From Deltaproteobacteria bacterium (lineage in GTDB: Bacteria > Myxococcota_A > Polyangia > Haliangiales > Haliangiaceae), in contig JAHDIH010000001.1 in the NCBI GenBank assembly GCA_020630875.1, positions 124,001 to 188,000 on the forward strand: a DNA stretch of 64,000 bases, given 5' to 3'. Below, one piece after another: positions 1 through 64,000 of the stretch (positions are counted from its first letter, which is position 1; each line of letters begins with the position of its first letter). The notes beneath the pieces were generated by a model. It made no database searches and was not told where the DNA came from. It saw only the letters and a program-made list of their open reading frames with translations. Position numbers and translations under genes: made by a program.

Positions 1-890
1 GTGTGTACTAGGTTGTGCAATACTTCGTAGGAAAGCCCAGGCGTCGCTTTCTTGCAAGCTAGTTCCTGGATTCGTATTACGCCTCGAAGAAGGTCGGCAA
101 ACAGAGAATGCGAGTACTTACTATTGACTAGTGTCCTTGTAATGTCGCTTGCATAACCGTTGTGAGTCGCTCCCGCGTCAATTAGAAGACTTCGCGGTGG
201 AACGGCAGTCTTTGACTTTTTTTCATAGTGCAGGATTCCTGCATTTTCGTTCACCCCGATAATCGCCGGGTAGGGTTCGTCATTGGGAAGTTGCTGCGAG
301 GCCTCGAGATATGCCAAGTAGAGTTGGTACTCGTCGCTGATGCCAGAATCGAACATCTTTTTGACGGCATCGTGTCCGTTCAAGGCCCTGAGGTTTGCGA
401 TTGCTATGTTGGCTACTTCATATTTGGTTTTGCATCTTCTCAAATCTTCTAAAGCTTCTGTTAGTGCTGAGTCATCACAAGTGCCATCGCTTTGAAAGTG
501 AACGGAGGAGGTAAATGAGGGAGGGGCCTCCACTTGCCTGAATTCGATACTATTTTTGACCCAGTCGGGTGGCGGAGAGGGAGAGGCATGCCAAAAGTCA
601 CTAGTGGTATGTTGAATGTAGCGAACTTTCGCGTCCGCAGTGACTTCTACAAAAGACTTCGGCGTCGGTTGGGGAACCAACCACCTTGCCCATGGCGTAG
701 AGCGAAAGTCGTGATGCATGTCATCGCTTGCGTGTCTTTTTAAAGAGTTGCCGGTCGAAAAGACGATAGAGTCGGCGCCTTTAGATTGCGCCAGTGTAGC
801 TAAACTTGTTGCCAAGTGGTCAACATGGTTGGAGAAATACGATTGAGACAACTCTTGAAGAATTGCAGTTTGGTGCAGCCACGATGACAT
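1..890 (-). CDS. pepQ: Xaa-Pro dipeptidase (prolidase), partial
   Basis: Peptidase family M24 enzyme that cleaves Xaa-Pro dipeptides in the cytoplasm with a two-metal centre. The minus strand is open from an ATG at 890 to the window edge, giving the first ~296 residues of a protein that is normally about 440. The recognisable part is LLIDAGATHNGYASDITRT: it matches PepQ's DAG...YAxDxTRT and carries the first two metal-ligand aspartates. Upstream lie the family's W(V/L)VP and NGHDAV-like helices and an ENAGILHY segment equivalent to NEHAAVLHY of the E. coli enzyme. The C-terminal His and Glu metal ligands fall outside the window. The frame has no stop inside the window because it is cut by the edge. 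The next gene upstream on the same strand is the sulfite-oxidase-like gene, whose stop is 25 bases away, so the two may be co-transcribed. Confidence 0.9.
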   Translation of the reverse strand, partial: MSSWLHQTAILQELSQSYFSNHVDHLATSLATLAQSKGADSIVFSTGNSLKRHASDDMHHDFRSTPWARWLVPQPTPKSFVEVTADAKVRYIQHTTSDFWHASPSPPPDWVKNSIEFRQVEAPPSFTSSVHFQSDGTCDDSALTEALEDLRRCKTKYEVANIAIANLRALNGHDAVKKMFDSGISDEYQLYLAYLEASQQLPNDEPYPAIIGVNENAGILHYEKKSKTAVPPRSLLIDAGATHNGYASDITRTLVNSKYSHSLFADLLRGVIRIQELACKKATPGLSYEVLHNLVH

Positions 891-915
891 GACTCAGGGT
901 AACAAAAGTAGCCAG

Positions 916-1602
916 TTAGGAGTAGCGATCATTTCGCCAAGGATACGCAGACATCGAATAGCCGCGCTGCTCCCAAAAGCCTGCCTTGTCGGATGTCATA
1001 AACTCGATTTTGTTTATCCATTTTGCGCCCTTCCACGCGTAGAGCTGGGGCGTAATCATTCTTACGGGACCACCGTGCTCTTTGGCAAGAGGCTCGCCAT
1101 CAGCTTCGAATGCAAGCAGTACGTCATCTTTCATCGCTTCAGTGAGGGAAACATTGGTGCTATAGCCATCACTGGCGTAGCACATGACATGGCTCGCATC
1201 TTCGTTGGGTAAGGCCAACGCTGCGATTTCCGAAAAGCGTACACCTTTCCATTTGATGTCCATTCTCGACCAGGTGGTCACGCAATGGAAGTCACTGGTG
1301 TCTGAGACGATTGGCAAGCGTTGAAAGTCGGCCCAGGAAAGTTTGGCGCCTTCGCACGCCCCGGTTAGCTCTAGTGACCATTCTGCAGTGGTTACTTCTG
1401 GATGGATTCCCAAATCCAGCACAGGCCATTTGTTCGTTTCGTGTTGTCCTACTGGAAGCTGAGGCATTCCGTGGCGGTTGGTGTTCCCGCTACCCTGAGG
1501 TTCGTTGTCGGTCAACGAAGGCGTAGCTGCAATTTTTTCTTTGAATCTCGCGCGTAGCTTAAGACGAGCGTCAATGATTCTTTGTTCTTTATCCGAGATC
1601 AC
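916..1602 (-). CDS. Sulfite-oxidase-like molybdopterin oxidoreductase
   Basis: A 228-residue protein that looks like the oxidoreductase molybdopterin-binding domain of the sulfite oxidase/YedY (MsrP) superfamily. The segment DFHCVTTWS near residue 105 supplies the conserved Cys expected to bind molybdenum. It is followed by the family's WKGVRFSEI and HGGPVRMITPQLYAWKGAKWI-like blocks, which line the cofactor site. There is no twin-arginine signal, no membrane segment and no haem-binding domain, so it belongs to the short cytoplasmic 'sulfite oxidase-like oxidoreductase' group rather than to periplasmic MsrP. Substrate unknown. The N-terminal 50 residues are charged and non-conserved. It lies just upstream of pepQ on the same strand. 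Confidence 0.85.
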   Translation of the reverse strand: MISDKEQRIIDARLKLRARFKEKIAATPSLTDNEPQGSGNTNRHGMPQLPVGQHETNKWPVLDLGIHPEVTTAEWSLELTGACEGAKLSWADFQRLPIVSDTSDFHCVTTWSRMDIKWKGVRFSEIAALALPNEDASHVMCYASDGYSTNVSLTEAMKDDVLLAFEADGEPLAKEHGGPVRMITPQLYAWKGAKWINKIEFMTSDKAGFWEQRGYSMSAYPWRNDRYS

Positions 1603-1648
1603 CCTTTGTGTTTACCACACCGTTCAACCTGTGAAAACGGTCATTCTT

Positions 1649-3847
1649 TCAGGCTTTGGTGAATAGATCGTTGATGTCATCTTCCGACAGTCGAAGCGGC
1701 GCCGAGCCAGGACCAATCATTGCTTCTGCCAAACTTCGCTTTTTTTCCTGTATTTGTAGCATTCGTTCCTCAACGCTACCTGCGGTAATCAGCTTATAAA
1801 CAACCACTGGTTTCTTCTGTCCGATGCGATAGGCTCTGTCGGTAGCTTGCGCTTGCGTGGTTGGATTCCACCAAGGGTCGTAATGAATCACGGTATCTGC
1901 ACTCACCAAGTTCAGCCCAACCCCGGCAGCTTTGAGGCTGAGGAGAAATACGTTGGCAACACCCTTGTCAAATTGGTCGACAATTCGTTGTCGGTTAGTA
2001 CTAGAACCCGTCAGCTTGAGATGCGTAATGCTTTTCTTTTTAAGTTCGAGAGATATGATATCGAGCATCTTGGTGAACTGAGAAAAAATCAAGATTCGTC
2101 GTTGCTGGTTTAGTTGGCGCTCTACCAGTTCCAATAGGGTGTCCAATTTGGCCGATGACTTTACTCTTCGAGCAGATGGAATTTTGACTAGTCGTGGATC
2201 GCAGCACGCTTGTCTTAGCTTCAAAAGCGCGTCAAGAATGGCGATAGTGGATTGGTTAAATCCTCGTTTCCGAATCGTTGTTCGTACGTCTTTATGGGCG
2301 GCAAGGCGAATACTTTCGTACAGGTGTCTTTGTGGTTCATCCAGTTCGATGGCGCGTACTACTACGGTTTTGGAGGGAAGTTCTTTGGCCACGTCCTCTT
2401 TCAGACGGCGCATTACGAATGGATCGATAAGCTTACGCAGCGACTCTAGCTTCCATTCCGATTGACCACTTTCAATCGGATTTTGATAGGTATGTCTAAA
2501 TCTGCCGAGAGATCCAAGAAGCTGAGGTTGCGCAAAATGAAAAATTGACCATAACTCTCCTATATTGTTCTCGATAGGAGTCCCCGTAAGCGCCAGGCGG
2601 TGCTTGGCAGGTATTTCACATATGGAACGATGAGATTGCCCGGAAGAGTTTTTGATGTAGTGTGCTTCATCCAAGACAACGTAGTACCAATCGATTGTCT
2701 GTAGGAGTTCAAGGTCCCTGTGAGCGAGAGCGTACGTTGTGACGATTATATCGGGTTTTCGTAAGCTCGCAGCGTCTTTCGTTCTTTGCGTACCATGGTG
2801 AATCTGGCATTCCACCGATGGCGCGAACTTGCCAAACTCCCTAACCCAGTTGTGTAAAAGACTCGTCGGCGCCACGATCAAGGTGGGGCAGTCTTTCGTT
2901 CTACCGCTTTCGATCTCTTTGAGAATATGCGCAATGGTTTGCAGGGTTTTGCCAAGTCCCATATCGTCCGCCATTATTCCCCCAGTGCCTTTGGCTCGAA
3001 GGTCTTGCATCCACGCAAGACCTTCTTCCTGATAAGGACGAAGTGTCGCTTTCAGGCCGTGCGGAGCGGCGACCTTGGCGACAAGCGAAGTGGTTGCTGC
3101 CGAAGTAGTTCGTCTTTTTGCTGAAGTTCCGAATATAACGTCTTCCCCATCCTGTTGGGTCATGGGGTCCGTTCGATGGATCAAAATTTCATTGGTATCT
3201 CCTCGGTAGAGTTCTACCAAAGTTTGCATCACGCCTTTTAGCTGGCTACCCGGAACTGCTAGGTAAGTCCCTGGAGATACTTCAAGTGGGACAATTTTTC
3301 GTCTACCCCTGCACAGGTCCTCTAAATTGGAGGTTTGACCGAGGATTTCCAGCAAGGCAGGCATTAAGTTTACTCGTTTGCCTTGCACTCGTACGCCAAG
3401 CTCTAAGGAGAACCAGTCATTATCCTTTTGGGACAACGAGGAATACCAAGGAGCTTCTTCATCAATAACTTTCCAAGGATAATCAGGGTGAACGTCTACC
3501 GTCCATCCTTGTTTTTCCAGTTGGGGGATTGCAAAACGGCCAAAGGAGCAGATTCCAGTGGCGTCATTGTCAAAACCTACTAGGTATTCCGCTTGGGAAT
3601 CTGGTGGTAGGGAACAGTCCGATAAGTATTCGAGTTCCCGCAGGCCCAGAGACTCAAGCATAAAGCGTTCCTTACGTTCTAAGGTTGGATCTGAAATGGA
3701 CGCAATTGAAGGTTCGTAGGTTGCAAGAGCGGCAATCACTTGATCGTAGCCGCGATCTGTTGCAATCGTAATTGGTTCCGCGGTTAACGTCAGACGCGCA
3801 GCTTCCCCTGTGGAAGAGTGCGAGAAGAGCGAGTCTGACAAGCGCAT
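1649..3847 (-). CDS. SNF2-family DEAD/DEAH helicase
   Basis: A 732-residue Swi2/Snf2 (HepA/RapA-like) ATPase. The helicase core starts near residue 266 (LRPYQEEGLAWM). Walker A is ADDMGLGKT at about 291-299, Walker B is DEAH at about 392, motif III is LTGTPIENN, and motif VI is QATDRAYRIGQKKPV near residue 670. These are the full signatures of an active DNA-translocating ATPase. The ~260 N-terminal residues have no zinc-binding SWIM motif that I can see and match no domain I can name. Likely role is remodelling protein-DNA complexes or recycling RNA polymerase; the target cannot be read from the sequence. nth lies upstream on the same strand, 158 bases away. Confidence 0.93.
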   Translation of the reverse strand: MRLSDSLFSHSSTGEAARLTLTAEPITIATDRGYDQVIAALATYEPSIASISDPTLERKERFMLESLGLRELEYLSDCSLPPDSQAEYLVGFDNDATGICSFGRFAIPQLEKQGWTVDVHPDYPWKVIDEEAPWYSSLSQKDNDWFSLELGVRVQGKRVNLMPALLEILGQTSNLEDLCRGRRKIVPLEVSPGTYLAVPGSQLKGVMQTLVELYRGDTNEILIHRTDPMTQQDGEDVIFGTSAKRRTTSAATTSLVAKVAAPHGLKATLRPYQEEGLAWMQDLRAKGTGGIMADDMGLGKTLQTIAHILKEIESGRTKDCPTLIVAPTSLLHNWVREFGKFAPSVECQIHHGTQRTKDAASLRKPDIIVTTYALAHRDLELLQTIDWYYVVLDEAHYIKNSSGQSHRSICEIPAKHRLALTGTPIENNIGELWSIFHFAQPQLLGSLGRFRHTYQNPIESGQSEWKLESLRKLIDPFVMRRLKEDVAKELPSKTVVVRAIELDEPQRHLYESIRLAAHKDVRTTIRKRGFNQSTIAILDALLKLRQACCDPRLVKIPSARRVKSSAKLDTLLELVERQLNQQRRILIFSQFTKMLDIISLELKKKSITHLKLTGSSTNRQRIVDQFDKGVANVFLLSLKAAGVGLNLVSADTVIHYDPWWNPTTQAQATDRAYRIGQKKPVVVYKLITAGSVEERMLQIQEKKRSLAEAMIGPGSAPLRLSEDDINDLFTKA

Positions 3848-3937
3848 AGCCTCTCAAAGTACCAAACCTGATCACTGGGTAAAGGGCAGACGATCGGTTT
3901 CTATTTGTCCGCTAGATCTGGTGGTGCCCACAAACAA

Positions 3938-3956
3938 CTACCACGATCTGTGGTAG
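3938..3956. other. Small hairpin between nth and SNF2 gene
   Basis: A 7-bp perfect inverted repeat, CTACCAC and GTGGTAG, around a 5-base loop, in the 158-base gap between nth and the SNF2 gene. There is no T-tract on either side, so it is not a convincing intrinsic terminator; it could be a regulatory dyad or mRNA hairpin. The rest of the gap holds nothing I recognise. Confidence 0.3.
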
Positions 3957-4005
3957 AGGAGAAAATCGACAATTTTCCAGAGCAAGTGATCCGATTCTCA
4001 GTAAG

Positions 4006-4668
4006 TCATTTGCTTTCTTCTTTTATACGTTTTTTCGTTGCCGCCCAACTGCAGATAGGACAGTCCGTCAGATCATGCCCGCGAGCAGGGCAATGTTCTC
4101 TACCGAAATATATGAACTGCAAGTGCCTCTTTGACCAATGCTCCTTGGCAAAGACTCGTTTTAGATCGCGTTCGACCTGAGTAACGTTATTGCCTTTCGA
4201 AAGGCCCCAACGTTTTGCCAATCTGTGAATATGCGTATCGACAGCAAATGCTGGGTGACCGAAGGCTTGGCTCATCACCACCGACGCGGTTTTGTGCCCG
4301 ACACCCGGAAGTGACTCCAATAGTTGTAGGTTTTCAGGGACCACTCCTTCGTATTCATCCCTGAGGATTTGCGAGAGTTTCTTAATGTTCTTAGCTTTGG
4401 TCGGCGCTAAGCCGCAGCTTTTTATCGTCTTCAAAATGCTCTCGGTCTCCATTCGCGCCATGTTTGAAGGGGTATCCGCGAGGGAAAATAGCGCTGGCGT
4501 GACCAGATTGACACGTTCGTCAGTACATTGGGCAGACAAGAGCACAGCGATGAGTAGTGTGTAGGGATCTTTGTGATCCAGCGGAATGGGTGGGGTAGGG
4601 TAACGGGCATCTAGTTCTTGCGCTATCCGAATCGCTTTGTCTTGCCTTCTCACGCTATCTGCTATCAT
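4006..4668 (-). CDS. nth: Endonuclease III (DNA glycosylase/AP lyase)
   Basis: A 220-residue base-excision repair enzyme acting on oxidised pyrimidines. The helix-hairpin-helix LPGVGHKTASV carries the catalytic lysine, and VDTHIHRLAKRW carries the catalytic aspartate; both are intact. LLSAQCTDERV near residue 45 is the family's LSAQTTD block. The C-terminus is unusual. Instead of the four-Cys C-x6-C-x2-C-x5-C iron-sulfur loop it reads C-x9-C-x2-C (CPARGHDLTDCPIC) and ends without a fourth cysteine, so a standard [4Fe-4S] cluster is unlikely. The gene is divergent from the unknown gene starting at 4727. Confidence 0.93.
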   Translation of the reverse strand: MIADSVRRQDKAIRIAQELDARYPTPPIPLDHKDPYTLLIAVLLSAQCTDERVNLVTPALFSLADTPSNMARMETESILKTIKSCGLAPTKAKNIKKLSQILRDEYEGVVPENLQLLESLPGVGHKTASVVMSQAFGHPAFAVDTHIHRLAKRWGLSKGNNVTQVERDLKRVFAKEHWSKRHLQFIYFGREHCPARGHDLTDCPICSWAATKKRIKEESK

Positions 4669-4726
4669 TGGACGGCTTTGGGGAGCAACTCTGGTGCCGA
4701 TAAATACACAGTTGACTTGGCACCTT

Positions 4727-5671
4727 ATGGCGAAAGTCCTATCCTCACGCGTGGCTTCAAATCAAGAAATTCTGAATCGTGAATTAACGAGTAGGTTGTC
4801 AATGACTATGTCCCTCTCGGCGCTACCTTTTGTGGAAGAGTGGATGGATACTCATATGGCAAGGTGGATTGAAGGAGTTCCGATGCCGACTGAAATGCCC
4901 GAAGGACACGTTGCTTCGTTTTTGGTTGGGATCGCATCTGATGTAAATGCACTTACTTGGACGGCCCATGGAAATCCTGATGGGTACGTTGTGAAGCTCG
5001 TCGACTACTTAAAAAGAGAAAAAGTTTCGAAAAGTGATATCGAATTGCTGGAGACCTTGGGTGGTGGACTTGATCCCAAACTAGTGGGCAGTTGGATAAG
5101 GGTTGAAGGCAAAGATATTAGCAAAGGGTGGCATTTTTATGGTGCTCAACCTTTTGAAAAAATCGCTTCGATGCTTTCGGATTCTCCGGGAACGACCCTC
5201 CTCAACGAGTGGCTGGACAAAACGGGAGTCGATACATTTACTCGTTTTGCTCAAGGGGTTGGTAAAGAAAGTACAACCGAAATTGAGTTTTTGATTCCTG
5301 GCGTTTCTATCGACGACCAAATTAACAAACTATCTTCTGGCTTCGAGTCACTAACAGGAATGCCACTATCCGATAATGTGAAACACACGTTTGCATTGGC
5401 GACAGAACCGGCTTTTGCCATTTCGGTGAAGTTCTCTGGGGGGAGAGTGGTCTTAGTATCTGCTATTGCGCCGAGCATAGGTGACGACGAGTTAGCAGAA
5501 CTCGCCAAGAAAGAAGAGCTTCCATGGGACCTGGGGCTGGGGCGTGCAAGAAATGCTTTGCAAGCAGGGCAGGTTGAAAGAGTGTCCTATCAAGTTAGCG
5601 ATCGAAAGCGACTCGAAGTTTACGTCACTCCTGGATCTGGAGGGACTAAGGAGCGCTCTACTGTCAACTAA
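4727..5671 (+). CDS. Hypothetical protein, 314 aa
   Basis: I do not recognise this protein. The longer open frame begins at 4637 inside the divergent nth gene, so I chose the ATG at 4727 (MAKVLSSRVAS), which clears nth. It has no signal peptide, no long membrane segment and no catalytic motif I can name. The predicted secondary structure alternates beta strands (SWIRVEGKDISKGWHFYG, TFALATEPAFAISVKF, RLEVYVTPG) with helices, and may contain two similar alpha/beta halves. Its last ~11 bases overlap the likely start of the GGQ protein downstream, so the two are probably translated from one mRNA and may be functionally linked. Confidence 0.7.
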   Translation: MAKVLSSRVASNQEILNRELTSRLSMTMSLSALPFVEEWMDTHMARWIEGVPMPTEMPEGHVASFLVGIASDVNALTWTAHGNPDGYVVKLVDYLKREKVSKSDIELLETLGGGLDPKLVGSWIRVEGKDISKGWHFYGAQPFEKIASMLSDSPGTTLLNEWLDKTGVDTFTRFAQGVGKESTTEIEFLIPGVSIDDQINKLSSGFESLTGMPLSDNVKHTFALATEPAFAISVKFSGGRVVLVSAIAPSIGDDELAELAKKEELPWDLGLGRARNALQAGQVERVSYQVSDRKRLEVYVTPGSGGTKERSTVN

Positions 5672-6179
5672 TCTCGATAGTCGTGACAGTTGGCTTTCGC
5701 GTGACGATAAAGATTGGCTGACCCGCGTACAGCGACAAGTCTTTCGAGGAAGTGGTGCGGGCGGTCAAAAGCGAAACAAGACATCCTCCGCAGTGAGGTT
5801 GGTTTTGGAACAGTGGGATTTGCGCGCGGAATGTCAAGACTTTCGTTCGCAAGCGGATAACCAAAGAATCGCATTACGTAGACTCAGGCTGCAGCTTGCA
5901 TTGAGAGTCCGTGAACCTTGGGACAGCGGTCAAACCATTCCACAATTGTTGAATTCAAAATACCCGAGCGCTAGGGAGCTGAAGTCTGCGGAGTTCACGA
6001 CCGTAGTGGCGGCGGTTTTGGACTGCTTCCGCAGCGTAGATTGGTCGGTATCTGAGTGCGCGGCCCAAATTGGTATTAGCAGTTCTAGACTAGGAAAATT
6101 TTTGTCTAGTGATAAGTCCGTCATTACAACCGTGAACCAGGCACGAAATAGAATGGGACTCCGCCCTATCGCGGGTTGA
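5553..6179 (+). CDS. GGQ-domain release-factor-like protein
   Basis: A class I release factor-like protein carrying the GGQ loop (GSGAGGQKRNKTSSAVRL), which in this superfamily inserts into the ribosomal peptidyl-transferase centre and triggers peptidyl-tRNA hydrolysis. There is no stop-codon recognition domain, as in ArfB/YaeJ and the 'release factor-like' proteins of Planctomycetes and related groups. A ~90-residue C-terminal extension with a helical segment (DWSVSECAAQIGISSSRLGKFL) resembles a helix-turn-helix. The start is uncertain. ATG 5553 lies deep inside the preceding gene. An in-frame CTG at 5661 sits 7 bases after a perfect AAGGAG (5648-5653) and would give 172 residues, beginning just before the conserved part; I consider that the better candidate. 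Confidence 0.82.
   Translation: MLCKQGRLKECPIKLAIESDSKFTSLLDLEGLRSALLSTNLDSRDSWLSRDDKDWLTRVQRQVFRGSGAGGQKRNKTSSAVRLVLEQWDLRAECQDFRSQADNQRIALRRLRLQLALRVREPWDSGQTIPQLLNSKYPSARELKSAEFTTVVAAVLDCFRSVDWSVSECAAQIGISSSRLGKFLSSDKSVITTVNQARNRMGLRPIAG
5648..5663 (+). promoter_or_regulatory. SD plus possible CTG start of GGQ protein
   Basis: AAGGAG at 5648-5653 followed, after a 7-base spacer, by CTG at 5661-5663 in the frame of the GGQ release-factor-like protein. No ATG, GTG or TTG lies at usable spacing in that frame. It sits inside the end of the upstream gene (stop TAA 5669-5671), which suggests translational coupling. The AAGGAG also encodes Lys-Glu of the upstream protein, so chance cannot be excluded. 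Confidence 0.45.
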
Positions 6180-6210
6180 CCGCTGGTACAATTGAGGACA
6201 CTATTTGTCC

Positions 6211-7428
6211 ATGAGGTTGCTATTATTATTGACGTTGACTGCGTGTGGTGGCTCTTCACAACTCCAAGAAAATGACGTGGTGGCAGACGGTCAGATCATC
6301 TATCCAGCAGAAAACTCATTGAGCCCTGTCACGGGGCAGATGGCTGAGCGATTTCGGAGTTTGATGACAGGGGATCCCAATCACTTTTCTATTATCGGTG
6401 ATGAGTCCTCGGCTTCGAGCTATTTTCTTTCTTGCCTTAAGTCCGTCACCGAGAAAGATGATAAGCGGTTAGAGCCGGTAACCCATTTCCTTGCTGGAGG
6501 CGGTCCCGACCCCTTTCTTCATCGCGGCAACGCCGTCGCTGCTGGCGCGGGGTTTCAGAACTTAAAAGGCGAAAGGATACAATCGGAGATCGAGCTTAGG
6601 AATCCCTCGTTTGCAATCGCACTTGCTGGAAAACACGACTTGGCTGATTTGTCGTTAGACGAATACAGCTTTCTCGCATTAGAGGTCGTGGAAGAGATTA
6701 AAGGGCAAGGCGCGCTACCCGTGCTCACCGCTATGTTTCCTCGCATCGACGATCCGGAGCTAGACGAAAAAACTAAGTTAGGTAATCATTTCTTGCGTGC
6801 TGTTGCTCAAGAGCTGCAAACGCCGTTTATCAATCCATCGACAACAATCGACTCCTCGATGCAAGGCGAAGATTTAGCATCACCTTTGTTTTTAGGAGAC
6901 GGTTGCGACTTTTCGAGTGAGGGGCTTTCTTACGGTCACAATGCGAGAAATTCGGCTACCAAAGAGTTATTGACGACAATGCTGGATGTCATGTCAGACT
7001 CTCATCTTCCTAGCGAGGGAATTTCGCTCCTTACTGGAACCGGGACGCTGAATGAGCCGTTTTCTCTTGGAAACGTTTCCGACTTTGTACACCTGGGAAA
7101 CACGTTAGGGGGAGATTCCCTTATTGACTTTTATGATGGTTGTAATGCTGAGCAGAACGAGTCTGGGGCGGAAGTGTACTATCGCTTCGAACTTTCTGAG
7201 GCGGGGATGCTCCATGCTAACGTCGCAAGCGACAACGGTGCCGACTTGGACGTTCACCTCCTTGCGGAGTCTGCAGATGGAGGCTCTTGCATGGCGCGAG
7301 GGCATAAAAGTATCCAGGCTGCCGTCAATGCTGGAACCTATTTTATCGTCATCGACTCGTTCACAGGTAACAACGGTGCGCTAGAAGGAAGATACATGCT
7401 GCATCTTGATGTGGACCATGGGGAGTAA
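6211..7428 (+). CDS. SGNH-like lipoprotein with C-terminal PPC domain
   Basis: A 405-residue predicted lipoprotein. ATG 6211 gives MRLLLLLTLTACGG with a lipobox (LTAC). Residues ~40-260 resemble an SGNH/GDSL hydrolase: a GDESS block near residue 55 could carry the nucleophile Ser, AGKHDL stands in for the usual G-x-N-D block, and SYGHNARNSAT may supply the C-terminal His. Two of these blocks deviate from consensus, so activity is uncertain. Residues ~290-400 (GAEVYYRFELSEAGMLHANV...GTYFIVIDSF) look like a bacterial pre-peptidase C-terminal (PPC) beta-sandwich, common on secreted proteins. The last 11 bases overlap pdxH. Confidence 0.75.
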   Translation: MRLLLLLTLTACGGSSQLQENDVVADGQIIYPAENSLSPVTGQMAERFRSLMTGDPNHFSIIGDESSASSYFLSCLKSVTEKDDKRLEPVTHFLAGGGPDPFLHRGNAVAAGAGFQNLKGERIQSEIELRNPSFAIALAGKHDLADLSLDEYSFLALEVVEEIKGQGALPVLTAMFPRIDDPELDEKTKLGNHFLRAVAQELQTPFINPSTTIDSSMQGEDLASPLFLGDGCDFSSEGLSYGHNARNSATKELLTTMLDVMSDSHLPSEGISLLTGTGTLNEPFSLGNVSDFVHLGNTLGGDSLIDFYDGCNAEQNESGAEVYYRFELSEAGMLHANVASDNGADLDVHLLAESADGGSCMARGHKSIQAAVNAGTYFIVIDSFTGNNGALEGRYMLHLDVDHGE

Positions 7429-8059
7429 GTCACTAGCGCGCATGCGCGTTCAATACCATGGTAAAGAGTTTTCTAAGTCTAACAGTGCCGACGATCCGTT
7501 TGAACAATTCAAGTTATGGTTTGCGGAAGTTGAAAGCAGCGGAGATAAACTAGCCAACGCCATGACGTTGTCTACTGTCTCGGCAGAGAAGCGTCCCTCT
7601 TCGAGAATTGTACTGTTGAAGAAAATTGATCGAGGGTTTGTTTTCTACACTCACCTTACGAGTCAAAAGGGGCGAGAGCTCGCTGCCAACTCAAGTGCTT
7701 GTCTTTCGTTTTTCTGGCCTGCATTTCATCGTCAAGTCAAGATTTCTGGGGACGGGGAGGTTTTATCCCGCGCTGAAGTGGAAGCTTACTTTGCATCGCG
7801 GCCTAGAGGCAGCCAGCTTAGTGCTGCGATTTCGCCTCAGAGTGAGATAGTCGAAAGTAGGCAAAAGCTTATTGAAGCACGGAGTAAATTGGCAAACGAG
7901 CTAGGTGGTGATGAGGTCGCTTGCCCAGATAATTGGGGGGGGTATCGCGTTATTCCTCATGCTTTTGAGTTTTGGCAAGGCCAGGACGATAGGTTGCATG
8001 ACAGAGTTTATTACCGTAAGGCCGACTCGTTTTGGACAAAAGAACGCTTGGCACCGTGA
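7418..8059 (+). CDS. pdxH: Pyridoxine/pyridoxamine 5'-phosphate oxidase
   Basis: FMN enzyme of vitamin B6 metabolism that oxidises PNP or PMP to pyridoxal phosphate. At ~213 residues it matches the family length. It shows the FMN-binding RIVLLKKIDRGFVFYTHLTSQKG block, FWPAFHRQVKISG, the SRPRGSQLSAAISPQSE block and the terminal WGGYRVIPHAFEFWQGQDDRLHDR...RLAP signature, ending in the same RLAP as E. coli PdxH. ATG 7418 overlaps the end of the lipoprotein gene; ATG 7409 and ATG 7442 are alternatives. The start at 7418 keeps the N-terminal LARMRVQYHGKEF segment that aligns with the E. coli LRREYTKGGL region. Confidence 0.95.
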   Translation: MGSKSLARMRVQYHGKEFSKSNSADDPFEQFKLWFAEVESSGDKLANAMTLSTVSAEKRPSSRIVLLKKIDRGFVFYTHLTSQKGRELAANSSACLSFFWPAFHRQVKISGDGEVLSRAEVEAYFASRPRGSQLSAAISPQSEIVESRQKLIEARSKLANELGGDEVACPDNWGGYRVIPHAFEFWQGQDDRLHDRVYYRKADSFWTKERLAP

Positions 8060-8093
8060 CCAAATCATTAGCAGCGGGTACTATTTGGCCACT

Positions 8094-8630
8094 ATGAAAC
8101 TGTATCAGTTAGTGTTAGCTACTTGTGTGCTCGCTGGATGCGAAACAAAGGCACCCAATGCGGTAAAGAAGCAGGCGAGTACCGTCGGGGAATTAAATGT
8201 TGGTGCAGACTTTAGCACCTATGAAAAAGTCAACAAGTCCGCCGTCCGCTCTCAAGATCACGGCAGACGGTTTGTTGATACTTATGTGAACGCTACCGGC
8301 CTTGAGGCCTATACGGACGGAGATGAAGCTAAACCGTTTCCTGTGGGCAGTATCATTGTGAAGACGTCTTGGGAAGCCGAAGGAGATGCGCCTAGTCAAA
8401 TCCCCGGGCCCACCTTTGTCATGAAGAAGATGGAACCGGGCTACTCCTCGGAAAATAGTGATTGGTACTTTGCCATGCATTGGAAGAAACCCGTGGGGAG
8501 TTTTGCCAAGCAATTTCCTAACGGCGTCTACTGGGAGTCACCAAGTCCGCAAGTGAAATATTGCGCCAAGTGCCATAACGGATACGACCGTCAAGTCGGG
8601 CTCGTTCCGGAAGCTGCCAGGAGCTGGTAG
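8094..8630 (+). CDS. P460-like cytochrome lipoprotein
   Basis: A 178-residue predicted lipoprotein. ATG 8094 gives MKLYQLVLATCVLAGC with a clear lipobox; the longer frame from 7905 lies in pdxH and is rejected. The mature part has the cytochrome P460 layout: FPVGSIIVKTSW, a GPTFVMKKMEPGY segment, DWYFAMHW, then one haem-c motif CAKCH at residues 157-161 followed by YDRQV. Known P460 proteins bind a Lys-crosslinked haem and oxidise hydroxylamine, but many homologues have other or unknown roles. The lysines of TSW and VMKKM are candidates for a crosslink. Likely faces the periplasm from a membrane anchor. Confidence 0.8.
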   Translation: MKLYQLVLATCVLAGCETKAPNAVKKQASTVGELNVGADFSTYEKVNKSAVRSQDHGRRFVDTYVNATGLEAYTDGDEAKPFPVGSIIVKTSWEAEGDAPSQIPGPTFVMKKMEPGYSSENSDWYFAMHWKKPVGSFAKQFPNGVYWESPSPQVKYCAKCHNGYDRQVGLVPEAARSW

Positions 8631-8632
8631 TC

Positions 8633-9148
8633 TTATTTGGAAGTGGGAGCGAGCTTGGTGTTGCCCTTGAATAGTAGGCCGCGAGCGGTATCGAAGTAGA
8701 GCCAGTTTCTGGACTCGGTAGAGCGGGTTGAGGTGCCCATGAAGTCTCCGTGAACGCTTAGGTTCCCCGCTTTTGAGGTGGTCAGCGCAAACTGGATGTC
8801 TTGTGGAGCGAGTTTTGTGGTGGTCTCCATCGTTTCAACCTTGGGCCTTGCCACAAGTTGTACGGTTCCTTTACCTGACAGATCTGCAAGAAACTTCCCC
8901 ATGTCCGCACAGGTCATGCCAGTGAGTCTGTTGGCAGACATTCCATTGCTCGCCAACACATCATGCATCGCACTTTGACTTGTTCTAACTCGTAGAACCT
9001 GCACGTCATGCATTACCGCTGTATCTTCCTTGATGGTTTGCTGACCATTTTCCTCGCAGGAGTTGACTCCCTCGGGAAACAGAGGGTCCGGAGTTCTTTT
9101 GCAAGCAGTGATACAAAGAGTGAGTGCGATGATTAGTTTTATTGGCAT
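8633..9148 (-). CDS. Lipoprotein, 171 aa, unknown
   Basis: Begins MPIKLIIALTLCITACKR, a lipoprotein signal with lipobox ITAC. The mature part has a stretch GTVQLVARPKVETMETTTKLAPQDIQFALT that recalls the 'ARPrv.tldg' strands of secretin-type (type II/III secretion) domains; this is a weak resemblance only. Cysteines at NSCEENG and MTCADMG may form a disulfide. Its start overlaps the end of the upstream lipoprotein gene (9139-9882) by 10 bases, so the two form an operon. It converges with the P460-like gene, with 2 bases between stops. Confidence 0.7.
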   Translation of the reverse strand: MPIKLIIALTLCITACKRTPDPLFPEGVNSCEENGQQTIKEDTAVMHDVQVLRVRTSQSAMHDVLASNGMSANRLTGMTCADMGKFLADLSGKGTVQLVARPKVETMETTTKLAPQDIQFALTTSKAGNLSVHGDFMGTSTRSTESRNWLYFDTARGLLFKGNTKLAPTSK

Positions 9149-9882
9149 GTGACCTCAATAGTGGTGGCAAAGTTTGAGTCAACCGGAATGCTGGTAACTC
9201 CGTAAGTTTGATTGCAAGTTCTTGCGCCAGGGGCGGTAAAGGTGAAGGTGTGATTTCCCGTTTCTACATCGTTGGCAATCAGGAACGGAAGTCCTGTTTG
9301 CAAAACGCTGTTGGATAGTAACCAATTGCCAGAACCATTGATTGTATAAAACGCCCCGTGACTTGCTTGAGTGACAACTTGTTCACCGCCTTGTTTACCT
9401 ACGTAGTCGACCACAATAATTCCCTTGCTTAGGTTGGGATTCGGAAGACCGAGTTGGCTTGCGATGCTGTTCCAAGAACTGTTGGGGCTAATCGTTATGT
9501 TAAGTCCGGCTTTGGATGATTTGAGATTCATCGGGCGCTGCCTTCCCACGAACCCTGTTTTTGTCGTGCGTAAGACAAAGTCGGTATTTTCAGGAACCGA
9601 GATAAAGAAGGTGCCCGTGCTTGAACTTGTGGTGGAGCTGAATGGGTAGCCATCAATTTCAACGGTGGCTCCGCTCAATGGTTGATCGTTGGCTCCACTG
9701 TAGACAATGCCACTCAGCGTCGTGAGTTCGGGAGGCGGGGCATCGACTTCAGGGGGCGCATCTATCTCTGGTGACGCATCTTTTGAAGTCGAAGGAGAAG
9801 CATCCGTCATCCCGTCTGCATCTTTCTCAAAATCATTTCCGGCCTGCGCGCATCCTATTAGAAATACCAGCGTAAATCTCAT
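9139..9882 (-). CDS. Lipoprotein with carboxypeptidase-regulatory-like domain
   Basis: A 247-residue predicted lipoprotein: MRFTLVFLIGCAQAG with lipobox LIGC. Next comes an Asp/Ala/Pro-rich linker with repeated DA(S/P)PE units (residues ~22-50), typical of myxobacterial surface proteins. Residues ~52-125 (LSGIVYSGANDQPLSGATVEIDG...STGTFFISVPENTDFVLRTTKTGFV) are a carboxypeptidase regulatory-like/transthyretin-type beta-sandwich. The C-terminal ~110 residues are beta-rich with a Cys pair and not recognised. First gene of a two-gene lipoprotein operon. Confidence 0.75.
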   Translation of the reverse strand: MRFTLVFLIGCAQAGNDFEKDADGMTDASPSTSKDASPEIDAPPEVDAPPPELTTLSGIVYSGANDQPLSGATVEIDGYPFSSTTSSSTGTFFISVPENTDFVLRTTKTGFVGRQRPMNLKSSKAGLNITISPNSSWNSIASQLGLPNPNLSKGIIVVDYVGKQGGEQVVTQASHGAFYTINGSGNWLLSNSVLQTGLPFLIANDVETGNHTFTFTAPGARTCNQTYGVTSIPVDSNFATTIEVTCQ

Positions 9883-9948
9883 GTCCGAATAGTACTCACT
9901 TTGTCCTACCTGTACTACTCAATCTTTTAAGACGTTGTATTTATTGCA

Positions 9949-10761
9949 CTAATTGGTCAGCCTTCGCTTCATTTCGCGCCATGCGGCCTCGTTGGGGCGG
10001 AAGAGTCCAAAGTGACCCAGAGTCTCTTTATCAAAATCTTGTGGGACAACATCCCAAATTTGGCTGCTGCATTGGGGCAATAGCTCTAGTAGTCCAGCAA
10101 CTGCCGCCCTTGGTGCAAACCTATCGTCACTGATAGCAATGGCCACTACGTCGGTTTGAAATTTTGAAAGTTTGTCAGCCAGCGGATTGGCGCTTGATCC
10201 GATGTATCGCTCTTTCTTGCCAAATTTTGCCCATTGGGCTGCCACTCCGGGGGGAAGGTCTTCTCCTTGCTGCAGCAACTTGTTCGGAAACTTGCCACAC
10301 AGTTTTGAGATGGGAGGAAGTACAGACCAATAAGTCCAAAGTCCGTACTTCCACAGGCCAGGCCAGTGTTTCCAATACCCACTTTGGCTAGCGACAAGTA
10401 GCGCTTTCTTTACTTTTAGTTCGGTCATGCCAATCAGTTGTCCGCCCACGCTGTGACCGACGAAGTAGATAGGACCTGAAACCAAAGATTGAAGTTTAGT
10501 GGCTGCAGCTCGCGTGTCTTCTGACCAGGACACCAAGTCTGCAGTCGACTGTCTTAGTGGCGAGGTTTTGCTTTCACCAATTCCTTCGTAGTCAAAAGTG
10601 AGGACGGTCATTCCAGACTCAGCGAGGTAGTTTGCGAATCGTTGATAGAACCTTCGAGGCACTCCCATCGCTGGGCCGATTAGTACTCCTGGTCCCGCAC
10701 TGCCGAAAAGCGTAGCGGCAATTTCTCCTCGTGTGGTTTTAATCGTTAGTTCTTTTGGCAT
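9949..10761 (-). CDS. Alpha/beta hydrolase
   Basis: A ~270-residue serine hydrolase of the alpha/beta fold. The nucleophile elbow is GHSVGG, the acid is probably in ISDDRFAP and the catalytic His in LGHFGLF; an LTFDYEGIGES strand lies before the elbow. I chose ATG 10761 (MPKELTIKTTRG) because it falls 4 bases after the stop of the upstream TfoX-like gene; the longer frame to 10800 overlaps it. Lid region residues ~150-200 are Trp/Pro-rich. Substrate unknown; the layout resembles the 'YheT-like/alpha-beta hydrolase' proteins of Proteobacteria. Confidence 0.85.
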   Translation of the reverse strand: MPKELTIKTTRGEIAATLFGSAGPGVLIGPAMGVPRRFYQRFANYLAESGMTVLTFDYEGIGESKTSPLRQSTADLVSWSEDTRAAATKLQSLVSGPIYFVGHSVGGQLIGMTELKVKKALLVASQSGYWKHWPGLWKYGLWTYWSVLPPISKLCGKFPNKLLQQGEDLPPGVAAQWAKFGKKERYIGSSANPLADKLSKFQTDVVAIAISDDRFAPRAAVAGLLELLPQCSSQIWDVVPQDFDKETLGHFGLFRPNEAAWREMKRRLTN

Positions 10762-10765
10762 GGCT

Positions 10766-11122
10766 TTACTTGGTTGGCAAAGAGGCCGCGTAACGGACAC
10801 CTCTGTCTATCCATTTTTTTAGGTCTAGGTTGGAATCTAGTCGCGTGTGATCTATGTAGAGAAACCCTGTCATTGGTCTACCTGTGAAGGTCATCACATC
10901 AGCTTCCTCTTCTTCAAGGTATTGTTCGTATGTCTCTTTACCCACGCGAATCATAAGCTTGTCTTCATTGGTGACTCCTAGCGCCATATTCCGGCCGACC
11001 ATAAAGCAAACTCCACCAAACATTCGCTTTTCAGAGAAGCTCACAGAAATTTCGCTGCGAATGCGGTGCAGCAGAGGATTGTCTTCATGTTTAGGTTTGA
11101 AACCCATTCTTTCTCTTACCAT
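10766..11122 (-). CDS. TfoX N-terminal domain protein
   Basis: A ~118-residue protein with the TfoX/Sxy N-terminal domain signature: KRMFGGVCFMVGRNMALGVTNEDKLMIRVGKE-type strands followed by MTGFLYID and a basic helix. In gamma-proteobacteria TfoX/Sxy regulates competence, but stand-alone N-domains like this are widespread and mostly uncharacterised. I prefer ATG 11122 (MVRERMGF); ATG 11140 and 11107 are possible. Co-directional and nearly contiguous with the alpha/beta hydrolase downstream. Confidence 0.8.
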   Translation of the reverse strand: MVRERMGFKPKHEDNPLLHRIRSEISVSFSEKRMFGGVCFMVGRNMALGVTNEDKLMIRVGKETYEQYLEEEEADVMTFTGRPMTGFLYIDHTRLDSNLDLKKWIDRGVRYAASLPTK

Positions 11123-11162
11123 GGTGCGCTTGCATATCAATTTAGTCTACGATGTTTTTTCG

Positions 11163-11651
11163 ATGAGGAAGTTCGACAAAACTGAATTGCTCCAATTGGT
11201 AGTTGCGGAGGTCGCAAGTGATCTGGAAACGGTAACAGCCTCTCAGCAAGCTGCTGTCGAAGGAGTGACCCACGAGGACGCAAGAGCGGAAGGCGACAAA
11301 GATATGAGGTCAACCGAAGCGAGCTACGTTGCTCGGGGATTGGCACGTCGTGCAGAAGAGTTACAGATTGCCTTGCGAAAACTCGGGCAAGTTCACTTCT
11401 CTGCAGGCCAAAAAATCGTTGGCTTGGGGGCCTTGGTGGAGCTAGAAGATCATGACAGTGAGACCGTTAGTTATCTATTTCTTTTGCCAGATGCTGGCGG
11501 TAAAAAAGTGCAATACAATCGTTGTAAAGTTACCGTGGTTACTCCTACGTCACCTCTAGGTAAGTCGCTGGTAGGAAAAGAACTCGATGATGATATTGCG
11601 GTGCGTACTCCTCAAGGAGTGAAAGAGAAAACGATTATAGGATTGCAATGA
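11163..11651 (+). CDS. GreA/GreB C-terminal domain protein
   Basis: A 162-residue protein resembling the transcription elongation factor GreA/GreB family. The C-terminal half (QKIVGLGALVELED...YLFLLPDAGGKKVQYNRCKVTVVTPTSPLGKSLVGKELDDDIAV) matches the FKBP-like Gre C-domain, with its 'v.pxSPlGraLlGk..gd.v' signature. The N-terminal ~75 residues are helical and charged (EGVTHEDARAEGDKDMRSTEASYVARGLARRAEEL) like a coiled coil, but whether the tip acidic pair is there cannot be told by eye. May bind the RNA polymerase secondary channel. Start ATG 11163 chosen because the longer frame runs through the divergent TfoX gene. It shares an ATGA overlap with the next gene. Confidence 0.8.
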   Translation: MRKFDKTELLQLVVAEVASDLETVTASQQAAVEGVTHEDARAEGDKDMRSTEASYVARGLARRAEELQIALRKLGQVHFSAGQKIVGLGALVELEDHDSETVSYLFLLPDAGGKKVQYNRCKVTVVTPTSPLGKSLVGKELDDDIAVRTPQGVKEKTIIGLQ

Positions 11652-11842
11652 ATCGAGAGATTCTCTCCTTCCATCAAGACGAACGCAGCGAGTGGGTCGC
11701 AACCCTAACTTGTGGCCATACGATTCATATGCGCCACAATCCACCGTGGCAGAATCGGCCGTGGGTGAACAAGCCAATCGAACGGCACGAACGAATCGGA
11801 GTTGCGATAGCGTGTGCCTATTGCACTGCAGCGGCCGGGTAG
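11648..11842 (+). CDS. DUF3565 domain protein
   Basis: A 64-residue protein with the complete DUF3565 pattern: FHQDERSEWVATLTCGHTIHMRHNPPWQNRPWV, then a final CAYC. The paired Cys/His residues (CGHT, HMRH, CAYC) could bind a metal, probably zinc. Function unknown in the family. The ATGA overlap with the Gre-like gene (stop 11649-11651) indicates one operon with translational coupling. Confidence 0.88.
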   Translation: MNREILSFHQDERSEWVATLTCGHTIHMRHNPPWQNRPWVNKPIERHERIGVAIACAYCTAAAG

Positions 11843-11875
11843 TGATTCAGCTGATTCAGCTGATTCAGCTGATTC
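11843..11875. repeat. 9-bp tandem repeat TGATTCAGC
   Basis: Three perfect copies of TGATTCAGC plus a partial fourth, filling the 35-base gap between the convergent DUF3565 and membrane-protein genes. The unit is a whole multiple of 3 and could expand or contract by slippage. No sign of an attachment site or terminator T-tract. Confidence 0.85.
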
Positions 11876-11877
11876 GG

Positions 11878-12246
11878 TTAATTATTTTGTCGTGCTTTTT
11901 TCGCAGCAATAAACGAACGAACGCCCAGGACGATATAAACCACGGCAAGGACGCACATCGTCGATTTTGCGTACGTACCTGCGGCATTCCCGCCCAGGTC
12001 GCCACCAAGTAGACCTAGTAGCGCTTTGGCCGTCGCTCCCACGGAGGCCAGCATCAGAACCAGCGCAATGTGAATTGCATGCATGCGCAAGTTGGGCTTG
12101 TAAATTGCCAAAGCGCCAAGAAGTGCCATAGCGACCCCGAAGAACGTAGGTATTAGTGCGGTCGGTTGTTCTGCCCCCGTCGCGAAATATCCGACCAAGC
12201 CAAGAACGATCAACAAAAAGCCCCAAAGTAGTGTAATGCGCGGCAT
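11878..12246 (-). CDS. Small four-helix membrane protein
   Basis: About 122 residues from ATG 12246 (MPRITLLWGFLLIVLG), with four hydrophobic helices separated by short loops: WGFLLIVLGLVGYF, LIPTFFGVAMALLGALAI, HIALVLMLASVGATAKALLGL and MCVLAVVYIVLGVRSFI. A basic tail (AAKKARQNN) follows. I cannot name the family; similar small membrane proteins occur in Planctomycetes and myxobacteria. The longer start at 12282 adds 12 polar residues and is less likely for a protein that begins with a membrane helix. Confidence 0.75.
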   Translation of the reverse strand: MPRITLLWGFLLIVLGLVGYFATGAEQPTALIPTFFGVAMALLGALAIYKPNLRMHAIHIALVLMLASVGATAKALLGLLGGDLGGNAAGTYAKSTMCVLAVVYIVLGVRSFIAAKKARQNN

Positions 12247-12319
12247 ATCAGGGAGTTGACGCTCCAGAGCGTTTAGAGTCAAGCGATTGAGGTCAATTGA
12301 ACGTCATATTCTCAACAGG

Positions 12320-12335
12320 TGTCAGATTTCTGACA
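12320..12335. promoter_or_regulatory. TGTCAGA-TT-TCTGACA palindrome
   Basis: A perfect 7-2-7 inverted repeat in the divergent gap between the small membrane protein and the AEP-transaminase fusion. Placed 71 bases before the transaminase start, it is in a good position for a dimeric repressor or activator. No T-tract, so not a terminator. The regulator is not identified. Confidence 0.5.
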
Positions 12336-12405
12336 TCTAGACAGTAGTGATTTCAATGATGTATCTAATGGCACGTCGATTGCTTTCTTTCGACCCAGGT
12401 GACAA

Positions 12406-14244
12406 ATGAGTAACAATTTAACTACACACGCTGTACTAATCGCTAATCGTTCGACTTTCGTAGACGGCAACGCCCTAACCGACGCTGCGATTGCAAAAAT
12501 TCAATGCCAACTCGACGTCCTAGAAAGATGCGGCATTCGAGACGTTTGCATTGTGGAATCTGCTCAGGCAGATGCCCTGGCAGATAAACTGGGTCTGAGA
12601 AACAGCAACCTTAGAGTCACCGTGCTTTCCAACAGAGGATGGCAACGAGCTTCTGGCGCCGCTCTGCTCGTCGCTGAGTCATTTATCGAGAGCGCCAATG
12701 GCCCGGTTCTTGTGGTGCCGAATGACAGGCTGCTTGATGCTTCGGATTTGAGCGAGCTCATGGAGTTTTTGTCAGATACCGATGACGCTGTGATTGCCGT
12801 GTCGGTACGAGACGACAGTCAAGCAAGCGATGACGACCGAGTGCAGTCGAACATGGTGGACCGACTCACCGACATTGGCGAAGATTTGGACACCTACGAT
12901 GGCTTGTTCACCGGTCATGCCCTTGTTCGTCACTCTATCTGCAACCAACTTAGAAAGTACGTCAACCCGCGCTTGGCTCAGGGCGTATCACAGCTGCCGC
13001 GTGTTCGCGTCAAATGCGTTTCACCTACGTGGTCCCCTTCGTCAGTAGATTCATTAAAACAAGAGGTTGATGCGATCCTTCAGCGTAAGCGTCATCCTCG
13101 TTACAAGCTATTCAACCCGGGCCCGGTGAACACCACGGCAGGTGTGAAGTCTGCGCTGGTTCACCCCGACGTCTGCCACAGAGACTCTGACTTTACCGAA
13201 CTCATGGTATCTCTTGGCAGTAAATTGCGGCGAATCTACCGAGCGACCACGGATGAGCACTCGGTGGTTGTAATTACGGGAAGCGGTTCGTCGGCGATGG
13301 AAGCTTCCATCACATCGTCGGTTGCAGAAGATCGCGCAATACTAGTGGTTGATAACGGTGCGTTTGGTGAGCGAATGCGCGAAATCTGTTCTATTCATGG
13401 TCTAAAAACCATACATCTGCGCTATCCGTGGGGAGAAATGGTGAAAGCTCGCGATATCGAGCGAAAGCTGCAAAAGCACCCAGAGATTTCTGTAGTGGCA
13501 ATGGTCCACCATGAGACGTCTGTAGGACTTCTCAATCCGGTGACGGAAGTGGGTGCTCTGTGTCGTAAGTACGACAAAATGTTTTTAGTGGATGCCGTAT
13601 CGTCGCTGGGAGCGGAGGAGATAGACGTGGTGCGTGACAATATTGATATTTGTTATGCCAGTTCTAACAAATGCCTCCACGGTATCGCGGGTGCTGCCTT
13701 CGTCTGCGTATCCAACCGAGCTTGGAAAAGATTGGATAAGATTCCCCCGCGGAGCATGTACCTGGATCTACGGCGCTACAGAAAATACATGAACGAGCTA
13801 GCGCAAACGCCATTTACTCCTGCGGTGTCGACCTACTTTGCACTGAATGCGGCATGCGACGAGTTTTTGGCCGACGGCCATGACAAGCGCCTTGCTCGTT
13901 ACAAAAGTCTCAATCGTCAATTGCGACAAGGTTTACGTAAACTCGGTGCGTTCGCGTTAACTCACACCGGGCAAGAGTCGCACAGTATCGTGACTTGCAG
14001 CGTACCGGACGGAGTCGTATTCGAGCATCTCTACGAAGCAATGAAACTTCGTGGCTACATTATCTATGGCTGCAAGTCGGTACTTGCTGGCAAATTCTTT
14101 CAAGTTGCCAACATGGGAGACATTGATTCGGAAACGGTAGCGACCTTCCTCGTAGCTCTTGAAGAGAGTATTGAACAAGTAAAAGTTGTACAAGTTGCCC
14201 CGCGCAAAAGAGTCACCAGGCTTTTTTCAAATTCAGAAGCCTAG
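12406..14244 (+). CDS. phnW: Nucleotidyltransferase-like/2-aminoethylphosphonate transaminase fusion
   Basis: A 612-residue fusion. Residues ~245-600 are a PLP-dependent class V aminotransferase of the 2-aminoethylphosphonate:pyruvate type (PhnW/AEPT): LFNPGPVNTT, the CHRDSDFTELM block, TGSGSSAMEAS, MVHHETSVGLLNP, VDAVSSLGAEEIDV and SSNKCLHGIAG, whose Lys422 should bind PLP. Residues ~1-235 have the size and strand pattern of an NTP-transferase domain, as in PntC-AEPT proteins that make CMP-aminoethylphosphonate for phosphonolipids. However, the glycine-rich LAAGxGxR loop is replaced by LIANRSTFVDG and the final W-x-D-x-D motif by WSPSSVDSL, so the N-domain may be inactive or divergent. It could act in phosphonate lipid synthesis or in AEP breakdown. 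No pepM or ppd gene lies in the window. Confidence 0.88.
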   Translation: MSNNLTTHAVLIANRSTFVDGNALTDAAIAKIQCQLDVLERCGIRDVCIVESAQADALADKLGLRNSNLRVTVLSNRGWQRASGAALLVAESFIESANGPVLVVPNDRLLDASDLSELMEFLSDTDDAVIAVSVRDDSQASDDDRVQSNMVDRLTDIGEDLDTYDGLFTGHALVRHSICNQLRKYVNPRLAQGVSQLPRVRVKCVSPTWSPSSVDSLKQEVDAILQRKRHPRYKLFNPGPVNTTAGVKSALVHPDVCHRDSDFTELMVSLGSKLRRIYRATTDEHSVVVITGSGSSAMEASITSSVAEDRAILVVDNGAFGERMREICSIHGLKTIHLRYPWGEMVKARDIERKLQKHPEISVVAMVHHETSVGLLNPVTEVGALCRKYDKMFLVDAVSSLGAEEIDVVRDNIDICYASSNKCLHGIAGAAFVCVSNRAWKRLDKIPPRSMYLDLRRYRKYMNELAQTPFTPAVSTYFALNAACDEFLADGHDKRLARYKSLNRQLRQGLRKLGAFALTHTGQESHSIVTCSVPDGVVFEHLYEAMKLRGYIIYGCKSVLAGKFFQVANMGDIDSETVATFLVALEESIEQVKVVQVAPRKRVTRLFSNSEA

Positions 14245-14251
14245 CGCCTGT

Positions 14252-15013
14252 TTAAAACAACACCGATAGTTTTGCCGGGTCATCAGTCATGATGGCGTCG
14301 GCACCGAGATCGATTAACGATTGAGCGGTTGCTATGTCGTTGATGGTCCAGAAGTGAACTTCCATGTTTAGGTCGTGGCACTTCTCGATAAGTTTTCCAC
14401 TTGCAAGCGTCACTGGTCCTTGCTTGGTCGGAATCTGTGCCGCGCTGCCAAAGTTATCGATTCTCTTTAGTACAAACTTGGGAGATAGATAAAGCATGGC
14501 CACTTCTGCTGGCGCCAAAGAGGTCCGTCCCGAGTAGCCTTGGGCCCGTACCCAACGCAACGTTTTGTAGGAAAAGCTCGCAAGCGTGACCCTCTGAGAG
14601 GCGTGAGCTGCGTCAATGATTTCGATGACCGATCGAACTGCTTTTTCCGTATGGGCTTTGATATCGATGTTCAGCGGGACCTCTGGAAAGCGCTCTAAAA
14701 CCTCAGATAGAAGCGGTATCGTGAACGTCTCGTCGGCAAACGGTCTAACCCCAGACGGCGTGCAAAAGTTTGCTCCGACGTTCCATTTTTGAAGCTCGGA
14801 AAAATCTGTATGCGCGACCACTGCGGATTTTCCGGCCATCCGTTGTCCTGTGTCGTCATGACAGACTACCACGTGACCATCTCGCGTGAGATGGACATCC
14901 ATTTCAAGAGCATTCGCTCCAACTTCTATTGCCCTTTGAAAAGAGGGAATCGTATTCTCAGGATACTCGGCAGCGGCTCCGCGATGGGCATATAGCAGTG
15001 GCATGACTGCCAT
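14252..15013 (-). CDS. Glycerophosphodiester phosphodiesterase
   Basis: A 253-residue GDPD-family TIM barrel that hydrolyses glycerophosphodiesters to glycerol-3-phosphate and an alcohol. The signatures are present: AHRGAAAEYPENTIPSF (catalytic His and Arg), ALEMDVHLTRDG (metal-binding Glu and Asp) and VVCHDDTGQR (second His). The end reads VHFWTINDIATAQSLIDLGADAIMTDDP, the classic C-terminal GDPD block. There is no signal peptide, so it is likely cytoplasmic, like UgpQ. ATG 15004 (MPLLYAHRG) is an alternative start. Convergent with the AEP-transaminase gene, 7 bases apart. Confidence 0.95.
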   Translation of the reverse strand: MAVMPLLYAHRGAAAEYPENTIPSFQRAIEVGANALEMDVHLTRDGHVVVCHDDTGQRMAGKSAVVAHTDFSELQKWNVGANFCTPSGVRPFADETFTIPLLSEVLERFPEVPLNIDIKAHTEKAVRSVIEIIDAAHASQRVTLASFSYKTLRWVRAQGYSGRTSLAPAEVAMLYLSPKFVLKRIDNFGSAAQIPTKQGPVTLASGKLIEKCHDLNMEVHFWTINDIATAQSLIDLGADAIMTDDPAKLSVLF

Positions 15014-15051
15014 GCTATTCTTAGGCTTTCAGCAAGTCACGTCGCTTGCAC

Positions 15052-16659
15052 TCAAAATTGTGCGCCGAGAACTAAGAAGCCATCTTTTCCGGAGACAGAC
15101 GCAGTGTTTACGTTCATCCCGGCGATGCTTGGCAACGAGACTCCGGATAGCATGTCATCAAGATTTCCCGAGACAAGGGTATCTAGAGATTCCATTAAAC
15201 TTGTAAGAATGTGCTCGGAGACTAAGCTCTTGTCGAACTCTAAGATTTGGAAGTCGTGGACAATGTTTTCTATGGACAGTCCCAACGTACCTGCATTGAC
15301 ATCGGCGGAAACGTCCGCGGTGAGATGTACGGCTACCGAGAAGGCTACCTTCCCATCTTTGTGTGCCGTGACAATCAGGTCGCCTACTTTGAGCGACGTA
15401 TTGTCGGTTGCGTCTACAATCGGTGGCAGTAACATTTCCAAGCTGACGCTGTCGGCTAGTTGATTGAGAACGTTGATGTTAGATGCGTCAATAGTCGGAC
15501 TGAGCGCGCCCTGGTTCCATCCCATGGCAAGGATTCTGTTAATGATGTCGTCTTCCAGAGCTACCGCCATTCCATCCTCAGGTGAACCAAACGCCGGTGG
15601 TACCATATTAGGGGTGCTGAAATATTCGAACGCGGCGGAGGCGGAAAAACCAACCTCAGTATCAATTTGTCCGCCGGTAGCATCAAAAGTCAGATCGGCG
15701 ATATCTAAAGTCAGCGCCGCCGGGGTGCCGAATAAGTCGAAACTTAAATCCGAGGTTACGTCGGAAATCATTGCTTCAATTTGTGCGGGCATTTCGTCTT
15801 GCAAGGCCGTGACGACGCCATCCTTTACTTGCTGTTCTACGTCTACAAACCAGTTGGCGATTAAGTTTAGTACGGTAGAGTCAAGTTGAAAGTTAAACTC
15901 AGTAAAGTCGGCGGTAACCGCCCCCATTTCTACTACGATGTCGCCTGGCTTAGAGATGGATATTTTCCCGCTTGCCACAAAAGTATCTGCGGTCATTGTG
16001 TAGTTGTCATTGCCGCTGATGCAGGCAATTTTATGGTCGATATCACCTGAGATTACAATGTTGGTCATGGTCGCCACGAAGTCTAGACCTCCATTGGTTG
16101 GTGTAAATTCGAAGCTGACTTGATCCTTCACAATGTCGTTCAGATTAATCGAGGCATTGAACGGAAAGCAGCCACCGCCAGTTTCCACAATCGGGTTTGC
16201 GGCGCGCAGAGGAGCGGCAAGATCGGTTTGCGCTAAGGTTTGGGAGGCTGTTGCCGCCAACATTGTAAACGCGTCAGGACTTAACTTCAGACCCATGTTT
16301 TCTGGAGATGAAGCGTCGGACGCTTTGAATTCACCGCTTAATACGGCGCGAACGTCTCGGTGGTCCGTATCTTCGGGAAGTTTGGTTTCTACGATATTCA
16401 TCCCCTGCTGGACAGCTACTTCAATGGAAAAGGCTTGATTCGATTTAACCGTATGCGCTTGCCCGTTAATCATTACGGTAGCATCAGCGTCGGTGTCTGC
16501 CGACACCATGCCTTCAACTGTCACTTTGGCTTTATCAGTGGTCGTTCCCCGGGCAGGGGCGGTTACGGTTAAGCTAGCTCCTTCGAGAACAATGATTTCT
16601 TCGGGGTTGTCGCCAGAACAACCGAATAGTAGCGATATGAGAATCAGTCTAAGAAGCAT
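15052..16659 (-). CDS. Large lipoprotein, possible lipid-binding fold
   Basis: A 535-residue predicted lipoprotein: MLLRLILISLLFGCSG with lipobox LFGC. Residues ~28-110 (LTVTAPARGTTTDKAKVTVEGMVSAD...MINGQAHTVKSNQAFSIEVAVQQGMNIVET) form an Ig-like/glucodextranase-B-type beta-sandwich. The rest repeats long amphipathic strands and helices (VKDGVVTALQDEMPAQIEAMISDV, SLKVGDLIVTAHKDGKVAFSVAVHLTADV). That layout resembles BPI/TULIP-type lipid-transfer proteins; this is an inference from pattern only. It ends ...LVLGAQF with a C-terminal aromatic residue. It follows the 1538-residue TSP3 gene on the same strand with a 9-base gap, so co-transcription is likely. Confidence 0.72.
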   Translation of the reverse strand: MLLRLILISLLFGCSGDNPEEIIVLEGASLTVTAPARGTTTDKAKVTVEGMVSADTDADATVMINGQAHTVKSNQAFSIEVAVQQGMNIVETKLPEDTDHRDVRAVLSGEFKASDASSPENMGLKLSPDAFTMLAATASQTLAQTDLAAPLRAANPIVETGGGCFPFNASINLNDIVKDQVSFEFTPTNGGLDFVATMTNIVISGDIDHKIACISGNDNYTMTADTFVASGKISISKPGDIVVEMGAVTADFTEFNFQLDSTVLNLIANWFVDVEQQVKDGVVTALQDEMPAQIEAMISDVTSDLSFDLFGTPAALTLDIADLTFDATGGQIDTEVGFSASAAFEYFSTPNMVPPAFGSPEDGMAVALEDDIINRILAMGWNQGALSPTIDASNINVLNQLADSVSLEMLLPPIVDATDNTSLKVGDLIVTAHKDGKVAFSVAVHLTADVSADVNAGTLGLSIENIVHDFQILEFDKSLVSEHILTSLMESLDTLVSGNLDDMLSGVSLPSIAGMNVNTASVSGKDGFLVLGAQF

Positions 16660-16668
16660 GTATCCATT

Positions 16669-19600
16669 CTACGTACAAATCAGTGAGGTGTCTTCAAGTT
16701 TATTGGTCTTAGCGCTACGACGCACTGCAAGAAAGACGGTTAGAAGTACCAGGAACCAGTTAGAGCCTTGTGAGCCGCTGCAGGAGTCACCATTTCTGAA
16801 CTGTTCTTCTTCATCGTCGATACCGTTGCCATCAGCGTCACTGTCGCAAACGTCACCTAGTCCATCCTCATCCAAGTCAGCTTGGTCCTCATTCGAATCA
16901 AGTCGGCAGTTGTCGGTTTCATCGCTGACGGTATCGTCGTCTGAATCGGTATCGATAAAGTCCGGCACGCCATCTTCGTCTGAGTCCCGTGGTTCCGTAG
17001 CAATTTTCCGGTCACCGGCTTCAAAGATGTCATCAAGCGTATCGTTGTCTGAGTCGGTATCAATGTAATCTGGGATGCCGTCTTCATCGCTGTCTGCCAT
17101 ATCAGATGCGGCGACCAACGGCACCACGCCAGTAGCTGTCACCACGTCGTACGCCACTTCAAGAGGGTTCACTTCGTACCGATCGGGTAGGGTATCGCCA
17201 TCGGCATCTGTGTCCCTAAAGTCAGGAGCTTTGTCGATGTCGCTGTTTCTTGCGTAACCAGGATTATTGTTCTGAAAGTTGTTGTCCGCAACATGGCATG
17301 AACTGTCTGGAAAGAGGCCCGACTCGATACCATCACAGATCCCGTCGTTGTCCGAGTCATCGTCAGCCCAGTCTGGCACTCCATCATTGTCTGTATCTGT
17401 AAGCTCTAGACCATAGATACCGTTTTCGAACATGCTTTCAAGAGAATCTCGCATGCCGTTGGCTCCGTAAGGTCCATCGACCATTCCATTGCCTTGTTCG
17501 TCCGGAGCTTCATGTCCTGCTTCTTGGGAGTCAAAGATATTATCGCCATCCGCATCTAAGTCGATCGCATCGAGTAGGTTGTCACCGTCTGTGTCGAACT
17601 CTCTGTTGAATGGTAGACAATAGCCGTTGTCGACAGTGTCGCAGGAAACTTGTGGTGGCAATCCGTCGCCACGATTGTAGGCGTCATGGTAATTGGCAAT
17701 GCCGTTAAAGTCGGCATCACCGAATGGATCGATTCCGATTTGGCTGTCCAGGTAGTTGGGTATTCCGTCGTTATCGGCATCGGCGTCGTTTTCATTTGCG
17801 ACTCCATCGCCATCTGCATCGTTGGAATCGCAATTGCCATCACCATCCCAATCCGGACCGTCGAAGGTGGTATCCGCTGGTCCCCCGGAAAGAGAGCAAT
17901 CATCACAACCATCTGCATCTGCGTCGCCACAAACAAAACGGTTTAAGTCATCTGGGTCACCGGCAGTCGCTTCTACTCCATCGTTGTCTGCATCTGGGTC
18001 GCCGGCATTGCAGAGTCCGTCAAGGTCGTGGTCCCCCCCATTGGCTCCGTTGCTGTCAAAGTGAGGAGCAAACGCCCCGTTGGTACAATCATCGCAGGTG
18101 TCGTTGTCGCTGTCTTTGCATTCGAACTTGTTGTGAGGAGCCGAGTCCTCGACGTCATCTACGGCGTCGTTATCATCGTCAGGATCACCATCATCGCATA
18201 GTCCGTCGTTGTCAAAGTCTGGTCCGTCGTTGTTCGAATCGTACAAACCGCTGGTACAATCGTCGCACAAGTCTCCATCTGTGTCTGAGCACTCCAGTGG
18301 ATTTAGCGGTGCACTATCGTCGCTATCTGGCACCGTATCACCATCCGAATCGTTGTCACCCAGGTCGCAAATGCCATCACCATCCACGTCTGGTCCGTCG
18401 TTATTCACATCCCCTCCGCCGGTATGTACGAGCGTACAATCATCGCAGCCATCTCCATCTTGGTCTTGGCATTTCGTTTTATCAAGAGGCGCAGCGTCCG
18501 CAGTGTTGGCTACGCCATCTCCATCGCTATCGCTATCGCATACGTCGCCAAGGCCATCGCCATCATAGTCTGGCTGGATGCCTGTAGCGGAATCTGCAGG
18601 ATTTAGCGCTGTCGGACAGTTGTCGTCAGATTGACATACTCCATCACCATCACTATCGTTGGGGCTGTCTTGAGGACAAGCGTCGCAGGCGTTACCTTCT
18701 CCGTCGCCGTCATCATCGGCTTGCGATTGGTTGGGATCGTACTCGCAGTTGTCTTCGTTACCACAAATGCCGTCACCGTCAGCATCATTCGCTGGATCTT
18801 GCGGGCACGTATCGCATGCATCACCAATGGTGTCTTGGTCGCCATCCTGTTGGCTGAGATTGGCTACCAGTGGACAATTGTCCAAGGAATCTTCCAAAGA
18901 ATCATTGTCGTCGTCGTGGTCTTCTCCTGAGTCTTGGCAACCGTCTTGGTCGTTGTCTGTGGAAAGGCTGGACAGCCATCCTACTGCGGCAGTTTGGCAA
19001 TTGGTCTGCCCGACGGGGCAGTGCTCATCGCAGAGATCGGCAGGGTTCGGAACGCCATCATTGTCGATATCACCATCGCAAGCGTCACCTTTGCTGTCAC
19101 CATCTAGGTTAGCTTGATCTTCGTTGGCAACGTCCAGACAGTTGTCGTTAGCATTATTGATACCATCGTTGTCCAGATCTTCGTCTTCCGCTCCCCAGCA
19201 CCCGTCGCCGTCAGGATCTTGCCCGGTAACAAACGGAGGAGTTGACGTAGGGCAATGGTCGTAAATATCTGAGATACCATCGTTATCATCGTCGCTGTCG
19301 CCGGCATCGCACGTACCATCGCCATCGGTATCAGTACCATCGTTTGCGATACTTGGTGGTCCCCCCGTCACGGAGCAATCATCGCAAGTATCGCCCTCCT
19401 GGTCGCGGCAAATAAACTCATTAAGGGGGGCAAGATCAACTCCATCTTCAACTCCATCGTCATCGTCATCGGCGTCGCAATCGTTACTTAGCCCATCGTT
19501 ATCGGTGTCTGGAGAAAAAACGTAGGGATTGGCATCGTTTGGATTTTCGCAGCCGTCACCATCGATATCTGTGCTGCCAATATCGCAGATGCCGTCGCCA

Positions 19601-21285
19601 TCGGTGTCGGGGCCATCGTCCGAAGGGGCACCGCCCGAGCCATTGGCGCCGGTTCTGCTGCAGTCGTCGCAGGTGTCGTTGTCAGAGTCTCGGCAGCGGA
19701 ACGAATCAAGTGGGTGGCTGTCGTTATCATTCAAGACACCATCACCATCTTTGTCGTTGTCCAATAAGTCGCAGATTCCATTGCCGTCAGTATCGACGCC
19801 GTCGTTGGAGGCCTCCGGGGGACCTCCCGTTACCGAGCAGTCGTCGCAGCCGTCTCCGTCCGCATCAAGACAAATGAGTTCATTCAGAGGCTCAAGGTCG
19901 CTGGCGTCAAGGACGGTGTCGTTGTCATCGTCAGGATCTTGACTGTCCGGGATGCCATCACCATCAGTATCCGTGGTTTGGCAGCCGTTGTCCCAATCTG
20001 GGGAGTTGGTATCAAGCCAGTTGGCAACGGAAGGCGAAGCCGTAAGACAACCATTGTTCTTCAGATAAAGAGGGGATAGGGTTGAATTTTCATAGTTCGC
20101 TGGTACGGGGCCAGAGAAGTTATTTTCCTCTAAGTTCAGCTCTATTGAGCTTGTTACCGAAGGAGCTTGGGGAAGAGGTCCGGAAAGAGAGTTGCCGTAG
20201 AGATTGAGTCTAGCAATTGGCGCCAGTTGGTAAAGAGTATCTGGATTCAGTTGCCCGATAAGGCCGTTGTCAGGTAAGTCTACTATGAAGAGTACAAGGC
20301 TCGTAGCATTGTTGAGTGTTACGCCGTGCCACTGATTAATGTCAGGGGTTTGCAGCCAGTTGGTATTGTTGGTCCAATTGGGACCGCCTGATTCGACGTA
20401 GAGTCTGACCAAAGCTCGGCACTGTGCGTGTGTCACAGTGATCGCATGGTGGCCGCAATTGAATCCGGCGTTAGGTTCGCGATCGTCTTCGTCAATGGCG
20501 CAGGGCACGCCGTCTTGATCTTGGTCCGTACTGTAGTTACAAAGAAGGTCTCCCTGCCCTTGGAATAGCCGTGGCCCGTTGGCGTGAAACAGTACCGCAA
20601 AATCAGGGAGTGGGCCTAATTGGTTGCTGCCTGGAGCGGTAGAACCTTGTGGAGGATGGACAGGGCCACTGCCGTTGTCTCCGGCATTGTGCGCGCAATT
20701 GTCGTTACCTGCCGGATTGCTACCTCCGCCCACCGGACAGTTCATGGGACGAGTGTCGTCAGTTGGAGATTCTACAAATCCAAATTGTTGCCCCCCTGAG
20801 GACAGGCTGACGCCATCGTTGTCTGCGTCAAGGTCTTCCGCACCGTCAGGACAGCCATCGTGATCAAAATCATTGGCGAGTCCGGGAATGTCGATGCAGT
20901 GGTCGTAACAATTTAAAACACCATCATTATCGTTGTCATCTTGCGGATCTAACGCGTTTGGCATCCAAGGACAGCCGTCATGATAGTTGGCGATGCCATC
21001 TCCATCAACGTCCCAATCGCAAGGGTCACCAACGCCATCGCCATCGTGATCTCGCTGATTAGGGTTGGGCATTTCGTCGCAGTTGTCGTCGACGGTGGCA
21101 ACGGCATCGCCATCGCAGTCGTCGATATTGACGTTGGCGAATTCCAAACAGTTGTTCCCCTGTATTGCGTTGTTGGTAGGGTTGTTTTGCTGCTGGTATC
21201 GAGCGGGAATAGGAGTGTCTGATGAGGGTTGTGGGGTTCCACAACCTACGGCCACCAAGACGAAGCACATTAATCCCCCACGCAT
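16669..21285 (-). CDS. Giant TSP3-repeat/leucine-rich-repeat surface protein
   Basis: A 1538-residue surface protein. The N-terminus MRGGLMCFVLVAVGCG has a lipobox (AVGC). Residues ~50-280 and ~435-1490 consist of dozens of thrombospondin type 3-like calcium-binding repeats (D-x-D-x-D-G, e.g. DTDGDGICD and DNDNDGVLNC), which build an extended Ca-dependent stalk. Between them, about residues 285-430, lies a plant-type leucine-rich-repeat block (ALVRLYVESGGPNWTNNTNW, LNLYGNSLSGPLP). The C-terminus is Cys1502, then a hydrophobic stretch ~1510-1521 (WFLVLLTVFLAV) and RR at 1522, as in MYXO-CTERM sorting tails, but with 15 further residues. Carrying both a lipobox and a sorting tail is odd. Cell-surface or secreted adhesin-like role inferred. 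Confidence 0.85.
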   Translation of the reverse strand: MRGGLMCFVLVAVGCGTPQPSSDTPIPARYQQQNNPTNNAIQGNNCLEFANVNIDDCDGDAVATVDDNCDEMPNPNQRDHDGDGVGDPCDWDVDGDGIANYHDGCPWMPNALDPQDDNDNDGVLNCYDHCIDIPGLANDFDHDGCPDGAEDLDADNDGVSLSSGGQQFGFVESPTDDTRPMNCPVGGGSNPAGNDNCAHNAGDNGSGPVHPPQGSTAPGSNQLGPLPDFAVLFHANGPRLFQGQGDLLCNYSTDQDQDGVPCAIDEDDREPNAGFNCGHHAITVTHAQCRALVRLYVESGGPNWTNNTNWLQTPDINQWHGVTLNNATSLVLFIVDLPDNGLIGQLNPDTLYQLAPIARLNLYGNSLSGPLPQAPSVTSSIELNLEENNFSGPVPANYENSTLSPLYLKNNGCLTASPSVANWLDTNSPDWDNGCQTTDTDGDGIPDSQDPDDDNDTVLDASDLEPLNELICLDADGDGCDDCSVTGGPPEASNDGVDTDGNGICDLLDNDKDGDGVLNDNDSHPLDSFRCRDSDNDTCDDCSRTGANGSGGAPSDDGPDTDGDGICDIGSTDIDGDGCENPNDANPYVFSPDTDNDGLSNDCDADDDDDGVEDGVDLAPLNEFICRDQEGDTCDDCSVTGGPPSIANDGTDTDGDGTCDAGDSDDDNDGISDIYDHCPTSTPPFVTGQDPDGDGCWGAEDEDLDNDGINNANDNCLDVANEDQANLDGDSKGDACDGDIDNDGVPNPADLCDEHCPVGQTNCQTAAVGWLSSLSTDNDQDGCQDSGEDHDDDNDSLEDSLDNCPLVANLSQQDGDQDTIGDACDTCPQDPANDADGDGICGNEDNCEYDPNQSQADDDGDGEGNACDACPQDSPNDSDGDGVCQSDDNCPTALNPADSATGIQPDYDGDGLGDVCDSDSDGDGVANTADAAPLDKTKCQDQDGDGCDDCTLVHTGGGDVNNDGPDVDGDGICDLGDNDSDGDTVPDSDDSAPLNPLECSDTDGDLCDDCTSGLYDSNNDGPDFDNDGLCDDGDPDDDNDAVDDVEDSAPHNKFECKDSDNDTCDDCTNGAFAPHFDSNGANGGDHDLDGLCNAGDPDADNDGVEATAGDPDDLNRFVCGDADADGCDDCSLSGGPADTTFDGPDWDGDGNCDSNDADGDGVANENDADADNDGIPNYLDSQIGIDPFGDADFNGIANYHDAYNRGDGLPPQVSCDTVDNGYCLPFNREFDTDGDNLLDAIDLDADGDNIFDSQEAGHEAPDEQGNGMVDGPYGANGMRDSLESMFENGIYGLELTDTDNDGVPDWADDDSDNDGICDGIESGLFPDSSCHVADNNFQNNNPGYARNSDIDKAPDFRDTDADGDTLPDRYEVNPLEVAYDVVTATGVVPLVAASDMADSDEDGIPDYIDTDSDNDTLDDIFEAGDRKIATEPRDSDEDGVPDFIDTDSDDDTVSDETDNCRLDSNEDQADLDEDGLGDVCDSDADGNGIDDEEEQFRNGDSCSGSQGSNWFLVLLTVFLAVRRSAKTNKLEDTSLICT
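16790..19980 (-). repeat. TSP3-encoding degenerate repeat tract
   Basis: Roughly 3 kb of degenerate Asp/Gly-codon repeats (read on + as atc-gtc-gcc type triplets) encoding the C-terminal TSP3 array of the giant surface protein. The low-complexity DNA creates several long spurious open frames on both strands. Such tracts recombine easily, so repeat number may vary between strains. Confidence 0.85.
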
Positions 21286-21329
21286 TCACTTAGCATAGCG
21301 TGAACGGTCCTCATTTTATGTACGCCAGC

Positions 21330-24176
21330 TTACTTTCGCAGTGTTATCTTACTGATTTTACTGTAGTTTAAAGTGCGCTTTGTACGAACCAAGAACCATA
21401 GTACCCACATCATCGCCCAAGGCGAGGTGCTTGCGCGACATCCGTAATCCTTGTCGGTTTGAAAATCACTGACGCAAGCTGGAGAACAACCATCGCCGTC
21501 TACGGAGTTGCCATCGTCGCATCCTTCGCCCGTGTCAATAATCCCGTCGCCGCAAACCGGTCGTCTGCAAAACTCACGGCAGGAGTCCGACTCGTTCGCG
21601 TTTTCTTCGCCGTCGTCGCATTGTTCGCCGACCGATATTTCTCCATCGCCACAGATAGCTTCTGGGTCCGCAAGTACGCATAACGAGTCAATGTTCCAGC
21701 CGCCAAGTTCCAATCCTTGATCTGTTGTTAACTCGTAAGACACTTGAACTTTGCCATTTCGCAGATAGGGAGAAAGGCTCACATCATGAAACGTCCATTG
21801 TTGATCGCGGTGATGAACCGCACTGTTGTTGCCCATGTTAGAAGACGCATTGGTCCACGCAATAAAGTCATTGGCTTTAATCGACGCTTGATCAAAGTGC
21901 CCGTCTTCCACATTAAGCCATCGCCAGTATTGCAACCGCACGTTGGAAAACGTTCCTACATCAACTTCGGGCATGGTAAGTACAAAGTTTCCGTTAGGGT
22001 CGTACTTACCGTCCGCATCAGCTTGTTGTTTTAAGTCATTGCCCACAAAAGCATTTCCTTCGTAGGGCGCGCTAGGATCGTCTAAAAGCGTTCCTTGTTG
22101 TTGTCCCCATTCCCATTCCCCAGAATCACTAGCCAGCCAGCCCGCAGCGAAGGGGTCGTCGGTGAAGTCGGTGCAATACAGAGGCATCAATTCGCCGACA
22201 TAGAATTCAAACCATGGGTTGGCAGGGTTCTGCGGATACACCAGTCTGGTGCCGTCGCTGTAGAGCACACGCATTCGGTATTCGATGACCCGACCAGGTC
22301 TTTGATCGGGGACAAGTCCGGTAAAGGTTCCGGCAGTTTGGCTCATTGTGGTGAAGTTAATGGCGGAAGAGCCTCGGCGACGCCACTGCAGTTCAACGTC
22401 TAAAATCGTTTCGTGCGGGCAGCTGGTACCGATACCTGCAATCGTAGCCTCAATGGGAAAGCCTTGGGCGTTGGGTAGTACTTGCGTTAAAGGTTGGTGG
22501 TCCACGGTGGAATAACGAAGTCCCCGTTGTCCAAAGGCAGAACTGATCGCACAAACGTTGGGAGTACCATTGGATAGGTCTCCGTCATCATCGTCTTCCA
22601 GAAGAGTCTCCAAAAATGCGGACGGAATATCAGAGGATCGCTCAAGTCCTGCTTTGACGAACTGTTGGACTTTTTCTTCCGCCGCTTGTTCTCCTAGGTC
22701 TGCTTTTAGGAGTTGCCACAAGTCCCACATGGAACGAGCGTAAACCAAACCGGTAGAGTGTACCGGTCCAATGTCGTCTGGCCATGTGATGTCTTCGCTA
22801 GCAGGGTCTAACTCTCGCAAAGGGTCACTATCGTTACGGAATCCTCTTCCCATTCCTGAGTCTTCAGTAATCAGGGCCGCGAAAAAGTCGGAAACCCCTT
22901 CGCTAAACGAGCTGTCAAAACGCCCCACGCCTTCAATCACGGAATGGTGATGAAGCCCATGCCCAATCTCATGGTACACCACGTCCGCCAAAAGTCCGGT
23001 ATTGGCGCAGCGGTCACTTGATTGAAAAAAGTTGATGCCGCCATCGTAGAAAGCGTTGCATTCATCTTCGATATTCGTTTTTGCCAGGAGTTGTTCGTCC
23101 AGAAAGTCTAAGTCGGGAGACATCAAGCGAGCGTATTCTTTAGCCACGTTGGTATGAGCGTAGACCGCGAGTTGAGAATCAAGACGTTCGTCCCCGGTCG
23201 TCTGCAGTGTGCGAGTTTGCCCATCGAAAAGCTCTATTTCTCCCGCAAAGCCATTGCCGCTAACGGTGACCACAGACACCAGCGAACTGCTTAGGACCGC
23301 CGTAAATTCTTCACTCGGCCCAGTAAGCTCAATGGAACCATCGATGTCGCAAGTTTGGCTGCCGGCATCATTTTGCAGGGTCATGTAGCTGGCGGGGTAG
23401 CTCGCCAAACCGTTACCCGGAAAGCGCTCCGGAACTTCGATTTCTACGGTGGCGGCGGTTTGAAACATCGGCGTTATTGCGACCACAACACCAAAGTCAC
23501 CAAGGTAGCCTTTCCACGGAAAACCACCTTCATTTCGGATGTTTACCTCTGTTACGCGGTGGTATGTAACTCCGGATTCGGAAACCAGAGGGAGTATCTT
23601 TTGCGTTGGCAAAAAATGGGTCGACTTGATGGGGCCAACTAAGTTTTGCAACTGCGTCTGAGCCATCGTTTTATTTTGCTGAAATGAGGTGGGATAAAAA
23701 TCGTCCACTCGCGGGTAACCTTCAATCGCTACCATAGCCAACTTGCCTGACTGATAACGAAAGGAGACTTGCCCTCCAATTACTTCCATTTCGTTTCTGT
23801 ATTGTTTGAAACCGACCACGCGAACATTTCCACTAATCTTGTTGGATACCAATCTGAAGTCGGCGGCAGTCGAGCCAACAACAAGCTTGCTGATGTGATC
23901 CGCCAGAAATCTTTCAGAATATTGTTTGGCGGTAGTGCTGTCTTGAGTTCCAGGGGCAGGGCGACTCGTCCACATTCGAGCGGCAGTTCCGAGTACGGGA
24001 TCTATGGTTCCCGACCAAGATTGCCCATCCAAAAAAAATTGGGAAGGCTGATAGACGGTGTGAGCGCGTACGCTTCCGGTGAGCGGTTTAAGTGATTGTG
24101 CGTCGACTTGAATTTGCGAATACGCAGGAAGGGTCAGGCACAATACTGTGAGTCCTATTCGGATCATTCTTGGCAT
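21330..24176 (-). CDS. Secreted gluzincin metalloprotease with Cys-rich repeats
   Basis: A 948-residue zinc protease. The signal peptide MPRMIRIGLTVLCLTLPAYSQ is followed by a ~330-residue propeptide-like part with a PepSY/FTP-type pattern. The zinc site HEIGHGLHHH is at about residues 402-411 and the third ligand is probably the Glu of FSEGVSDFFAALI, as in the M36 fungalysin/M4 thermolysin clan. A central beta-sandwich (residues ~620-870) precedes two Cys-rich repeats of the DUF4215 type (CGDGEISVGEQCDDG, CGDGIIDTGEGCDDGNSVDGDGCSPAC). The tail is Cys913, hydrophobic 919-930, then RTKR, a MYXO-CTERM-like sorting signal extended by 14 residues. Divergent from the SPFH pair. Confidence 0.9.
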   Translation of the reverse strand: MPRMIRIGLTVLCLTLPAYSQIQVDAQSLKPLTGSVRAHTVYQPSQFFLDGQSWSGTIDPVLGTAARMWTSRPAPGTQDSTTAKQYSERFLADHISKLVVGSTAADFRLVSNKISGNVRVVGFKQYRNEMEVIGGQVSFRYQSGKLAMVAIEGYPRVDDFYPTSFQQNKTMAQTQLQNLVGPIKSTHFLPTQKILPLVSESGVTYHRVTEVNIRNEGGFPWKGYLGDFGVVVAITPMFQTAATVEIEVPERFPGNGLASYPASYMTLQNDAGSQTCDIDGSIELTGPSEEFTAVLSSSLVSVVTVSGNGFAGEIELFDGQTRTLQTTGDERLDSQLAVYAHTNVAKEYARLMSPDLDFLDEQLLAKTNIEDECNAFYDGGINFFQSSDRCANTGLLADVVYHEIGHGLHHHSVIEGVGRFDSSFSEGVSDFFAALITEDSGMGRGFRNDSDPLRELDPASEDITWPDDIGPVHSTGLVYARSMWDLWQLLKADLGEQAAEEKVQQFVKAGLERSSDIPSAFLETLLEDDDDGDLSNGTPNVCAISSAFGQRGLRYSTVDHQPLTQVLPNAQGFPIEATIAGIGTSCPHETILDVELQWRRRGSSAINFTTMSQTAGTFTGLVPDQRPGRVIEYRMRVLYSDGTRLVYPQNPANPWFEFYVGELMPLYCTDFTDDPFAAGWLASDSGEWEWGQQQGTLLDDPSAPYEGNAFVGNDLKQQADADGKYDPNGNFVLTMPEVDVGTFSNVRLQYWRWLNVEDGHFDQASIKANDFIAWTNASSNMGNNSAVHHRDQQWTFHDVSLSPYLRNGKVQVSYELTTDQGLELGGWNIDSLCVLADPEAICGDGEISVGEQCDDGEENANESDSCREFCRRPVCGDGIIDTGEGCDDGNSVDGDGCSPACVSDFQTDKDYGCRASTSPWAMMWVLWFLVRTKRTLNYSKISKITLRK

Positions 24177-24264
24177 CGATTCATTATAGACACGTTCGTC
24201 ACGTTATTCGATTGTTCGTGGCACAAACGACAAAACCAAGGTACAAACCCGCGAAGGAGACTGC

Positions 24265-25173
24265 ATGAGTTCAGGGAAGATTAAATTTGAAGAAATGGCG
24301 CAACGCATCGGGCCAGCGATAGGCCTGACGGCCCTAATCGTACTTTTAGCTGTAGGAGGTCTGAGTCGATTGGGATGCGCCAACCATCACGTAACCCCAG
24401 GACACTTTGGTTACGTCAAGTCCAAGCCTCTAACTCAATCGGCTGAGTTTTTAGAAGTCATCAGAGGACCGGGGTCTACAGGCTGGGTTTGGCGGCAGGC
24501 CGTCACAGAAGTCGACGTTCGTCCTAAGACCTACACTTCCACAATGGAAGTCCGAGACCGACAAGAAAATCCTGTAGCGTTTGATGCGCATGCGGTGGTG
24601 GGGATTGATGTAAGTGGTAACGCAGAGTCAATCGAAAGAAACCTACGAAGAGTGGTGGAGGAATTCAACGCTGACGATTGGTACAACTCGAACGTTCGTC
24701 GCGAATTCGAATTGGCGTTTCGCGTTGAAGTGCAAAAGCGCGAAGCTTTCGAAATCAAAGACGAGGTAGAGGCTATCTCGGTTTCAGTCAAGAAGAAGAT
24801 GGACGCGGCTTTTGCTGATAAGCCTTTCTACTTTGAGAGCGTCAACATTGGTAACATTCAGTACCGAGATAAAATCGTACAAGCGGTGATCAAGAAAAAG
24901 CGTCGAGACTACGAAGTAAAAAAACTTCAAGTAACCGAGCAAATAGAAATCGCCAAGCGAGCTGTCAAGCAAGCTGAGGCAGATGGTGTTGCGGATGCCA
25001 ATCGTCAAATTGCAGCAACGCTTTCGCCTATGTTTGTACAATGGGAAGCCCTTGATGCAATGAAAGGGCTGATCAATTCGGAAAACACTTCCTTTGTTAT
25101 CGCTCCTTTAAGCCCCGACGGCATGAGTCCCGTAATTATGAACATCACAGGTAAAAAAGGAGAAAACCAATGA
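24265..25173 (+). CDS. SPFH/band-7 membrane protein A
   Basis: A 302-residue band-7 (SPFH, prohibitin-like) protein. One membrane helix at residues ~17-35 (IGLTALIVLLAVGGLSRLG) anchors it, and the rest lies on one side of the membrane. The SPFH core runs from HHVTPGHFGYVKSKPL through VDVRPKTYTSTMEVRDRQENPVAFDAHAVVGI to a helical, Lys/Glu-rich coiled coil (KKKRRDYEVKKLQVTEQIEIAKRAVKQAEADGVADANRQIAATLSP). Such proteins form oligomeric membrane microdomains or cages. A good SD (AAGGAG) lies upstream of ATG 24265. An ATGA overlap with the next SPFH gene indicates a two-gene operon and likely a hetero-oligomer. Confidence 0.9.
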   Translation: MSSGKIKFEEMAQRIGPAIGLTALIVLLAVGGLSRLGCANHHVTPGHFGYVKSKPLTQSAEFLEVIRGPGSTGWVWRQAVTEVDVRPKTYTSTMEVRDRQENPVAFDAHAVVGIDVSGNAESIERNLRRVVEEFNADDWYNSNVRREFELAFRVEVQKREAFEIKDEVEAISVSVKKKMDAAFADKPFYFESVNIGNIQYRDKIVQAVIKKKRRDYEVKKLQVTEQIEIAKRAVKQAEADGVADANRQIAATLSPMFVQWEALDAMKGLINSENTSFVIAPLSPDGMSPVIMNITGKKGENQ

Positions 25174-26228
25174 GACTTCTAATTCTGTCAATGCTTTTAA
25201 CTGCTGGATGTTCCAATCCCAAAGTAGACGCAGGTTACGCTTCGTACGTTTATCACAAGCCGCTTGTTTTTGGACAAATGGAATACAAAGAGACGATGCT
25301 CGGCCCAAATTCAACAGGGCTGTCGTGGCGCTTATTTACCGTGGACGTCGACGTTAGAGAGACCCCATTCGAAGAAGGTTTTGAACCTGAAAAGAACAAT
25401 ACCGTTCTCACTAAGGATAATCTTCCAGTTCGACTGAAAGTGAGAACGCGGATCAAAGTTCGCACAGGTAAGGATAAAAACGGTACCGACTATCTTAAAA
25501 CGCTTGTCGAGGATTGGGGGGGGCCTGATTGGTACGAGTGGAGGGTCAAACAACCTCTCCGCAGCATCGTTCGCTCTGTAGTAATGAAATACGATGTAGA
25601 GAAGATCCAGCCGTCACTTGACGAAATTGGAGCAAAGATCAAAGAAATACTCGATGCGCGGTATCAAGGTACTCCCATTGAAATTCGAGGGGTTGAACTT
25701 GCAGAATTCTCCATGCCTAAGCGGGTAGAAGAAATTACAGAGCAAATTAAGACTGAAAGGCAAGTGCTTGAGGAACAACGAAGCCGCTTAGAAGTCGCTA
25801 GGCAGAACGCAAAGATTGCTTATCGTCGAGCGGTAAACGTAAGTGACCAACAGCGAATCATCGGTAAAACTCTCGACCCTCTTTTCGTGCAACGTGAAGC
25901 GATTGAAGTTTATCGTATGCTTGCGGCTTCGAAAAGTGACACGGTAATTGTATTACCTAGTCAGTCGGAAGGAACGGCATTGCCACAAATTTTGCCGAAG
26001 GGCAGCGCTTCCAGTAAGAAAATATCGGAAGCTGAAAAAGCGAAACTTCGTGCGCTCAACAAGAAGTACGGCGTGAAAGAGTTTTCTGAATCGATGACCA
26101 AGTCCTTGAAGGTCGCGCCTGCGGTCGCTCCGGAGCCAGCTCAGCCCGCTGAGGAGAGCACCGCCACCGTGCCCGAGAAAAAGACTTCTGTCGACGCGAA
26201 GTCTGCCAGCCCTACCAGTAGCAATTAA
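25170..26228 (+). CDS. SPFH/band-7 lipoprotein B
   Basis: A 352-residue SPFH protein anchored by lipid instead of a helix: MRLLILSMLLTAGCSN with lipobox TAGC. The SPFH core aligns with its upstream partner (YASYVYHKPLVFGQMEYKETMLGPNSTG versus FGYVKSKPLTQSAEFLEVIRGPGSTG), so the two arose by duplication. A coiled coil (EEITEQIKTERQVLEEQRSRLEVARQNAKIAYRRAVNVSDQQRIIGKTLDP) follows, then a low-complexity Ala/Pro/Glu tail of ~90 residues. ATGA-overlapped with gene A. The stop TAA shares the tetranucleotide TTAA with the stop of the convergent gene. Confidence 0.88.
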   Translation: MRLLILSMLLTAGCSNPKVDAGYASYVYHKPLVFGQMEYKETMLGPNSTGLSWRLFTVDVDVRETPFEEGFEPEKNNTVLTKDNLPVRLKVRTRIKVRTGKDKNGTDYLKTLVEDWGGPDWYEWRVKQPLRSIVRSVVMKYDVEKIQPSLDEIGAKIKEILDARYQGTPIEIRGVELAEFSMPKRVEEITEQIKTERQVLEEQRSRLEVARQNAKIAYRRAVNVSDQQRIIGKTLDPLFVQREAIEVYRMLAASKSDTVIVLPSQSEGTALPQILPKGSASSKKISEAEKAKLRALNKKYGVKEFSESMTKSLKVAPAVAPEPAQPAEESTATVPEKKTSVDAKSASPTSSN

Positions 26229-26521
26229 GGTCGGAACGGCTGCTCGTCTTTTCCTTCATTTTTGTTGGACAGACGGGCGGCTACCGACTCTTGTTCGTCT
26301 TCAGATAACTTCTTGACGTAGATTCCCGCAGCTTCAATGGCACGTGACCCAAAGAAACCTTCTGAGATAGCGTACTCAACTTCGATTACGGAGTAGGGGT
26401 CTTTACCGATCCATAGAAGTTCATGTTTTCTAGGAATTCCCACCCATGAACTAAGCGTGAACTTTTTTCTACTACCATTTTCATTGAGAATAATTAGAGT
26501 TATGCGCTCGGTCGCTGACAT
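26225..26521 (-). CDS. Hypothetical protein, 98 aa
   Basis: Not recognised. No signal peptide or membrane helix. A beta-rich first half (ITLIILNENGSRKKFTLSSWVGIPRKHELLWIG, YSVIEVEYAI) is followed by a charged helical tail (KKLSEDEQESVAARLSNKNEGKDEQ). It precedes nothing on its own strand, and the FAD oxidase pair lies upstream, with its stop 3 bases before this start, so it may be the last gene of that operon. Confidence 0.6.
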   Translation of the reverse strand: MSATERITLIILNENGSRKKFTLSSWVGIPRKHELLWIGKDPYSVIEVEYAISEGFFGSRAIEAAGIYVKKLSEDEQESVAARLSNKNEGKDEQPFRP

Positions 26522-26524
26522 ACC

Positions 26525-27670
26525 CTAAAGATGGATGATTATTTCGCTTGGGTCTAGCTCTTTCCTAAGCAACTTGGTGTATTCGTCCATTGGATCGTCG
26601 CTCATCGCGGGAAAACTGACCTCGTCAAGTGGGCTAGAATCAATATCGAGGTTAGCCGATAAAGATATGCTGGCTCCTTCCTCATCAATGCGTCCTAGTC
26701 TGATATTGCAGTCGTTGTCGGAGCTTTCGAGTAGTCGCTGCAACACATCACATAACTCACTTAGTTTATGTGGACGAGTGTACAGCGACGGCTCCATTAC
26801 TTCTTTGGGCCTAGCTTTAAACTCTTGAAGCTCATGGTCTGTTAGCAACATTCCATCACTTGCCTGAGAAGCAGAGACGAACAAGTCTCGGTCGCACGAA
26901 GCTATATCAGTGAGATGATCGGACTCGACAATCAGTACGTGTTCAATCGACTCGTCTCGCTTGATACTCCAAATTTCCACAAGGTCAGGAGTGGACTCTT
27001 CATGAAGTGCCAGATAGGCGGCATGGACCGCATCTTGTAGTCTTTTGAACTTAAAACCAACTTTCAATTCCGTTTCGCCAATGCGGCGCATTCTCAGCGA
27101 CAGAGAGGTTACGATACCAAAGCGTCCCATGCTTCCACTAAATATGGCTCTTGGATCTGGGCCACTAGAGTGCGGTGGCATTACTTTGGTTCTGATTACA
27201 TGACTGCTGGGAAGGACTGATGTCAACGCGAGAATGCTGTTTTCAAAAAAGCCTAGTCTTGGATTCGCTTTGCCAGAGGTTCGGACCGCAAGCATGCCTC
27301 CAATCGTCGATTCAAGCATTGCTTCCGGGAAGTTGCCTATCGTTAAGTTTCTATTCTTTAGAACCTTTTTTAGTTCTTGTCCGGTAATCCCTGCTTGAGC
27401 GGTCACCACCATAGACTCTTCATCGAGCCTAGTTACTTCATTCATTCTCACTATAGAAACGAACACGATACTGTCCATTGAGAAGTCGGGTTGGTATCGT
27501 TCTTTGCCAACGGGAAGAACTTTCATCTTCAGTTGCTGAGCGGCTTGTAACACCGAAGATACTTGGCTAGTGGATGATGGGTATACCGTGATGCAGTTGT
27601 TGTCTTTGCTGCTGACGTGTTCGATGCCAACAATGCTCGCAAAACGTTGTACTATTGTTCTGTTAGTCAT
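26525..27670 (-). CDS. FAD-binding oxidase (PCMH-type), second of pair
   Basis: A 381-residue flavoprotein of the FAD linked oxidase (PCMH/VAO) family. The FAD fold shows as ITVYPSSTSQVSSVLQAAQQLKMKVLPVGK, VTAQAGITGQELKKVLKNRNLTIGNFPE, STIGGMLAVRTSGKANPRLGFFENSILAL and GSMGRFGIVTSLSLRMR. It lacks the His-rich HHHGVG block of its neighbour, and the substrate-binding half is short and divergent. It may be an electron-transfer or regulatory partner, like GlcE beside GlcD. Its ATG overlaps the stop of the upstream AGPS-like gene (ATGA), so both are made from one mRNA. Confidence 0.82.
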   Translation of the reverse strand: MTNRTIVQRFASIVGIEHVSSKDNNCITVYPSSTSQVSSVLQAAQQLKMKVLPVGKERYQPDFSMDSIVFVSIVRMNEVTRLDEESMVVTAQAGITGQELKKVLKNRNLTIGNFPEAMLESTIGGMLAVRTSGKANPRLGFFENSILALTSVLPSSHVIRTKVMPPHSSGPDPRAIFSGSMGRFGIVTSLSLRMRRIGETELKVGFKFKRLQDAVHAAYLALHEESTPDLVEIWSIKRDESIEHVLIVESDHLTDIASCDRDLFVSASQASDGMLLTDHELQEFKARPKEVMEPSLYTRPHKLSELCDVLQRLLESSDNDCNIRLGRIDEEGASISLSANLDIDSSPLDEVSFPAMSDDPMDEYTKLLRKELDPSEIIIHL

Positions 27671-29268
27671 GATTTAAACCCCAGCTTTCCAGGATTCATA
27701 ATCCCATGAGGGTCCATGGTCCGCTTCAGTGCTTCTAAGATACGAAACGACTCGCGATGTTCGTCTCTCATGTACGGTGAGCGAACCAACCCAACGCCAT
27801 GGTGATGACTAATGCTTCCACCAACCTCGCAAGTAGCTTGCATTGCGTCGCTCCACAATTGGTCGTAGAGGGCATAGGACTCCTCGAGAGAATCGGCTGA
27901 AGCTGCGAAGGTGAAATAGATAGAGCAACCCTCTTGATAGGCATGTGAAAAGTGAGCCATTACGAACGCGTGTTTTTGTATTGCCTTTCTGACCCTACGA
28001 TAAAGATCTGGAAGTTGCGCCCACGTCGATACCACTTCCATTGTGTCGACAAACGCACCATTGGAAAAAACAGGGGACATTTTGTAAGAAACGGAGTACC
28101 TGCGTTTTAGCCAATCCAGCCCAGGGCCTTCTCCTAAGTCTTCGCCGCCCACCGCTAAAACCACTTTTCTTGCTATTTCTGCCTCAACCTCGGTTCTTAT
28201 TCTACTGCCTTCGAAACCGATAATCATGCGGCACCCCTTCTTAGCAACTTTAGACGCAACGACATCAACTGCTGGTGACCAAGAAGGAGATGTTGACAAA
28301 AGAGAAGTAAAGACCGTGCTTTTAGCCTTATCCAAAAGGGTGGGGATAAAGGAGGCGAACTTTGACTCTTGGCTCATTTTTTCCAGCGATACCGGGCTAA
28401 GTTCTTTTTCCCCGTCGTCACCGCCACTCGACTTAAAAAGATGGAGCAACGTATCCATTTCATCGTAGAGTCTTATGACTGCAGGCTTCAACCCTTTTTG
28501 CATGAGTACTTTTATAGCGTTGGTACCTTCAGCGACTGAGTCAAAGTGATATCCCCTGAGAACTCTAAGAGCGGGGTTGGCAGATAGTTTTAACTTTGCC
28601 GAACAGATGATTCCAAAGGTACCTTCACTGCCCAGTATCATCTGCGTCCAGTTGGGACCTTTGTGTCCGCGTGCATTGGGCGTGGTGTCGACGATATCTC
28701 CGCGGCCTGTCACCATCCGCAATCCCAGAACTCGGTCGTCTGCTTTTCCGTATTTGGTGGACATTTGTCCTGCCGCGCGCGTTGCCATCCACCCTCCCAC
28801 GGTTGAGCAATAGATGGAGGAAGGAAAATTGCCAAAGGTAAGGCCGCGATGTTGAAGCTGCCGTTCAAATCGCTCTCCATTCATCCCCGCTTCGACATGA
28901 CATTGCCGAGAGACCGTGTCGACGGATAGCATTTTTTTCATACGTTTCATGTCCAAAGAGATGCCACCGCTTATGGGAACCGCCCCCCCACACACTCCAC
29001 TACCGCCAGCATAGGGAGTGATTGGAATTTTCTGCTCGATTGCAATTCGCACAATAGCAGCGATTTCGCGTTCGCTCTCAGGCCATAGAACCGCATGTGG
29101 CGGAGTCCCCATGTATTGACCCCGTTGTTTTGCTATCAGTAGACGGGGCCACATATCTTTCGCGTGGTTTTCCAAATCTAGAGCATCTACAGAGATCCGT
29201 TTGGGCCCCACAATACGTTCCAAGGCTGCGAAAGACTTGTCGCTGATTGCCCCAGGCTTCATAGGCAA
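27667..29268 (-). CDS. Alkyldihydroxyacetonephosphate synthase-like FAD oxidase
   Basis: A 533-residue FAD enzyme close in layout to alkyl-DHAP synthase (AGPS), the ether-bond-forming enzyme of plasmalogen synthesis. The FAD-binding loop is ITPYAGGSGVCGG, followed by GLTFGNFPSSIYCSTVGGWMATRAAGQMSTKYGKADDRVLGLRMV and GSEGTFGI. Residues ~480-486 carry SHHHGVG, the active-site histidine block of AGPS. The C-terminus LKRTMDPHGIMNPGKLG is the usual FAD-oxidase ending. Myxobacteria are known to make ether lipids, which fits. An alternative is a D-lactate or glycolate-type dehydrogenase. First gene of an overlapping pair of FAD oxidases. Confidence 0.85.
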   Translation of the reverse strand: MPMKPGAISDKSFAALERIVGPKRISVDALDLENHAKDMWPRLLIAKQRGQYMGTPPHAVLWPESEREIAAIVRIAIEQKIPITPYAGGSGVCGGAVPISGGISLDMKRMKKMLSVDTVSRQCHVEAGMNGERFERQLQHRGLTFGNFPSSIYCSTVGGWMATRAAGQMSTKYGKADDRVLGLRMVTGRGDIVDTTPNARGHKGPNWTQMILGSEGTFGIICSAKLKLSANPALRVLRGYHFDSVAEGTNAIKVLMQKGLKPAVIRLYDEMDTLLHLFKSSGGDDGEKELSPVSLEKMSQESKFASFIPTLLDKAKSTVFTSLLSTSPSWSPAVDVVASKVAKKGCRMIIGFEGSRIRTEVEAEIARKVVLAVGGEDLGEGPGLDWLKRRYSVSYKMSPVFSNGAFVDTMEVVSTWAQLPDLYRRVRKAIQKHAFVMAHFSHAYQEGCSIYFTFAASADSLEESYALYDQLWSDAMQATCEVGGSISHHHGVGLVRSPYMRDEHRESFRILEALKRTMDPHGIMNPGKLGFKS

Positions 29269-29319
29269 AACGTATTCTTGTTTCTCCTCTCAGGCAAGGG
29301 AACGTGCTACTAGAGTGTT

Positions 29320-30219
29320 ATGGAATCGTGGACACCCCCGTCAATTTCGCAAATTTCTAGGGTTTCTGTAGTGGGAGCTGGGACCATGGGACATGGTATC
29401 GGCCAAGTTTTTGCTATGGCAGGATTCAGAGTTACCCTAATCGAACCTTCCCAGGAGCGTTTGGATTCTGGTCTTGCCAAGGTACACAAAAATCTCGAAA
29501 AGGGAGTCGCTCGCGGCAAAGTAACAACTGATATTCAGAAACTCGCCGTGAGTAACTTGAGCGGAAATACCGACGTGACGAAAGGGTGCCAAGACGCAGA
29601 TCTGGTGATTGAGGCAGTACCAGAGGTCCTAGACATTAAGGTAAACGTTTTTACCCAAGCAGAAGCTAGTGCCGCTCCACATGCCATTTTTGCCACCAAT
29701 ACCAGTTCGCTTTCAGTGCAGGAAATCGGCAACGCGTTACGACAACCAGCGAGAATGTTGGGACTTCATTTTTTTAATCCTGTCCATATCATGAAGTTGG
29801 TTGAAATCGTCATCAGCGAGAAGACCGATGTTAGTTTGCCAGAGGTGACAAAAGCGTTGGTTTCCAAAATAGGAAAGACGCCAATCTTGGTGAAGGATTC
29901 GCCGGGATTCGCATCTTCTCGCCTCGGAATCGCCATCGGTTTGGAGGCAATGCGGATGGTACAAGAACAGGTCGCGTCTCCCGCGGATATTGATACGGCC
30001 ATGAGGCTCGGCTATGGTTTTCCAATGGGCCCGTTAGAACTCACGGACTTAGTAGGTTTGGACGTGAGGCTGGATATCGCGAAATACCTCAGTCGGATGC
30101 TGGGGGAGCGATTCGATCCCCCACAGCTGCTGCAAGACTATGTGGCGGCAGGTCGGCTTGGAAAGAAATCAGGTCAGGGGTTTTACAAGTGGAACGATGG
30201 GAAAAAAGTTACGGAGTAA
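29320..30219 (+). CDS. hbd: 3-hydroxyacyl-CoA (3-hydroxybutyryl-CoA) dehydrogenase
   Basis: A 299-residue NAD-dependent enzyme of fatty-acid oxidation or butyrate metabolism. The Rossmann motif GAGTMGHGIGQVFAMAGF lies at residues ~20-37 and ends at a Glu (LIEP), indicating NAD. The catalytic His is in GLHFFNPVHIMKLVEIV, with Glu at the end of that block; VKDSPGFASSRLG and GYGFPMGPLELTDLVGLDVRL follow. The domain is single, with no hydratase fusion, so it is of the Hbd/FadB2/PaaH type. Its 3' end overlaps the convergent peptidase gene by 11 bases. Confidence 0.95.
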   Translation: MESWTPPSISQISRVSVVGAGTMGHGIGQVFAMAGFRVTLIEPSQERLDSGLAKVHKNLEKGVARGKVTTDIQKLAVSNLSGNTDVTKGCQDADLVIEAVPEVLDIKVNVFTQAEASAAPHAIFATNTSSLSVQEIGNALRQPARMLGLHFFNPVHIMKLVEIVISEKTDVSLPEVTKALVSKIGKTPILVKDSPGFASSRLGIAIGLEAMRMVQEQVASPADIDTAMRLGYGFPMGPLELTDLVGLDVRLDIAKYLSRMLGERFDPPQLLQDYVAAGRLGKKSGQGFYKWNDGKKVTE

Positions 30220-30799
30220 GCCCGCGCCATGCCAACTGATACGCCTTAATTGGATCGACGGCCTTTCCTCGAATGCGTACTTCGAAGTGCAAATGAGGAC
30301 CAGTACTTCGACCTGTTGACCCCACATCACCGATATGGTCATAGGATGAGACGTTGTCTCCTTTTTTCACCAAAATCTTTGAAAGATGAGCGTAGCGAGT
30401 AGTAAGCCCAAAACCGTGATCCACAACGATAGTTTTACCGTATCCGCCACGCCAACCTGCATAGGCGATGCGACCGCCACCGGCTGCAAAAACGTCCTCA
30501 CCTACCGCTCCTCTAAAATCCATGCCTTTGTGCAGGGTTCGGCGGTCGTGAATTGGATCGGATCGGTATCCGTATCTCGACGATATCGAGCCAATGACCG
30601 GAACTGCTTTCAGAGACGCAAAAATGTTCTTGGGCGGAATGTGATAGGCCTCAGGTAGTAGCAGTGAAACTTTTGACAATAATGTCACGGGAGCCGTCGC
30701 CTCCTGGTAGTAAGCGATGGTTTCCGCAAGTGCCCCAATTTGGGTGGAGGCGGGCGACGCTGGTACGGAGGCGTTGAGAAATAAAATAACCGGCAACAT
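30209..30799 (-). CDS. M23 family (LytM) peptidoglycan endopeptidase
   Basis: About 196 residues from ATG 30799 (MLPVILFLNASVPASPAS), which gives a signal peptide. The LytM zinc site is complete: HKGMDFRG (H-x3-D), TTRYAHLSKI and the final HLHFEVRI. The spacing and SSRYGYRSDPIH entry match Gly-Gly/D-Ala-x endopeptidases active on peptidoglycan crosslinks. The short N-terminal region lacks a coiled coil, so it is unlike EnvC/NlpD-type activators. The longer frame starting at 30835 is less likely. Confidence 0.9.
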   Translation of the reverse strand: MLPVILFLNASVPASPASTQIGALAETIAYYQEATAPVTLLSKVSLLLPEAYHIPPKNIFASLKAVPVIGSISSRYGYRSDPIHDRRTLHKGMDFRGAVGEDVFAAGGGRIAYAGWRGGYGKTIVVDHGFGLTTRYAHLSKILVKKGDNVSSYDHIGDVGSTGRSTGPHLHFEVRIRGKAVDPIKAYQLAWRGLTP

Positions 30800-30953
30800 T
30801 CTCGCGGATTGTACGCTATTCACGCAAAGCGTCAAGGGGAGCTTTTACGTGATTTCAGGTGTTTAGCGTGGTTGAGATCGACGTTTTCGGACAATTGATG
30901 TATTTTGAATGCCGATTGCCTGCCAATCGTCGAAAACTTGTAACGGAGCCAAT

Positions 30954-31787
30954 ATGATCAAATTACTACCATTTCTACTTCTTTTCTCTGGTATCGCGCA
31001 GGCATCGCCGCTGAGTCACTTTCCAAAGAAGTCTCAAGTCGTCATGAGCATAGATTTAGTGAAGGCAAAGAAAACTGGTTACCTAAAGCCGTTGTTAGCG
31101 AAAGCCCGTACCGAAAAAGACTTCAAAGACGTCGAGCGGCGCTTAAAGCGAGTCAACCTAAGGTTCGGACAAGGAATCAAAAAAGTCCATTTCGCAAGTT
31201 GGCGCTCCAAAACGTCTAGAGAATTGGGAGCCGCTATCTTTGAAGGAGACTTCACTAAGAAAAAGATGGCGTTGCTTGCACGTAAAGAAGGCGCCAAAAA
31301 GCGCACGATGGGAAATATCGTCTACTGGAAGAAGGGGCAGTCTTTGGTGTCCCTGATGGATAATAAATACCTTGTGGCGACGGAAACTAAAGAGGCAATG
31401 AAAGAGGTTTACAAGAAGAGGGCTTCTGGTGCTGATTCTATTTCCGCAATGAAGAGGAAAGGCATTGCCCTTGTCTATGCCAAGCTTCCAAAGGAAGTAA
31501 CGTCTCAGGCAAAGCAAATCGGTCTCAAACCGAAGAGGGTTACAATGAGACTACAGGCAAAAAAGGTTTCGTTTTCTATTGCGATGGCGGATGCAACCCA
31601 AGCTCAGACGGCAGTAACGATGTTAGCTCTGGTTAAGTCTCAGGCGAAGAGTCAGCCGGAGTTGAAGAAGAATGGTCTTCTTCCGGTGATTGAATCAGCT
31701 AAGGGAAGCGTTGATGGTACCAATGCAAACTTTACCGCTTCGATTTCTCCTCGAGTTATCAAGAAGCTGTTGGAATACAAACCATAA
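30954..31787 (+). CDS. Secreted protein, 277 aa, unknown
   Basis: Unrecognised. ATG 30954 follows a GGAG SD and gives MIKLLPFLLLFSGIAQASP, a signal peptide with cleavage after QAS. The mature protein is very basic (many Lys/Arg) with repeated KK and beta strands: VVMSIDLVKAKKTGYLKPLLAKAR, ELGAAIFEGDFTKKKMALLARKEG, GIALVYAKLPKEV. The layout ('..p.s..v.s.d......p........') recalls secreted proteins that test a substrate value in two similar halves, residues ~20-130 and ~140-270. Exported to the periplasm or outside. Confidence 0.72.
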   Translation: MIKLLPFLLLFSGIAQASPLSHFPKKSQVVMSIDLVKAKKTGYLKPLLAKARTEKDFKDVERRLKRVNLRFGQGIKKVHFASWRSKTSRELGAAIFEGDFTKKKMALLARKEGAKKRTMGNIVYWKKGQSLVSLMDNKYLVATETKEAMKEVYKKRASGADSISAMKRKGIALVYAKLPKEVTSQAKQIGLKPKRVTMRLQAKKVSFSIAMADATQAQTAVTMLALVKSQAKSQPELKKNGLLPVIESAKGSVDGTNANFTASISPRVIKKLLEYKP

Positions 31788-31810
31788 TCGCAAACTCGAA
31801 CAGCTAAATA

Positions 31811-32860
31811 CTAGCGGTAGCAGTGGGACTCGCTAGCACCGCATTTGAATCGAAAGTGATAGTGGTTATCATGTCCTGGTTCATGGCGTATTAACCCAAC
31901 GCGAGTACTAATACCTCTTGGGTACTGAAACGCACGAAGCAAGAACTCATCGCTAGCACCATTTTCTTTAACGTATTCGTAGAGAACTTTTTGTAGCTTG
32001 TAATCAAGAAACACTACCTGCAAACCACCTTTGGTATTCGCAGTTTTTAGCAGCAGACGCAGGAACAACCAATTAGCCGCTACGTGAAATCCGGAACCAT
32101 GAGTTCGTGCGAAATACTTCGGGTATCCTGCGGGAACGTTGTCAAAGTAGAATCCGATATCTGCATCTCGACCACTTTGGTGAGACTTGTGAGGGTACAG
32201 ACGCCCTCCTTTTTTAGCGGATAGGTCGCCAACCGACAGAGGGTGGATGTCTGGGTATTTGGCACGAACCGCAGCGATGGCAGCTTCAAGGTGATAGATT
32301 GTGTACGCGGTACCCCAAGCGTTGTGTGGGCGCCGAATATGCCACTCCTCTGTCTCTTGCATTTGTTTCCCGCCGGCAAGCCTACCTCGTGGTGGCCCTC
32401 CAACACTCTGACCCTCCACCGGACGACCATCGTGTTTGTAGCTAGGAGAAGAAACCCTCAGTCTTTGTCCTGCGCGAATCAAGTTGCCTTTCAGCCCATT
32501 CCATTTTTTCAGTTTCTTAATGGATTGATGGTGACGTGCGGCAATACGTCCTAGGGTATCGCCACTCTTCACGACGTACGTACCTCGACCCGATCGACCG
32601 CGATACTTCTTACTTCTGGTTTGCTTTCCCCTTTTATTGGATTTTTGGGAGCCACTTTTGCTGCAGCGAGGGATTCGAAGCTTTTGCCCCGGTCGCAGAA
32701 ACTTACCGAGTTTGTTCGCCCGTTTAAGTTCGTTCAAAGTACAACCATGCTTTCTCGCGATGGTCCAAAGAGAGTCTCCGCTTCTCACGGTATGGCTTTT
32801 GGCAGACGCGGGAATAGCGATTAATGTAGAGGCAACAGCAATTATGAGGCATCTGAGCAT
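31811..32860 (-). CDS. LysM-containing penicillin-insensitive murein endopeptidase
   Basis: A 349-residue secreted peptidoglycan hydrolase. The signal peptide ends at SAKSH. Two LysM domains follow (HTVRSGDSLWTIARKHGCTL and YVVKSGDTLGRIAARHHQSI), separated by a very basic Ser/Lys/Arg linker. The C-terminal ~170 residues match the M74 MepA metallopeptidase: HKSHQSGRDADIGFY and RHEPGHDNHYHFRF supply the zinc ligands, with GGLQVVFLDYKLQ between. MepA cuts D-Ala-mDAP crosslinks. LysM targeting plus M74 is a common arrangement in Deltaproteobacteria. Confidence 0.93.
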   Translation of the reverse strand: MLRCLIIAVASTLIAIPASAKSHTVRSGDSLWTIARKHGCTLNELKRANKLGKFLRPGQKLRIPRCSKSGSQKSNKRGKQTRSKKYRGRSGRGTYVVKSGDTLGRIAARHHQSIKKLKKWNGLKGNLIRAGQRLRVSSPSYKHDGRPVEGQSVGGPPRGRLAGGKQMQETEEWHIRRPHNAWGTAYTIYHLEAAIAAVRAKYPDIHPLSVGDLSAKKGGRLYPHKSHQSGRDADIGFYFDNVPAGYPKYFARTHGSGFHVAANWLFLRLLLKTANTKGGLQVVFLDYKLQKVLYEYVKENGASDEFLLRAFQYPRGISTRVGLIRHEPGHDNHYHFRFKCGASESHCYR

Positions 32861-32919
32861 CGATGCGACCTTGTCAAAATCGTATCGAATTGTCCAGGCT
32901 GTAAGAGTTGAACTGTATT

Positions 32920-33741
32920 CTAACCGTTGAGCTGTACTTCTGTGGGGTAAGGAATATCAATACCAGCAGCATCAAGCGCTATTTTCGCGGCCTCTGTGAC
33001 TTCGAAATAGACGTCCCAGTAATGGGCGGGATCGCACCAAGGGCGACACACTAGATTGACGCTGAAATCAGCAAGGGTCACCACCGCCACGGTGGAAGCT
33101 GGGGTTTGCAGTACTTTTTTGTTCTTAGCTAATACCTCAGAGAGTACTTTTTTGGCTTGCTCGAGATTCGTGTCGTAGCCAACACCGAACTCTAAATCAA
33201 CCCGGATGGTTCCGTTAGAGGTCCAATTCTCAATCACATCAGTAGTAATCTTGCTATTCGGAACGATTACCTTCTTTCCATCGGGGGTATGAATAATCGT
33301 ATTGAAAGTTTGTACTTCTTCCACGATTCCCGTTACCCCGCCTGCTTTCACTAAGTCACCAAGTTTATAAGGGCGAAAAATCATCACCATAACGCCTGAC
33401 GCAAAGTTGCCGAGGGAGTCCTTAAGCGCAAACCCGATCGCTAGTCCGGCCGCACCAAGAATGGCTACTGCGGCAGTGGTTTCAACGCCCAGTCTTTCTA
33501 GGCAGAAAATAACTAATATGGCGGTCAGAAATGTTTTCAGTAACTTTCCAAGAAACCTTCTGAGCATTTCGTCGACGTCGTTACGAACAAGTAACTTGTC
33601 GATCCCAATCATCACTTTACCAATGAGAAAACGGCCGACAATAAAGATAATTGCTGCGATAACTAGATTTTGAGCGAATGGCACCACGTACTTGTCTAGG
33701 TGGGTTTGCCAATATTCTGCGGTCGTAAATTTGTCCATCAT
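32920..33741 (-). CDS. mscS: Small-conductance mechanosensitive channel
   Basis: A 273-residue MscS-family channel. Two membrane helices occur before the pore helix (NLVIAAIIFIVGRFLIGKV, TFLTAILVIFCLERLG). Pore helix TM3 is VAILGAAGLAIGFALKDSLGNFASGVMVMIF, with the A/G packing pattern and the kink Gly of E. coli MscS. The beta domain (GDLVKAGGVTGIVEEVQTFNTIIHTPDGKKVIVPNS) and C-terminal cage follow. Length is close to the 286 residues of E. coli MscS. A strong SD (AAAGGAG) precedes ATG 33741. Releases solutes under osmotic down-shock. Confidence 0.95.
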   Translation of the reverse strand: MMDKFTTAEYWQTHLDKYVVPFAQNLVIAAIIFIVGRFLIGKVMIGIDKLLVRNDVDEMLRRFLGKLLKTFLTAILVIFCLERLGVETTAAVAILGAAGLAIGFALKDSLGNFASGVMVMIFRPYKLGDLVKAGGVTGIVEEVQTFNTIIHTPDGKKVIVPNSKITTDVIENWTSNGTIRVDLEFGVGYDTNLEQAKKVLSEVLAKNKKVLQTPASTVAVVTLADFSVNLVCRPWCDPAHYWDVYFEVTEAAKIALDAAGIDIPYPTEVQLNG

Positions 33742-33772
33742 TTCTCCTTTAGAGGCTTCGCGTATTTATCCC

Positions 33773-33805
33773 AAAAAAAAGTGACGCCCTCAATGAGGAC
33801 GTCAC
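33773..33805 (-). terminator. Intrinsic terminator of the OmpA-like gene
   Basis: On the minus strand an 11-bp stem (GTGACGTCCTC/GAGGGCGTCAC, one U-G wobble) with loop ATT is followed by eight T's. It lies 21 bases after the OmpA-like gene's stop and before mscS, so it separates the two. Confidence 0.9.
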
Positions 33806-33826
33806 AATTCTCAAGACTAATTTAGT

Positions 33827-35248
33827 CTATGGGGTCGTTGTTGCAGGAGCTGCAGGAACAACAGTAGGAACGTTAGAGATGAGTTTAAACTCAACCCTTC
33901 GGTTTTCTGCGCGACCTTTTTTCGTATCGTTGGATGCGACAGGCTTGTCAGGACCAAAGCCTTTGGCTTCAAGTCGTGAGCCTTCGATTCCGCGACCTTC
34001 AAGGTATGCTTTTACAGCTTCTGCTCGTGCTTGAGAAAGAGTTTGATTCTTCTCAGCATTACCGCGTGAGTCTGTGTGGCCTTGAACTTCAAGACGAACG
34101 CCTTTGTACTCTGCAAGTACTTTAGCAGCGTTGTTGAGTGTCTTGAAAGAAGAACGAAGGATGCGCGACTTACCGCTGGCAAAACGAATGCCTTTGATTA
34201 CTCCGCTGAACTTTTGAACAGCCGCAGGAATCTCGTCAGGACAACCGTCACCGTCTTGGTAACCGTTTGGAGTTTCTTTCTCGGCAGGACATTTGTCTGC
34301 TGCGTCAGTTACGCCGTCGCCATCGTTATCAAGCTCAGGACAGCCGTCTTCGTCTTCGAATCCGTCTTTGTCTTCTGCTTGGTCAGGACATTTGTCAGCG
34401 TCGCCAACAATACCGTCGCCGTCGTTATCTGTCGGTGCCGCTTTAGGACATCCGTTATCTTCAGCAAGGCCAGCTTCACTTGGGCATTTGTCGTCAGCGT
34501 CGTTTACGCCATCGCCATCGTTGTCAAGATCAGGACAACCATCGTCGTCTTGGAAGTCGTCTTTGTCTTCGGCTTTGTCAGGACACTTATCAGCATCTCC
34601 CACAATACCGTCGCCATCGCCGTCTTCTGGAGCGACTGGAGCAGTTTCTTCGTGACGGAATGTCTTGTAGAGACCTGCTGTGATTTCCCAATCAAGAGTC
34701 GTTCCATCGTCTTCGCTGCTTGGCGGCATCATACCGCGAGCATCAAGACGTACGCCCCAGTTGTGCTCTACGCGATATTTGAAACCAAGTCCTGCGTGTG
34801 GAAGTACAAAGTCGTGGTCGTCATCAATGATCTGATCGTTGTTTGACGAGCCGTAGACTCCACCAACACCAACAAGTGCGAACGGTCGGAATTTGCTTTC
34901 GATTCCTGTGAAGTAAAACACGGGATGCACGCGGTAATGGAAGCTGATTACATCAGCGTTTCCATTCGTAGCAACCGATGGGCTCACACCTAGCTCACCT
35001 TCTAGGTGAAGGTTGTCGAGAAAAATTCCACCGTATCCAACGCGAATACCAGCGATGAAAGAATGCTCAAGGTGATTGGCACCAGGTGCATCGTTTACGC
35101 CGAGCTCGTTGTCGTCTGCGTAGAGATGCGCACCAAAGAAACCACCAATTTCCCATTTGTTTTCTGCCTGTGCCTCAGGTGCGGTGGCCACCGTGAGTGA
35201 TGTGCTTGCAAGTGCAAGCATCATCAGATTCGATATATTAAATTTCAT
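33827..35248 (-). CDS. OmpA-family outer-membrane protein with TSP3 repeats
   Basis: A 473-residue outer-membrane protein. The signal peptide ends at AEAQAE. Residues ~28-200 form a beta-barrel of the OmpA/OprF kind (WEIGGFFGAHLYADDNELG, RVGYGGIFLDNLHLEGELG). Residues ~208-340 are calcium-binding TSP3 repeats (DGDGDGIVGDADKCPDKAED, DDGCPDLDNDGDGVNDADDKCP). The C-terminal ~110 residues are the OmpA peptidoglycan-binding domain (LEVQGHTDSRGNAEKNQTLSQARAEAV, RAENRRVEF). Likely anchors the outer membrane to peptidoglycan and may be a major envelope protein; its own strong terminator fits high expression. A short AAAGTT-rich gap separates it from the DUF481 gene upstream. Confidence 0.94.
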   Translation of the reverse strand: MKFNISNLMMLALASTSLTVATAPEAQAENKWEIGGFFGAHLYADDNELGVNDAPGANHLEHSFIAGIRVGYGGIFLDNLHLEGELGVSPSVATNGNADVISFHYRVHPVFYFTGIESKFRPFALVGVGGVYGSSNNDQIIDDDHDFVLPHAGLGFKYRVEHNWGVRLDARGMMPPSSEDDGTTLDWEITAGLYKTFRHEETAPVAPEDGDGDGIVGDADKCPDKAEDKDDFQDDDGCPDLDNDGDGVNDADDKCPSEAGLAEDNGCPKAAPTDNDGDGIVGDADKCPDQAEDKDGFEDEDGCPELDNDGDGVTDAADKCPAEKETPNGYQDGDGCPDEIPAAVQKFSGVIKGIRFASGKSRILRSSFKTLNNAAKVLAEYKGVRLEVQGHTDSRGNAEKNQTLSQARAEAVKAYLEGRGIEGSRLEAKGFGPDKPVASNDTKKGRAENRRVEFKLISNVPTVVPAAPATTTP

Positions 35249-35275
35249 ATTCTGTCTCTTTCCTAAAGTTGGGGC

Positions 35276-36187
35276 CTACAAGAACGTGATGATCAAAGTA
35301 GCCTTGGTTACAGTATCTACAGTCTCAGCAACTGGCAAGAAGCCTGCGGCATAAGGTAGGCCGTCGAATGCTGGACGTGGAGCTGGGGCTTTGTCGTATT
35401 TCACGTCAAATCCGAAGCTGAAGCTGATGTTTCCTCTAATTTTTGTGTTGAGCTCGATTCCAGCGTTTACGCGGAGATCGTCACCCAGAGCTAACGTGGT
35501 ACCAGCTAGGTCGTACTCGTTTAAGTTCACAAGAGCTTCTGCGTACGCTTTCATACCTGTGTCGTCGCTAAGTTTGGCGTCTCCACCAAGCCATCCGCGT
35601 GCCGAGTGAGAATCAATTGAATCTGCACCTGGTGCTACAAAGTCTTCGTGAGTGTAATCGTAACCAAGCTCTGCCCTAAGGCTGTACTTTTCGCTTTTGT
35701 GGACTAGGTAAGCCACACCGATTTGACCGCCGTAGTAAAGTTCTTTACCTGCGATTGGGTTTGCACCGATTCGTGCTGCACCCCAGACCGACAGTCTCTC
35801 GGATAGGAAATAGTCGCCACGTGCTTTTCCGTACCACTCTTCAGCAGTTGTTTGACCAACTCGATCGATTTCGTTTTCGCCATCGATGGTACCGTTTCCG
35901 TTAGCGTCGTTTGCGGTGATGATGGTGCTGCGCGCATTAGTGATTCCAGCTTCACCAGAAAGCATCAACTTTTTGGTAGTACGAGATCCCTCGATTTTAC
36001 CGATGATGGTTCGAGTGTCCGCGTTTCCTGTGGTTAGGATAGCGCCGAGCTGACCGGATGCTTTGTAGACTGCTTCGTTAGTTGCGTCTTTAGCCGCTTC
36101 TCTAGGACCTTCGTACTTAGCTTCTACTTGAGCGCTAGCTACTACTGGGGTTAATAAAATTAGTGAATGCAATAAAATGTTTTTCAT
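35276..36187 (-). CDS. DUF481 outer-membrane beta-barrel protein
   Basis: A 303-residue protein with a signal peptide (MKNILLHSLILLTPVVASA) and a DUF481/YdiY-like barrel: GQLGAILTTGNADTRTIIGKIEG is the family start, then alternating amphipathic strands (KYSLRAELGYDYTHE, GMKAYAEALVNLNEYD, GNISFSFGFDVKYD). It ends in ...LIITFL; many outer-membrane proteins end in Phe, here Phe-Leu. An unusual Asp/Asn/Gly insert (ANDANGNGTIDGENEID) near residue 90 resembles a calcium-binding loop. Just upstream of the OmpA-like gene on the same strand. Confidence 0.82.
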   Translation of the reverse strand: MKNILLHSLILLTPVVASAQVEAKYEGPREAAKDATNEAVYKASGQLGAILTTGNADTRTIIGKIEGSRTTKKLMLSGEAGITNARSTIITANDANGNGTIDGENEIDRVGQTTAEEWYGKARGDYFLSERLSVWGAARIGANPIAGKELYYGGQIGVAYLVHKSEKYSLRAELGYDYTHEDFVAPGADSIDSHSARGWLGGDAKLSDDTGMKAYAEALVNLNEYDLAGTTLALGDDLRVNAGIELNTKIRGNISFSFGFDVKYDKAPAPRPAFDGLPYAAGFLPVAETVDTVTKATLIITFL

Positions 36188-36245
36188 AGTTCTCCCTCTC
36201 TGGGCGTCTTATACGCCAATTGTTTAGTTAAATACAAAATCGCGA

Positions 36246-36258
36246 CGTAAAATTTACG
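36246..36258. promoter_or_regulatory. CGTAAA-A-TTTACG palindrome
   Basis: A perfect 6-1-6 inverted repeat in the 172-base divergent gap between the DUF481 gene and udk. Placement suits a regulator acting on either gene. A second, shorter hairpin (GGCGT-CTTAT-ACGCC, 36203-36217) lies in the DUF481 leader. Confidence 0.4.
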
Positions 36259-36359
36259 ATGAAAGTAACTCAAAGCGCTAGTTTTCTAAGGTGTGAATTT
36301 TCTATACGGGTATGTTCGATTGTTGTTGTGCTGTCTTAGGTTGATGATAGAGATGTATC

Positions 36360-36992
36360 ATGACAACACCGGTAATGATTGGAATCGCTGGAGGAACAGG
36401 TTCTGGCAAGACAACCATCGCAAATCAGCTTTTCGCAGCCATTCCAGAAGGTAAGTCGGCGGTGATCGAACACGACGCCTATTATAAGGATGCCGTACTT
36501 CTTGGAGGAGATCCCAAAAACGTCAACTACGATCATCCATCCGCGTTGGATACTGAAATGCTTGCATCCCATCTCCAGCGGCTTCGGAGCAACGAGCCAA
36601 TACAAGTTCCCATATACGACTTTGTCTCACATCGAAGAAAAGAAGAGACTAAGAGGGTAGAGCCGGCGCCTATTGTCATTGTCGAAGGCATCTTGGTTTT
36701 GGCAGAGCCCAGCATTCGAGAAAACTTGGACATCAAAATTTTCGTCGACACAGATGCAGACATTCGTCTGATTAGAAGAATTCGAAGGGACATTGAGCAG
36801 CGCGGACGCAATTTCGATTCCGTCAGAAACCAATACTACGAAACGGTACGACCGATGCATATTGAGTTCGTGGAACCGTCAAAGAAGTTCGCGGACATCA
36901 TCATTCCAGAGGGGGGCAATAATCACGTAGCGATTGACATCCTTCTAGGACGGTTGCGAGAAGTTGTTTCTGATCCTGAGTGGACGGCATAA
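36360..36992 (+). CDS. udk: Uridine kinase
   Basis: A 210-residue uridine/cytidine kinase of the pyrimidine salvage pathway. The P-loop GGTGSGKTT is at residues 10-18. The substrate-binding block DAYYKD, then NYDHPSALDTEML, VPIYDFVSHRRKEET, IVEGILVL and RLIRRIRRDIEQRGR (the lid arginines) are all as in the E. coli enzyme (213 residues). Stand-alone gene, divergent from the DUF481 outer-membrane gene. Start ATG 36360. Confidence 0.96.
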   Translation: MTTPVMIGIAGGTGSGKTTIANQLFAAIPEGKSAVIEHDAYYKDAVLLGGDPKNVNYDHPSALDTEMLASHLQRLRSNEPIQVPIYDFVSHRRKEETKRVEPAPIVIVEGILVLAEPSIRENLDIKIFVDTDADIRLIRRIRRDIEQRGRNFDSVRNQYYETVRPMHIEFVEPSKKFADIIIPEGGNNHVAIDILLGRLREVVSDPEWTA

Positions 36993-37025
36993 CGTTTTAC
37001 CGTGTGCTAGCGTCTTTTAAACATC

Positions 37026-37445
37026 ATGAGCACTACGAAAATAATGAAAGTTGGAGTTTTGGCGGTTGCCGTTTTAGTTGCTGGTTGCGACAGCAACAGC
37101 TCGAAATCATTGACGATTGGCGAAGTGACGATAACAGAAGTGGAGACGCTTCTCACCAAAGAGAATGCTTTTGTGCCGGTTGATGTCAACGGAGCTATGG
37201 TTCGTAAGGAGTTCGGAATCCTACCTGGGGCCGTTTTGTTATCTCACTACAAGAAATATAAACTTAGCGAATTACCCAAAGACAAAGCCAAGAATCTTAT
37301 TTTCTATTGCTCTAACGAAAGTTGCGGTGCCTCTCATCAAGCGGCGCAAGTGGCACTGAATGCAGGATACTCGAATGTGGACGTACTGTCCGCTGGAATA
37401 ATGGGGTGGAGTAAAGCGAAAAAGCCTACTTCATCTATTCAATAA
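37026..37445 (+). CDS. Rhodanese-like lipoprotein 1
   Basis: A 139-residue predicted lipoprotein; the hydrophobic segment VGVLAVAVLVAGC ends in the lipobox VAGC, probably from ATG 37044 or 37026. The mature part is a rhodanese homology domain: FVPVDVNGAMVRKEFGILPGAVLLSHYKKY, then FYCSNESCGASHQAAQVALNAGYSNVDVLSAGIMGW. Rhodaneses use a cysteine for sulfur transfer; here the loop has C-x4-C instead of the usual CRxGxR, so this could be a redox or sulfur-carrier variant. 27 bases before a second, similar gene. Confidence 0.85.
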   Translation: MSTTKIMKVGVLAVAVLVAGCDSNSSKSLTIGEVTITEVETLLTKENAFVPVDVNGAMVRKEFGILPGAVLLSHYKKYKLSELPKDKAKNLIFYCSNESCGASHQAAQVALNAGYSNVDVLSAGIMGWSKAKKPTSSIQ

Positions 37446-37472
37446 ATCACGAAACTGTACGAGGATTCGCAC

Positions 37473-37985
37473 ATGAAAAACGTACTTGTACTCTCACTTT
37501 TTATCACCGCGTGTTCTTCAACAGACAACGCTCCCAAAGCTGCAACGGATACCAAGGCAGCCCTCACTGAAAAGAAAGAAATGGCGGAAACTAAAGTAGC
37601 CGAAGCCAAGTGTACTTTCGCGCCTGTTGCCAATGCAAAGATGCCAGGAGCTATCGTTGAGCATGACGTGGCATCGCTAAAAGAAGTTATTGCCGCGGGA
37701 ACACCCGCAACGATTTTCGACGCTAACAGCAGCGAAACAAGAGAAAAGTTTGGCGCCATTCCTGGGGCGAAGTTGCTTTCACACTACAAAAACTTCGAGG
37801 CATCTGAGCTTCCAGAAGACAAAACTCAAGCGGTTGTTTTCTACTGTGGATCCACACAATGCACCGCATCAGACGTTTCCGCTTGTAAAGCCAAGAATGC
37901 AGGTTACTCAAACGTTAACGTTCTACGTCCGGGAATCAAGGGCTGGATCGACGCTGGAGAAAAAACTACGATCTCTAGCAACTAA
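37473..37985 (+). CDS. Rhodanese-like lipoprotein 2
   Basis: A 170-residue paralogue of the preceding gene. MKNVLVLSLFITACSS carries a lipobox (ITAC), followed by a Lys/Ala/Glu-rich spacer (TDTKAALTEKKEMAETKVAEA). The domain (FDANSSETREKFGAIPGAKLLSHYKNF, FYCGSTQCTASDVSACKAKNAGYSNVNVLRPGIKGW) again carries C-x4-C in the active-site loop and a third Cys (SAC). Tandem duplication is clear from the shared EKFGxxPGAxLLSHYK and AGYSNVxVL blocks. Ends at a strong terminator. Periplasmic sulfur or thiol chemistry inferred. Confidence 0.85.
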   Translation: MKNVLVLSLFITACSSTDNAPKAATDTKAALTEKKEMAETKVAEAKCTFAPVANAKMPGAIVEHDVASLKEVIAAGTPATIFDANSSETREKFGAIPGAKLLSHYKNFEASELPEDKTQAVVFYCGSTQCTASDVSACKAKNAGYSNVNVLRPGIKGWIDAGEKTTISSN

Positions 37986-38006
37986 ACGGCAGAGCATTAT
38001 AGTATT

Positions 38007-38036
38007 AAAGCGCAGCCTGCGGGCTGCGCTTTTTTT
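38007..38036 (+). terminator. Intrinsic terminator abutting rsmE start
   Basis: A perfect 11-bp stem AAAGCGCAGCC/GGCTGCGCTTT with loop TGCG, followed by T's to 38036. The very next base (38037) is the A of the rsmE ATG, so the terminator of the rhodanese operon leaves no leader for rsmE. Confidence 0.9.
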
Positions 38037-38744
38037 ATGAACGTACTCATCCCAAGACCCAGCGAACTTCAAGGTACGAAGGTCGTGGTTCGTGGGGAAA
38101 GGGCGAAACATTTAGTCAAGGTGTTGCAAGTGAAGGTCGGGGATACTGTGAAGTGCGCGCTGGTGGGCAAGGAAACCGTCGCCTCCGAGGTGCTGTCCGC
38201 AGACAAAGAGAATGTTGTAATCTGTGCGGAAGCTTTGCTTCGTGCAGACTCATCTAGCCCCAGAGAGTCTTGCGTGCTTGTCCTTGCAATGCCAAGGCCC
38301 ATCGTATTGAGGCGCTGTATTGAGTCTGCCGCGACTTTGGGATTCAGTTCTATCCTCATTACGAACTCCTGGAGGGTTCAAAAATCTTACTTTTCTTCAA
38401 AGCGACTAAACGAGGAAGCTTTGAACGAAATGGTTTACGTGGGGTGCGAGCAAGGGGGGCATTCTCATCTTCCCAGCGTTAAAGTTTTTACGACGTTTGT
38501 AGGCTGTCGTGACTACTTGGCAAAGCATCGCATTGCAGGATTGGTGCTACATCCGCATGCTTGTGCAAACGCAACCTGGGAACTGCCGCACTCGGCGATG
38601 GCGGTAGGTCCCGAGGGAGGCTTTATTGACGAAGAGCTGGACACGTTTATTGAGTTAGGGTTTTCGATGGCGAAAATGCAATTGCCAATCCTGAGAGTCG
38701 AACAGGCCGTGATTGCCTCCGCCGCATTACTATTTAACCGTTGA
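38037..38744 (+). CDS. rsmE: 16S rRNA m3U1498 methyltransferase
   Basis: A 235-residue SPOUT-class RNA methyltransferase that methylates U1498 of 16S rRNA. N-terminal PUA-like domain (HLVKVLQVKVGDTVKCALVGKETVASEVLS), then the knot domain with the RsmE signature: LVLAMPRPIVLRRCIESAATLGFSSILITNSWRVQ, AVGPEGGFIDEELDTFIELGF and LPILRVEQAVIASAALL. Length is near the family's ~245. Arg at ILR and Glu at VEQ are as expected. The ATG directly follows a terminator T-tract with no room for an SD, which points to a leaderless mRNA or to a start further inside; no other start keeps the PUA domain. Confidence 0.92.
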   Translation: MNVLIPRPSELQGTKVVVRGERAKHLVKVLQVKVGDTVKCALVGKETVASEVLSADKENVVICAEALLRADSSSPRESCVLVLAMPRPIVLRRCIESAATLGFSSILITNSWRVQKSYFSSKRLNEEALNEMVYVGCEQGGHSHLPSVKVFTTFVGCRDYLAKHRIAGLVLHPHACANATWELPHSAMAVGPEGGFIDEELDTFIELGFSMAKMQLPILRVEQAVIASAALLFNR

Positions 38745-38749
38745 ACAGG

Positions 38750-40312
38750 TTACTCGCTAAGGATTTCGGAACTTTGAAAGGGTAACAGTTCTTTGACGGA
38801 CAGTTCATGATCTACGAACTGCTGAAATGCCGCGACGTCAGAGGGATGTTTCGTCAGGCCCGCAAAGCGGCTAAGCAGGCATGCTTGCCAAATCAAACCG
38901 CACTGCTTTGCAATGGGGTAGGCATGTTCTGTGCTAATCCCTCTCGCCAGATTTACTGAAAAGACTCTCATCGCTCTTTTTAAAATGTCTTGGTGAACCG
39001 CCAGATGTCTGGTCATCTCTGGTGGGGTGGTAAGTTGCTTTCTCCATTCATCAGAAAGTAGTTCTACCGTTTCTTTAGAGCCTAGGCTTCTGGCAACGTC
39101 TGCACTTAGAACGTTGGTAGTTCCTTCCCAGATCGGTAGCACATGTATATCGGCTACCACTCGCGGTATTCCGGTATTTTCGATGTATCCAGCGCCACCA
39201 AAGGACTCCATTGCCCACGCCGCAGTGTCAACGGCTTGCCTCGCGGTGTGGAGTTTGGCAATGCCGGTTGCGACTCTTGCTAACGGAGTGTCAAGGAGCG
39301 CACCACTCCGGAGTCCCAAAAGCGTTGCTGAGCGTGTTGCCAGTTCTAGTTTTGAAATTAACACTTTGTGGGCCGGAATTTCTCCGATTACTTTGCCAAA
39401 GGCAGTGCGCTTTTTCGAGTAGTCTTTTGAAAGTAAAGTTAGCTTTCGCATTAGAGTGGCACTCATTACAGAATTCCACATTCTCGTGACGTGAAGCATC
39501 GGAGATATTAGTTTGGTACCTGAGCCTACTCCCGCCACAGGTGTTGCTTTTGTTCCATCAAGAGTGAGCTCTGCTGTTGGAACGGAACGGGTGCCAAATT
39601 TTTCTTTCAGACGGTTTATTCTAATGTTGTTTAGAGAACCATCGGGACGTCGGGTTTCCACATAGAAGAGCGTCAGTTCCGTTTCACTAGTTTTGGCGAG
39701 AGCCAGCGCCATTTCAGAGGTCGTGGCAGAAGTAAACCATTTGTCACCCCACAATTGCCACGTGCCATTCTCGAGTTTAGCTACGGTTTCGCTTTTGGAT
39801 ACGTCAGAGCCACCTGGTCTCTCGGTCATCCATTGACCTGATGTCCATGATTCAATGCCAGGACGACCAAGTAGGTGAGGGACCGCTCTTTCGATTAGTT
39901 CCTCGTTTTGGGAGCGTAACAAACAAGTTGCCGCGCCGTCCGTCATTGCCAGGGGGCAGGAGTAGATGTCCAAAGACCCCTGAACCAAATAGTTCATCAG
40001 CATTTGCTTCGTTCGACCTTGTGAGTAGCCGGAAGCAATCAACTTGTAGTCCGCAGTGATTTTCTTGGCCGTTTGCCATACCGGGGAAAGTTGTATGTCA
40101 TCGATTCGATTTCCCCAGGCATCCCAATTCGTAAGTCTTGGCTGATGATGAGCTTCTTCGATTTGCCGAATGTGCATTCGTTGGGCTAGCTGGCCCAGCT
40201 CTAAAAATAGTTCGTCACTTGCGTCGTCGAGCTCAACTTTCGCGAAACGTTGGATAAAAGCATCCCCAAGCCAGGTGTTGGGGAGCTCGGGACCTTCTTG
40301 AAAAAATGACAT
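38750..40312 (-). CDS. Acyl-CoA dehydrogenase (AidB-like)
   Basis: A 520-residue flavoenzyme resembling AidB-type acyl-CoA dehydrogenases, which are longer than normal ones. QWMTERPGGSDVSKSETVA is the AidB/ACAD core segment; GDKWFTSATTSEMALALAK, FGTRSVPTAELTLDG, TRMWNSVMSATLMRKL and ESFGGAGYIENTGIPRVVADIHVLPIWEGTTNVLSADVAR follow, the last being the family's C-terminal FAD-contact block. AidB in E. coli takes part in the alkylation response, but many homologues are ordinary acyl-CoA dehydrogenases; the substrate is unknown. Starts 9 bases after the stop of a small lipoprotein gene. Confidence 0.92.
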   Translation of the reverse strand: MSFFQEGPELPNTWLGDAFIQRFAKVELDDASDELFLELGQLAQRMHIRQIEEAHHQPRLTNWDAWGNRIDDIQLSPVWQTAKKITADYKLIASGYSQGRTKQMLMNYLVQGSLDIYSCPLAMTDGAATCLLRSQNEELIERAVPHLLGRPGIESWTSGQWMTERPGGSDVSKSETVAKLENGTWQLWGDKWFTSATTSEMALALAKTSETELTLFYVETRRPDGSLNNIRINRLKEKFGTRSVPTAELTLDGTKATPVAGVGSGTKLISPMLHVTRMWNSVMSATLMRKLTLLSKDYSKKRTAFGKVIGEIPAHKVLISKLELATRSATLLGLRSGALLDTPLARVATGIAKLHTARQAVDTAAWAMESFGGAGYIENTGIPRVVADIHVLPIWEGTTNVLSADVARSLGSKETVELLSDEWRKQLTTPPEMTRHLAVHQDILKRAMRVFSVNLARGISTEHAYPIAKQCGLIWQACLLSRFAGLTKHPSDVAAFQQFVDHELSVKELLPFQSSEILSE

Positions 40313-40321
40313 AATTCGTAT

Positions 40322-40630
40322 CTATTCTTTGGCTCTGGCGTTGTCTATCTGCGCCCTTCCACATTGATACGACATGCGCCATTCGGCAGCCGCAGAGGTC
40401 TCCGTGGATTCCAAGGGAACGAACTGCCCTTCATGGAGAATGGTATAAGTTTCATAGCGGTCGCAATGACTGATCATATGATCGTGAGCCGCTCGCTTAG
40501 CTTCTTCTCGGTTTCCAACAAGTCGCAGGACTCCGGCATTTGATGAGCTCTGAACTATTTCAGCCCTTCCTCGTATACAGCCTGAGGCAACCACTCCTGA
40601 TAGAAACACTAGACAAAAGTACGAACGCAT
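40322..40630 (-). CDS. Small lipoprotein, 102 aa
   Basis: MRSYFCLVFLSGVVASGCIRG is a lipoprotein signal with lipobox ASGC. The mature part is short, with one possible Cys pair (HCDRYETY, SYQCGRAQ) and no recognised domain; the layout (repeated small charged helix then strands) is common in bacterial trafficking lipoproteins but not diagnostic. Directly upstream of the AidB-like gene, so probably co-transcribed with it. Confidence 0.68.
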   Translation of the reverse strand: MRSYFCLVFLSGVVASGCIRGRAEIVQSSSNAGVLRLVGNREEAKRAAHDHMISHCDRYETYTILHEGQFVPLESTETSAAAEWRMSYQCGRAQIDNARAKE

Positions 40631-40739
40631 TTTACGCGTGCGATAGTAGTCGTGGATTCGTTAGCTGAGCAACCAACAAATCAGCATAAAGTTGCAAACC
40701 CTATGGACTACAGAGGAGAAAAAGATAGAAACTGCTGGC

Positions 40740-41243
40740 ATGGGGCGAATCACCTACCTTTGGGCCATTGTCGGCGCGATAGGAATTCTTGCTCAAGCAA
40801 TTTACCGACTCTCGGTATATTCGTTTGATGCTGTGTCTATGGGGATGGAATGGTGGCAGTGGTCCATCGCGGGACTCTGGGTCGGCTTCAACGCTTACGC
40901 GGAAGGATGGAAGGGATTTCATTTGGCTTTTTCCCCACGAGTGGTGGCACGAGCTAACTATGCCGCCAAGAATCCTACTTGGGTTAGACTCATTTTCGCA
41001 CCGTTGTTCGCAATGGCATTTTTTGATGCAACCAAAAAACGTCTGATCGTTACCTACGTCATGTGGGCGATGATCGTAGCGGTGATTGTTCTCGTGAAGC
41101 TGACGCCTCAGCCATGGCGTGGAATTATTGATGCAGGAGTCGTGATTGGTCTGTTTATCGGCGTTTGCTCTCTGATTTATTACGCCGTTCGCTGTGTCAA
41201 TGGCGTTCCTCCTGCAGCATCTCCGGACATGCCTCATGAATAA
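40740..41243 (+). CDS. Membrane protein, ~167 aa
   Basis: Four or five hydrophobic segments: ITYLWAIVGAIGILAQAIY, WWQWSIAGLWVGFNAYAEGW, RLIFAPLFAMAFF, TYVMWAMIVAVIVLVKL and GIIDAGVVIGLFIGVCSLIYYAV. No catalytic motif. The middle FNAYAEGWKGFHLAFSPRVVARANYAAKNPTWVRLIFAP block looks conserved, but I cannot name the family. ATG 40740 is chosen; an upstream TTG at 40692 would add 16 polar residues. The 3' end overlaps the methyltransferase gene by 8 bases. Confidence 0.72.
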   Translation: MGRITYLWAIVGAIGILAQAIYRLSVYSFDAVSMGMEWWQWSIAGLWVGFNAYAEGWKGFHLAFSPRVVARANYAAKNPTWVRLIFAPLFAMAFFDATKKRLIVTYVMWAMIVAVIVLVKLTPQPWRGIIDAGVVIGLFIGVCSLIYYAVRCVNGVPPAASPDMPHE

Positions 41244-42150
41244 ACATGCAGAGATGTTCAATGCGCGTTTGCGAAAGAACCAAAAAAGACTGGCAAGCTG
41301 GGCTAAGAAACAAAAACTAACCTCTTATCGAATCTACGAACGAGATATTCCGGAAATTCCCGTAGCGGTTGATAACTACGACGGCGACTACGTGATCTAC
41401 TTTTTCGAAGCAGAGCATCGTGAGTATACTAAAGATGCTAGTTGGCAACGAGAGATGGCAGCGTGCGTAGAGCAGGCCTGTGGCGTGGATAGTCGCAAAG
41501 TATTTATCAAGAGCAGGACTTCCTCAAGCGAGCAGACAACCCGAGAGGTCGGGCTCGAAACGATAAAGGTGGTGCAAGAACGTGGGCTAAAATTTAGGGT
41601 CGAATTAGCTACAAGACTAGATACGGGGTTGTATCTGGACCACCGAGAAGCACGCCAGTACGTTAAGAAAAACTCCAAAGGAAAGAGGGTTTTGAATCTC
41701 TTTTCTTATACTGCATCATTTTCCGTTTATGCAGGCGCAGGTGGGGCAAAGCGTGTCACCAGTGTGGATGGGTCGGGTGTTTACTGCGGGTGGGCCAGGC
41801 GGAATTTGGTGTTAAACGACTTAGATCCTGAGCATCATGTTGTGGAACAAGGAGATTGCCGAGAATACCTCCGATTCGTAGAGAAGCGTTTCGACTTAAT
41901 CGTTTGCGATCCTCCGACATTTTCTGTGAAGAAGGGAAAAGATGTTTTTGACGTGCAAAGAGACTATGTTGATTTGCTTGATCTCTGCTTAAAACGAACG
42001 GCAAAAGGTGGGCAGGTTCTCTTTTCCACTAACAGACGTAAGTTTCAATTTGATCCCTATATGTTTCGCGCCAAGGTAGAAGAAAAGACCGAAGAGTTCG
42101 CGCCACGGGACTTTAAGCGCTTCCCACGTACTTGGCTTTTGAGCAAGTAG
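41236..42150 (+). CDS. Class I SAM methyltransferase, RlmK/RlmI-like
   Basis: About 304 residues from ATG 41236, which overlaps the stop of the membrane-protein gene. It resembles the C-terminal (RlmK) half of RlmKL, which makes m7G2069 in 23S rRNA. SAM motif I is VLNLFSYTASFSVYAGAGGA, motif II TSVDGSGVYCGWARRN, motif IV IVCDPPTFSVKKG, and motif VI GGQVLFSTNRRKFQFD. The N-terminal ~100 residues (SWAKKQKLTSYRIYERDIPEIPVAVDNY, GDYVIYFFEA) match the RlmK linker region. RlmI is an alternative, but the DPPTFS motif and size favour RlmK. Confidence 0.9.
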   Translation: MNKHAEMFNARLRKNQKRLASWAKKQKLTSYRIYERDIPEIPVAVDNYDGDYVIYFFEAEHREYTKDASWQREMAACVEQACGVDSRKVFIKSRTSSSEQTTREVGLETIKVVQERGLKFRVELATRLDTGLYLDHREARQYVKKNSKGKRVLNLFSYTASFSVYAGAGGAKRVTSVDGSGVYCGWARRNLVLNDLDPEHHVVEQGDCREYLRFVEKRFDLIVCDPPTFSVKKGKDVFDVQRDYVDLLDLCLKRTAKGGQVLFSTNRRKFQFDPYMFRAKVEEKTEEFAPRDFKRFPRTWLLSK

Positions 42151-42197
42151 TCACCCGCAAATCTGCAACAAGTAAGGAGGCCTAGTGTCTTGGCAAT

Positions 42198-42944
42198 ATG
42201 GAACAGCTTATTGTGGTGGTCATTCTTTCGCTGTCGGCTTGTGCTTACCCCAGGGAAGATGATTCCTCGATTGTCATTCTTGTTAACTCCACCGGCAGAT
42301 TGACAAAAGCTGAGGTCGTAGCGTCCGACCAAATGTTGAGACCTTTGGTTGCTCATTGCGACAGTTCACTTGAAAGTTACGAGGTGAGGTTTTGCGAAGT
42401 AAGCTCTGCGGTCGTTGAATACAACGTGACCTACGAAATAGCCCCAGAGAGTAGTCGCTATCGCGATATTCTTTGGCGACTACCTTTTCAAACAGGATAT
42501 AGTTATCTCATTTCACAAGGATACTTAGGAAAGCAAAGTCATCATGGAGAATATGCAATTGACTTTCTTATGAAGGAGGGAGCTATCGTTAGTGCTTCGG
42601 CGGATGGACTTGTCGTGAAGGTTGTTGATGCTCATGCATTTGGCGGCAAGGCCGCCTCCTTTGCTCCATTTGGCAATGAAGTGGTTATTTACCATAAAGC
42701 ATGCAATTGTTTTTCGCGCTACGTTCATCTAAAGAAGAAGTCTTCAAAAGTGAAAGTAGGCGACACTGTTTCGGTGGGGCAGGCAATCGCTGAATCCGGA
42801 AATACCGGTTATTCGACGGGACCTCATCTGCATTTCGAAGTCTTTTGGATCAACTTACACGGCGGAGAAGAAACCAAACCCATCTCCTTTTCCCGTGGAC
42901 CCGCGAGTAAATTGCAAGCAGGTGATTGGGTTAGGCGAAACTAG
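42198..42944 (+). CDS. M23 family lipoprotein metallopeptidase
   Basis: A 248-residue predicted lipoprotein: MEQLIVVVILSLSACAY with lipobox LSAC. The LytM zinc site is HHGEYAIDF, RYVHLKK and HLHFEVFW, all intact, with the STGPHLHFEV entry. The N-terminal ~85 residues are beta-rich and unrecognised. Acts on peptidoglycan from a membrane anchor. A strong AAGGAGG (42174-42180) lies 17 bases before the ATG, farther than usual. Its stop TAG sits in CTAG, shared with the stop of the convergent cytochrome gene. Confidence 0.9.
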   Translation: MEQLIVVVILSLSACAYPREDDSSIVILVNSTGRLTKAEVVASDQMLRPLVAHCDSSLESYEVRFCEVSSAVVEYNVTYEIAPESSRYRDILWRLPFQTGYSYLISQGYLGKQSHHGEYAIDFLMKEGAIVSASADGLVVKVVDAHAFGGKAASFAPFGNEVVIYHKACNCFSRYVHLKKKSSKVKVGDTVSVGQAIAESGNTGYSTGPHLHFEVFWINLHGGEETKPISFSRGPASKLQAGDWVRRN

Positions 42945-44284
42945 CAGTCTCCCTGTCGACAAATGCATCCCAAACCATTGTCAAGCATACTCCAGTTTAG
43001 TTCTGTTGCTGTTAAGGTTTGCGTTGGATAGTTTGCTTTAAGAGCGGGATCAAGATCTCCACTTGCAATTAGGTCGTCGAGCAATTCTAGCGGAACCTGT
43101 CTGATATGAACAATCATAGAGACAGTTGCAGGGTTACCGACATTTATGAATCTCCTGGTTAGTGCATGCGGTATGGTTGGGTCAACGGGCTCAGGAAGCA
43201 GCCTGTCTTCTACTGTCGCTACCTCCCAAAAGAAGTGCGCCTCGCTGCCGTCGCTTTTTCTCGCAAAGTCCCTAATCTGCCACAGTTGAGAGTCGGTAGC
43301 GGCTGCATCTTTTACCGATTGCTGTTCTCCTACAACTCCGGACGAGAAAACTACGTTGCCATCAGAATCTTTGGCGACTATTTCAAGCCACATTCTTCTT
43401 TCAAAACCAGAACCACTCGGGATTCGATGGCCCGCAAAGACGTTTTTTAGTGTTACATCCAGTTCTACTCCTCCAGCTCCGGGATTGACGCAAAGCTGTG
43501 GATCCACGGAAACGTAGAGGTCTTCCGCGATGCCAGCGAGCTGCGCTGCTTTCTGCGGCCATTCTGTAACCGCAACGTCTACGCCGTGCATTCGGTGGTC
43601 GTGATTGACACGGTTTTCTTTGGCTCCGTCAAAGTCAGCAATTGCTCCAGGTGATGGTTTCATATGGCAATTGGCGCAGGTCTGGCCTCCTTCTTCCACT
43701 GGCGCGTTGAACAGGCTGTTTTTCCACTCTGCGTAGGTTCTTTCGATATGTACGCCGTTATCCAATACGATGTCATGACAGCTTCCACACATGTCTCCCG
43801 ACTGCAAAGCACGGCCATCAAGCAGGTCAGAAGCGCCAGCTTTATGAAATCCACTAGCCACTGGGTCCGAGTATCTTCCGAGCATGACATCGTCATCAGA
43901 GAGTTCTATGGGATTGTTATGGGTTCCATTTACTTCCGCTGCGGTGTGGCAGAAGTAGCAAGTGACGCCTTTCAGTTTGGACTCAATCGAGTCGAGGTTT
44001 AATCCGTCAGTGGTCAGCCCCATACGAACGGCCATCGGAGCATGGCATTTTACACAGAAGTCTCCCAAGGCTCCGTTGGTTTCACGCTGCCCCCTCTTAT
44101 TCAGAGCGATAAACAGCGGGTCCTCTGCGGCGTAAGCGTGCATGCTTCCGGACCACTCGATGTATTGGTTTGGGTGACAACTTGCGCACTCTTCAGGGTC
44201 AAGTAGTTGCTCTCGGGTGGCGATGGGCTCAGGGGTCGGGCTGCTACACGCAGCGACAACCAAAAGTACGATTAATCTGGTCAT
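42941..44284 (-). CDS. Pentaheme c-type cytochrome lipoprotein
   Basis: A 447-residue predicted lipoprotein, MTRLIVLLVVAACSS (lipobox VAAC). Five haem-c motifs: CASCH, CVKCH, CYFCH, CGSCH and CANCH, in the first ~210 residues, with several His that can be sixth ligands (SMHAYA, HNN, GFHKAG). This is the cytochrome c554/octaheme-like 'cytochrome_c_554' pattern. The C-terminal half (residues ~255-430) is a beta-rich domain ending with two Cys (CICRQGDC) near the end. Periplasmic electron transfer; donor and acceptor unknown. Its ATG overlaps the stop of the upstream YtkA-like gene by one base. Confidence 0.92.
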   Translation of the reverse strand: MTRLIVLLVVAACSSPTPEPIATREQLLDPEECASCHPNQYIEWSGSMHAYAAEDPLFIALNKRGQRETNGALGDFCVKCHAPMAVRMGLTTDGLNLDSIESKLKGVTCYFCHTAAEVNGTHNNPIELSDDDVMLGRYSDPVASGFHKAGASDLLDGRALQSGDMCGSCHDIVLDNGVHIERTYAEWKNSLFNAPVEEGGQTCANCHMKPSPGAIADFDGAKENRVNHDHRMHGVDVAVTEWPQKAAQLAGIAEDLYVSVDPQLCVNPGAGGVELDVTLKNVFAGHRIPSGSGFERRMWLEIVAKDSDGNVVFSSGVVGEQQSVKDAAATDSQLWQIRDFARKSDGSEAHFFWEVATVEDRLLPEPVDPTIPHALTRRFINVGNPATVSMIVHIRQVPLELLDDLIASGDLDPALKANYPTQTLTATELNWSMLDNGLGCICRQGDC

Positions 44285-44685
44285 CAGTCGACTTCGAATA
44301 CAAAGACAACACTTTCATCGGGGTGTTGGTCACCAAATGTCAGGGTAGATTCCCACGTGCCCCCCATCCAAAGATTTACTGGAGCAATGCTGTAGGTTCC
44401 AGGAGTAATTTCACTAGCTTCTGCAACAACAGGAGTGCCATGACCGTGTTGCGGCATGAACGGAACAAGATCTACGTCAAGCCCTGTCATTGGTCCAGCT
44501 TCGTCAGAGATGGTGAACGTCCACGTATGATCGCCTCTGAATAGCTGTGGAGGATCGCTTGATTCCAGTGTGACTACGATCCCACCAGCAGATGTTTCTA
44601 CGGTACCTTCAATACTGTCTTCGGTCTCGGTCCCGCTACAGGCAGCAACTGAAACAATGATGACGATTGATATTAGTCTACTCAT
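44284..44685 (-). CDS. YtkA/FixH-like lipoprotein
   Basis: A 133-residue lipoprotein: MSRLISIVIIVSVAACSG, lipobox VAAC. The mature part is a single beta-sandwich (WTFTISDEAGPMTGLDVDLVPFMPQHGHGTPVVAEASEITPGTYSIAPVNLWMGGTWESTLTF) matching the YtkA/FixH-type domain. The conserved MPxHGHG histidines could bind copper. Paired by a one-base stop/start overlap (TGATG) with the pentaheme cytochrome gene, so a respiratory or metal-handling partner is likely. Confidence 0.85.
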   Translation of the reverse strand: MSRLISIVIIVSVAACSGTETEDSIEGTVETSAGGIVVTLESSDPPQLFRGDHTWTFTISDEAGPMTGLDVDLVPFMPQHGHGTPVVAEASEITPGTYSIAPVNLWMGGTWESTLTFGDQHPDESVVFVFEVD

Positions 44686-44819
44686 CGCAAGAGTATAGCG
44701 GCGCAGCGTGTCGCCTGTAAATCAAAAGATCGCTTGAGCAGGACCTAGATCCCACATTAGGCCCAATATTGACTGTCAATTCATTCCGTGTTGGGTTCAG
44801 TTGGTGAGTGAGATCAAGT

Positions 44820-46643
44820 TTAGGCTGAACCGGCGCTGGTTTTTGCTTGAATCCATTCATCTACCAGTCGTTCAAGAACAATCAAGTTGACGGCTCCGTG
44901 CTTGAGAATTTGCGTGTGAAACTGCGGAAGCGAAAATCGCTTACCGAGGTGGCTCTCAGCTTTCTTTCGTAATCGGAGTAGCTCGAGCTGACCGACTTTG
45001 TAAGCTAACGCTTGTCCGGGGGTGTTAATGTAACGATCGACTTCGTTTCGAATATTGATATCCGTGAGAGAAGAGTTCTTCTTCATGAATTCTTCTGCCT
45101 GCTTTCTGCTCCATCCTTTGTCATGAATACCCGTGTCAACCACCAAACGTATCGCTCTCCATAGTTCGAAGGAGAGCATTCCCAACTTGTCGTCGTCTGT
45201 TTCGTAGAGTCCCATTTCCTCACCAAGTCTCTCTGAGTAGAGTCCCCACCCTTCTACAAAAGAAGTGTAGCCACCAAACCGACGGAACGCGGGAAGGGCT
45301 TTTTGCTGCTGGGCTATGGCGATTTGCAAATGGTGTCCTGGTACCGCTTCATGAACGGAAAGTGCCCGCATTTGATACTTCGGACGAGTCTTCGGCTTAT
45401 AGGTGTTCACGTAATACTGCCCGGGCTTAGCTCCACCCTTTTCTGGTTGGCGGTAGTACGCGATCGTTGTGAACGGCGCTTCGTAATCAGGAATTGGTAC
45501 GACGATTACTGGCGCTTTCGGGAGTTCTGAAAAGAATGCCGGAAGCTTGCTGGTTGCCTCTTCGACGATGTTTGTTGCGTCCGCCATGATTTCTTCCGCA
45601 CTCTCGTAGTAAAGAGATGGATCGTTTTTTAACGAATGGAAAACTTTTTCCAGTGCGTTCACTCCAAAGCGCTTTTTACCCAGAGTGAGCATTTGTTCAT
45701 GGATTCTTTTGATTTCGCTTAGCCCTAGCAAATGCAGCGATGCAGCGGTTTGTGGTTTGTCCGTGTATTGAAGGATCTTTGCTCTGTAGCAACTAGGACC
45801 AAGCGGCAATGCGGCTAACCCAACCTTACCTTTCGCTTTAACTAGTAACTCGTTTTTCAAAAACGAGTTGTAACGGTGAAATGATGGCAGAATCGACTCT
45901 GTCACAGTTTTCAAAAAACGCTGGTTCCAAGCATTTTTAGTCTCCTCGTCCCATGCGGTAGGGAACCCCGCGGTAGGCTCCATCAAAACCTGTTTCTCCG
46001 TTGGCTTTGCCAGCTCTTTATCTATTAATTCTATCGTTCTTTGCAGTGTTTCTTGGTCTACCACCAGCCCGGCCGAAGCCCCTTGGCGCAGATTGTTGAT
46101 CTCTACCTCTACGTAGCCTGAAATTTTTTCGTAACGAGAAAGAAGCGCTTCGGCATCACCTTCCACTTTTATTTCGTGGACCTTAGGAAGGTAGTTAAAG
46201 TTTCCCACCGGGTTGTTGCGGGCTGACAGTCCCCAAAGTTCTCGCTTGCACTTTCTAGTTGCTATGCTCGCTTGAAGGCCAAAAACGAAGAGCTCACGAG
46301 TTAGTTCGTCGTCAGGTGATAAGTCGGTTAGTGCTTTTGCGCTGAAGAGAGATTCATCCTGTAATTTTTGAAAAGCTGCGATGCTTTCCAACGAATTGTC
46401 ACCTATTTCTGACGCGTAGTCGCTGTAGCCAAGCATAGAGGCCCAAATGGGATTTGCTTTCATAGTTTGCGACCAGTGGTGGCTTAGTATTTTTTTTAGT
46501 CGAGGATCTGTCACACCCTGTGAACCATCGGACTTGATTTTGGAATGGACCACTGAAGCGTTAGGAGTCGTAGGAACGTTTGAAGAACCTTGATTTGAGC
46601 AACTTACGACAATAGTAACGAAGGCGCATAAATAACGTAGCAT
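44820..46643 (-). CDS. DUF885 family lipoprotein (peptidase-like)
   Basis: About 607 residues from ATG 46643 (MLRYLCAFVTIVVSCSN, lipobox VVSC); the longer frame to 46805 runs into the divergent oxidoreductase gene and is rejected. The DUF885 signature HEAVPGHHLQIAIAQQ near residue 430 gives an HExxxHH zinc-like site, followed by the family's FVEGWGLYSERLGEEMGLY and YINTPGQALAYKVGQLELLRLRKKAE. DUF885 proteins are predicted metallopeptidases, mostly uncharacterised. Likely anchored on the periplasmic face of a membrane. A 134-base gap before the next gene has no clear hairpin. Confidence 0.9.
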   Translation of the reverse strand: MLRYLCAFVTIVVSCSNQGSSNVPTTPNASVVHSKIKSDGSQGVTDPRLKKILSHHWSQTMKANPIWASMLGYSDYASEIGDNSLESIAAFQKLQDESLFSAKALTDLSPDDELTRELFVFGLQASIATRKCKRELWGLSARNNPVGNFNYLPKVHEIKVEGDAEALLSRYEKISGYVEVEINNLRQGASAGLVVDQETLQRTIELIDKELAKPTEKQVLMEPTAGFPTAWDEETKNAWNQRFLKTVTESILPSFHRYNSFLKNELLVKAKGKVGLAALPLGPSCYRAKILQYTDKPQTAASLHLLGLSEIKRIHEQMLTLGKKRFGVNALEKVFHSLKNDPSLYYESAEEIMADATNIVEEATSKLPAFFSELPKAPVIVVPIPDYEAPFTTIAYYRQPEKGGAKPGQYYVNTYKPKTRPKYQMRALSVHEAVPGHHLQIAIAQQQKALPAFRRFGGYTSFVEGWGLYSERLGEEMGLYETDDDKLGMLSFELWRAIRLVVDTGIHDKGWSRKQAEEFMKKNSSLTDINIRNEVDRYINTPGQALAYKVGQLELLRLRKKAESHLGKRFSLPQFHTQILKHGAVNLIVLERLVDEWIQAKTSAGSA

Positions 46644-46740
46644 GACGTCTTGTATGCTCCCGACGCTTCTGAGCAAAGTCTTGAATATCGTTATTTGCAC
46701 GACATTCCAATCAGTCTGACTTTTGAGGTAGATTTTAGGA

Positions 46741-47697
46741 ATGAATACGAAATGCATTCGATACGATGGCGCAGGCGGTATTGAAGTGATCCGATTTGAT
46801 TGCAAGTCTCGTCACCCCGCTAGTGGTACCGAAGTGGGTATTTCAATTGCTGCCGTTGGACTTAATCGGGGAGACATTCTTCAACGTAAGGGATTCTATC
46901 CTGCCCCGAAAGATGCACCTCAAGATATCCCGGGCCTTGAATTCTCGGGCGTAGTCGAAGCCGTTGGCAAGGACGCCACAAAGTTTGCAATAGGAGACCG
47001 GGTAATGGGAATCGTCGCTGGCGGCGCTTTTTCTTCTTACTTGAACGTCGATGAAAGGTTGCTGCTTAGAGTGCCGCCAGCTCTTTCACTTACTGAGGCC
47101 GCGGCACTGCCAGAAGTGTTCCTTACCGCCTTTGACGCCATCAAACGTAGCAACGTAACAAAAGGGGGCCTAATACTGTTACATGCTGCTGCGAGTGGAG
47201 TTGGGACTGCGGCAATTCAGTTGTGCAAGACGTATGGGATCGAAGTTTTAGGTACCACGCGCAGTTCCTCGAAACTAAAGACGATTGAAGGGCTGGGGGC
47301 ACGGGCACACTTGATCGTGGATAATACGTTTCAAGTTCAACCTGTTGACGGCATTATTGACTTCATTGGAGCCGCCTATCTAAAGGACAATATTCGCGCG
47401 CTCAAAGTTGGCGGGACCCTGGTGCTAGTCGGATTGCTGGGCGGAGCTCGCGGCGAAATCTCGCTATCTCATCTTTTAGCAAAAAGATTGAAAGTTGAAG
47501 GCACAGTGCTTCGCAGTCGTTCCATTGAAGAAAAGGCCGAACTAATACGAGCATTTTCTACTGAAGGGGAGGGCTACTTTAACCGTGGTGATTGGAAGCC
47601 GGTGATCCATGGAGTCTATCCCATGAGTGAACTTGGCGCTGCTCATGAAGAAATGGAGAGCAACACTACGGTAGGGAAAATTGTGCTTTGCTGGTAG
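46741..47697 (+). CDS. Zinc-free quinone oxidoreductase (PIG3-type)
   Basis: A 318-residue NADPH-dependent quinone oxidoreductase of the medium-chain dehydrogenase family, PIG3/TP53I3 branch. GLNRGDILQRKGFYPAPKDAPQDIPGLEFSGVVEAVG is the family signature; LPEVFLTAFDAI and LLHAAASGVGTAAIQLCK (nucleotide-binding motif at ~147-162) follow. There are no structural-zinc cysteines. It ends GAAHEEMESNTTVGKIVL, as in PIG3. Single gene, divergent from the DUF885 lipoprotein. Confidence 0.95.
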   Translation: MNTKCIRYDGAGGIEVIRFDCKSRHPASGTEVGISIAAVGLNRGDILQRKGFYPAPKDAPQDIPGLEFSGVVEAVGKDATKFAIGDRVMGIVAGGAFSSYLNVDERLLLRVPPALSLTEAAALPEVFLTAFDAIKRSNVTKGGLILLHAAASGVGTAAIQLCKTYGIEVLGTTRSSSKLKTIEGLGARAHLIVDNTFQVQPVDGIIDFIGAAYLKDNIRALKVGGTLVLVGLLGGARGEISLSHLLAKRLKVEGTVLRSRSIEEKAELIRAFSTEGEGYFNRGDWKPVIHGVYPMSELGAAHEEMESNTTVGKIVLCW

Positions 47698-47886
47698 CGC
47701 TGAATGAGTGGTTCAGCTTACAGCTGAAGATACACCAAAGTCTGCAAGCCGCATCCTTTAGTTGAAGGCAAGCACTGGATACTCGATACCGCCAAGCTCA
47801 CGACGCCTAGAGAAATCTTTAAACTTACCAAACGAGTTAGTTACTCCTCCACCTAGAGTTACCTAGATAGAGGAGTTGAATTTTGG

Positions 47887-48294
47887 TTACGCTACTTTAT
47901 TTTGACGACGCTTTGGCCCTGCTACTTCTTCGTACTTCGGGCTCGCAATTTTGTTGTCTTTGTCTACCAAGACGACGGTTGGTTTCCATCCCTTGGCTTT
48001 GTGTTCTTCTACTTCAGCGAAAGTAGAAATAATGACAAGGTCGCCAGGTTCAGCGTGATGAGCTGCAGCACCGTTGATGCAAATAATACCACTATCATCG
48101 TCTCCGCGGAGGGCGTACGTTTGCAGTCTGGTCCCCCTGGTGACGTTCCAAATGTGAACGTATTCGTACTCGTGGATGTTAGCCGCATCGAGCAGCTCCC
48201 CACTGATGGTTACGCTGCCTTCGTAATGTAAGTCTGCGTGAGTAACGGTTGCGCGATGAAGTTTACTTTTAAAGAGTGTGATTCTATTGGACAT
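47887..48294 (-). CDS. panD: Aspartate 1-decarboxylase
   Basis: Makes beta-alanine for pantothenate and coenzyme A. About 135 residues from ATG 48294, chosen because AAGGAGG lies a few bases upstream; the longer frame to 48318 starts before the SD. The self-cleavage site is YEGSVTIS (Gly-Ser), where the pyruvoyl group forms. Then [28 protein letters not shown] and [21 protein letters not shown], as in E. coli PanD (126 residues). It has a slightly longer C-terminal tail ([16 protein letters not shown]). Stand-alone gene. Confidence 0.96.
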
Positions 48295-48399
48295 TTGTTT
48301 CCTCCTTGTCCCAGCCAAAAGGTCTAGGCGTTGTGTTGATTAGTCCCATTCACAAGTTAACGATGAGGATTCCAAAGCGCAAGAGGTAAAACGAAAATC

Positions 48400-49008
48400 T
48401 CAATGATATTCAGAGGTTTCGATGTAAAACATTGCGGGACGAGGGCTTTTGTTTTTGGATGGATTCAAATATCGCGTTTCCGTAATATAGCCACGCCCCA
48501 CAAGCTCATAGTCAACGTTCACAGATAACGTGCCGCAGGATACCGCTTCGAACAGAAGCATTCCCCACTGGTCGGTAACTCCAGAAGACGTTCCAGCCTC
48601 GGACTCGATGGTCACCACGGCTCCAGAGATTGGCCCGTCTTTATCCTGGACTTGCCCAAACAGAACGCATGCCACCATAGGAGGGATTCCATCACCTTGC
48701 TCGAGTTCATCGACAGTCACTTGGACATCCTGATTTTTTAGGACTTGGATTTCTTTAGAAACCTTTTCTTTGCCGTCCAATGAAAAAATGCTGACTTTGT
48801 AGGCGCCACTGTTCAGGTTAGGGATTTTTAACGGACGTCCCTTCTTGTGAATCCGTCTAGTTTGGTTGCCGTTTGAGTCTTCCAGCACAATCAGAACAAA
48901 AGGCAGGGAGGGTGGCGTTGCGATGGAAAGACTACCTTTTCTTAGTGGTTGAGTACTTTGGCAAGAAGCCAAACAATTAACCAATAATATTGTTATCAAT
49001 CGTTTCAA
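48400..49008 (-). CDS. Lipoprotein with regulatory-like beta domain
   Basis: A 202-residue predicted lipoprotein: MKRLITILLVNCLASCQS with lipobox LASC. The mature protein has two beta-sandwich parts: residues ~30-100 (FVLIVLEDSNGNQTRRI, GAYKVSIFSLDGKEKVSKEI) and ~112-195 (CVLFGQVQDKDGPISGAVVTIESEAGTSSGVTDQWGMLLFEAV), the latter like a carboxypeptidase regulatory domain. Its ATG overlaps the stop of the exonuclease gene by 4 bases (ATGA). The pairing of a nuclease with a lipoprotein is probably a matter of shared transcription only. Confidence 0.75.
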   Translation of the reverse strand: MKRLITILLVNCLASCQSTQPLRKGSLSIATPPSLPFVLIVLEDSNGNQTRRIHKKGRPLKIPNLNSGAYKVSIFSLDGKEKVSKEIQVLKNQDVQVTVDELEQGDGIPPMVACVLFGQVQDKDGPISGAVVTIESEAGTSSGVTDQWGMLLFEAVSCGTLSVNVDYELVGRGYITETRYLNPSKNKSPRPAMFYIETSEYH

Positions 49009-49853
49009 AATAACATCTCTTTAGTCAGTTCTAGTCGCTGCAACATTTTTTCAAAATGAGGGGTAGGCTCTTTCCATTCCAGGGCACTTAACGGTTGCGA
49101 AATGGCGACATCGGTACGCAATGTCGCGAGTTTCTTATAAAGCATGGCATCGTCTCTCTGTTCGGCGAGAACAGCTGCCAACGTTTTGGCACCACGCGGT
49201 TTGACTTCCCAGTTCATTTCTTCATTCGGAATGTTTTCGATGGTTCCATAATGAGCCAGCATTGTAGATGCTGACTTTGCTCCCCATCTTTCAAGTCCGG
49301 GAATCCCGTCAGCGGGATCTCCCACCAACGCGAGGTAGTCTGGAACACTTTTGGGAGTGACCCCCAGTTTCTCGAATACAGATTTTTCGCTCCAGTTTTT
49401 TTTTCTGATGGCATCCCATGAAATGACGTTATCTCCCTCTAGCATTTGATAGAGGTCTTTGTCAGGCGAGCAAATGACAACTTGCTCCGCCTCAGATTTG
49501 TACCTTTCTGTTGCAGAGGCGATTCCATCATCTGCCTCGAATTCTATCATCGACCAAACGACAATCCCCATACTTCGGACCGCCTCTTCAACGACAACAA
49601 ATTGCGCATACAATTCAGGATCCATTCCTTCTCCGGTCTTGTATCCATCGAATAAATCATTCCTAAAACACTCTACGGTGGTGTCGAACGCTACTCCCAT
49701 ATGCGTGACATTGTCGTCTCGAAGCATCTTACTTAGGCTTCGCACTACGGAGCGAGTAGCTCCTATCTCCTCTCCTTGTGCATTCTTTCTACTAGGGGGA
49801 CCAAAGTATCCGCGAAACAGTTCGAAGGTTCCGTCAACTAGGTGAACTTTCAT
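49005..49853 (-). CDS. 5'-3' exonuclease (Pol I N-domain-like)
   Basis: A 282-residue stand-alone FEN/5'-3' exonuclease. MKVHLVDGTFELFRGYFG is the start motif with the first metal Asp; AFDTTVECFRNDLFDGYKTG, FEADDGIASA (metal Asp pair), VICSPDKDLYQML and LVGDPADGIPGLERWGAKSA (helix-hairpin-helix) complete the active site. It is typical of the polymerase I 5' nuclease domain without the polymerase, as found in many bacteria beside a separate PolA. Likely removes RNA primers or flaps. Confidence 0.93.
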   Translation of the reverse strand: MKVHLVDGTFELFRGYFGPPSRKNAQGEEIGATRSVVRSLSKMLRDDNVTHMGVAFDTTVECFRNDLFDGYKTGEGMDPELYAQFVVVEEAVRSMGIVVWSMIEFEADDGIASATERYKSEAEQVVICSPDKDLYQMLEGDNVISWDAIRKKNWSEKSVFEKLGVTPKSVPDYLALVGDPADGIPGLERWGAKSASTMLAHYGTIENIPNEEMNWEVKPRGAKTLAAVLAEQRDDAMLYKKLATLRTDVAISQPLSALEWKEPTPHFEKMLQRLELTKEMLF

Positions 49854-49856
49854 ATT

Positions 49857-50378
49857 CTATTCAAGAGTGAGAAGCGTCGCCTCTAGCTCCACTTTTGACG
49901 GAGGAGGTCGCACGCTTCGAATGTAGGAACGAACCAAATTGCCCCGACGATCAAAAACGTACATCGAAGGAATCTTGCTTGGGCTGCCAAATTCTGTCCA
50001 TAGTTCTTGGCTGGCTTTCACCACTTCTAAAGAGGGGTAGTTGTCTTTTACGAAAGACCGTAACGCTTCATCACTTCCCTGATCTTGAAATTCTTCGAAG
50101 TAGTTTAGTCCTACTACTCGAATCGTCTCGTCTTTGGCCGCCAATTGTTTGAGCATAGCCAATTCGTGCTTGCATCCGCTGCACCAAGAAGCAAATACCG
50201 CAACGATGGTAGCGCGGGCATGTTTCTTTGTTCCTACATAATCACCTTTGAGGTTTTTGGCATAGGAAAGCTTAATAAACATGGGGGAACCTTCAAGTAC
50301 CCCTGGGCTTTTGGGTTCGGCAGTTTTTGAGGTGCACGCAAACGAGAACGCCAATAGTAAAGTCATGAAGATACGCAT
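49857..50378 (-). CDS. Thioredoxin-like (TlpA/ResA family) lipoprotein
   Basis: A 173-residue lipoprotein: MRIFMTLLLAFSFACTS, lipobox SFAC. Thioredoxin fold of the TlpA/ResA type: ATIVAVFASWCSGCKHELAMLKQLA has the redox pair CSGC, and the cis-Pro loop is SKIPSMYVFD. Periplasmic membrane-bound thiol oxidoreductase, often used for cytochrome c maturation or disulfide reduction; several c-type cytochromes in the window could be clients (inference). Three bases before the exonuclease start. Confidence 0.9.
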   Translation of the reverse strand: MRIFMTLLLAFSFACTSKTAEPKSPGVLEGSPMFIKLSYAKNLKGDYVGTKKHARATIVAVFASWCSGCKHELAMLKQLAAKDETIRVVGLNYFEEFQDQGSDEALRSFVKDNYPSLEVVKASQELWTEFGSPSKIPSMYVFDRRGNLVRSYIRSVRPPPSKVELEATLLTLE

Positions 50379-50421
50379 ACTGAATGCTAACTGGATTGTG
50401 TTTTTACGCCAACGAATAGAA

Positions 50422-51588
50422 TCAACTTTTAAGGCGCCTTCTTAGTGTGGAACGGTCGATCCCAAGAACTATGGCCGCTTTGGTGATATTATTGTTCATT
50501 TTCTCCATAACGTGTTGGAAATACCACTTTTCAACCTCCTGTAACGGCATCCTTCCTTGCGCAATGCCTGTGGGAACTTGGTGTCCTATTGCTGGGCTAC
50601 TTGGTGCCGGCAGACCCAATAAAGCTGACCGCAATCTATTTTGTAGTTCCCGAACATTACCTGGCCAACGGTAGTCTCTGTGTGATTTCAGCCAGCTTTC
50701 TCCTTTCTCTACCAGTGGTTCAGGCAAGCTCCATTCCGCTAACAGAGCTCTACCGATAGCCATGATATCGCCTGGCCGTTCTCGTAGTGGCGGCAGCCAA
50801 ATAATTTGACCCGCAATTCTTTCGAATAGGTCGCGACGAAACTTTCCGCTTTCCACCAGCGCTTCCATAGACTTGTGCGTCGCGCTCACAAATCGTATCT
50901 CGCACTTTTGAGGAGTATCGGCACCCAATGGAAAGAACTCGTCATTTTCGATCGTTCTCAGTAGTTTAACTTGAGTGCTTAGCGGTAGGTCTCCAATCTC
51001 ATCGAGAAAGAACGTCCCCCCATCTGCTTTGATGAGCCGTCCTTTCCTGTTGTCTAAAGCACCGGTAAAAGCGCCTTTCCTGTGACCGAAGAGCTCGCTT
51101 TCCACTAGAAGCTCTGGCAGAGCCGCAGCATTGATCGTGCCGTGAGCTGGTTTGGTACTTGTTATTGCACTGACGCTGATTGCGTTGGCGGCCAAATCTT
51201 TTCCTGTCCCTGTTTCTCCCAAAATTAAGACATCGTGGTCTCGAATCACTTTTTGCAGCGCTAGCGTGGCTTCTAGGGTTTCACCAAAACATGCGTTCCA
51301 TAGTTCAACTTTGACTGCTCGGATTGCAGGGGACGACCCTTTTATCGCCGACAATGCGTAGTAGGATCTTTTCAAGGCATCGAACAGCGCCCTGTAAGAT
51401 TGCTTGGGAAATGGTAATTGACTCCAAAGTTTTGCGTCTCCTTTAGGAGGCATCAGCTTGGTGTTACCAGTAACCGCTGCAGCGTGACCGAATGCAATCA
51501 CTTGATGATGAAGGTCTTTACCGCGGGACGGCTTCCAACGAGGAGCCGCGTGAGGGATAGGAAAGGGAGCGGACAACCATTGCATCAT
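50422..51588 (-). CDS. Sigma-54 activator (enhancer-binding protein)
   Basis: About 388 residues from ATG 51588 (MMQWLSAPF); the longer frame begins in the divergent region. AAA+ sigma-54 activator: Walker A GETGTGKD at about 124, the GAFTGA sigma-54 contact loop at about 171, Walker B GGTFFLDEIGDLPL and the RRDLFERI arginine finger. A C-terminal Fis-type helix-turn-helix (NNNITKAAIVLGIDRSTLRRRLKS) binds DNA. The N-terminal ~110 residues are not a receiver, GAF or PAS domain that I can recognise (FPKQSYRALFDALKRSYYAL), so the input signal is unknown; PspF-like control by a partner protein is possible. Divergent from the NfeD-flotillin operon, whose -24/-12 promoter lies between. Confidence 0.93.
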   Translation of the reverse strand: MMQWLSAPFPIPHAAPRWKPSRGKDLHHQVIAFGHAAAVTGNTKLMPPKGDAKLWSQLPFPKQSYRALFDALKRSYYALSAIKGSSPAIRAVKVELWNACFGETLEATLALQKVIRDHDVLILGETGTGKDLAANAISVSAITSTKPAHGTINAAALPELLVESELFGHRKGAFTGALDNRKGRLIKADGGTFFLDEIGDLPLSTQVKLLRTIENDEFFPLGADTPQKCEIRFVSATHKSMEALVESGKFRRDLFERIAGQIIWLPPLRERPGDIMAIGRALLAEWSLPEPLVEKGESWLKSHRDYRWPGNVRELQNRLRSALLGLPAPSSPAIGHQVPTGIAQGRMPLQEVEKWYFQHVMEKMNNNITKAAIVLGIDRSTLRRRLKS

Positions 51589-51640
51589 TGGTGTATTATA
51601 CCACGGCAATTTGCAACGCTGATATGGTGTGCGCTGGTGT
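51589..51640 (+). promoter_or_regulatory. Possible activator-binding repeats
   Basis: Three copies of TGGTGT at 51589, 51625 and 51635; the first lies in an imperfect palindrome TGGTGTATTATACCA directly before the regulator's start codon. They are 29-80 bases upstream of the -24 element, where enhancer sites for a sigma-54 activator are expected. Inference; short repeats can occur by chance. Confidence 0.35.
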
Positions 51641-51668
51641 AAGTGTTTGAAAGCGCAGAACATGCTGG

Positions 51669-51685
51669 TTGGCACATTTCTCGCT
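51669..51685 (+). promoter_or_regulatory. Sigma-54 (-24/-12) promoter
   Basis: TTGGCACATTTCTCGCT compared with the consensus YTGGCACG-N4-TTGCW: the GG and GC dinucleotides are exactly 10 bases apart, with two mismatches (A for G after CAC; TCGC for TTGC). It lies on the plus strand, about 95 bases before the NfeD-like start, and 80 bases from the divergent sigma-54 activator gene. Transcription would start near 51696. Confidence 0.75.
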
Positions 51686-51779
51686 ATAGGTAAGGGCAAG
51701 GAAAGGAAAGAACGGTTATGAGATGGAAAACGGTCAGGTGGAATGAGACGATACAGCCCTATCGAAGGGGGAGAGAAAA

Positions 51780-52337
51780 ATGAATGTAATATACATCGCG
51801 AGCCTTGGAGTCGGGGGAACGCTTTTGCTAGCGTCCCTATTTTTGGGAGGCGACAGCGAAGCAGATGTCGATGCCGATGGCGACGCTGAATTGGACATTG
51901 ATGGAGATGGCCTTCTTGGATGGTTGCCGTTTGGTTCGGTTCGCTTTTGGGTGTTCTTCACTGCGTTCTTTGGTTTGACAGGTGCCGCGCTCATCGTTGT
52001 GATGGGAAAAGATCAACCGGCAGTGCAACTGCCGATTGCATTGGGACTTGGATATTTCTCAGGGCTAGCTGCAGTGAAAGTAATCAAAGCGCTAAGCAAA
52101 AACAGTGTCGGACATACGCTAACGCCCAACGACTTTTTGGGAGAAGAGGTCAATGTTACGTCGGCAATCGCTGAGGGGAAATTGGGCAGGGTGTCACTAG
52201 AAATTAAAGGACAAGTAGTAGAGCTGATTGCTCGTACAGAGGATCAACAAGAGTTCGCATCTGGAACGCGAGTGGTACTTTACGAAATTGATAAGGCAGG
52301 GCACGCCGTGGTCACTGCAAAAGGAAACGGAGAATAG
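51780..52337 (+). CDS. NfeD/YqiJ-like membrane protein with OB fold
   Basis: A 185-residue membrane protein of the NfeD/YqiJ type that accompanies flotillins. One helix at residues ~5-22 (IASLGVGGTLLLASLFLGG), an acidic loop rich in Asp (DSEADVDADGDAELDIDGDG), then two more helices (FWVFFTAFFGLTGAALIVVMG, LPIALGLGYFSGLAAVKVI). The C-terminal ~80 residues are an OB fold (NDFLGEEVNVTSAIAEGKLGRVSLEIKGQVVELIART...GTRVVLYEI). GGGGGAGA SD just before ATG 51780. First gene of a three-gene operon with two flotillins, as in yuaF-floT of Bacillus and yqiJ-yqiK of enterobacteria. Confidence 0.9.
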   Translation: MNVIYIASLGVGGTLLLASLFLGGDSEADVDADGDAELDIDGDGLLGWLPFGSVRFWVFFTAFFGLTGAALIVVMGKDQPAVQLPIALGLGYFSGLAAVKVIKALSKNSVGHTLTPNDFLGEEVNVTSAIAEGKLGRVSLEIKGQVVELIARTEDQQEFASGTRVVLYEIDKAGHAVVTAKGNGE

Positions 52338-52341
52338 AGTT

Positions 52342-53652
52342 ATGGATGAGTTGTTAAATAGTTTACCCAAGGCGTTGTTATGGGTCCCAGTTGGGACACT
52401 GATGCTTTTGGGCGTAGTAATTTTTATCGTAAAAAATCTACTTTTTATCTGCAGACCTGATGAGATTTTGATTTTTTCAGGACGAGACCACACGCTTCCT
52501 GATGGGAGAACTGTTGGGTACAGAATCGTTCACGGAGGACGTGCCGTTCGAATCCCAATACTTGAAAAGGTAGACCGCCTCGATGCGTCCTTGATGTCTG
52601 TGCCTATGACCGTACAAGGCGCGTACTCCAAAGGCGGAATTCCTCTTTCGGTCCAAGCGGTGGCTAACGTTAAGATTTCGACAGATCCGAGGTTTGTAGG
52701 CAATGCTGCGCAAAAGCTTCTCGGACTATCAAGGCCTGAGATTGTTGCACAAGCGCGTGATTTGCTCGAAGGGCATCTTCGACAAGTGCTTGCGACCATG
52801 ACCCCTGAAGAAGTTAATGAAGATAGGCTTAAGTTTGCAAATATCTTACAGGAAGAAACTGAGAGAGATCTTCAAAGCTTAGGGTTGCAGCTAGATACTC
52901 TAAACATCCAACAAGTAAGTGACCAGACAAACTATCTTGCCAGTTTAGGGCGTGTGCGTATTGCCGAGATTCTTAGAGATGCGGAAGTTGCCGAGTCGGA
53001 CTCGCTACGGGAAGCAGAAGAAAAAGAAGCGGCGGCGCAGGCTCGCGGAGAAATTGCGAGAACCAATGCGAGTGCTAATATTCAGCGGAAAGGAAACGAG
53101 CTGCGGCAGATCAAAGCTCAACTAGAAGCAGAGTGCAAATCTGAAGAAGAAAAAGCTGATGCTGCAGCATTACAAGCTCGCGCTACGGCCGAGCAGGAGC
53201 TGCAAGGGATTCGTACCACGCTGGAGGAACTAAGACTGCGGGCAGAAGTAACTATTCCAGCAGAAGTGGAACGGGAAGTACGAGAATTGTATGCTGCAGG
53301 AAAGGCTGCCACTATCGTTGCTGATGGTGAAGCAACAGCACAAGCGGTAGAAGCGATTTCTAAAGCTTGGCGTCATAGCGGTGATCAAGCGATGGATATG
53401 TACGTGTTGCAAAACTTAGAATCCATTTTTGCTGAAGTGGCGCAAGCAGCTAAAAGACTATCAGTGGAAAAGGTAAATCTAGTAGATGGTGGATCTGGTG
53501 GGACGATTGCAAACTATGCCGCAGCCTATCCGGCGACAGTAGCTTCGCTCCTTGAGCAGGTTACCAACACTCTTGGTGTGGATTTAGGAAAGATCATGTC
53601 TGGAAACAACGATAAAGGAACTGCAACTGCTCACAAGCAAATTGCAGGGTAA
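52342..53652 (+). CDS. Flotillin-like SPFH protein 1
   Basis: A 436-residue flotillin. Start ATG 52342 (MDELLNSLPKALLWV) follows the NfeD stop by 4 bases with SD GGAGA; the longer frame from 52228 lies in the upstream gene. One N-terminal helix (LLWVPVGTLMLLGVVIFIVKNLLFI), then the SPFH domain (CRPDEILIFSGRDHTLPDGRTVGYRIVHGGRAVRIPILEKVDRLDASLMSV, AYSKGGIPLSVQAVANVKI). A long Glu/Ala coiled coil (residues ~215-330; REAEEKEAAAQARGEIARTNAS, ATAEQELQGIRTTLEELRLRAEVTIPAEVEREVRELYAAGKA) follows. Builds membrane microdomains. Confidence 0.93.
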   Translation: MDELLNSLPKALLWVPVGTLMLLGVVIFIVKNLLFICRPDEILIFSGRDHTLPDGRTVGYRIVHGGRAVRIPILEKVDRLDASLMSVPMTVQGAYSKGGIPLSVQAVANVKISTDPRFVGNAAQKLLGLSRPEIVAQARDLLEGHLRQVLATMTPEEVNEDRLKFANILQEETERDLQSLGLQLDTLNIQQVSDQTNYLASLGRVRIAEILRDAEVAESDSLREAEEKEAAAQARGEIARTNASANIQRKGNELRQIKAQLEAECKSEEEKADAAALQARATAEQELQGIRTTLEELRLRAEVTIPAEVEREVRELYAAGKAATIVADGEATAQAVEAISKAWRHSGDQAMDMYVLQNLESIFAEVAQAAKRLSVEKVNLVDGGSGGTIANYAAAYPATVASLLEQVTNTLGVDLGKIMSGNNDKGTATAHKQIAG

Positions 53653-53661
53653 GGAGAAAAA

Positions 53662-54921
53662 ATGTCAGCAGTAATTGTAACAGTTGTAGCCATCGCATTA
53701 ATGGCAATGGTGGCCATAGTAATCGTAGCCATCAAATTAATGTGCGTGTGCGAAACTAACGAAGTGCTTATTCTTTCTGGAAAGAAAGAACAGTTGGATA
53801 ATGGAAAGAAAGTTGGTTATCGAACGATTGCAGGCGGAGGTCGAACCATTCGAAAACCGTTTATTGAAGTGGTGGATAGAATGGACTTAACCAATATGGT
53901 AATCCAACTAGAAATCCGTGGTGCATTCTCAAAAGGTGGAATTCCTTTGAACGTAGAAGGTGTGGCTATTGTATCTATAAGTTCAAGGCAACCAACGCTT
54001 ACCAACGCGATCGAAAGATTCTTGGGGAAAAAGCGATCTGAGATCATTACCACTGCGAGAGAGACTCTGGAAGGTAACTTACGTGGAGTTCTTGCGACGC
54101 TTACGCCGGAAGAAGTAAACGACGATAGAGAGAAGTTTAGCGAAAGCCTTACCCAAGAAGCGCATTTAGATCTTCAAGTGTTGGGTCTGAATCTTGCATC
54201 GCTCAAGATTCAGCATGTTTCTGATGACGTTGGATTTCTTGATTCGATTGGGCGAAAACGTACTGCAGAGCTTTTGATGCGATCTCGCGTCGCGGAAGCA
54301 GACAATACGGCGCAATCTGCCGAAAGGTCCGCATCGAATAAAGAGAACGCTGAAATTGCTAAGATTGAAGCGGCCATTTCTACCGCACGTGCTGAAGCGC
54401 AAAGACGTATTGTTGATGCGCAAACTAAAATGTCGGCTATGGTGGCGGAGCAGGTTGGGCAAGTTGCGGCTGCGGTTACCAAAGCGCAGGCTGAGGTTGG
54501 CGTGCAAGAAGCGCGAATTGAGCAAGTCAAACTACAGCTGCAGGCGGATAAGATCCGTCCCGCAGAAGCGAAGAAAGCACAGATGATTGCGCAGGCAAGA
54601 GGGCAGTCGGCTCAGATTGTAGAGCACGGAAAAGCGACGGCGCAAGCGATGACTCGCGTGGCGGATATGTGGAAACTCTCAGGAGACGCTGCCCGACAAG
54701 CGTTCGTAGCGCAACAGCTAAGACCTCTAGTTCGTGAGCTAATGAGCACGGTTGGTGAAATTCCGGTCGATAAAGTTACCTTTATCGACAAGGAACTTAA
54801 TGATGGCGGAAATATCGCAACCAAAGCTGCGGTAGTGTCTGAACAGCTTAAGCATATGACTGGCGTTGACTTACCTGCATTGGCAAAACGACTTGGCGCG
54901 GAGACTAGCGTGGAGACTTAA
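53662..54921 (+). CDS. Flotillin-like SPFH protein 2
   Basis: A 419-residue paralogue of flotillin 1. SD AAGGAG stands just before ATG 53662. N-terminal helix IVTVVAIALMAMVAIVIVAIKLMCV, then the SPFH domain (CETNEVLILSGKKEQLDNGKKVGYRTIAGGGRTIRKPFIEVVDRMDLTNM, AFSKGGIPLNVEGVAIVSI). A coiled-coil region (residues ~220-320; ASNKENAEIAKIEAAISTARAEAQRRIVDAQTKM, QVGQVAAAVTKAQAEVGVQEARIEQVKLQLQADKIRPAEAKKAQMIAQARGQ) follows. Shares the LTPEEVNxDR/KxFxxxLxxEAxLDLQxLGLxLxxLxIQxVSD core with its partner, so they probably form a hetero-oligomer. Last gene of the operon before a terminator. Confidence 0.93.
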   Translation: MSAVIVTVVAIALMAMVAIVIVAIKLMCVCETNEVLILSGKKEQLDNGKKVGYRTIAGGGRTIRKPFIEVVDRMDLTNMVIQLEIRGAFSKGGIPLNVEGVAIVSISSRQPTLTNAIERFLGKKRSEIITTARETLEGNLRGVLATLTPEEVNDDREKFSESLTQEAHLDLQVLGLNLASLKIQHVSDDVGFLDSIGRKRTAELLMRSRVAEADNTAQSAERSASNKENAEIAKIEAAISTARAEAQRRIVDAQTKMSAMVAEQVGQVAAAVTKAQAEVGVQEARIEQVKLQLQADKIRPAEAKKAQMIAQARGQSAQIVEHGKATAQAMTRVADMWKLSGDAARQAFVAQQLRPLVRELMSTVGEIPVDKVTFIDKELNDGGNIATKAAVVSEQLKHMTGVDLPALAKRLGAETSVET

Positions 54922-54943
54922 CAGCAAATAGGCAGTCATTATC

Positions 54944-54972
54944 AAAGGGAGCTCACTTGAGCTCCCTTTTTT
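54944..54972. terminator. Bidirectional terminator after flotillin operon
   Basis: A perfect 12-bp stem AAAGGGAGCTCA/TGAGCTCCCTTT with a 2-base loop (practically 4), followed by T's on the plus strand and, owing to the A-rich left arm, T's on the minus strand. Serves the flotillin operon and the convergent HExxH-YkgJ gene. Confidence 0.88.
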
Positions 54973-55948
54973 ATATCGAACGACCCACTCTCCGACGGGC
55001 GGTGATGCAGTGGTTGCCGCCTAGTTCAAAGTCTCGGCAGGAAGTGGGACGGTCAACGTAAATAGTACAGGCAAAGTTCATTTTAGCGCTTGTGCCAATC
55101 AAGGCAATGCATCGGCCGTTGTTTCTCTTCATCTCGACGTAGTTGTTTTGAAGCACAACAAGCCTGGGGTGCCTGGTTTGCGCTACATCTCCTGGCGTGA
55201 GAGTTACCGAGTGGTAAGCTTCGCGGCAACAAGCGCCGCAGCTTTCGCACTCGACTTCCGTCTCCCAGGAAAGGCAGGCTTCATCATTTGCTGACCTCGG
55301 TTTGTCTTGAGCTATACAGAGTTCTTCGCGAAGCCAACCACACCCCCTGCATTTTCTAGTAGGTTCCTTCGACAGCTGAAGCATTGATTCTGGGTCAGAG
55401 AATCCAGCAGTGACCCGAAGTATCTTTTGGGTAGCATCAAGTGCATGGTGGAGATGCGGTGCCCAAGGATATTTCATAGAGCGTTGGATTGCTCGTCGTG
55501 CAGAGTTAATTTCTGGATCGGTTCCGGATAGTGGGTCGAGCAAGGTGTCGTAGAACTCTCGAAAGTCAGTGGTTGGTGCCAAAAAACGCTCGAGACCATA
55601 GTGACGGCTGATATGCAACTGAGCGCGCAAGGTGCTTCTTTCTACCTCAGGGTTCTCAATGTCTTGGTCTCCCATTCCCCAATCTCTCTTCGAGAATGCG
55701 TCTGGTCCTGCAACCAAAGAATGACAGATCTCGTGAAATATCATTTGAGCTAAGCAGTCATCGGGGTCAAGTTCTTGCTGCGTCGCCAAAGTCAACGTGC
55801 CACTTCCGTCGGTGGAGGCAAAGGCATCGTCATTTCTAACGACCGTTAGTCCTATAGAAGCGGCCGTTTTTAGCCATACTGCGTCTAACGGATCTCGATA
55901 TTGTTTAGTGATGACTCGCGCCACTCCATTCTTTAACTCATGTCCCAC
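54971..55948 (-). CDS. HExxH domain fused to YkgJ-type Cys-rich domain
   Basis: A 325-residue fusion. Residues ~65-80 contain FHEICHSLVAG, a HExxH zinc-hydrolase-like motif in an otherwise unassigned N-terminal domain (QELDPDDCLAQMIFHEICH). The C-terminal ~100 residues carry the YkgJ/CxxCxxCC signature: CESCGACCREAYHSVTLTPGDV, then NGRCIAL, FACTIYVDRPTSCRDFELGGNHC. YkgJ domains bind zinc or iron-sulfur. Between them lies another Cys pair, CRGCGWLREELC. The fusion is unusual in my experience. Function unknown; possibly a metal-dependent peptidase. Single gene, convergent with the flotillins. Confidence 0.8.
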   Translation of the reverse strand: MGHELKNGVARVITKQYRDPLDAVWLKTAASIGLTVVRNDDAFASTDGSGTLTLATQQELDPDDCLAQMIFHEICHSLVAGPDAFSKRDWGMGDQDIENPEVERSTLRAQLHISRHYGLERFLAPTTDFREFYDTLLDPLSGTDPEINSARRAIQRSMKYPWAPHLHHALDATQKILRVTAGFSDPESMLQLSKEPTRKCRGCGWLREELCIAQDKPRSANDEACLSWETEVECESCGACCREAYHSVTLTPGDVAQTRHPRLVVLQNNYVEMKRNNGRCIALIGTSAKMNFACTIYVDRPTSCRDFELGGNHCITARRRVGRSI

Positions 55949-56028
55949 CTAAATAAAACGAAGATAGAAAATTTTGCTTGCATGGGCCTTCTTCAATGCT
56001 ACGAATTTTCCAGAAAAGGAAAAAATAT

Positions 56029-56487
56029 ATGGGACTATTGAACAAATTAAAGGGGGCAGTAAATGCCGTAACAGGTGGAGCAGCCGCTGTAACTATCGAA
56101 TATGACCGGTCAACGGCCTTTCCAGGAGACACCGTAGAAGTGAAATTGACGGCTACTGCCAAGTCGAATGACGTTAAGGTGAAAGCTGTTTTTGTCGATT
56201 TGAGATCGGTAGAAGAAATTTCTGTTGGTAAGAAACAGTCCGACAAGCTAGACGACAACTTGAATCTTGAAAATGAGACATTCAAACAAGCATTCCAAAT
56301 TGCTCCTGAGTTCGTTCTTGCCGCTGAAGAAACTAAAATATTCGTTGGTCAAGTTCAAATTCCAAACGTTAGCCCAACCTACAAAGGACAAAATGCAAGC
56401 CATCAATTGTACCTACGTGGACGTCTTGATGCTCGCGGAAATGATCCAGATTCTGGCTATCAAGAAGTCATTGTCGGAACTCGATAA
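56029..56487 (+). CDS. Arrestin-like/Spo0M-like beta protein
   Basis: About 152 residues from ATG 56029 (MGLLNKLKGAVNAVTGGAAAVTIEYDRSTAFPGDTVEVKLTATAKSNDVKVKAVFVDLR), with AAAAGGAA about 10 bases upstream. An N-terminal amphipathic helix then a beta-sandwich (FPGDTVEVKLTATAK, TFKQAFQIAPEFVLAAEETKIFVGQVQIPNVSPTYKGQ, HQLYLRGRLDARG) in the style of Spo0M/arrestin-like proteins that bind membranes or protein partners. The resemblance is by layout only. It ends at its own terminator, so it is a stand-alone, probably well-expressed gene. Confidence 0.7.
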   Translation: MGLLNKLKGAVNAVTGGAAAVTIEYDRSTAFPGDTVEVKLTATAKSNDVKVKAVFVDLRSVEEISVGKKQSDKLDDNLNLENETFKQAFQIAPEFVLAAEETKIFVGQVQIPNVSPTYKGQNASHQLYLRGRLDARGNDPDSGYQEVIVGTR

Positions 56488-56508
56488 TACCTAACTCTTT
56501 GGACATTG

Positions 56509-56541
56509 GAGCGCTCCTAGTGGAAGGGAGCGCTCTTTTTT
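56509..56541 (+). terminator. Intrinsic terminator of the arrestin-like gene
   Basis: Stem GAGCGCTCC/GGAGCGCTC (9 bp, perfect) with a 9-base loop, then seven T's. 21 bases after the stop of the 152-residue beta-protein gene. Confidence 0.88.
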
Positions 56542-56586
56542 TGAGAAAAAGTTGCCCGCTTGATCTGCGTGTTGGAAGATCACTAC

Positions 56587-56745
56587 ATGGCGGACGTAGT
56601 ATTAGCGGGGTACAAGTGGACGAGAGAGGAATGGTTTGAACTAGATCCCATTACTCGAGGTGAGCTATTGGCGTTGACGAGAAAGAAAGTAACGCATTCT
56701 AAGTCCCCTGAGCCGAAACCCGAACTTCTTCAAGCGGCCGTATGA
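56587..56745 (+). CDS. Small protein, ~52 aa
   Basis: Unrecognised. ATG 56587 (MADVVLAGYKWTREEWFELDPITRGELLALTRKKV) is preferred; GTG 56569 and TTG 56560 are in frame. Charged, mostly helical, with a Trp/Glu cluster and a Pro/Lys tail. It overlaps the next gene through ATGA at 56742-56745, which signals translational coupling to a ribbon-helix-helix-like protein. Such overlapping small pairs are common for toxin-antitoxin or regulator modules, but nothing here proves that. Confidence 0.55.
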   Translation: MADVVLAGYKWTREEWFELDPITRGELLALTRKKVTHSKSPEPKPELLQAAV

Positions 56746-56924
56746 TGTTTGAGCGAGAACAAACCACTGTGCTGCTTACTTCTCAGACTAGGAATGCTCT
56801 CAAGAGGCATTGCATACTAAGAAAAATCGAAATGTCGTCCTTCGTAGAGGAAGCGATTCTTAAGGCATTGAAAGAATCCTACGCCGAAGAAGAATCTCCT
56901 GACGTAGTCACTTTCAGCGTGTAG
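56742..56924 (+). CDS. Ribbon-helix-helix-like small protein
   Basis: A 60-residue protein: one beta strand (QTTVLLTSQTRNAL), then two helices (KRHCILRKI, MSSFVEEAILKALKESY), the MetJ/CopG-type ribbon-helix-helix layout that normally binds DNA as a dimer. Acidic tail (EEESPDV). ATG 56742 (MMFEREQTTV) overlaps the previous stop; ATG 56745 is possible. Its stop TAG directly abuts the stop of the convergent pckA gene. Confidence 0.6.
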   Translation: MMFEREQTTVLLTSQTRNALKRHCILRKIEMSSFVEEAILKALKESYAEEESPDVVTFSV

Positions 56925-58508
56925 TTAGATTTTTGGACCGGCGGAGATCACGTCTGCGGAGACGTTAGATTCGTACTTTCCAAAGTTGTCTTTGAACAGC
57001 CTAGCTAGTTTCTTGGCTGTGTTGTCGTAGGAACTAGCATCAGACCATGTGTTCTTTGGTGTCAGTAGTTCTGACGGAACGTTGGGAACTTCTGTTGGAA
57101 TCGCTAGGCCGAATATGGGATCCGTGTTGTAGGTCGCTTTTTCAAGGACGCCATCGTGAATGGCATCAACAATAGAGCGGGTGTATTTTAGTTTGAACCG
57201 AGACCCGACACCAAAAGACCCACCGCTCCAACCTGTATTTACAAGCCATAGTGATGCGCCAGACTTCTCTGCCTGTTCGGCGAGCAGACCTGCGTATTTG
57301 GCCGGGTGCCAAACAAGAAAGGGGCCGCCAAAACACGGAGAGAACGTAGCTTCTGGGTCCGTAACTCCCATCTCGGTCCCTGCAACCTTAGCCGTATACC
57401 CGCTGATGAAGTGGTATTGTGCTTGCTCAGGGGTCAGTTTGCTGACGGGTGGTAGTACGCCAAAAGCATCACACGTGAGAAAGATTACGTTTTTGGGGTG
57501 TCCGGTCATACAAGGGATTTTGGCGTTGCCAATTTTCTCGATTGGATACGAGCCCCGCGTGTTTTTGGTGATGCTTGTGTTGGTGAAATCAACTTCTCGC
57601 GTCATTGGGTCAAAGATCACATTTTCGAGAATCGCCCCGTAGGTCAATGAGTTGTAGATATCTGGCTCGGCCTCTGCGGAAAGATTAATTGCTTTCGCGT
57701 AACAGCCTCCCTCGATATTGAAAACGCCGTCGTCACTCCAGCAATGTTCATCATCACCAATAAGTTTCCTTTTAGGATCTGCGCTCAGCGTAGTTTTGCC
57801 AGTTCCACTCAGTCCAAAGAGAATTGAGGCATCTCCGTCTTGTCCTTCTGTGGCAGAACAATGCATGGACAGAACTCCATTCTTCGGCATCAAGTAGTTC
57901 ATTATGGTGAACACACCCTTTTTCATTTCTCCAGCGTATTCCGTACCGAGAATTACAAACGTTTTCTCCTCAAGGCTGAGATTGACGCTTGTGGAAGAAC
58001 TCATTCCCTTGGTGTAAATGTTGGCTGGGAAGCCGCCGCCATTAAGAACAACGTAGTCGGGGTCGCCGAAGTTCTCTAGTTCTTCTGCCGAAGGACGAAT
58101 TAGCATGTTGTGCATGAAGAGCGCGTGGTAGGCACGAGCGCAAATGACTCGCACCTTAATTCTGTACTTTGGATCCCATCCTGCGTAGGCATCGATGCAA
58201 TAGAGACGTTCGCGAGTGTTGAGATAATCTTTGGCTCGCTCGCGATTGATCAAGAATGAGTTTTTCTCGAGCTTAATGTTGATATCCCCCCACCAGATGT
58301 CTTCCGTAGAAGCTGGCTCGTCAACGATACGTTTGTCCGTGGGGCTTCGTCCTGTTTTTTCACCTGACATCGCCACCAGGGCACCAGTTGATGTAATCGC
58401 CGAGCCTTTTTCGTACATGAGTGCTGCTTCGTACAAAGCTGATGGCGATGGATTTCGCCAAACGTTAGTTACATCAATTCCGTGCTTCGAGAGTGAAAAG
58501 TCAGACAT
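56925..58508 (-). CDS. pckA: Phosphoenolpyruvate carboxykinase (ATP)
   Basis: Converts oxaloacetate plus ATP to phosphoenolpyruvate in gluconeogenesis. About 527 residues from ATG 58508 (MSDFSLSKHGI), close to the usual 540; the longer frame to 58592 overlaps the upstream gene. GALVAMSGEKTGRSPTDKRIV, the kinase-1a P-loop LFGLSGTGKTTLS, the metal site GDDEHCWSDDGVFNIEGGCYAK and LTCDAFGVLPPVSKL are diagnostic of the ATP-type enzyme. The R and G loops (NTRGSYPIEKI) are intact. Third gene of a minus-strand run with two alpha/beta hydrolases. Confidence 0.97.
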   Translation of the reverse strand: MSDFSLSKHGIDVTNVWRNPSPSALYEAALMYEKGSAITSTGALVAMSGEKTGRSPTDKRIVDEPASTEDIWWGDINIKLEKNSFLINRERAKDYLNTRERLYCIDAYAGWDPKYRIKVRVICARAYHALFMHNMLIRPSAEELENFGDPDYVVLNGGGFPANIYTKGMSSSTSVNLSLEEKTFVILGTEYAGEMKKGVFTIMNYLMPKNGVLSMHCSATEGQDGDASILFGLSGTGKTTLSADPKRKLIGDDEHCWSDDGVFNIEGGCYAKAINLSAEAEPDIYNSLTYGAILENVIFDPMTREVDFTNTSITKNTRGSYPIEKIGNAKIPCMTGHPKNVIFLTCDAFGVLPPVSKLTPEQAQYHFISGYTAKVAGTEMGVTDPEATFSPCFGGPFLVWHPAKYAGLLAEQAEKSGASLWLVNTGWSGGSFGVGSRFKLKYTRSIVDAIHDGVLEKATYNTDPIFGLAIPTEVPNVPSELLTPKNTWSDASSYDNTAKKLARLFKDNFGKYESNVSADVISAGPKI

Positions 58509-58558
58509 ACGACCGGAGGTTATACTACCGAAGAGAGGGCCGCTAGGGCCTATTAGGA

Positions 58559-59737
58559 CTAGATCTTGGTGATTCCAGCACTTTCCCGACAATATTTCTG
58601 GTATTGGCTTTCAGCGAAGGAGAAGATCGCCCGCGAGACGACTTTCGAACGCTTTCCAGCGAATTGGTCGAATCCATGGTGAGCCAAAGGCAGTTCACAG
58701 TGAATGACGTCCTCTTTACTATATCGCTCACACTTTGCCGCAAAACGTTTGGCCATTGCTGCCGGCACGAGGTTGTCTATTGCGCCATGAATGACGAACA
58801 TGGCGGGAGTTTGCTCATGAACCAGGTGAATTGGTGAGGCCGCTTGAAACGATGAGGGATCTCGCTTGTTCGATTTTGCGAGGAGTAGCTGAGCCAGTAG
58901 TTCTATGCCCTTGGTACTTTGTTTTGTTAAGTCGTACACGCCATAGAGGGATACGCAAGCATTCACAGAAGTATTGACGTTTTCGAATCCTGGTTGAAAC
59001 GTTAAGTCATGACTGGTCAATGCGGCCATGGTAGCTAGGTGCCCTCCTGCAGAACCACCAGCAACCACCAAGAAGTTTGGATCGGCGCCGAAAGATTGAG
59101 CATGACTTCTAAACCAGGAGATCGCTCGTTTGGTATCAATAAGTTGGTCGGGGTGATGAGCCTTTGGTACCAACTGGTAATTCATGGACAACACTACCCA
59201 GCCGCGCTTTGCCATTTGTTGGCACAGAACTTTTCCTTGCAGTCGCTTGCTGCCTAACGTCCAGCCCCCTCCGTGAATGTACAGCAGCGCCGGCCGGCTT
59301 AGCTTGGGAGTGATTGGTTGCCAAACGTCGAGCTTTTGCCGATGGGATTGGTTGTGATAGGCAATGTCGTGGTGGTGCTTAACTTTGTAGTATTCGTCTG
59401 GTTCTCGCAGTTTTAGGTGATGCTTAGCGAGAACTTTGGAAATCACTTGTTCGACCTTGTTTACGGCTTCTACATGGGGAAGCGTTTGACTCGCGGCGAG
59501 AGCTATAAGTACTAATCCTACGATGCCTAGAAAACCAGAGGCAGCCCCCAAAGAAAAAAGCACCCCTGCGACGATACTTATCGACGCGAACCAGAGTTTT
59601 GGAAATTCACTGATAGGGGCGGCTACCAAAGCGGTAATGGGAGAAATGATGATCGGTCGCGAGATCGGACGAGAGGCATTACGGCAGACTAGAAGCGCCA
59701 GAATACCAATGAAGAGAGTAAAAAGTCCTAACCACAC
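58559..59737 (-). CDS. Membrane-anchored alpha/beta hydrolase (acetyl esterase type)
   Basis: A 392-residue enzyme. The first ~95 residues hold three hydrophobic segments (LFTLFIGILALLVC, PKLWFASISIVAGVLFSLGAASGFLGIVGLVLIALAAS). The catalytic part is of the hormone-sensitive lipase/acetyl esterase group: LYIHGGGWTLGSKR (oxyanion hole), VVAGGSAGGHLATM (nucleophile Ser), VIHGAIDNLVP (Asp) and LAHHGFDQF (His). Acts on a lipid or acyl ester at the membrane; substrate unknown. 50 bases before pckA. Confidence 0.9.
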   Translation of the reverse strand: MWLGLFTLFIGILALLVCRNASRPISRPIIISPITALVAAPISEFPKLWFASISIVAGVLFSLGAASGFLGIVGLVLIALAASQTLPHVEAVNKVEQVISKVLAKHHLKLREPDEYYKVKHHHDIAYHNQSHRQKLDVWQPITPKLSRPALLYIHGGGWTLGSKRLQGKVLCQQMAKRGWVVLSMNYQLVPKAHHPDQLIDTKRAISWFRSHAQSFGADPNFLVVAGGSAGGHLATMAALTSHDLTFQPGFENVNTSVNACVSLYGVYDLTKQSTKGIELLAQLLLAKSNKRDPSSFQAASPIHLVHEQTPAMFVIHGAIDNLVPAAMAKRFAAKCERYSKEDVIHCELPLAHHGFDQFAGKRSKVVSRAIFSFAESQYQKYCRESAGITKI

Positions 59738-59775
59738 GTTCCTATTCTAACGTACCTTGCGGCAGTGCTCTAAGT

Positions 59776-60819
59776 TTATGGCTTTAAAATCACGTTGGAA
59801 GCTTCGGACTGGGGAGTCATCTTTTTGACGACGGCCGCCATCGTTTGAATTTCACCGAGCCATTGCCCGAGTCCCAACTTATTGCGACCTGCGTGGGCGA
59901 AACTACCCATGATGTGCGTAGAACTATTGGTCAACAGCTCGTGCATCTTGAGGGCATGACCCGCGGGGACGACGTTATCGGTGCTGCTGTGAATAAGCGT
60001 GACGTCACAAGAAACCCCTTGGGCGTACCTCCATGGTTGAGCCCACTCCATGTCGGTGGTTTTCATGGTTTCGATGATTCCCGGTTCCGGCGGCAACAGC
60101 CCGGCTCCCTGCATAAAAAACTTTCGATACGATGCTGGCAGGTTGCCCGCAATTTGCTCGCCGATTAACTTCACCGTTTCGTCGTTATGATAGTCGCGGT
60201 TCCAAACGGTACGACAGAACTCAAGCCAGGCTGCTTGCAAGGCTGCTACGTTCTTTTTGCCGCTGTAGGGCGCGTAGTTAATGTAGGAGGCCCCGCGATT
60301 GAGTTTATCGATAGTAGGTGCAGATCGGTCTATTTGACTGAATCCATAGACCGAGTAGTTCATGACATCAAGAAAATCGGTGAGTCCGCCGAACAAAATC
60401 ATACGCTTTACTGCTTTGGGGGAGGTAGCCGCAGTCTTCAGCGCCAATAGGCTTCCGAACGAAAATGCAAGAATGGTTGCTGGGGTGGCGTACTTCTGGT
60501 GGATGTCATTACAGACGCTGTCGAATTGCTGCAGGGCGGATTTAGTGACTTTCAATTGCAAGTAGTCTTCGACATACGGCGCAAATACTAAGAAGCCGGA
60601 AGCTGCGAGAATCTTGGCGACGCGACGCAGGCGCAGGTCGTCGGGGCCAAGAAAGTGGAGCCCAGGACCAATAATGAGTAGGGCCCCAGAATCTCCAAAA
60701 ACTTGCACTTTAGCGCCGGCGATCTCTGTCCACATCTCAGGACAATCGGGGGCGTTATCGCCACTCCAAGGGGCCATGTAACGAGCAAGCGTGAGCTTAT
60801 TTTTCAGGCCAAATGCCAT
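59776..60819 (-). CDS. Alpha/beta hydrolase
   Basis: A 347-residue hydrolase of the alpha/beta fold with an atypical nucleophile elbow, AFSFGSLLAL (the first Gly of GxSxG is Ala). The acid is likely in IHSSTDNVVPAG and the His in GSFAHAGRNKLG. ALLIIGPGLHFLGPDDLRLRRVAKILAASGFLVFAP is the N-terminal strand block. No signal peptide. 38 bases before the next hydrolase gene, same strand; divergent from the DUF4332 gene. Substrate unknown. Confidence 0.85.
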   Translation of the reverse strand: MAFGLKNKLTLARYMAPWSGDNAPDCPEMWTEIAGAKVQVFGDSGALLIIGPGLHFLGPDDLRLRRVAKILAASGFLVFAPYVEDYLQLKVTKSALQQFDSVCNDIHQKYATPATILAFSFGSLLALKTAATSPKAVKRMILFGGLTDFLDVMNYSVYGFSQIDRSAPTIDKLNRGASYINYAPYSGKKNVAALQAAWLEFCRTVWNRDYHNDETVKLIGEQIAGNLPASYRKFFMQGAGLLPPEPGIIETMKTTDMEWAQPWRYAQGVSCDVTLIHSSTDNVVPAGHALKMHELLTNSSTHIMGSFAHAGRNKLGLGQWLGEIQTMAAVVKKMTPQSEASNVILKP

Positions 60820-60894
60820 GGGGCATCTTACTCCCTTGCGTCGGTGGCAGCATATGGTTTAAGAACAATTCGCAAAATAAATCGGAGAAAACCA

Positions 60895-61335
60895 ATGGGA
60901 TTGAAAGTAAAAAAAACGAATGTAAAAGGTGCTTATGCGATTGAAGACATCGAAGGTATCGGACCAGCGTATGCCGCTAAGCTTGCCGCGGCCGACATCA
61001 CTACTACTAGCGACTTGCTAGCGCTTTGTTGCGACCGAAAAGGCCGGGAAACCACCGCGGAAGTTACAGGAGTGAGTGCCCCAGTACTTTTAAAGTGGGT
61101 GAACATGGCGGACCTGATGCGAATCAGCGGAATTGGCTCAGAGTATTCTGAACTTCTTGAAGTAGCTGGTGTGGATACTGTTAAAGAACTGAAACACAGA
61201 AATCCAGAGAACCTTGCTGTGGCACTGGCTGAAGCCAATGAGGGCAGAAACCTCACTCGCCGCGTACCAAACGCCAAAGTGGTGGCAGGCTGGATCGAGC
61301 AAGCCAAAACGCTCAGCGCGATGATTTCGCACTAG
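60895..61335 (+). CDS. DUF4332 helix-hairpin-helix protein
   Basis: A 146-residue protein made of two helix-hairpin-helix repeats, as in DUF4332: AIEDIEGIGPAYAAKLAAADITTTSDLLALC and LMRISGIGSEYSELLEVAGVDTVKELKHRN, then a helical tail with NLTRRVPNAKVVAGWIEQAKTL. ATG 60895 follows GGAGA at good spacing; the longer frame from 60703 runs through the divergent hydrolase gene. HhH proteins usually bind DNA without sequence preference; the role of DUF4332 is unknown. Ends at a strong terminator. Confidence 0.88.
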   Translation: MGLKVKKTNVKGAYAIEDIEGIGPAYAAKLAAADITTTSDLLALCCDRKGRETTAEVTGVSAPVLLKWVNMADLMRISGIGSEYSELLEVAGVDTVKELKHRNPENLAVALAEANEGRNLTRRVPNAKVVAGWIEQAKTLSAMISH

Positions 61336-61354
61336 TATTTCTGGTACAAAAAAT

Positions 61355-61576
61355 CTACTCACCAAAGGAGCTGCCTTTCGCAGCTCCTTTTAGTTGTCCG
61401 GCTGGAAAGGCGGAGATTGTTAGGACATCCGAAGGATAGTTCTTTAGATCGCTCCTTACTTGCGGGGACATATTTCCACGGGCGGGCAAGTTCTTGGCAG
61501 AAATGGTGGCGGTAGCGTTCTTTTTACAAGAGCAAGTAAACGCCACAAAGCCGACAAAAGAAAGCAATCTAAGCAT
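61355..61576 (-). CDS. Small lipoprotein, ~73 aa
   Basis: From ATG 61576 (MLRLLSFVGFVAFTCSCKKN) with a lipobox-like FTCSC/VAFTC. The mature part (ISAKNLPARGNMSPQVRSDLKNYPSDVLTISAFPAGQLKGAAKGSSFGE) is short and unrecognised. It lies between two copies of an AAGGAGCTGC hairpin: the end of acnA on one side, and on the other the DUF4332 terminator, which is part of this coding sequence (GQLKGAAKGSSF). Real but small is my best guess; chance is possible. Confidence 0.5.
   Translation of the reverse strand: MLRLLSFVGFVAFTCSCKKNATATISAKNLPARGNMSPQVRSDLKNYPSDVLTISAFPAGQLKGAAKGSSFGE
61364..61391. terminator. Terminator after DUF4332 gene
   Basis: Stem AAAGGAGCTGC/GCAGCTCCTTT (11 bp, perfect) with loop CTTTC and a short T-run. 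Also encodes the end of the small minus-strand lipoprotein. Near-copy of the hairpin at 61600. Confidence 0.8.
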
Positions 61577-61599
61577 AGCCAAGAATACCACCAACAAAA

Positions 61600-61622
61600 A
61601 GGAGCTGCTCTTGGCAGCTCCT
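61600..61622 (-). terminator. Terminator of acnA
   Basis: Stem AGGAGCTGC/GCAGCTCCT (9 bp, perfect) with loop TCTTG, followed on the minus strand by TTTTT. 22 bases after the acnA stop. Its arms share AGGAGCTGC with the terminator at 61364. Confidence 0.82.
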
Positions 61623-61643
61623 CTTGCTATAGTGCCTCAAAAC

Positions 61644-64000
61644 CTAAGCGTTAGCGCGAGTTCGGAGTACGTAGTGGAGGATTCCTCCATGTTTTACGTA
61701 TTCTACTTCTTGAGGGGTATCGCATCGGCAGATGGCTTTGAATGTTTTGCCGTCGGCGGTGACCGTTAGTTCTTTGCCTGGGCTGATGCCTTCCGCTATA
61801 CCGCTAATAGAGAACGTCTCTTTGCCAGTTAGTCCTAGCTTCTCGTGACTCTCCCCAGGAGCGAATTCAAGTGGAAGTACGCCCATACCAATAAGATTAC
61901 TACGGTGAATTCTTTCGTAGCTTGTGGCGATTACCGCTTTTACCCCGAGGAGTAATGTTCCTTTAGCCGCCCAGTCTCGAGATGAGCCCGTTCCGTACTC
62001 GGAGCCCGCGAGAACCACTAAAGGTGTGCCAGCTTCTTGGTACTTCATGGAGGCATCAAAGATGGACATTTGTTTGCCACTTGGAATGTGGGTGGTGATT
62101 CCACCTTCGGTTCCTGGAGCGAGTAAGTTTCGAAGACGGATGTTGGCAAACGTTCCACGCATCATTACTTCATGGTTGCCGCGACGACTTCCATACGAAT
62201 TAAAGTTAACCGGCTGTACGCCTTTCTCTTTCAAGTAGAGGCCCGCTGGGGAGTCCGCTGCAATGGCACCTGCCGGAGAGATATGATCGGTGGTAACGGT
62301 ATCTCCAAGAAGCGCGAGCACTTTTGCTCCTGCAATGTCTTTCATTGGATCAATCGTTTTCTTCATACCGTCGAAGAACGGTGGTTTACGAATGTAAGTG
62401 GAGTCTGCTTGCCAGTCGTAGATGCGTCCGTCACCGCTTTCGAGTTTTTGCCACTCTGGCGTGCCTTCCCATACTTGACCGTAACGTGAGGTAAACATTT
62501 CTGTCGTAATGCACTTGCGCATGGTCTCGGTCACTTCTTGCGGCGTCGGCCAAAGGTCTTTGAGGTAAACGTCTTTGCCGTCTTTGTCTTGTCCCAGCGG
62601 CGTATTGTTAATGTCGATGTTCATGGTTCCTGCGATGGCGTAGGCAACGACCAGAGGAGGAGAGGCTAAGTAGTTGGCTTTGACTACGGGACTAATCCGT
62701 CCTTCAAAGTTTCTGTTACCAGATAAGACGGATGTGACGACCATGTTACCTTCGCTGACAGCGTCAGCGATGTTCTTGTTAACGGGACCAGAGTTGCCGA
62801 TGCAAGTCGTGCATCCGTATCCCACCAAGTTAAACCCTAAAGCGTTTAGGTCGTCGGTCAAATTGGCGGCATCCAAGTACTCTGTTACCACTTGAGAACC
62901 TGGAGCAAGACTTGTTTTCACCCAAGGCTTTGTTTTTAGTCCGAGTGCGCGAGCCTTGCGCGCTAGCAGTCCTGCGCCAATCATCACACTTGGATTAGAT
63001 GTATTGGTGCAGCTGGTAATTGCAGCGATCACGACGTGGCCGTCAGTCACGTCGAACGTACCTGCGTCTGTGGTTACATTCTTAGATTTACCCGTACCAC
63101 CAAGTGCTTCACAGGTTTTTGCCCAAGCTTGTTTCGACTCCGTGAGCGCGATGCGATCTTGTGGTCTTTTGGGACCGGCGATTGCGGGAACGATGGTATT
63201 CATGTCTAACGTCATCGTGTCGGTAAACGTCGGATCTTTGGTATCCTTGGTTCTGAACAAACGCTGCTCTTTGCAGTAACGCTCTACAAAATCAACATGC
63301 TTGGGATCTCGACCCGAGAAGCGCATGTAGTTGATCGTTTCGTCGTCCACTGGGAAGAAGCCCATGGTGGCTCCATATTCCGGGGCCATGTTGGCGATTG
63401 TCGCTCGGTCGGGAAGTGACAGAGAGTCTAGTCCTTCGCCGTAGAATTCTACGAACTTACCAACGACCCCTTTAGAGCGAAGCATTTCGACGATCCGCAA
63501 TACCAAGTCCGTTGCGGTAGCTCCTTCTGGAATCTTTCCAGTTAGTTTGAAACCAACCACTTGCGGAATTAGCATTGCAATGGGTTGGCCTAGAACTGCG
63601 GCCTCTGCTTCGATTCCACCAACGCCCCATCCCATGACGCCGATACCGTTAATCATGGTCGTATGAGAATCGGTTCCTACTAGCGTATCCGGGTACGCCA
63701 CCATCTCGCCGTTGACTTCTGTTTTGAAGACAAGTCTCGCTAAGTACTCTAGATTCACTTGATGAACGATGCCTGTTCCGGGAGGTACGACGCGCAAGTC
63801 TTTAAATGCTTGCTGGCCCCACTTTAGGAATTTGTATCGTTCTAAGTTTCGCTTGTATTCCATATCGACGTTCTTGCCGAACGCGGTGTGGGAACCGAAT
63901 GAGTCCACTTGAACGGAATGGTCGATAACCAAGTCGGAAGGTCTAACAGGGTTCATGTCTCCGGCATCGCCGCCAAGAGCCGTATAGGCTTCACGCATCG
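61644..64000 (-). CDS. acnA: Aconitate hydratase A, partial
   Basis: TCA-cycle enzyme that isomerises citrate to isocitrate with a [4Fe-4S] cluster. The window holds ~785 residues; the first ~105 of the usual ~890 lie beyond the right edge, so the M at 63998 is internal ([12 protein letters not shown], as in the E. coli AMREAVKRLGGD). The cluster ligands are in [16 protein letters not shown] and [56 protein letters not shown] and the swivelling C-domain ([45 protein letters not shown]) are all present. Terminator at 61600. Confidence 0.96.

Follow-up and report, generated by a model that had tools for sequence, protein, structure and literature searches.

A predicted dead IPCT-related domain fused to a Gln-type aminotransferase, probably in CDP-alcohol head-group metabolism

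The 64,000-nucleotide stretch of DNA analysed here (the window) contains a gene in which a nucleotidyltransferase (NTase)-like domain is fused to a class V aminotransferase. An earlier note matched the fusion order to that of the PntC-AEPT proteins, which make CMP-aminoethylphosphonate for phosphonolipids. In this study, we asked whether the locus belongs to phosphonate metabolism or to another pathway. The fusion is a single ORF of 612 aa with an ATG start at 12406-14244 (+); ORFs in GC-rich contigs were picked by a simple composition score. Its NTase-related domain occupies residues 1-230 (12406..13095) and its class-V aminotransferase-like domain residues 232-595 (13099..14190), which confirms the domain order given in the earlier note. 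The top family for residues 232-595 was TIGR03301 (PhnW-AepZ; E=1e-97), at 327.5 bits against a curated cut-off of 360.8, and the TIGR02326 score (236.3) was also below its curated cut-off (400.8). Residues 1-229 alone gave only a weak NTP_transferase match below the cut-off (E=0.006), and no significant match to the N-domain alone was found in the PDB by phmmer. AlphaFold2 modelling from two sequences, the window protein and its relative L004, reached a pLDDT of 44, and the model was set aside. The genome of the window (G000; 17 contigs, 96.9% complete, estimated 6.1% contaminated) carries the fusion gene as a single copy, and its next two matches, on contigs C6 and C9, are distant paralogs with equal E-value and identity. 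Places of equal score and identity on contigs C6/C9 and C7/C13 suggest a redundant assembly.

The motifs quoted previously for the N-domain are present and degenerate. LIANRSTFVDG (residues 11-21; 12436..12468) stands in place of the LAAGxGxR..PK signature loop, and WSPSSVDSL (residues 209-217; 13030..13056), beginning with W209, marks the site of the lost ancestral WxDxD. In VPNDRL (residues 104-109; 12715..12732), Asp107 and Arg108 are retained, and relatives have RGDRP or a near variant here. The window protein lacks the PntC signature GXG(T/S)RX4-8PK with Arg15 and Lys25, and of the catalytic signature and metal aspartates of CTP:inositol-1-phosphate cytidylyltransferase (IPCT) it keeps D107 alone. 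It has been reported that alanine mutants of Lys25 and Arg15 in Tde-PntC have less than 10% activity (PMC6697681). When a profile of eight degenerate N-domains was compared with a profile of seven less degraded fused N-domains (hhalign, profile-profile), they matched over 199 columns with 99.8% probability (E=1e-28), in agreement with the nucleotidyltransferase ancestry proposed before. The less degraded profile found IPCT (2XME, 1e-32) and the IPCT/DIPP synthase (4MND, 5e-32) in the PDB, and PntC (6PD1) was missing among its matches at 1e-10; the N-domain is therefore IPCT-related and not PntC-type. The N-domain of L004 alone matched that of 6PD1 at 8.5e-8. The degenerate profile matched GlmU at 1e-4 and IPCT 2XME directly at just 5e-3, and its IPCT-type homology over the domain length was found with the less degraded fused domains as a bridge. 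In an NTase tree, the fused domains joined weakly (support 65/24). An origin of the dead domain as a recent duplicate of a LicC-like NTase was rejected because the LicC-like NTases form their own clade (100/99). Sequence comparison thus indicates that the N-domain descends from an IPCT-like cytidylyltransferase and has lost its catalytic residues.

The same degenerate fusion was found in eight related genomes (G001, G008, G009, G011, G012, G016, G021 and G030). It is full length in seven, with about 49-54% identity across nearly the whole protein, and is divided over two contigs in G021; these alignments mark it as a conserved family and not a local oddity. The equivalents of Arg15 and Lys25 and the aspartates of WxDxD are missing in all eight aligned degenerate members, and no catalytic residues were found at shifted positions. 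The sole catalytic residue that persists in the degenerate N-domains is the central acidic D107 (Glu in one relative), the Asp that the earlier note thought might be kept. Invariant in the eight degenerate members are R108, D160, T169-G170-H171 (12910..12918), N187-P188 and W209. Among the 19 full-length fusions, three (L004, L015 and L016) keep the whole catalytic set and are essentially intact, with GxGxR, PK, the MxD aspartate and WxDxD; at one secondary position L004 has Glu instead of Asp, and it keeps the other tested residues. The N-domains of L013 and L019-L025 are partly decayed, and L013 already shares GDR and SGHAL with the degenerate clade. L014, L017 and L018 are aminotransferases whose ORFs contain no fused NTase domain.

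We then considered why a dead domain is kept. The degenerate clade and the other members had the same ratio of N-domain to C-domain identity (0.647 in each). The N-domain dN/dS was 0.09-0.12 within one genus, at a nearly saturated dS, and 0.30-0.54 within a second. Since the ratio is equal in both groups and dN/dS is low, the N-domain does not drift freely, and the dead half is under purifying selection. The N-domain could be a decaying relic with no role, as the varying degree of catalytic loss across the family and the three ORFs without the domain would suggest. However, relatives having the complete N-terminal coding region retain the full-length frame, dN/dS is well below 1 in the tested pairs and the identity ratio equals that of less degraded members, and we consider a relic very improbable. 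Alternatively, the N-domain may have become a new ligand-binding or catalytic site, in which R108, T169-G170-H171 and D160 would make up a pocket, for a nucleotide or a lipid precursor, with a part in regulating the enzyme or channelling its substrate. The invariance of these residues, of NP187-188 and of W209 in the eight degenerate members is consistent with such a neofunctionalised domain, as are the GDR and SGHAL motifs of the partly degenerate L013, but at a pLDDT of 44 the residues lack reliable structural placement and their conservation could reflect folding; we regard this pocket as a tentative proposal. The likeliest role of the N-domain is that of a dead domain kept as a scaffold, as the earlier note had suggested.

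In the aminotransferase half, the PLP residues are kept. Asp396 (13591..13593), which is predicted to pair with the pyridine nitrogen of PLP, and Lys422 (13669..13671), the predicted Schiff-base lysine, are conserved in the alignment; their roles are presumably those of class V enzymes generally. Position 566 (14101..14103) is Gln in all 23 family members, within the motif FQVANMG, whereas its equivalent is Arg in 12 of 12 paralog rows and in five aligned structures (1M32, 6PD1, 2DR1, 7E7G and 9KK8). Arg is also found there in the pepM-linked L156 and L157, and Gln in the standalone aminotransferases L155 and L158-L162 from a phylum sample of 210 genomes. The C-terminal Arg of these aminotransferases binds the substrate carboxylate or phosphonate, and we take Arg340 of PhnW to be this residue and to make the phosphonate/carboxylate contact. 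That this Arg is lost suggests that the substrate or the donor lacks the usual anionic anchor. A tree that included PhnW (1M32), the T. denticola AEPT (6PD1) and L039, a pepM-linked AEPT of a relative, placed the family in one group (support 85/89), outside the 100/100 clade of these three. These data mark the family as a separate, Gln-type branch among class V aminotransferases of the PhnW/AepZ-like kind.

We examined whether phosphonate genes accompany the family. PEP mutase had no match in the genome of the window at E 1e-3, and Ppd matches there were weak and far under the cut-off; the absence of pepM and ppd, noted earlier for the window, extends to the whole genome. Among the 23 family genomes, PEP mutase exceeded the cut-off in two (G037 and G043) and was absent from 20; the match in G021 (263 bits) was below the cut-off and that in G012 (32 bits) was marginal. 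Ppd exceeded its cut-off in G043 only, where PEP mutase adjoins a separate Arg-type AEPT. In the 210-genome sample, PEP mutase was found in none of the six family-bearing genomes, and weaker Arg-type matches in G119 and G143 are no more than about 3 kb away from a PEP mutase gene. PhnX, the degradation route searched, exceeded the cut-off in one of the 23 family genomes, G034, where it lies beside an Arg-type PhnW paralog (contig C55) that is not a family member, and had no match in the genome of the window.

These results bear on two phosphonate readings. The fusion could be a PntC-AEPT with a decayed cytidylyltransferase that still makes AEP for phosphonolipids, its PEP mutase being divergent or missing from the assembly. 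The PntC-AEPT of Treponema denticola (Tde1415, PDB 6PD1/6PD2) has the same order of NTase and PhnW-like aminotransferase and a similar size, TIGR03301 is the best family match, and a LicC/PntC-like NTase is encoded at another place in the genome and, in relatives, close to the fusion. However, the T. denticola protein has GXG(T/S)RX4-8PK, the Arg in FRIANIG and characterised CMP-AEP synthesis (PMC6697681), whereas in the window protein the dead domain is IPCT-related, position 566 is Gln, the aminotransferase belongs to another clade and the genome lacks pepM. Together with the rarity of PEP mutase and Ppd in the family genomes and the separate Arg-type AEPT of G043, these differences make the decayed PntC-AEPT strongly disfavoured; neither membership of PntC-AEPT nor CMP-aminoethylphosphonate as the product is supported. 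Homology to PhnW would also allow a catabolic transaminase with an inert N-domain that acts, for example, on AEP from prey or the environment. The distribution of PhnX, its position beside an Arg-type paralog in G034 and the neighbourhoods of the relatives, which point to CDP-alcohol chemistry, make such a catabolic enzyme highly implausible.

The gene neighbourhood was then compared among the relatives. In the window, the fusion converges with a glycerophosphodiester phosphodiesterase (GDPD) gene at 14252..15013 (-) (PF03009, E=1e-39), and GDPD also lies beside it in G001, G009 and G012. Its other neighbours in the window's genome are unrelated, with no adjoining CDP-alcohol phosphotransferase or NTase. 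In relatives, a CDP-alcohol phosphotransferase gene overlaps the fusion on the same strand (G011 and G008; loci L046 and L044), adjoins it on the opposite strand (G012 and G030) or lies two genes upstream (L004). The lipid setting proposed before is borne out by the recurrence of GDPD in several relatives and of CDP-alcohol phosphotransferases in many; the gene overlap is linkage and no proof of a common reaction. An intact LicC-like NTase gene, transcribed divergently, lies at most three genes from the fusion in all eight relatives, including G021, and the ORFs of about 245 aa upstream of the fusion in some relatives are intact NTases. The homolog in the window's genome (C10:292353-293090) lies between two CDP-alcohol phosphotransferase genes, and its best PDB match was LicC (1JYK, 7e-19), with PntC (6PD1, 4e-13) among the next. 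Since the LicC-like NTase is also present in related genomes without the fusion, its link with the fusion is one of neighbourhood. At the threshold, no standalone IPCT was detected in G001, G016 and G021, and the match in G011 was weak; given this patchy occurrence, the idea that such an enzyme replaces the dead domain everywhere was rejected. The replacement of the lost activity by another NTase is circumstantial, because the LicC-like enzyme occurs without the fusion and standalone IPCT is patchy.

Inositol-related genes were also observed. The gene for myo-inositol-1-phosphate synthase (MIPS) is next to the fusion in G038 and G055 (L052 and L053) and lies two genes off in G030 (L047). In the window's genome, contig C11 encodes an IPCT-type NTase, an IPCT/DIPPS-like CDP-alcohol phosphotransferase and MIPS, and homologs are scattered over C10 and C11. 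At C11:319000-337000 (L118), these three and a likely glycosyltransferase lie within about 5 kb, probably as an inositol phosphate or inositol lipid cluster. Previous work proposed inositol-lipid clusters in Bacteroidetes that combine MIPS with an NTP transferase and a CDP-alcohol phosphotransferase, and reported ceramide phosphoinositol in Myxococcus xanthus (PMC9246714). Phosphatidylserine decarboxylase (Psd, PF02666) had no match in the window's genome; it is also missing from G012, G016 and G034, fragmentary in G011 and present in most other relatives. A PssA-like CDP-alcohol phosphotransferase domain occurs in a protein of about 610 aa at C7:284k that has two CDP-alcohol phosphotransferase domains. 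Near the fusion in the window, 16669-21285 (-) encodes a repeat protein of 1538 aa that is rich in Asp and has many repeats of the DxDxDG type. At 26525-29268 (-), two FAD_binding_4 oxidoreductase genes lie side by side, the larger one also with FAD-oxidase_C; Pfam gives only these generic domains for the gene at 27.7 kb that had been called AGPS-like.

In all four genomes read from a second lineage (G187, G182, G167 and G201), the next gene downstream of one for an IPCT/DIPPS-like CDP-alcohol phosphotransferase encodes a standalone Gln-type aminotransferase. These aminotransferases share the Arg-to-Gln change and the neighbouring phosphotransferase, but they lack a fused NTase and have 34-35% identity to the aminotransferase half of the window protein. 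A second CDP-alcohol phosphotransferase gene lies upstream of the first in all four. The two phosphotransferases and the Gln-type aminotransferase form an operon-like block at L163, L164, L166 and L167, and the blocks at L163, L164 and L166 also hold an FkbM methyltransferase and an O-antigen ligase-like protein.

Taken together, we favour, with a probability of roughly 60%, a Gln-type PLP enzyme of CDP-alcohol phospholipid or glycan head-group metabolism whose dead IPCT-like domain is a structural or binding module, while another enzyme carries out cytidylyl transfer in trans. The aminotransferase half would form a PLP-containing dimer of fold-type-I and carry out PLP catalysis. The noncatalytic N-domain would pack on this dimer as a structural module or, alternatively, serve as a binding pocket for a nucleotide or a CDP-alcohol. 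This role is modelled on the N-terminal module of Mycoplasma penetrans MetRS, in which an NTase-like domain with a loop-closed nucleotide pocket precedes a class V aminotransferase and packs on it; that module differs in that MetRS follows, the aminotransferase serves methionine synthesis and the gene context is unrelated (PMC13215547). A separate NTase may perform cytidylyl transfer, for which the LicC-like enzyme near the fusion is the candidate in the eight relatives and its C10 homolog that in the window's genome. CDP-alcohol phosphotransferases would carry out the transfer step, and the fusion protein may take part in head-group synthesis. Among solved structures, the less degraded N-domains are closest to IPCT, either alone (2XME) or fused to a DIPP-synthase CDP-alcohol phosphotransferase (4MND), and phosphotransferases of the 4MND kind neighbour the fusion in relatives. 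Unlike these, the IPCT-like domain of the window protein is fused to an aminotransferase and is predicted to be catalytically dead. A more specific and rather doubtful proposal is a route independent of PEP mutase: a PLP enzyme that lacks the Arg anchoring a carboxylate or phosphonate would add an amino group to an alcohol-phosphate, a CDP-alcohol or a lipid head group (e.g. an inositol-derived or small keto-alcohol phosphate). This would give an undescribed amino phospholipid, with the retired cytidylyltransferase domain binding or channeling the CDP-activated substrate.

By homology alone, this family would be annotated as AEP transaminases and would be read as evidence of phosphonate metabolism in genomes without PEP mutase; its members can be told apart from AEP transaminases by the Gln/Arg position and by the IPCT-type N-domain. 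Within one fusion architecture, the cytidylyltransferase domains of the family grade from intact to dead. Gln-type aminotransferases recur beside CDP-alcohol phosphotransferases in the genomes read, and the proposal of an undescribed amino head-group is thereby directly testable.
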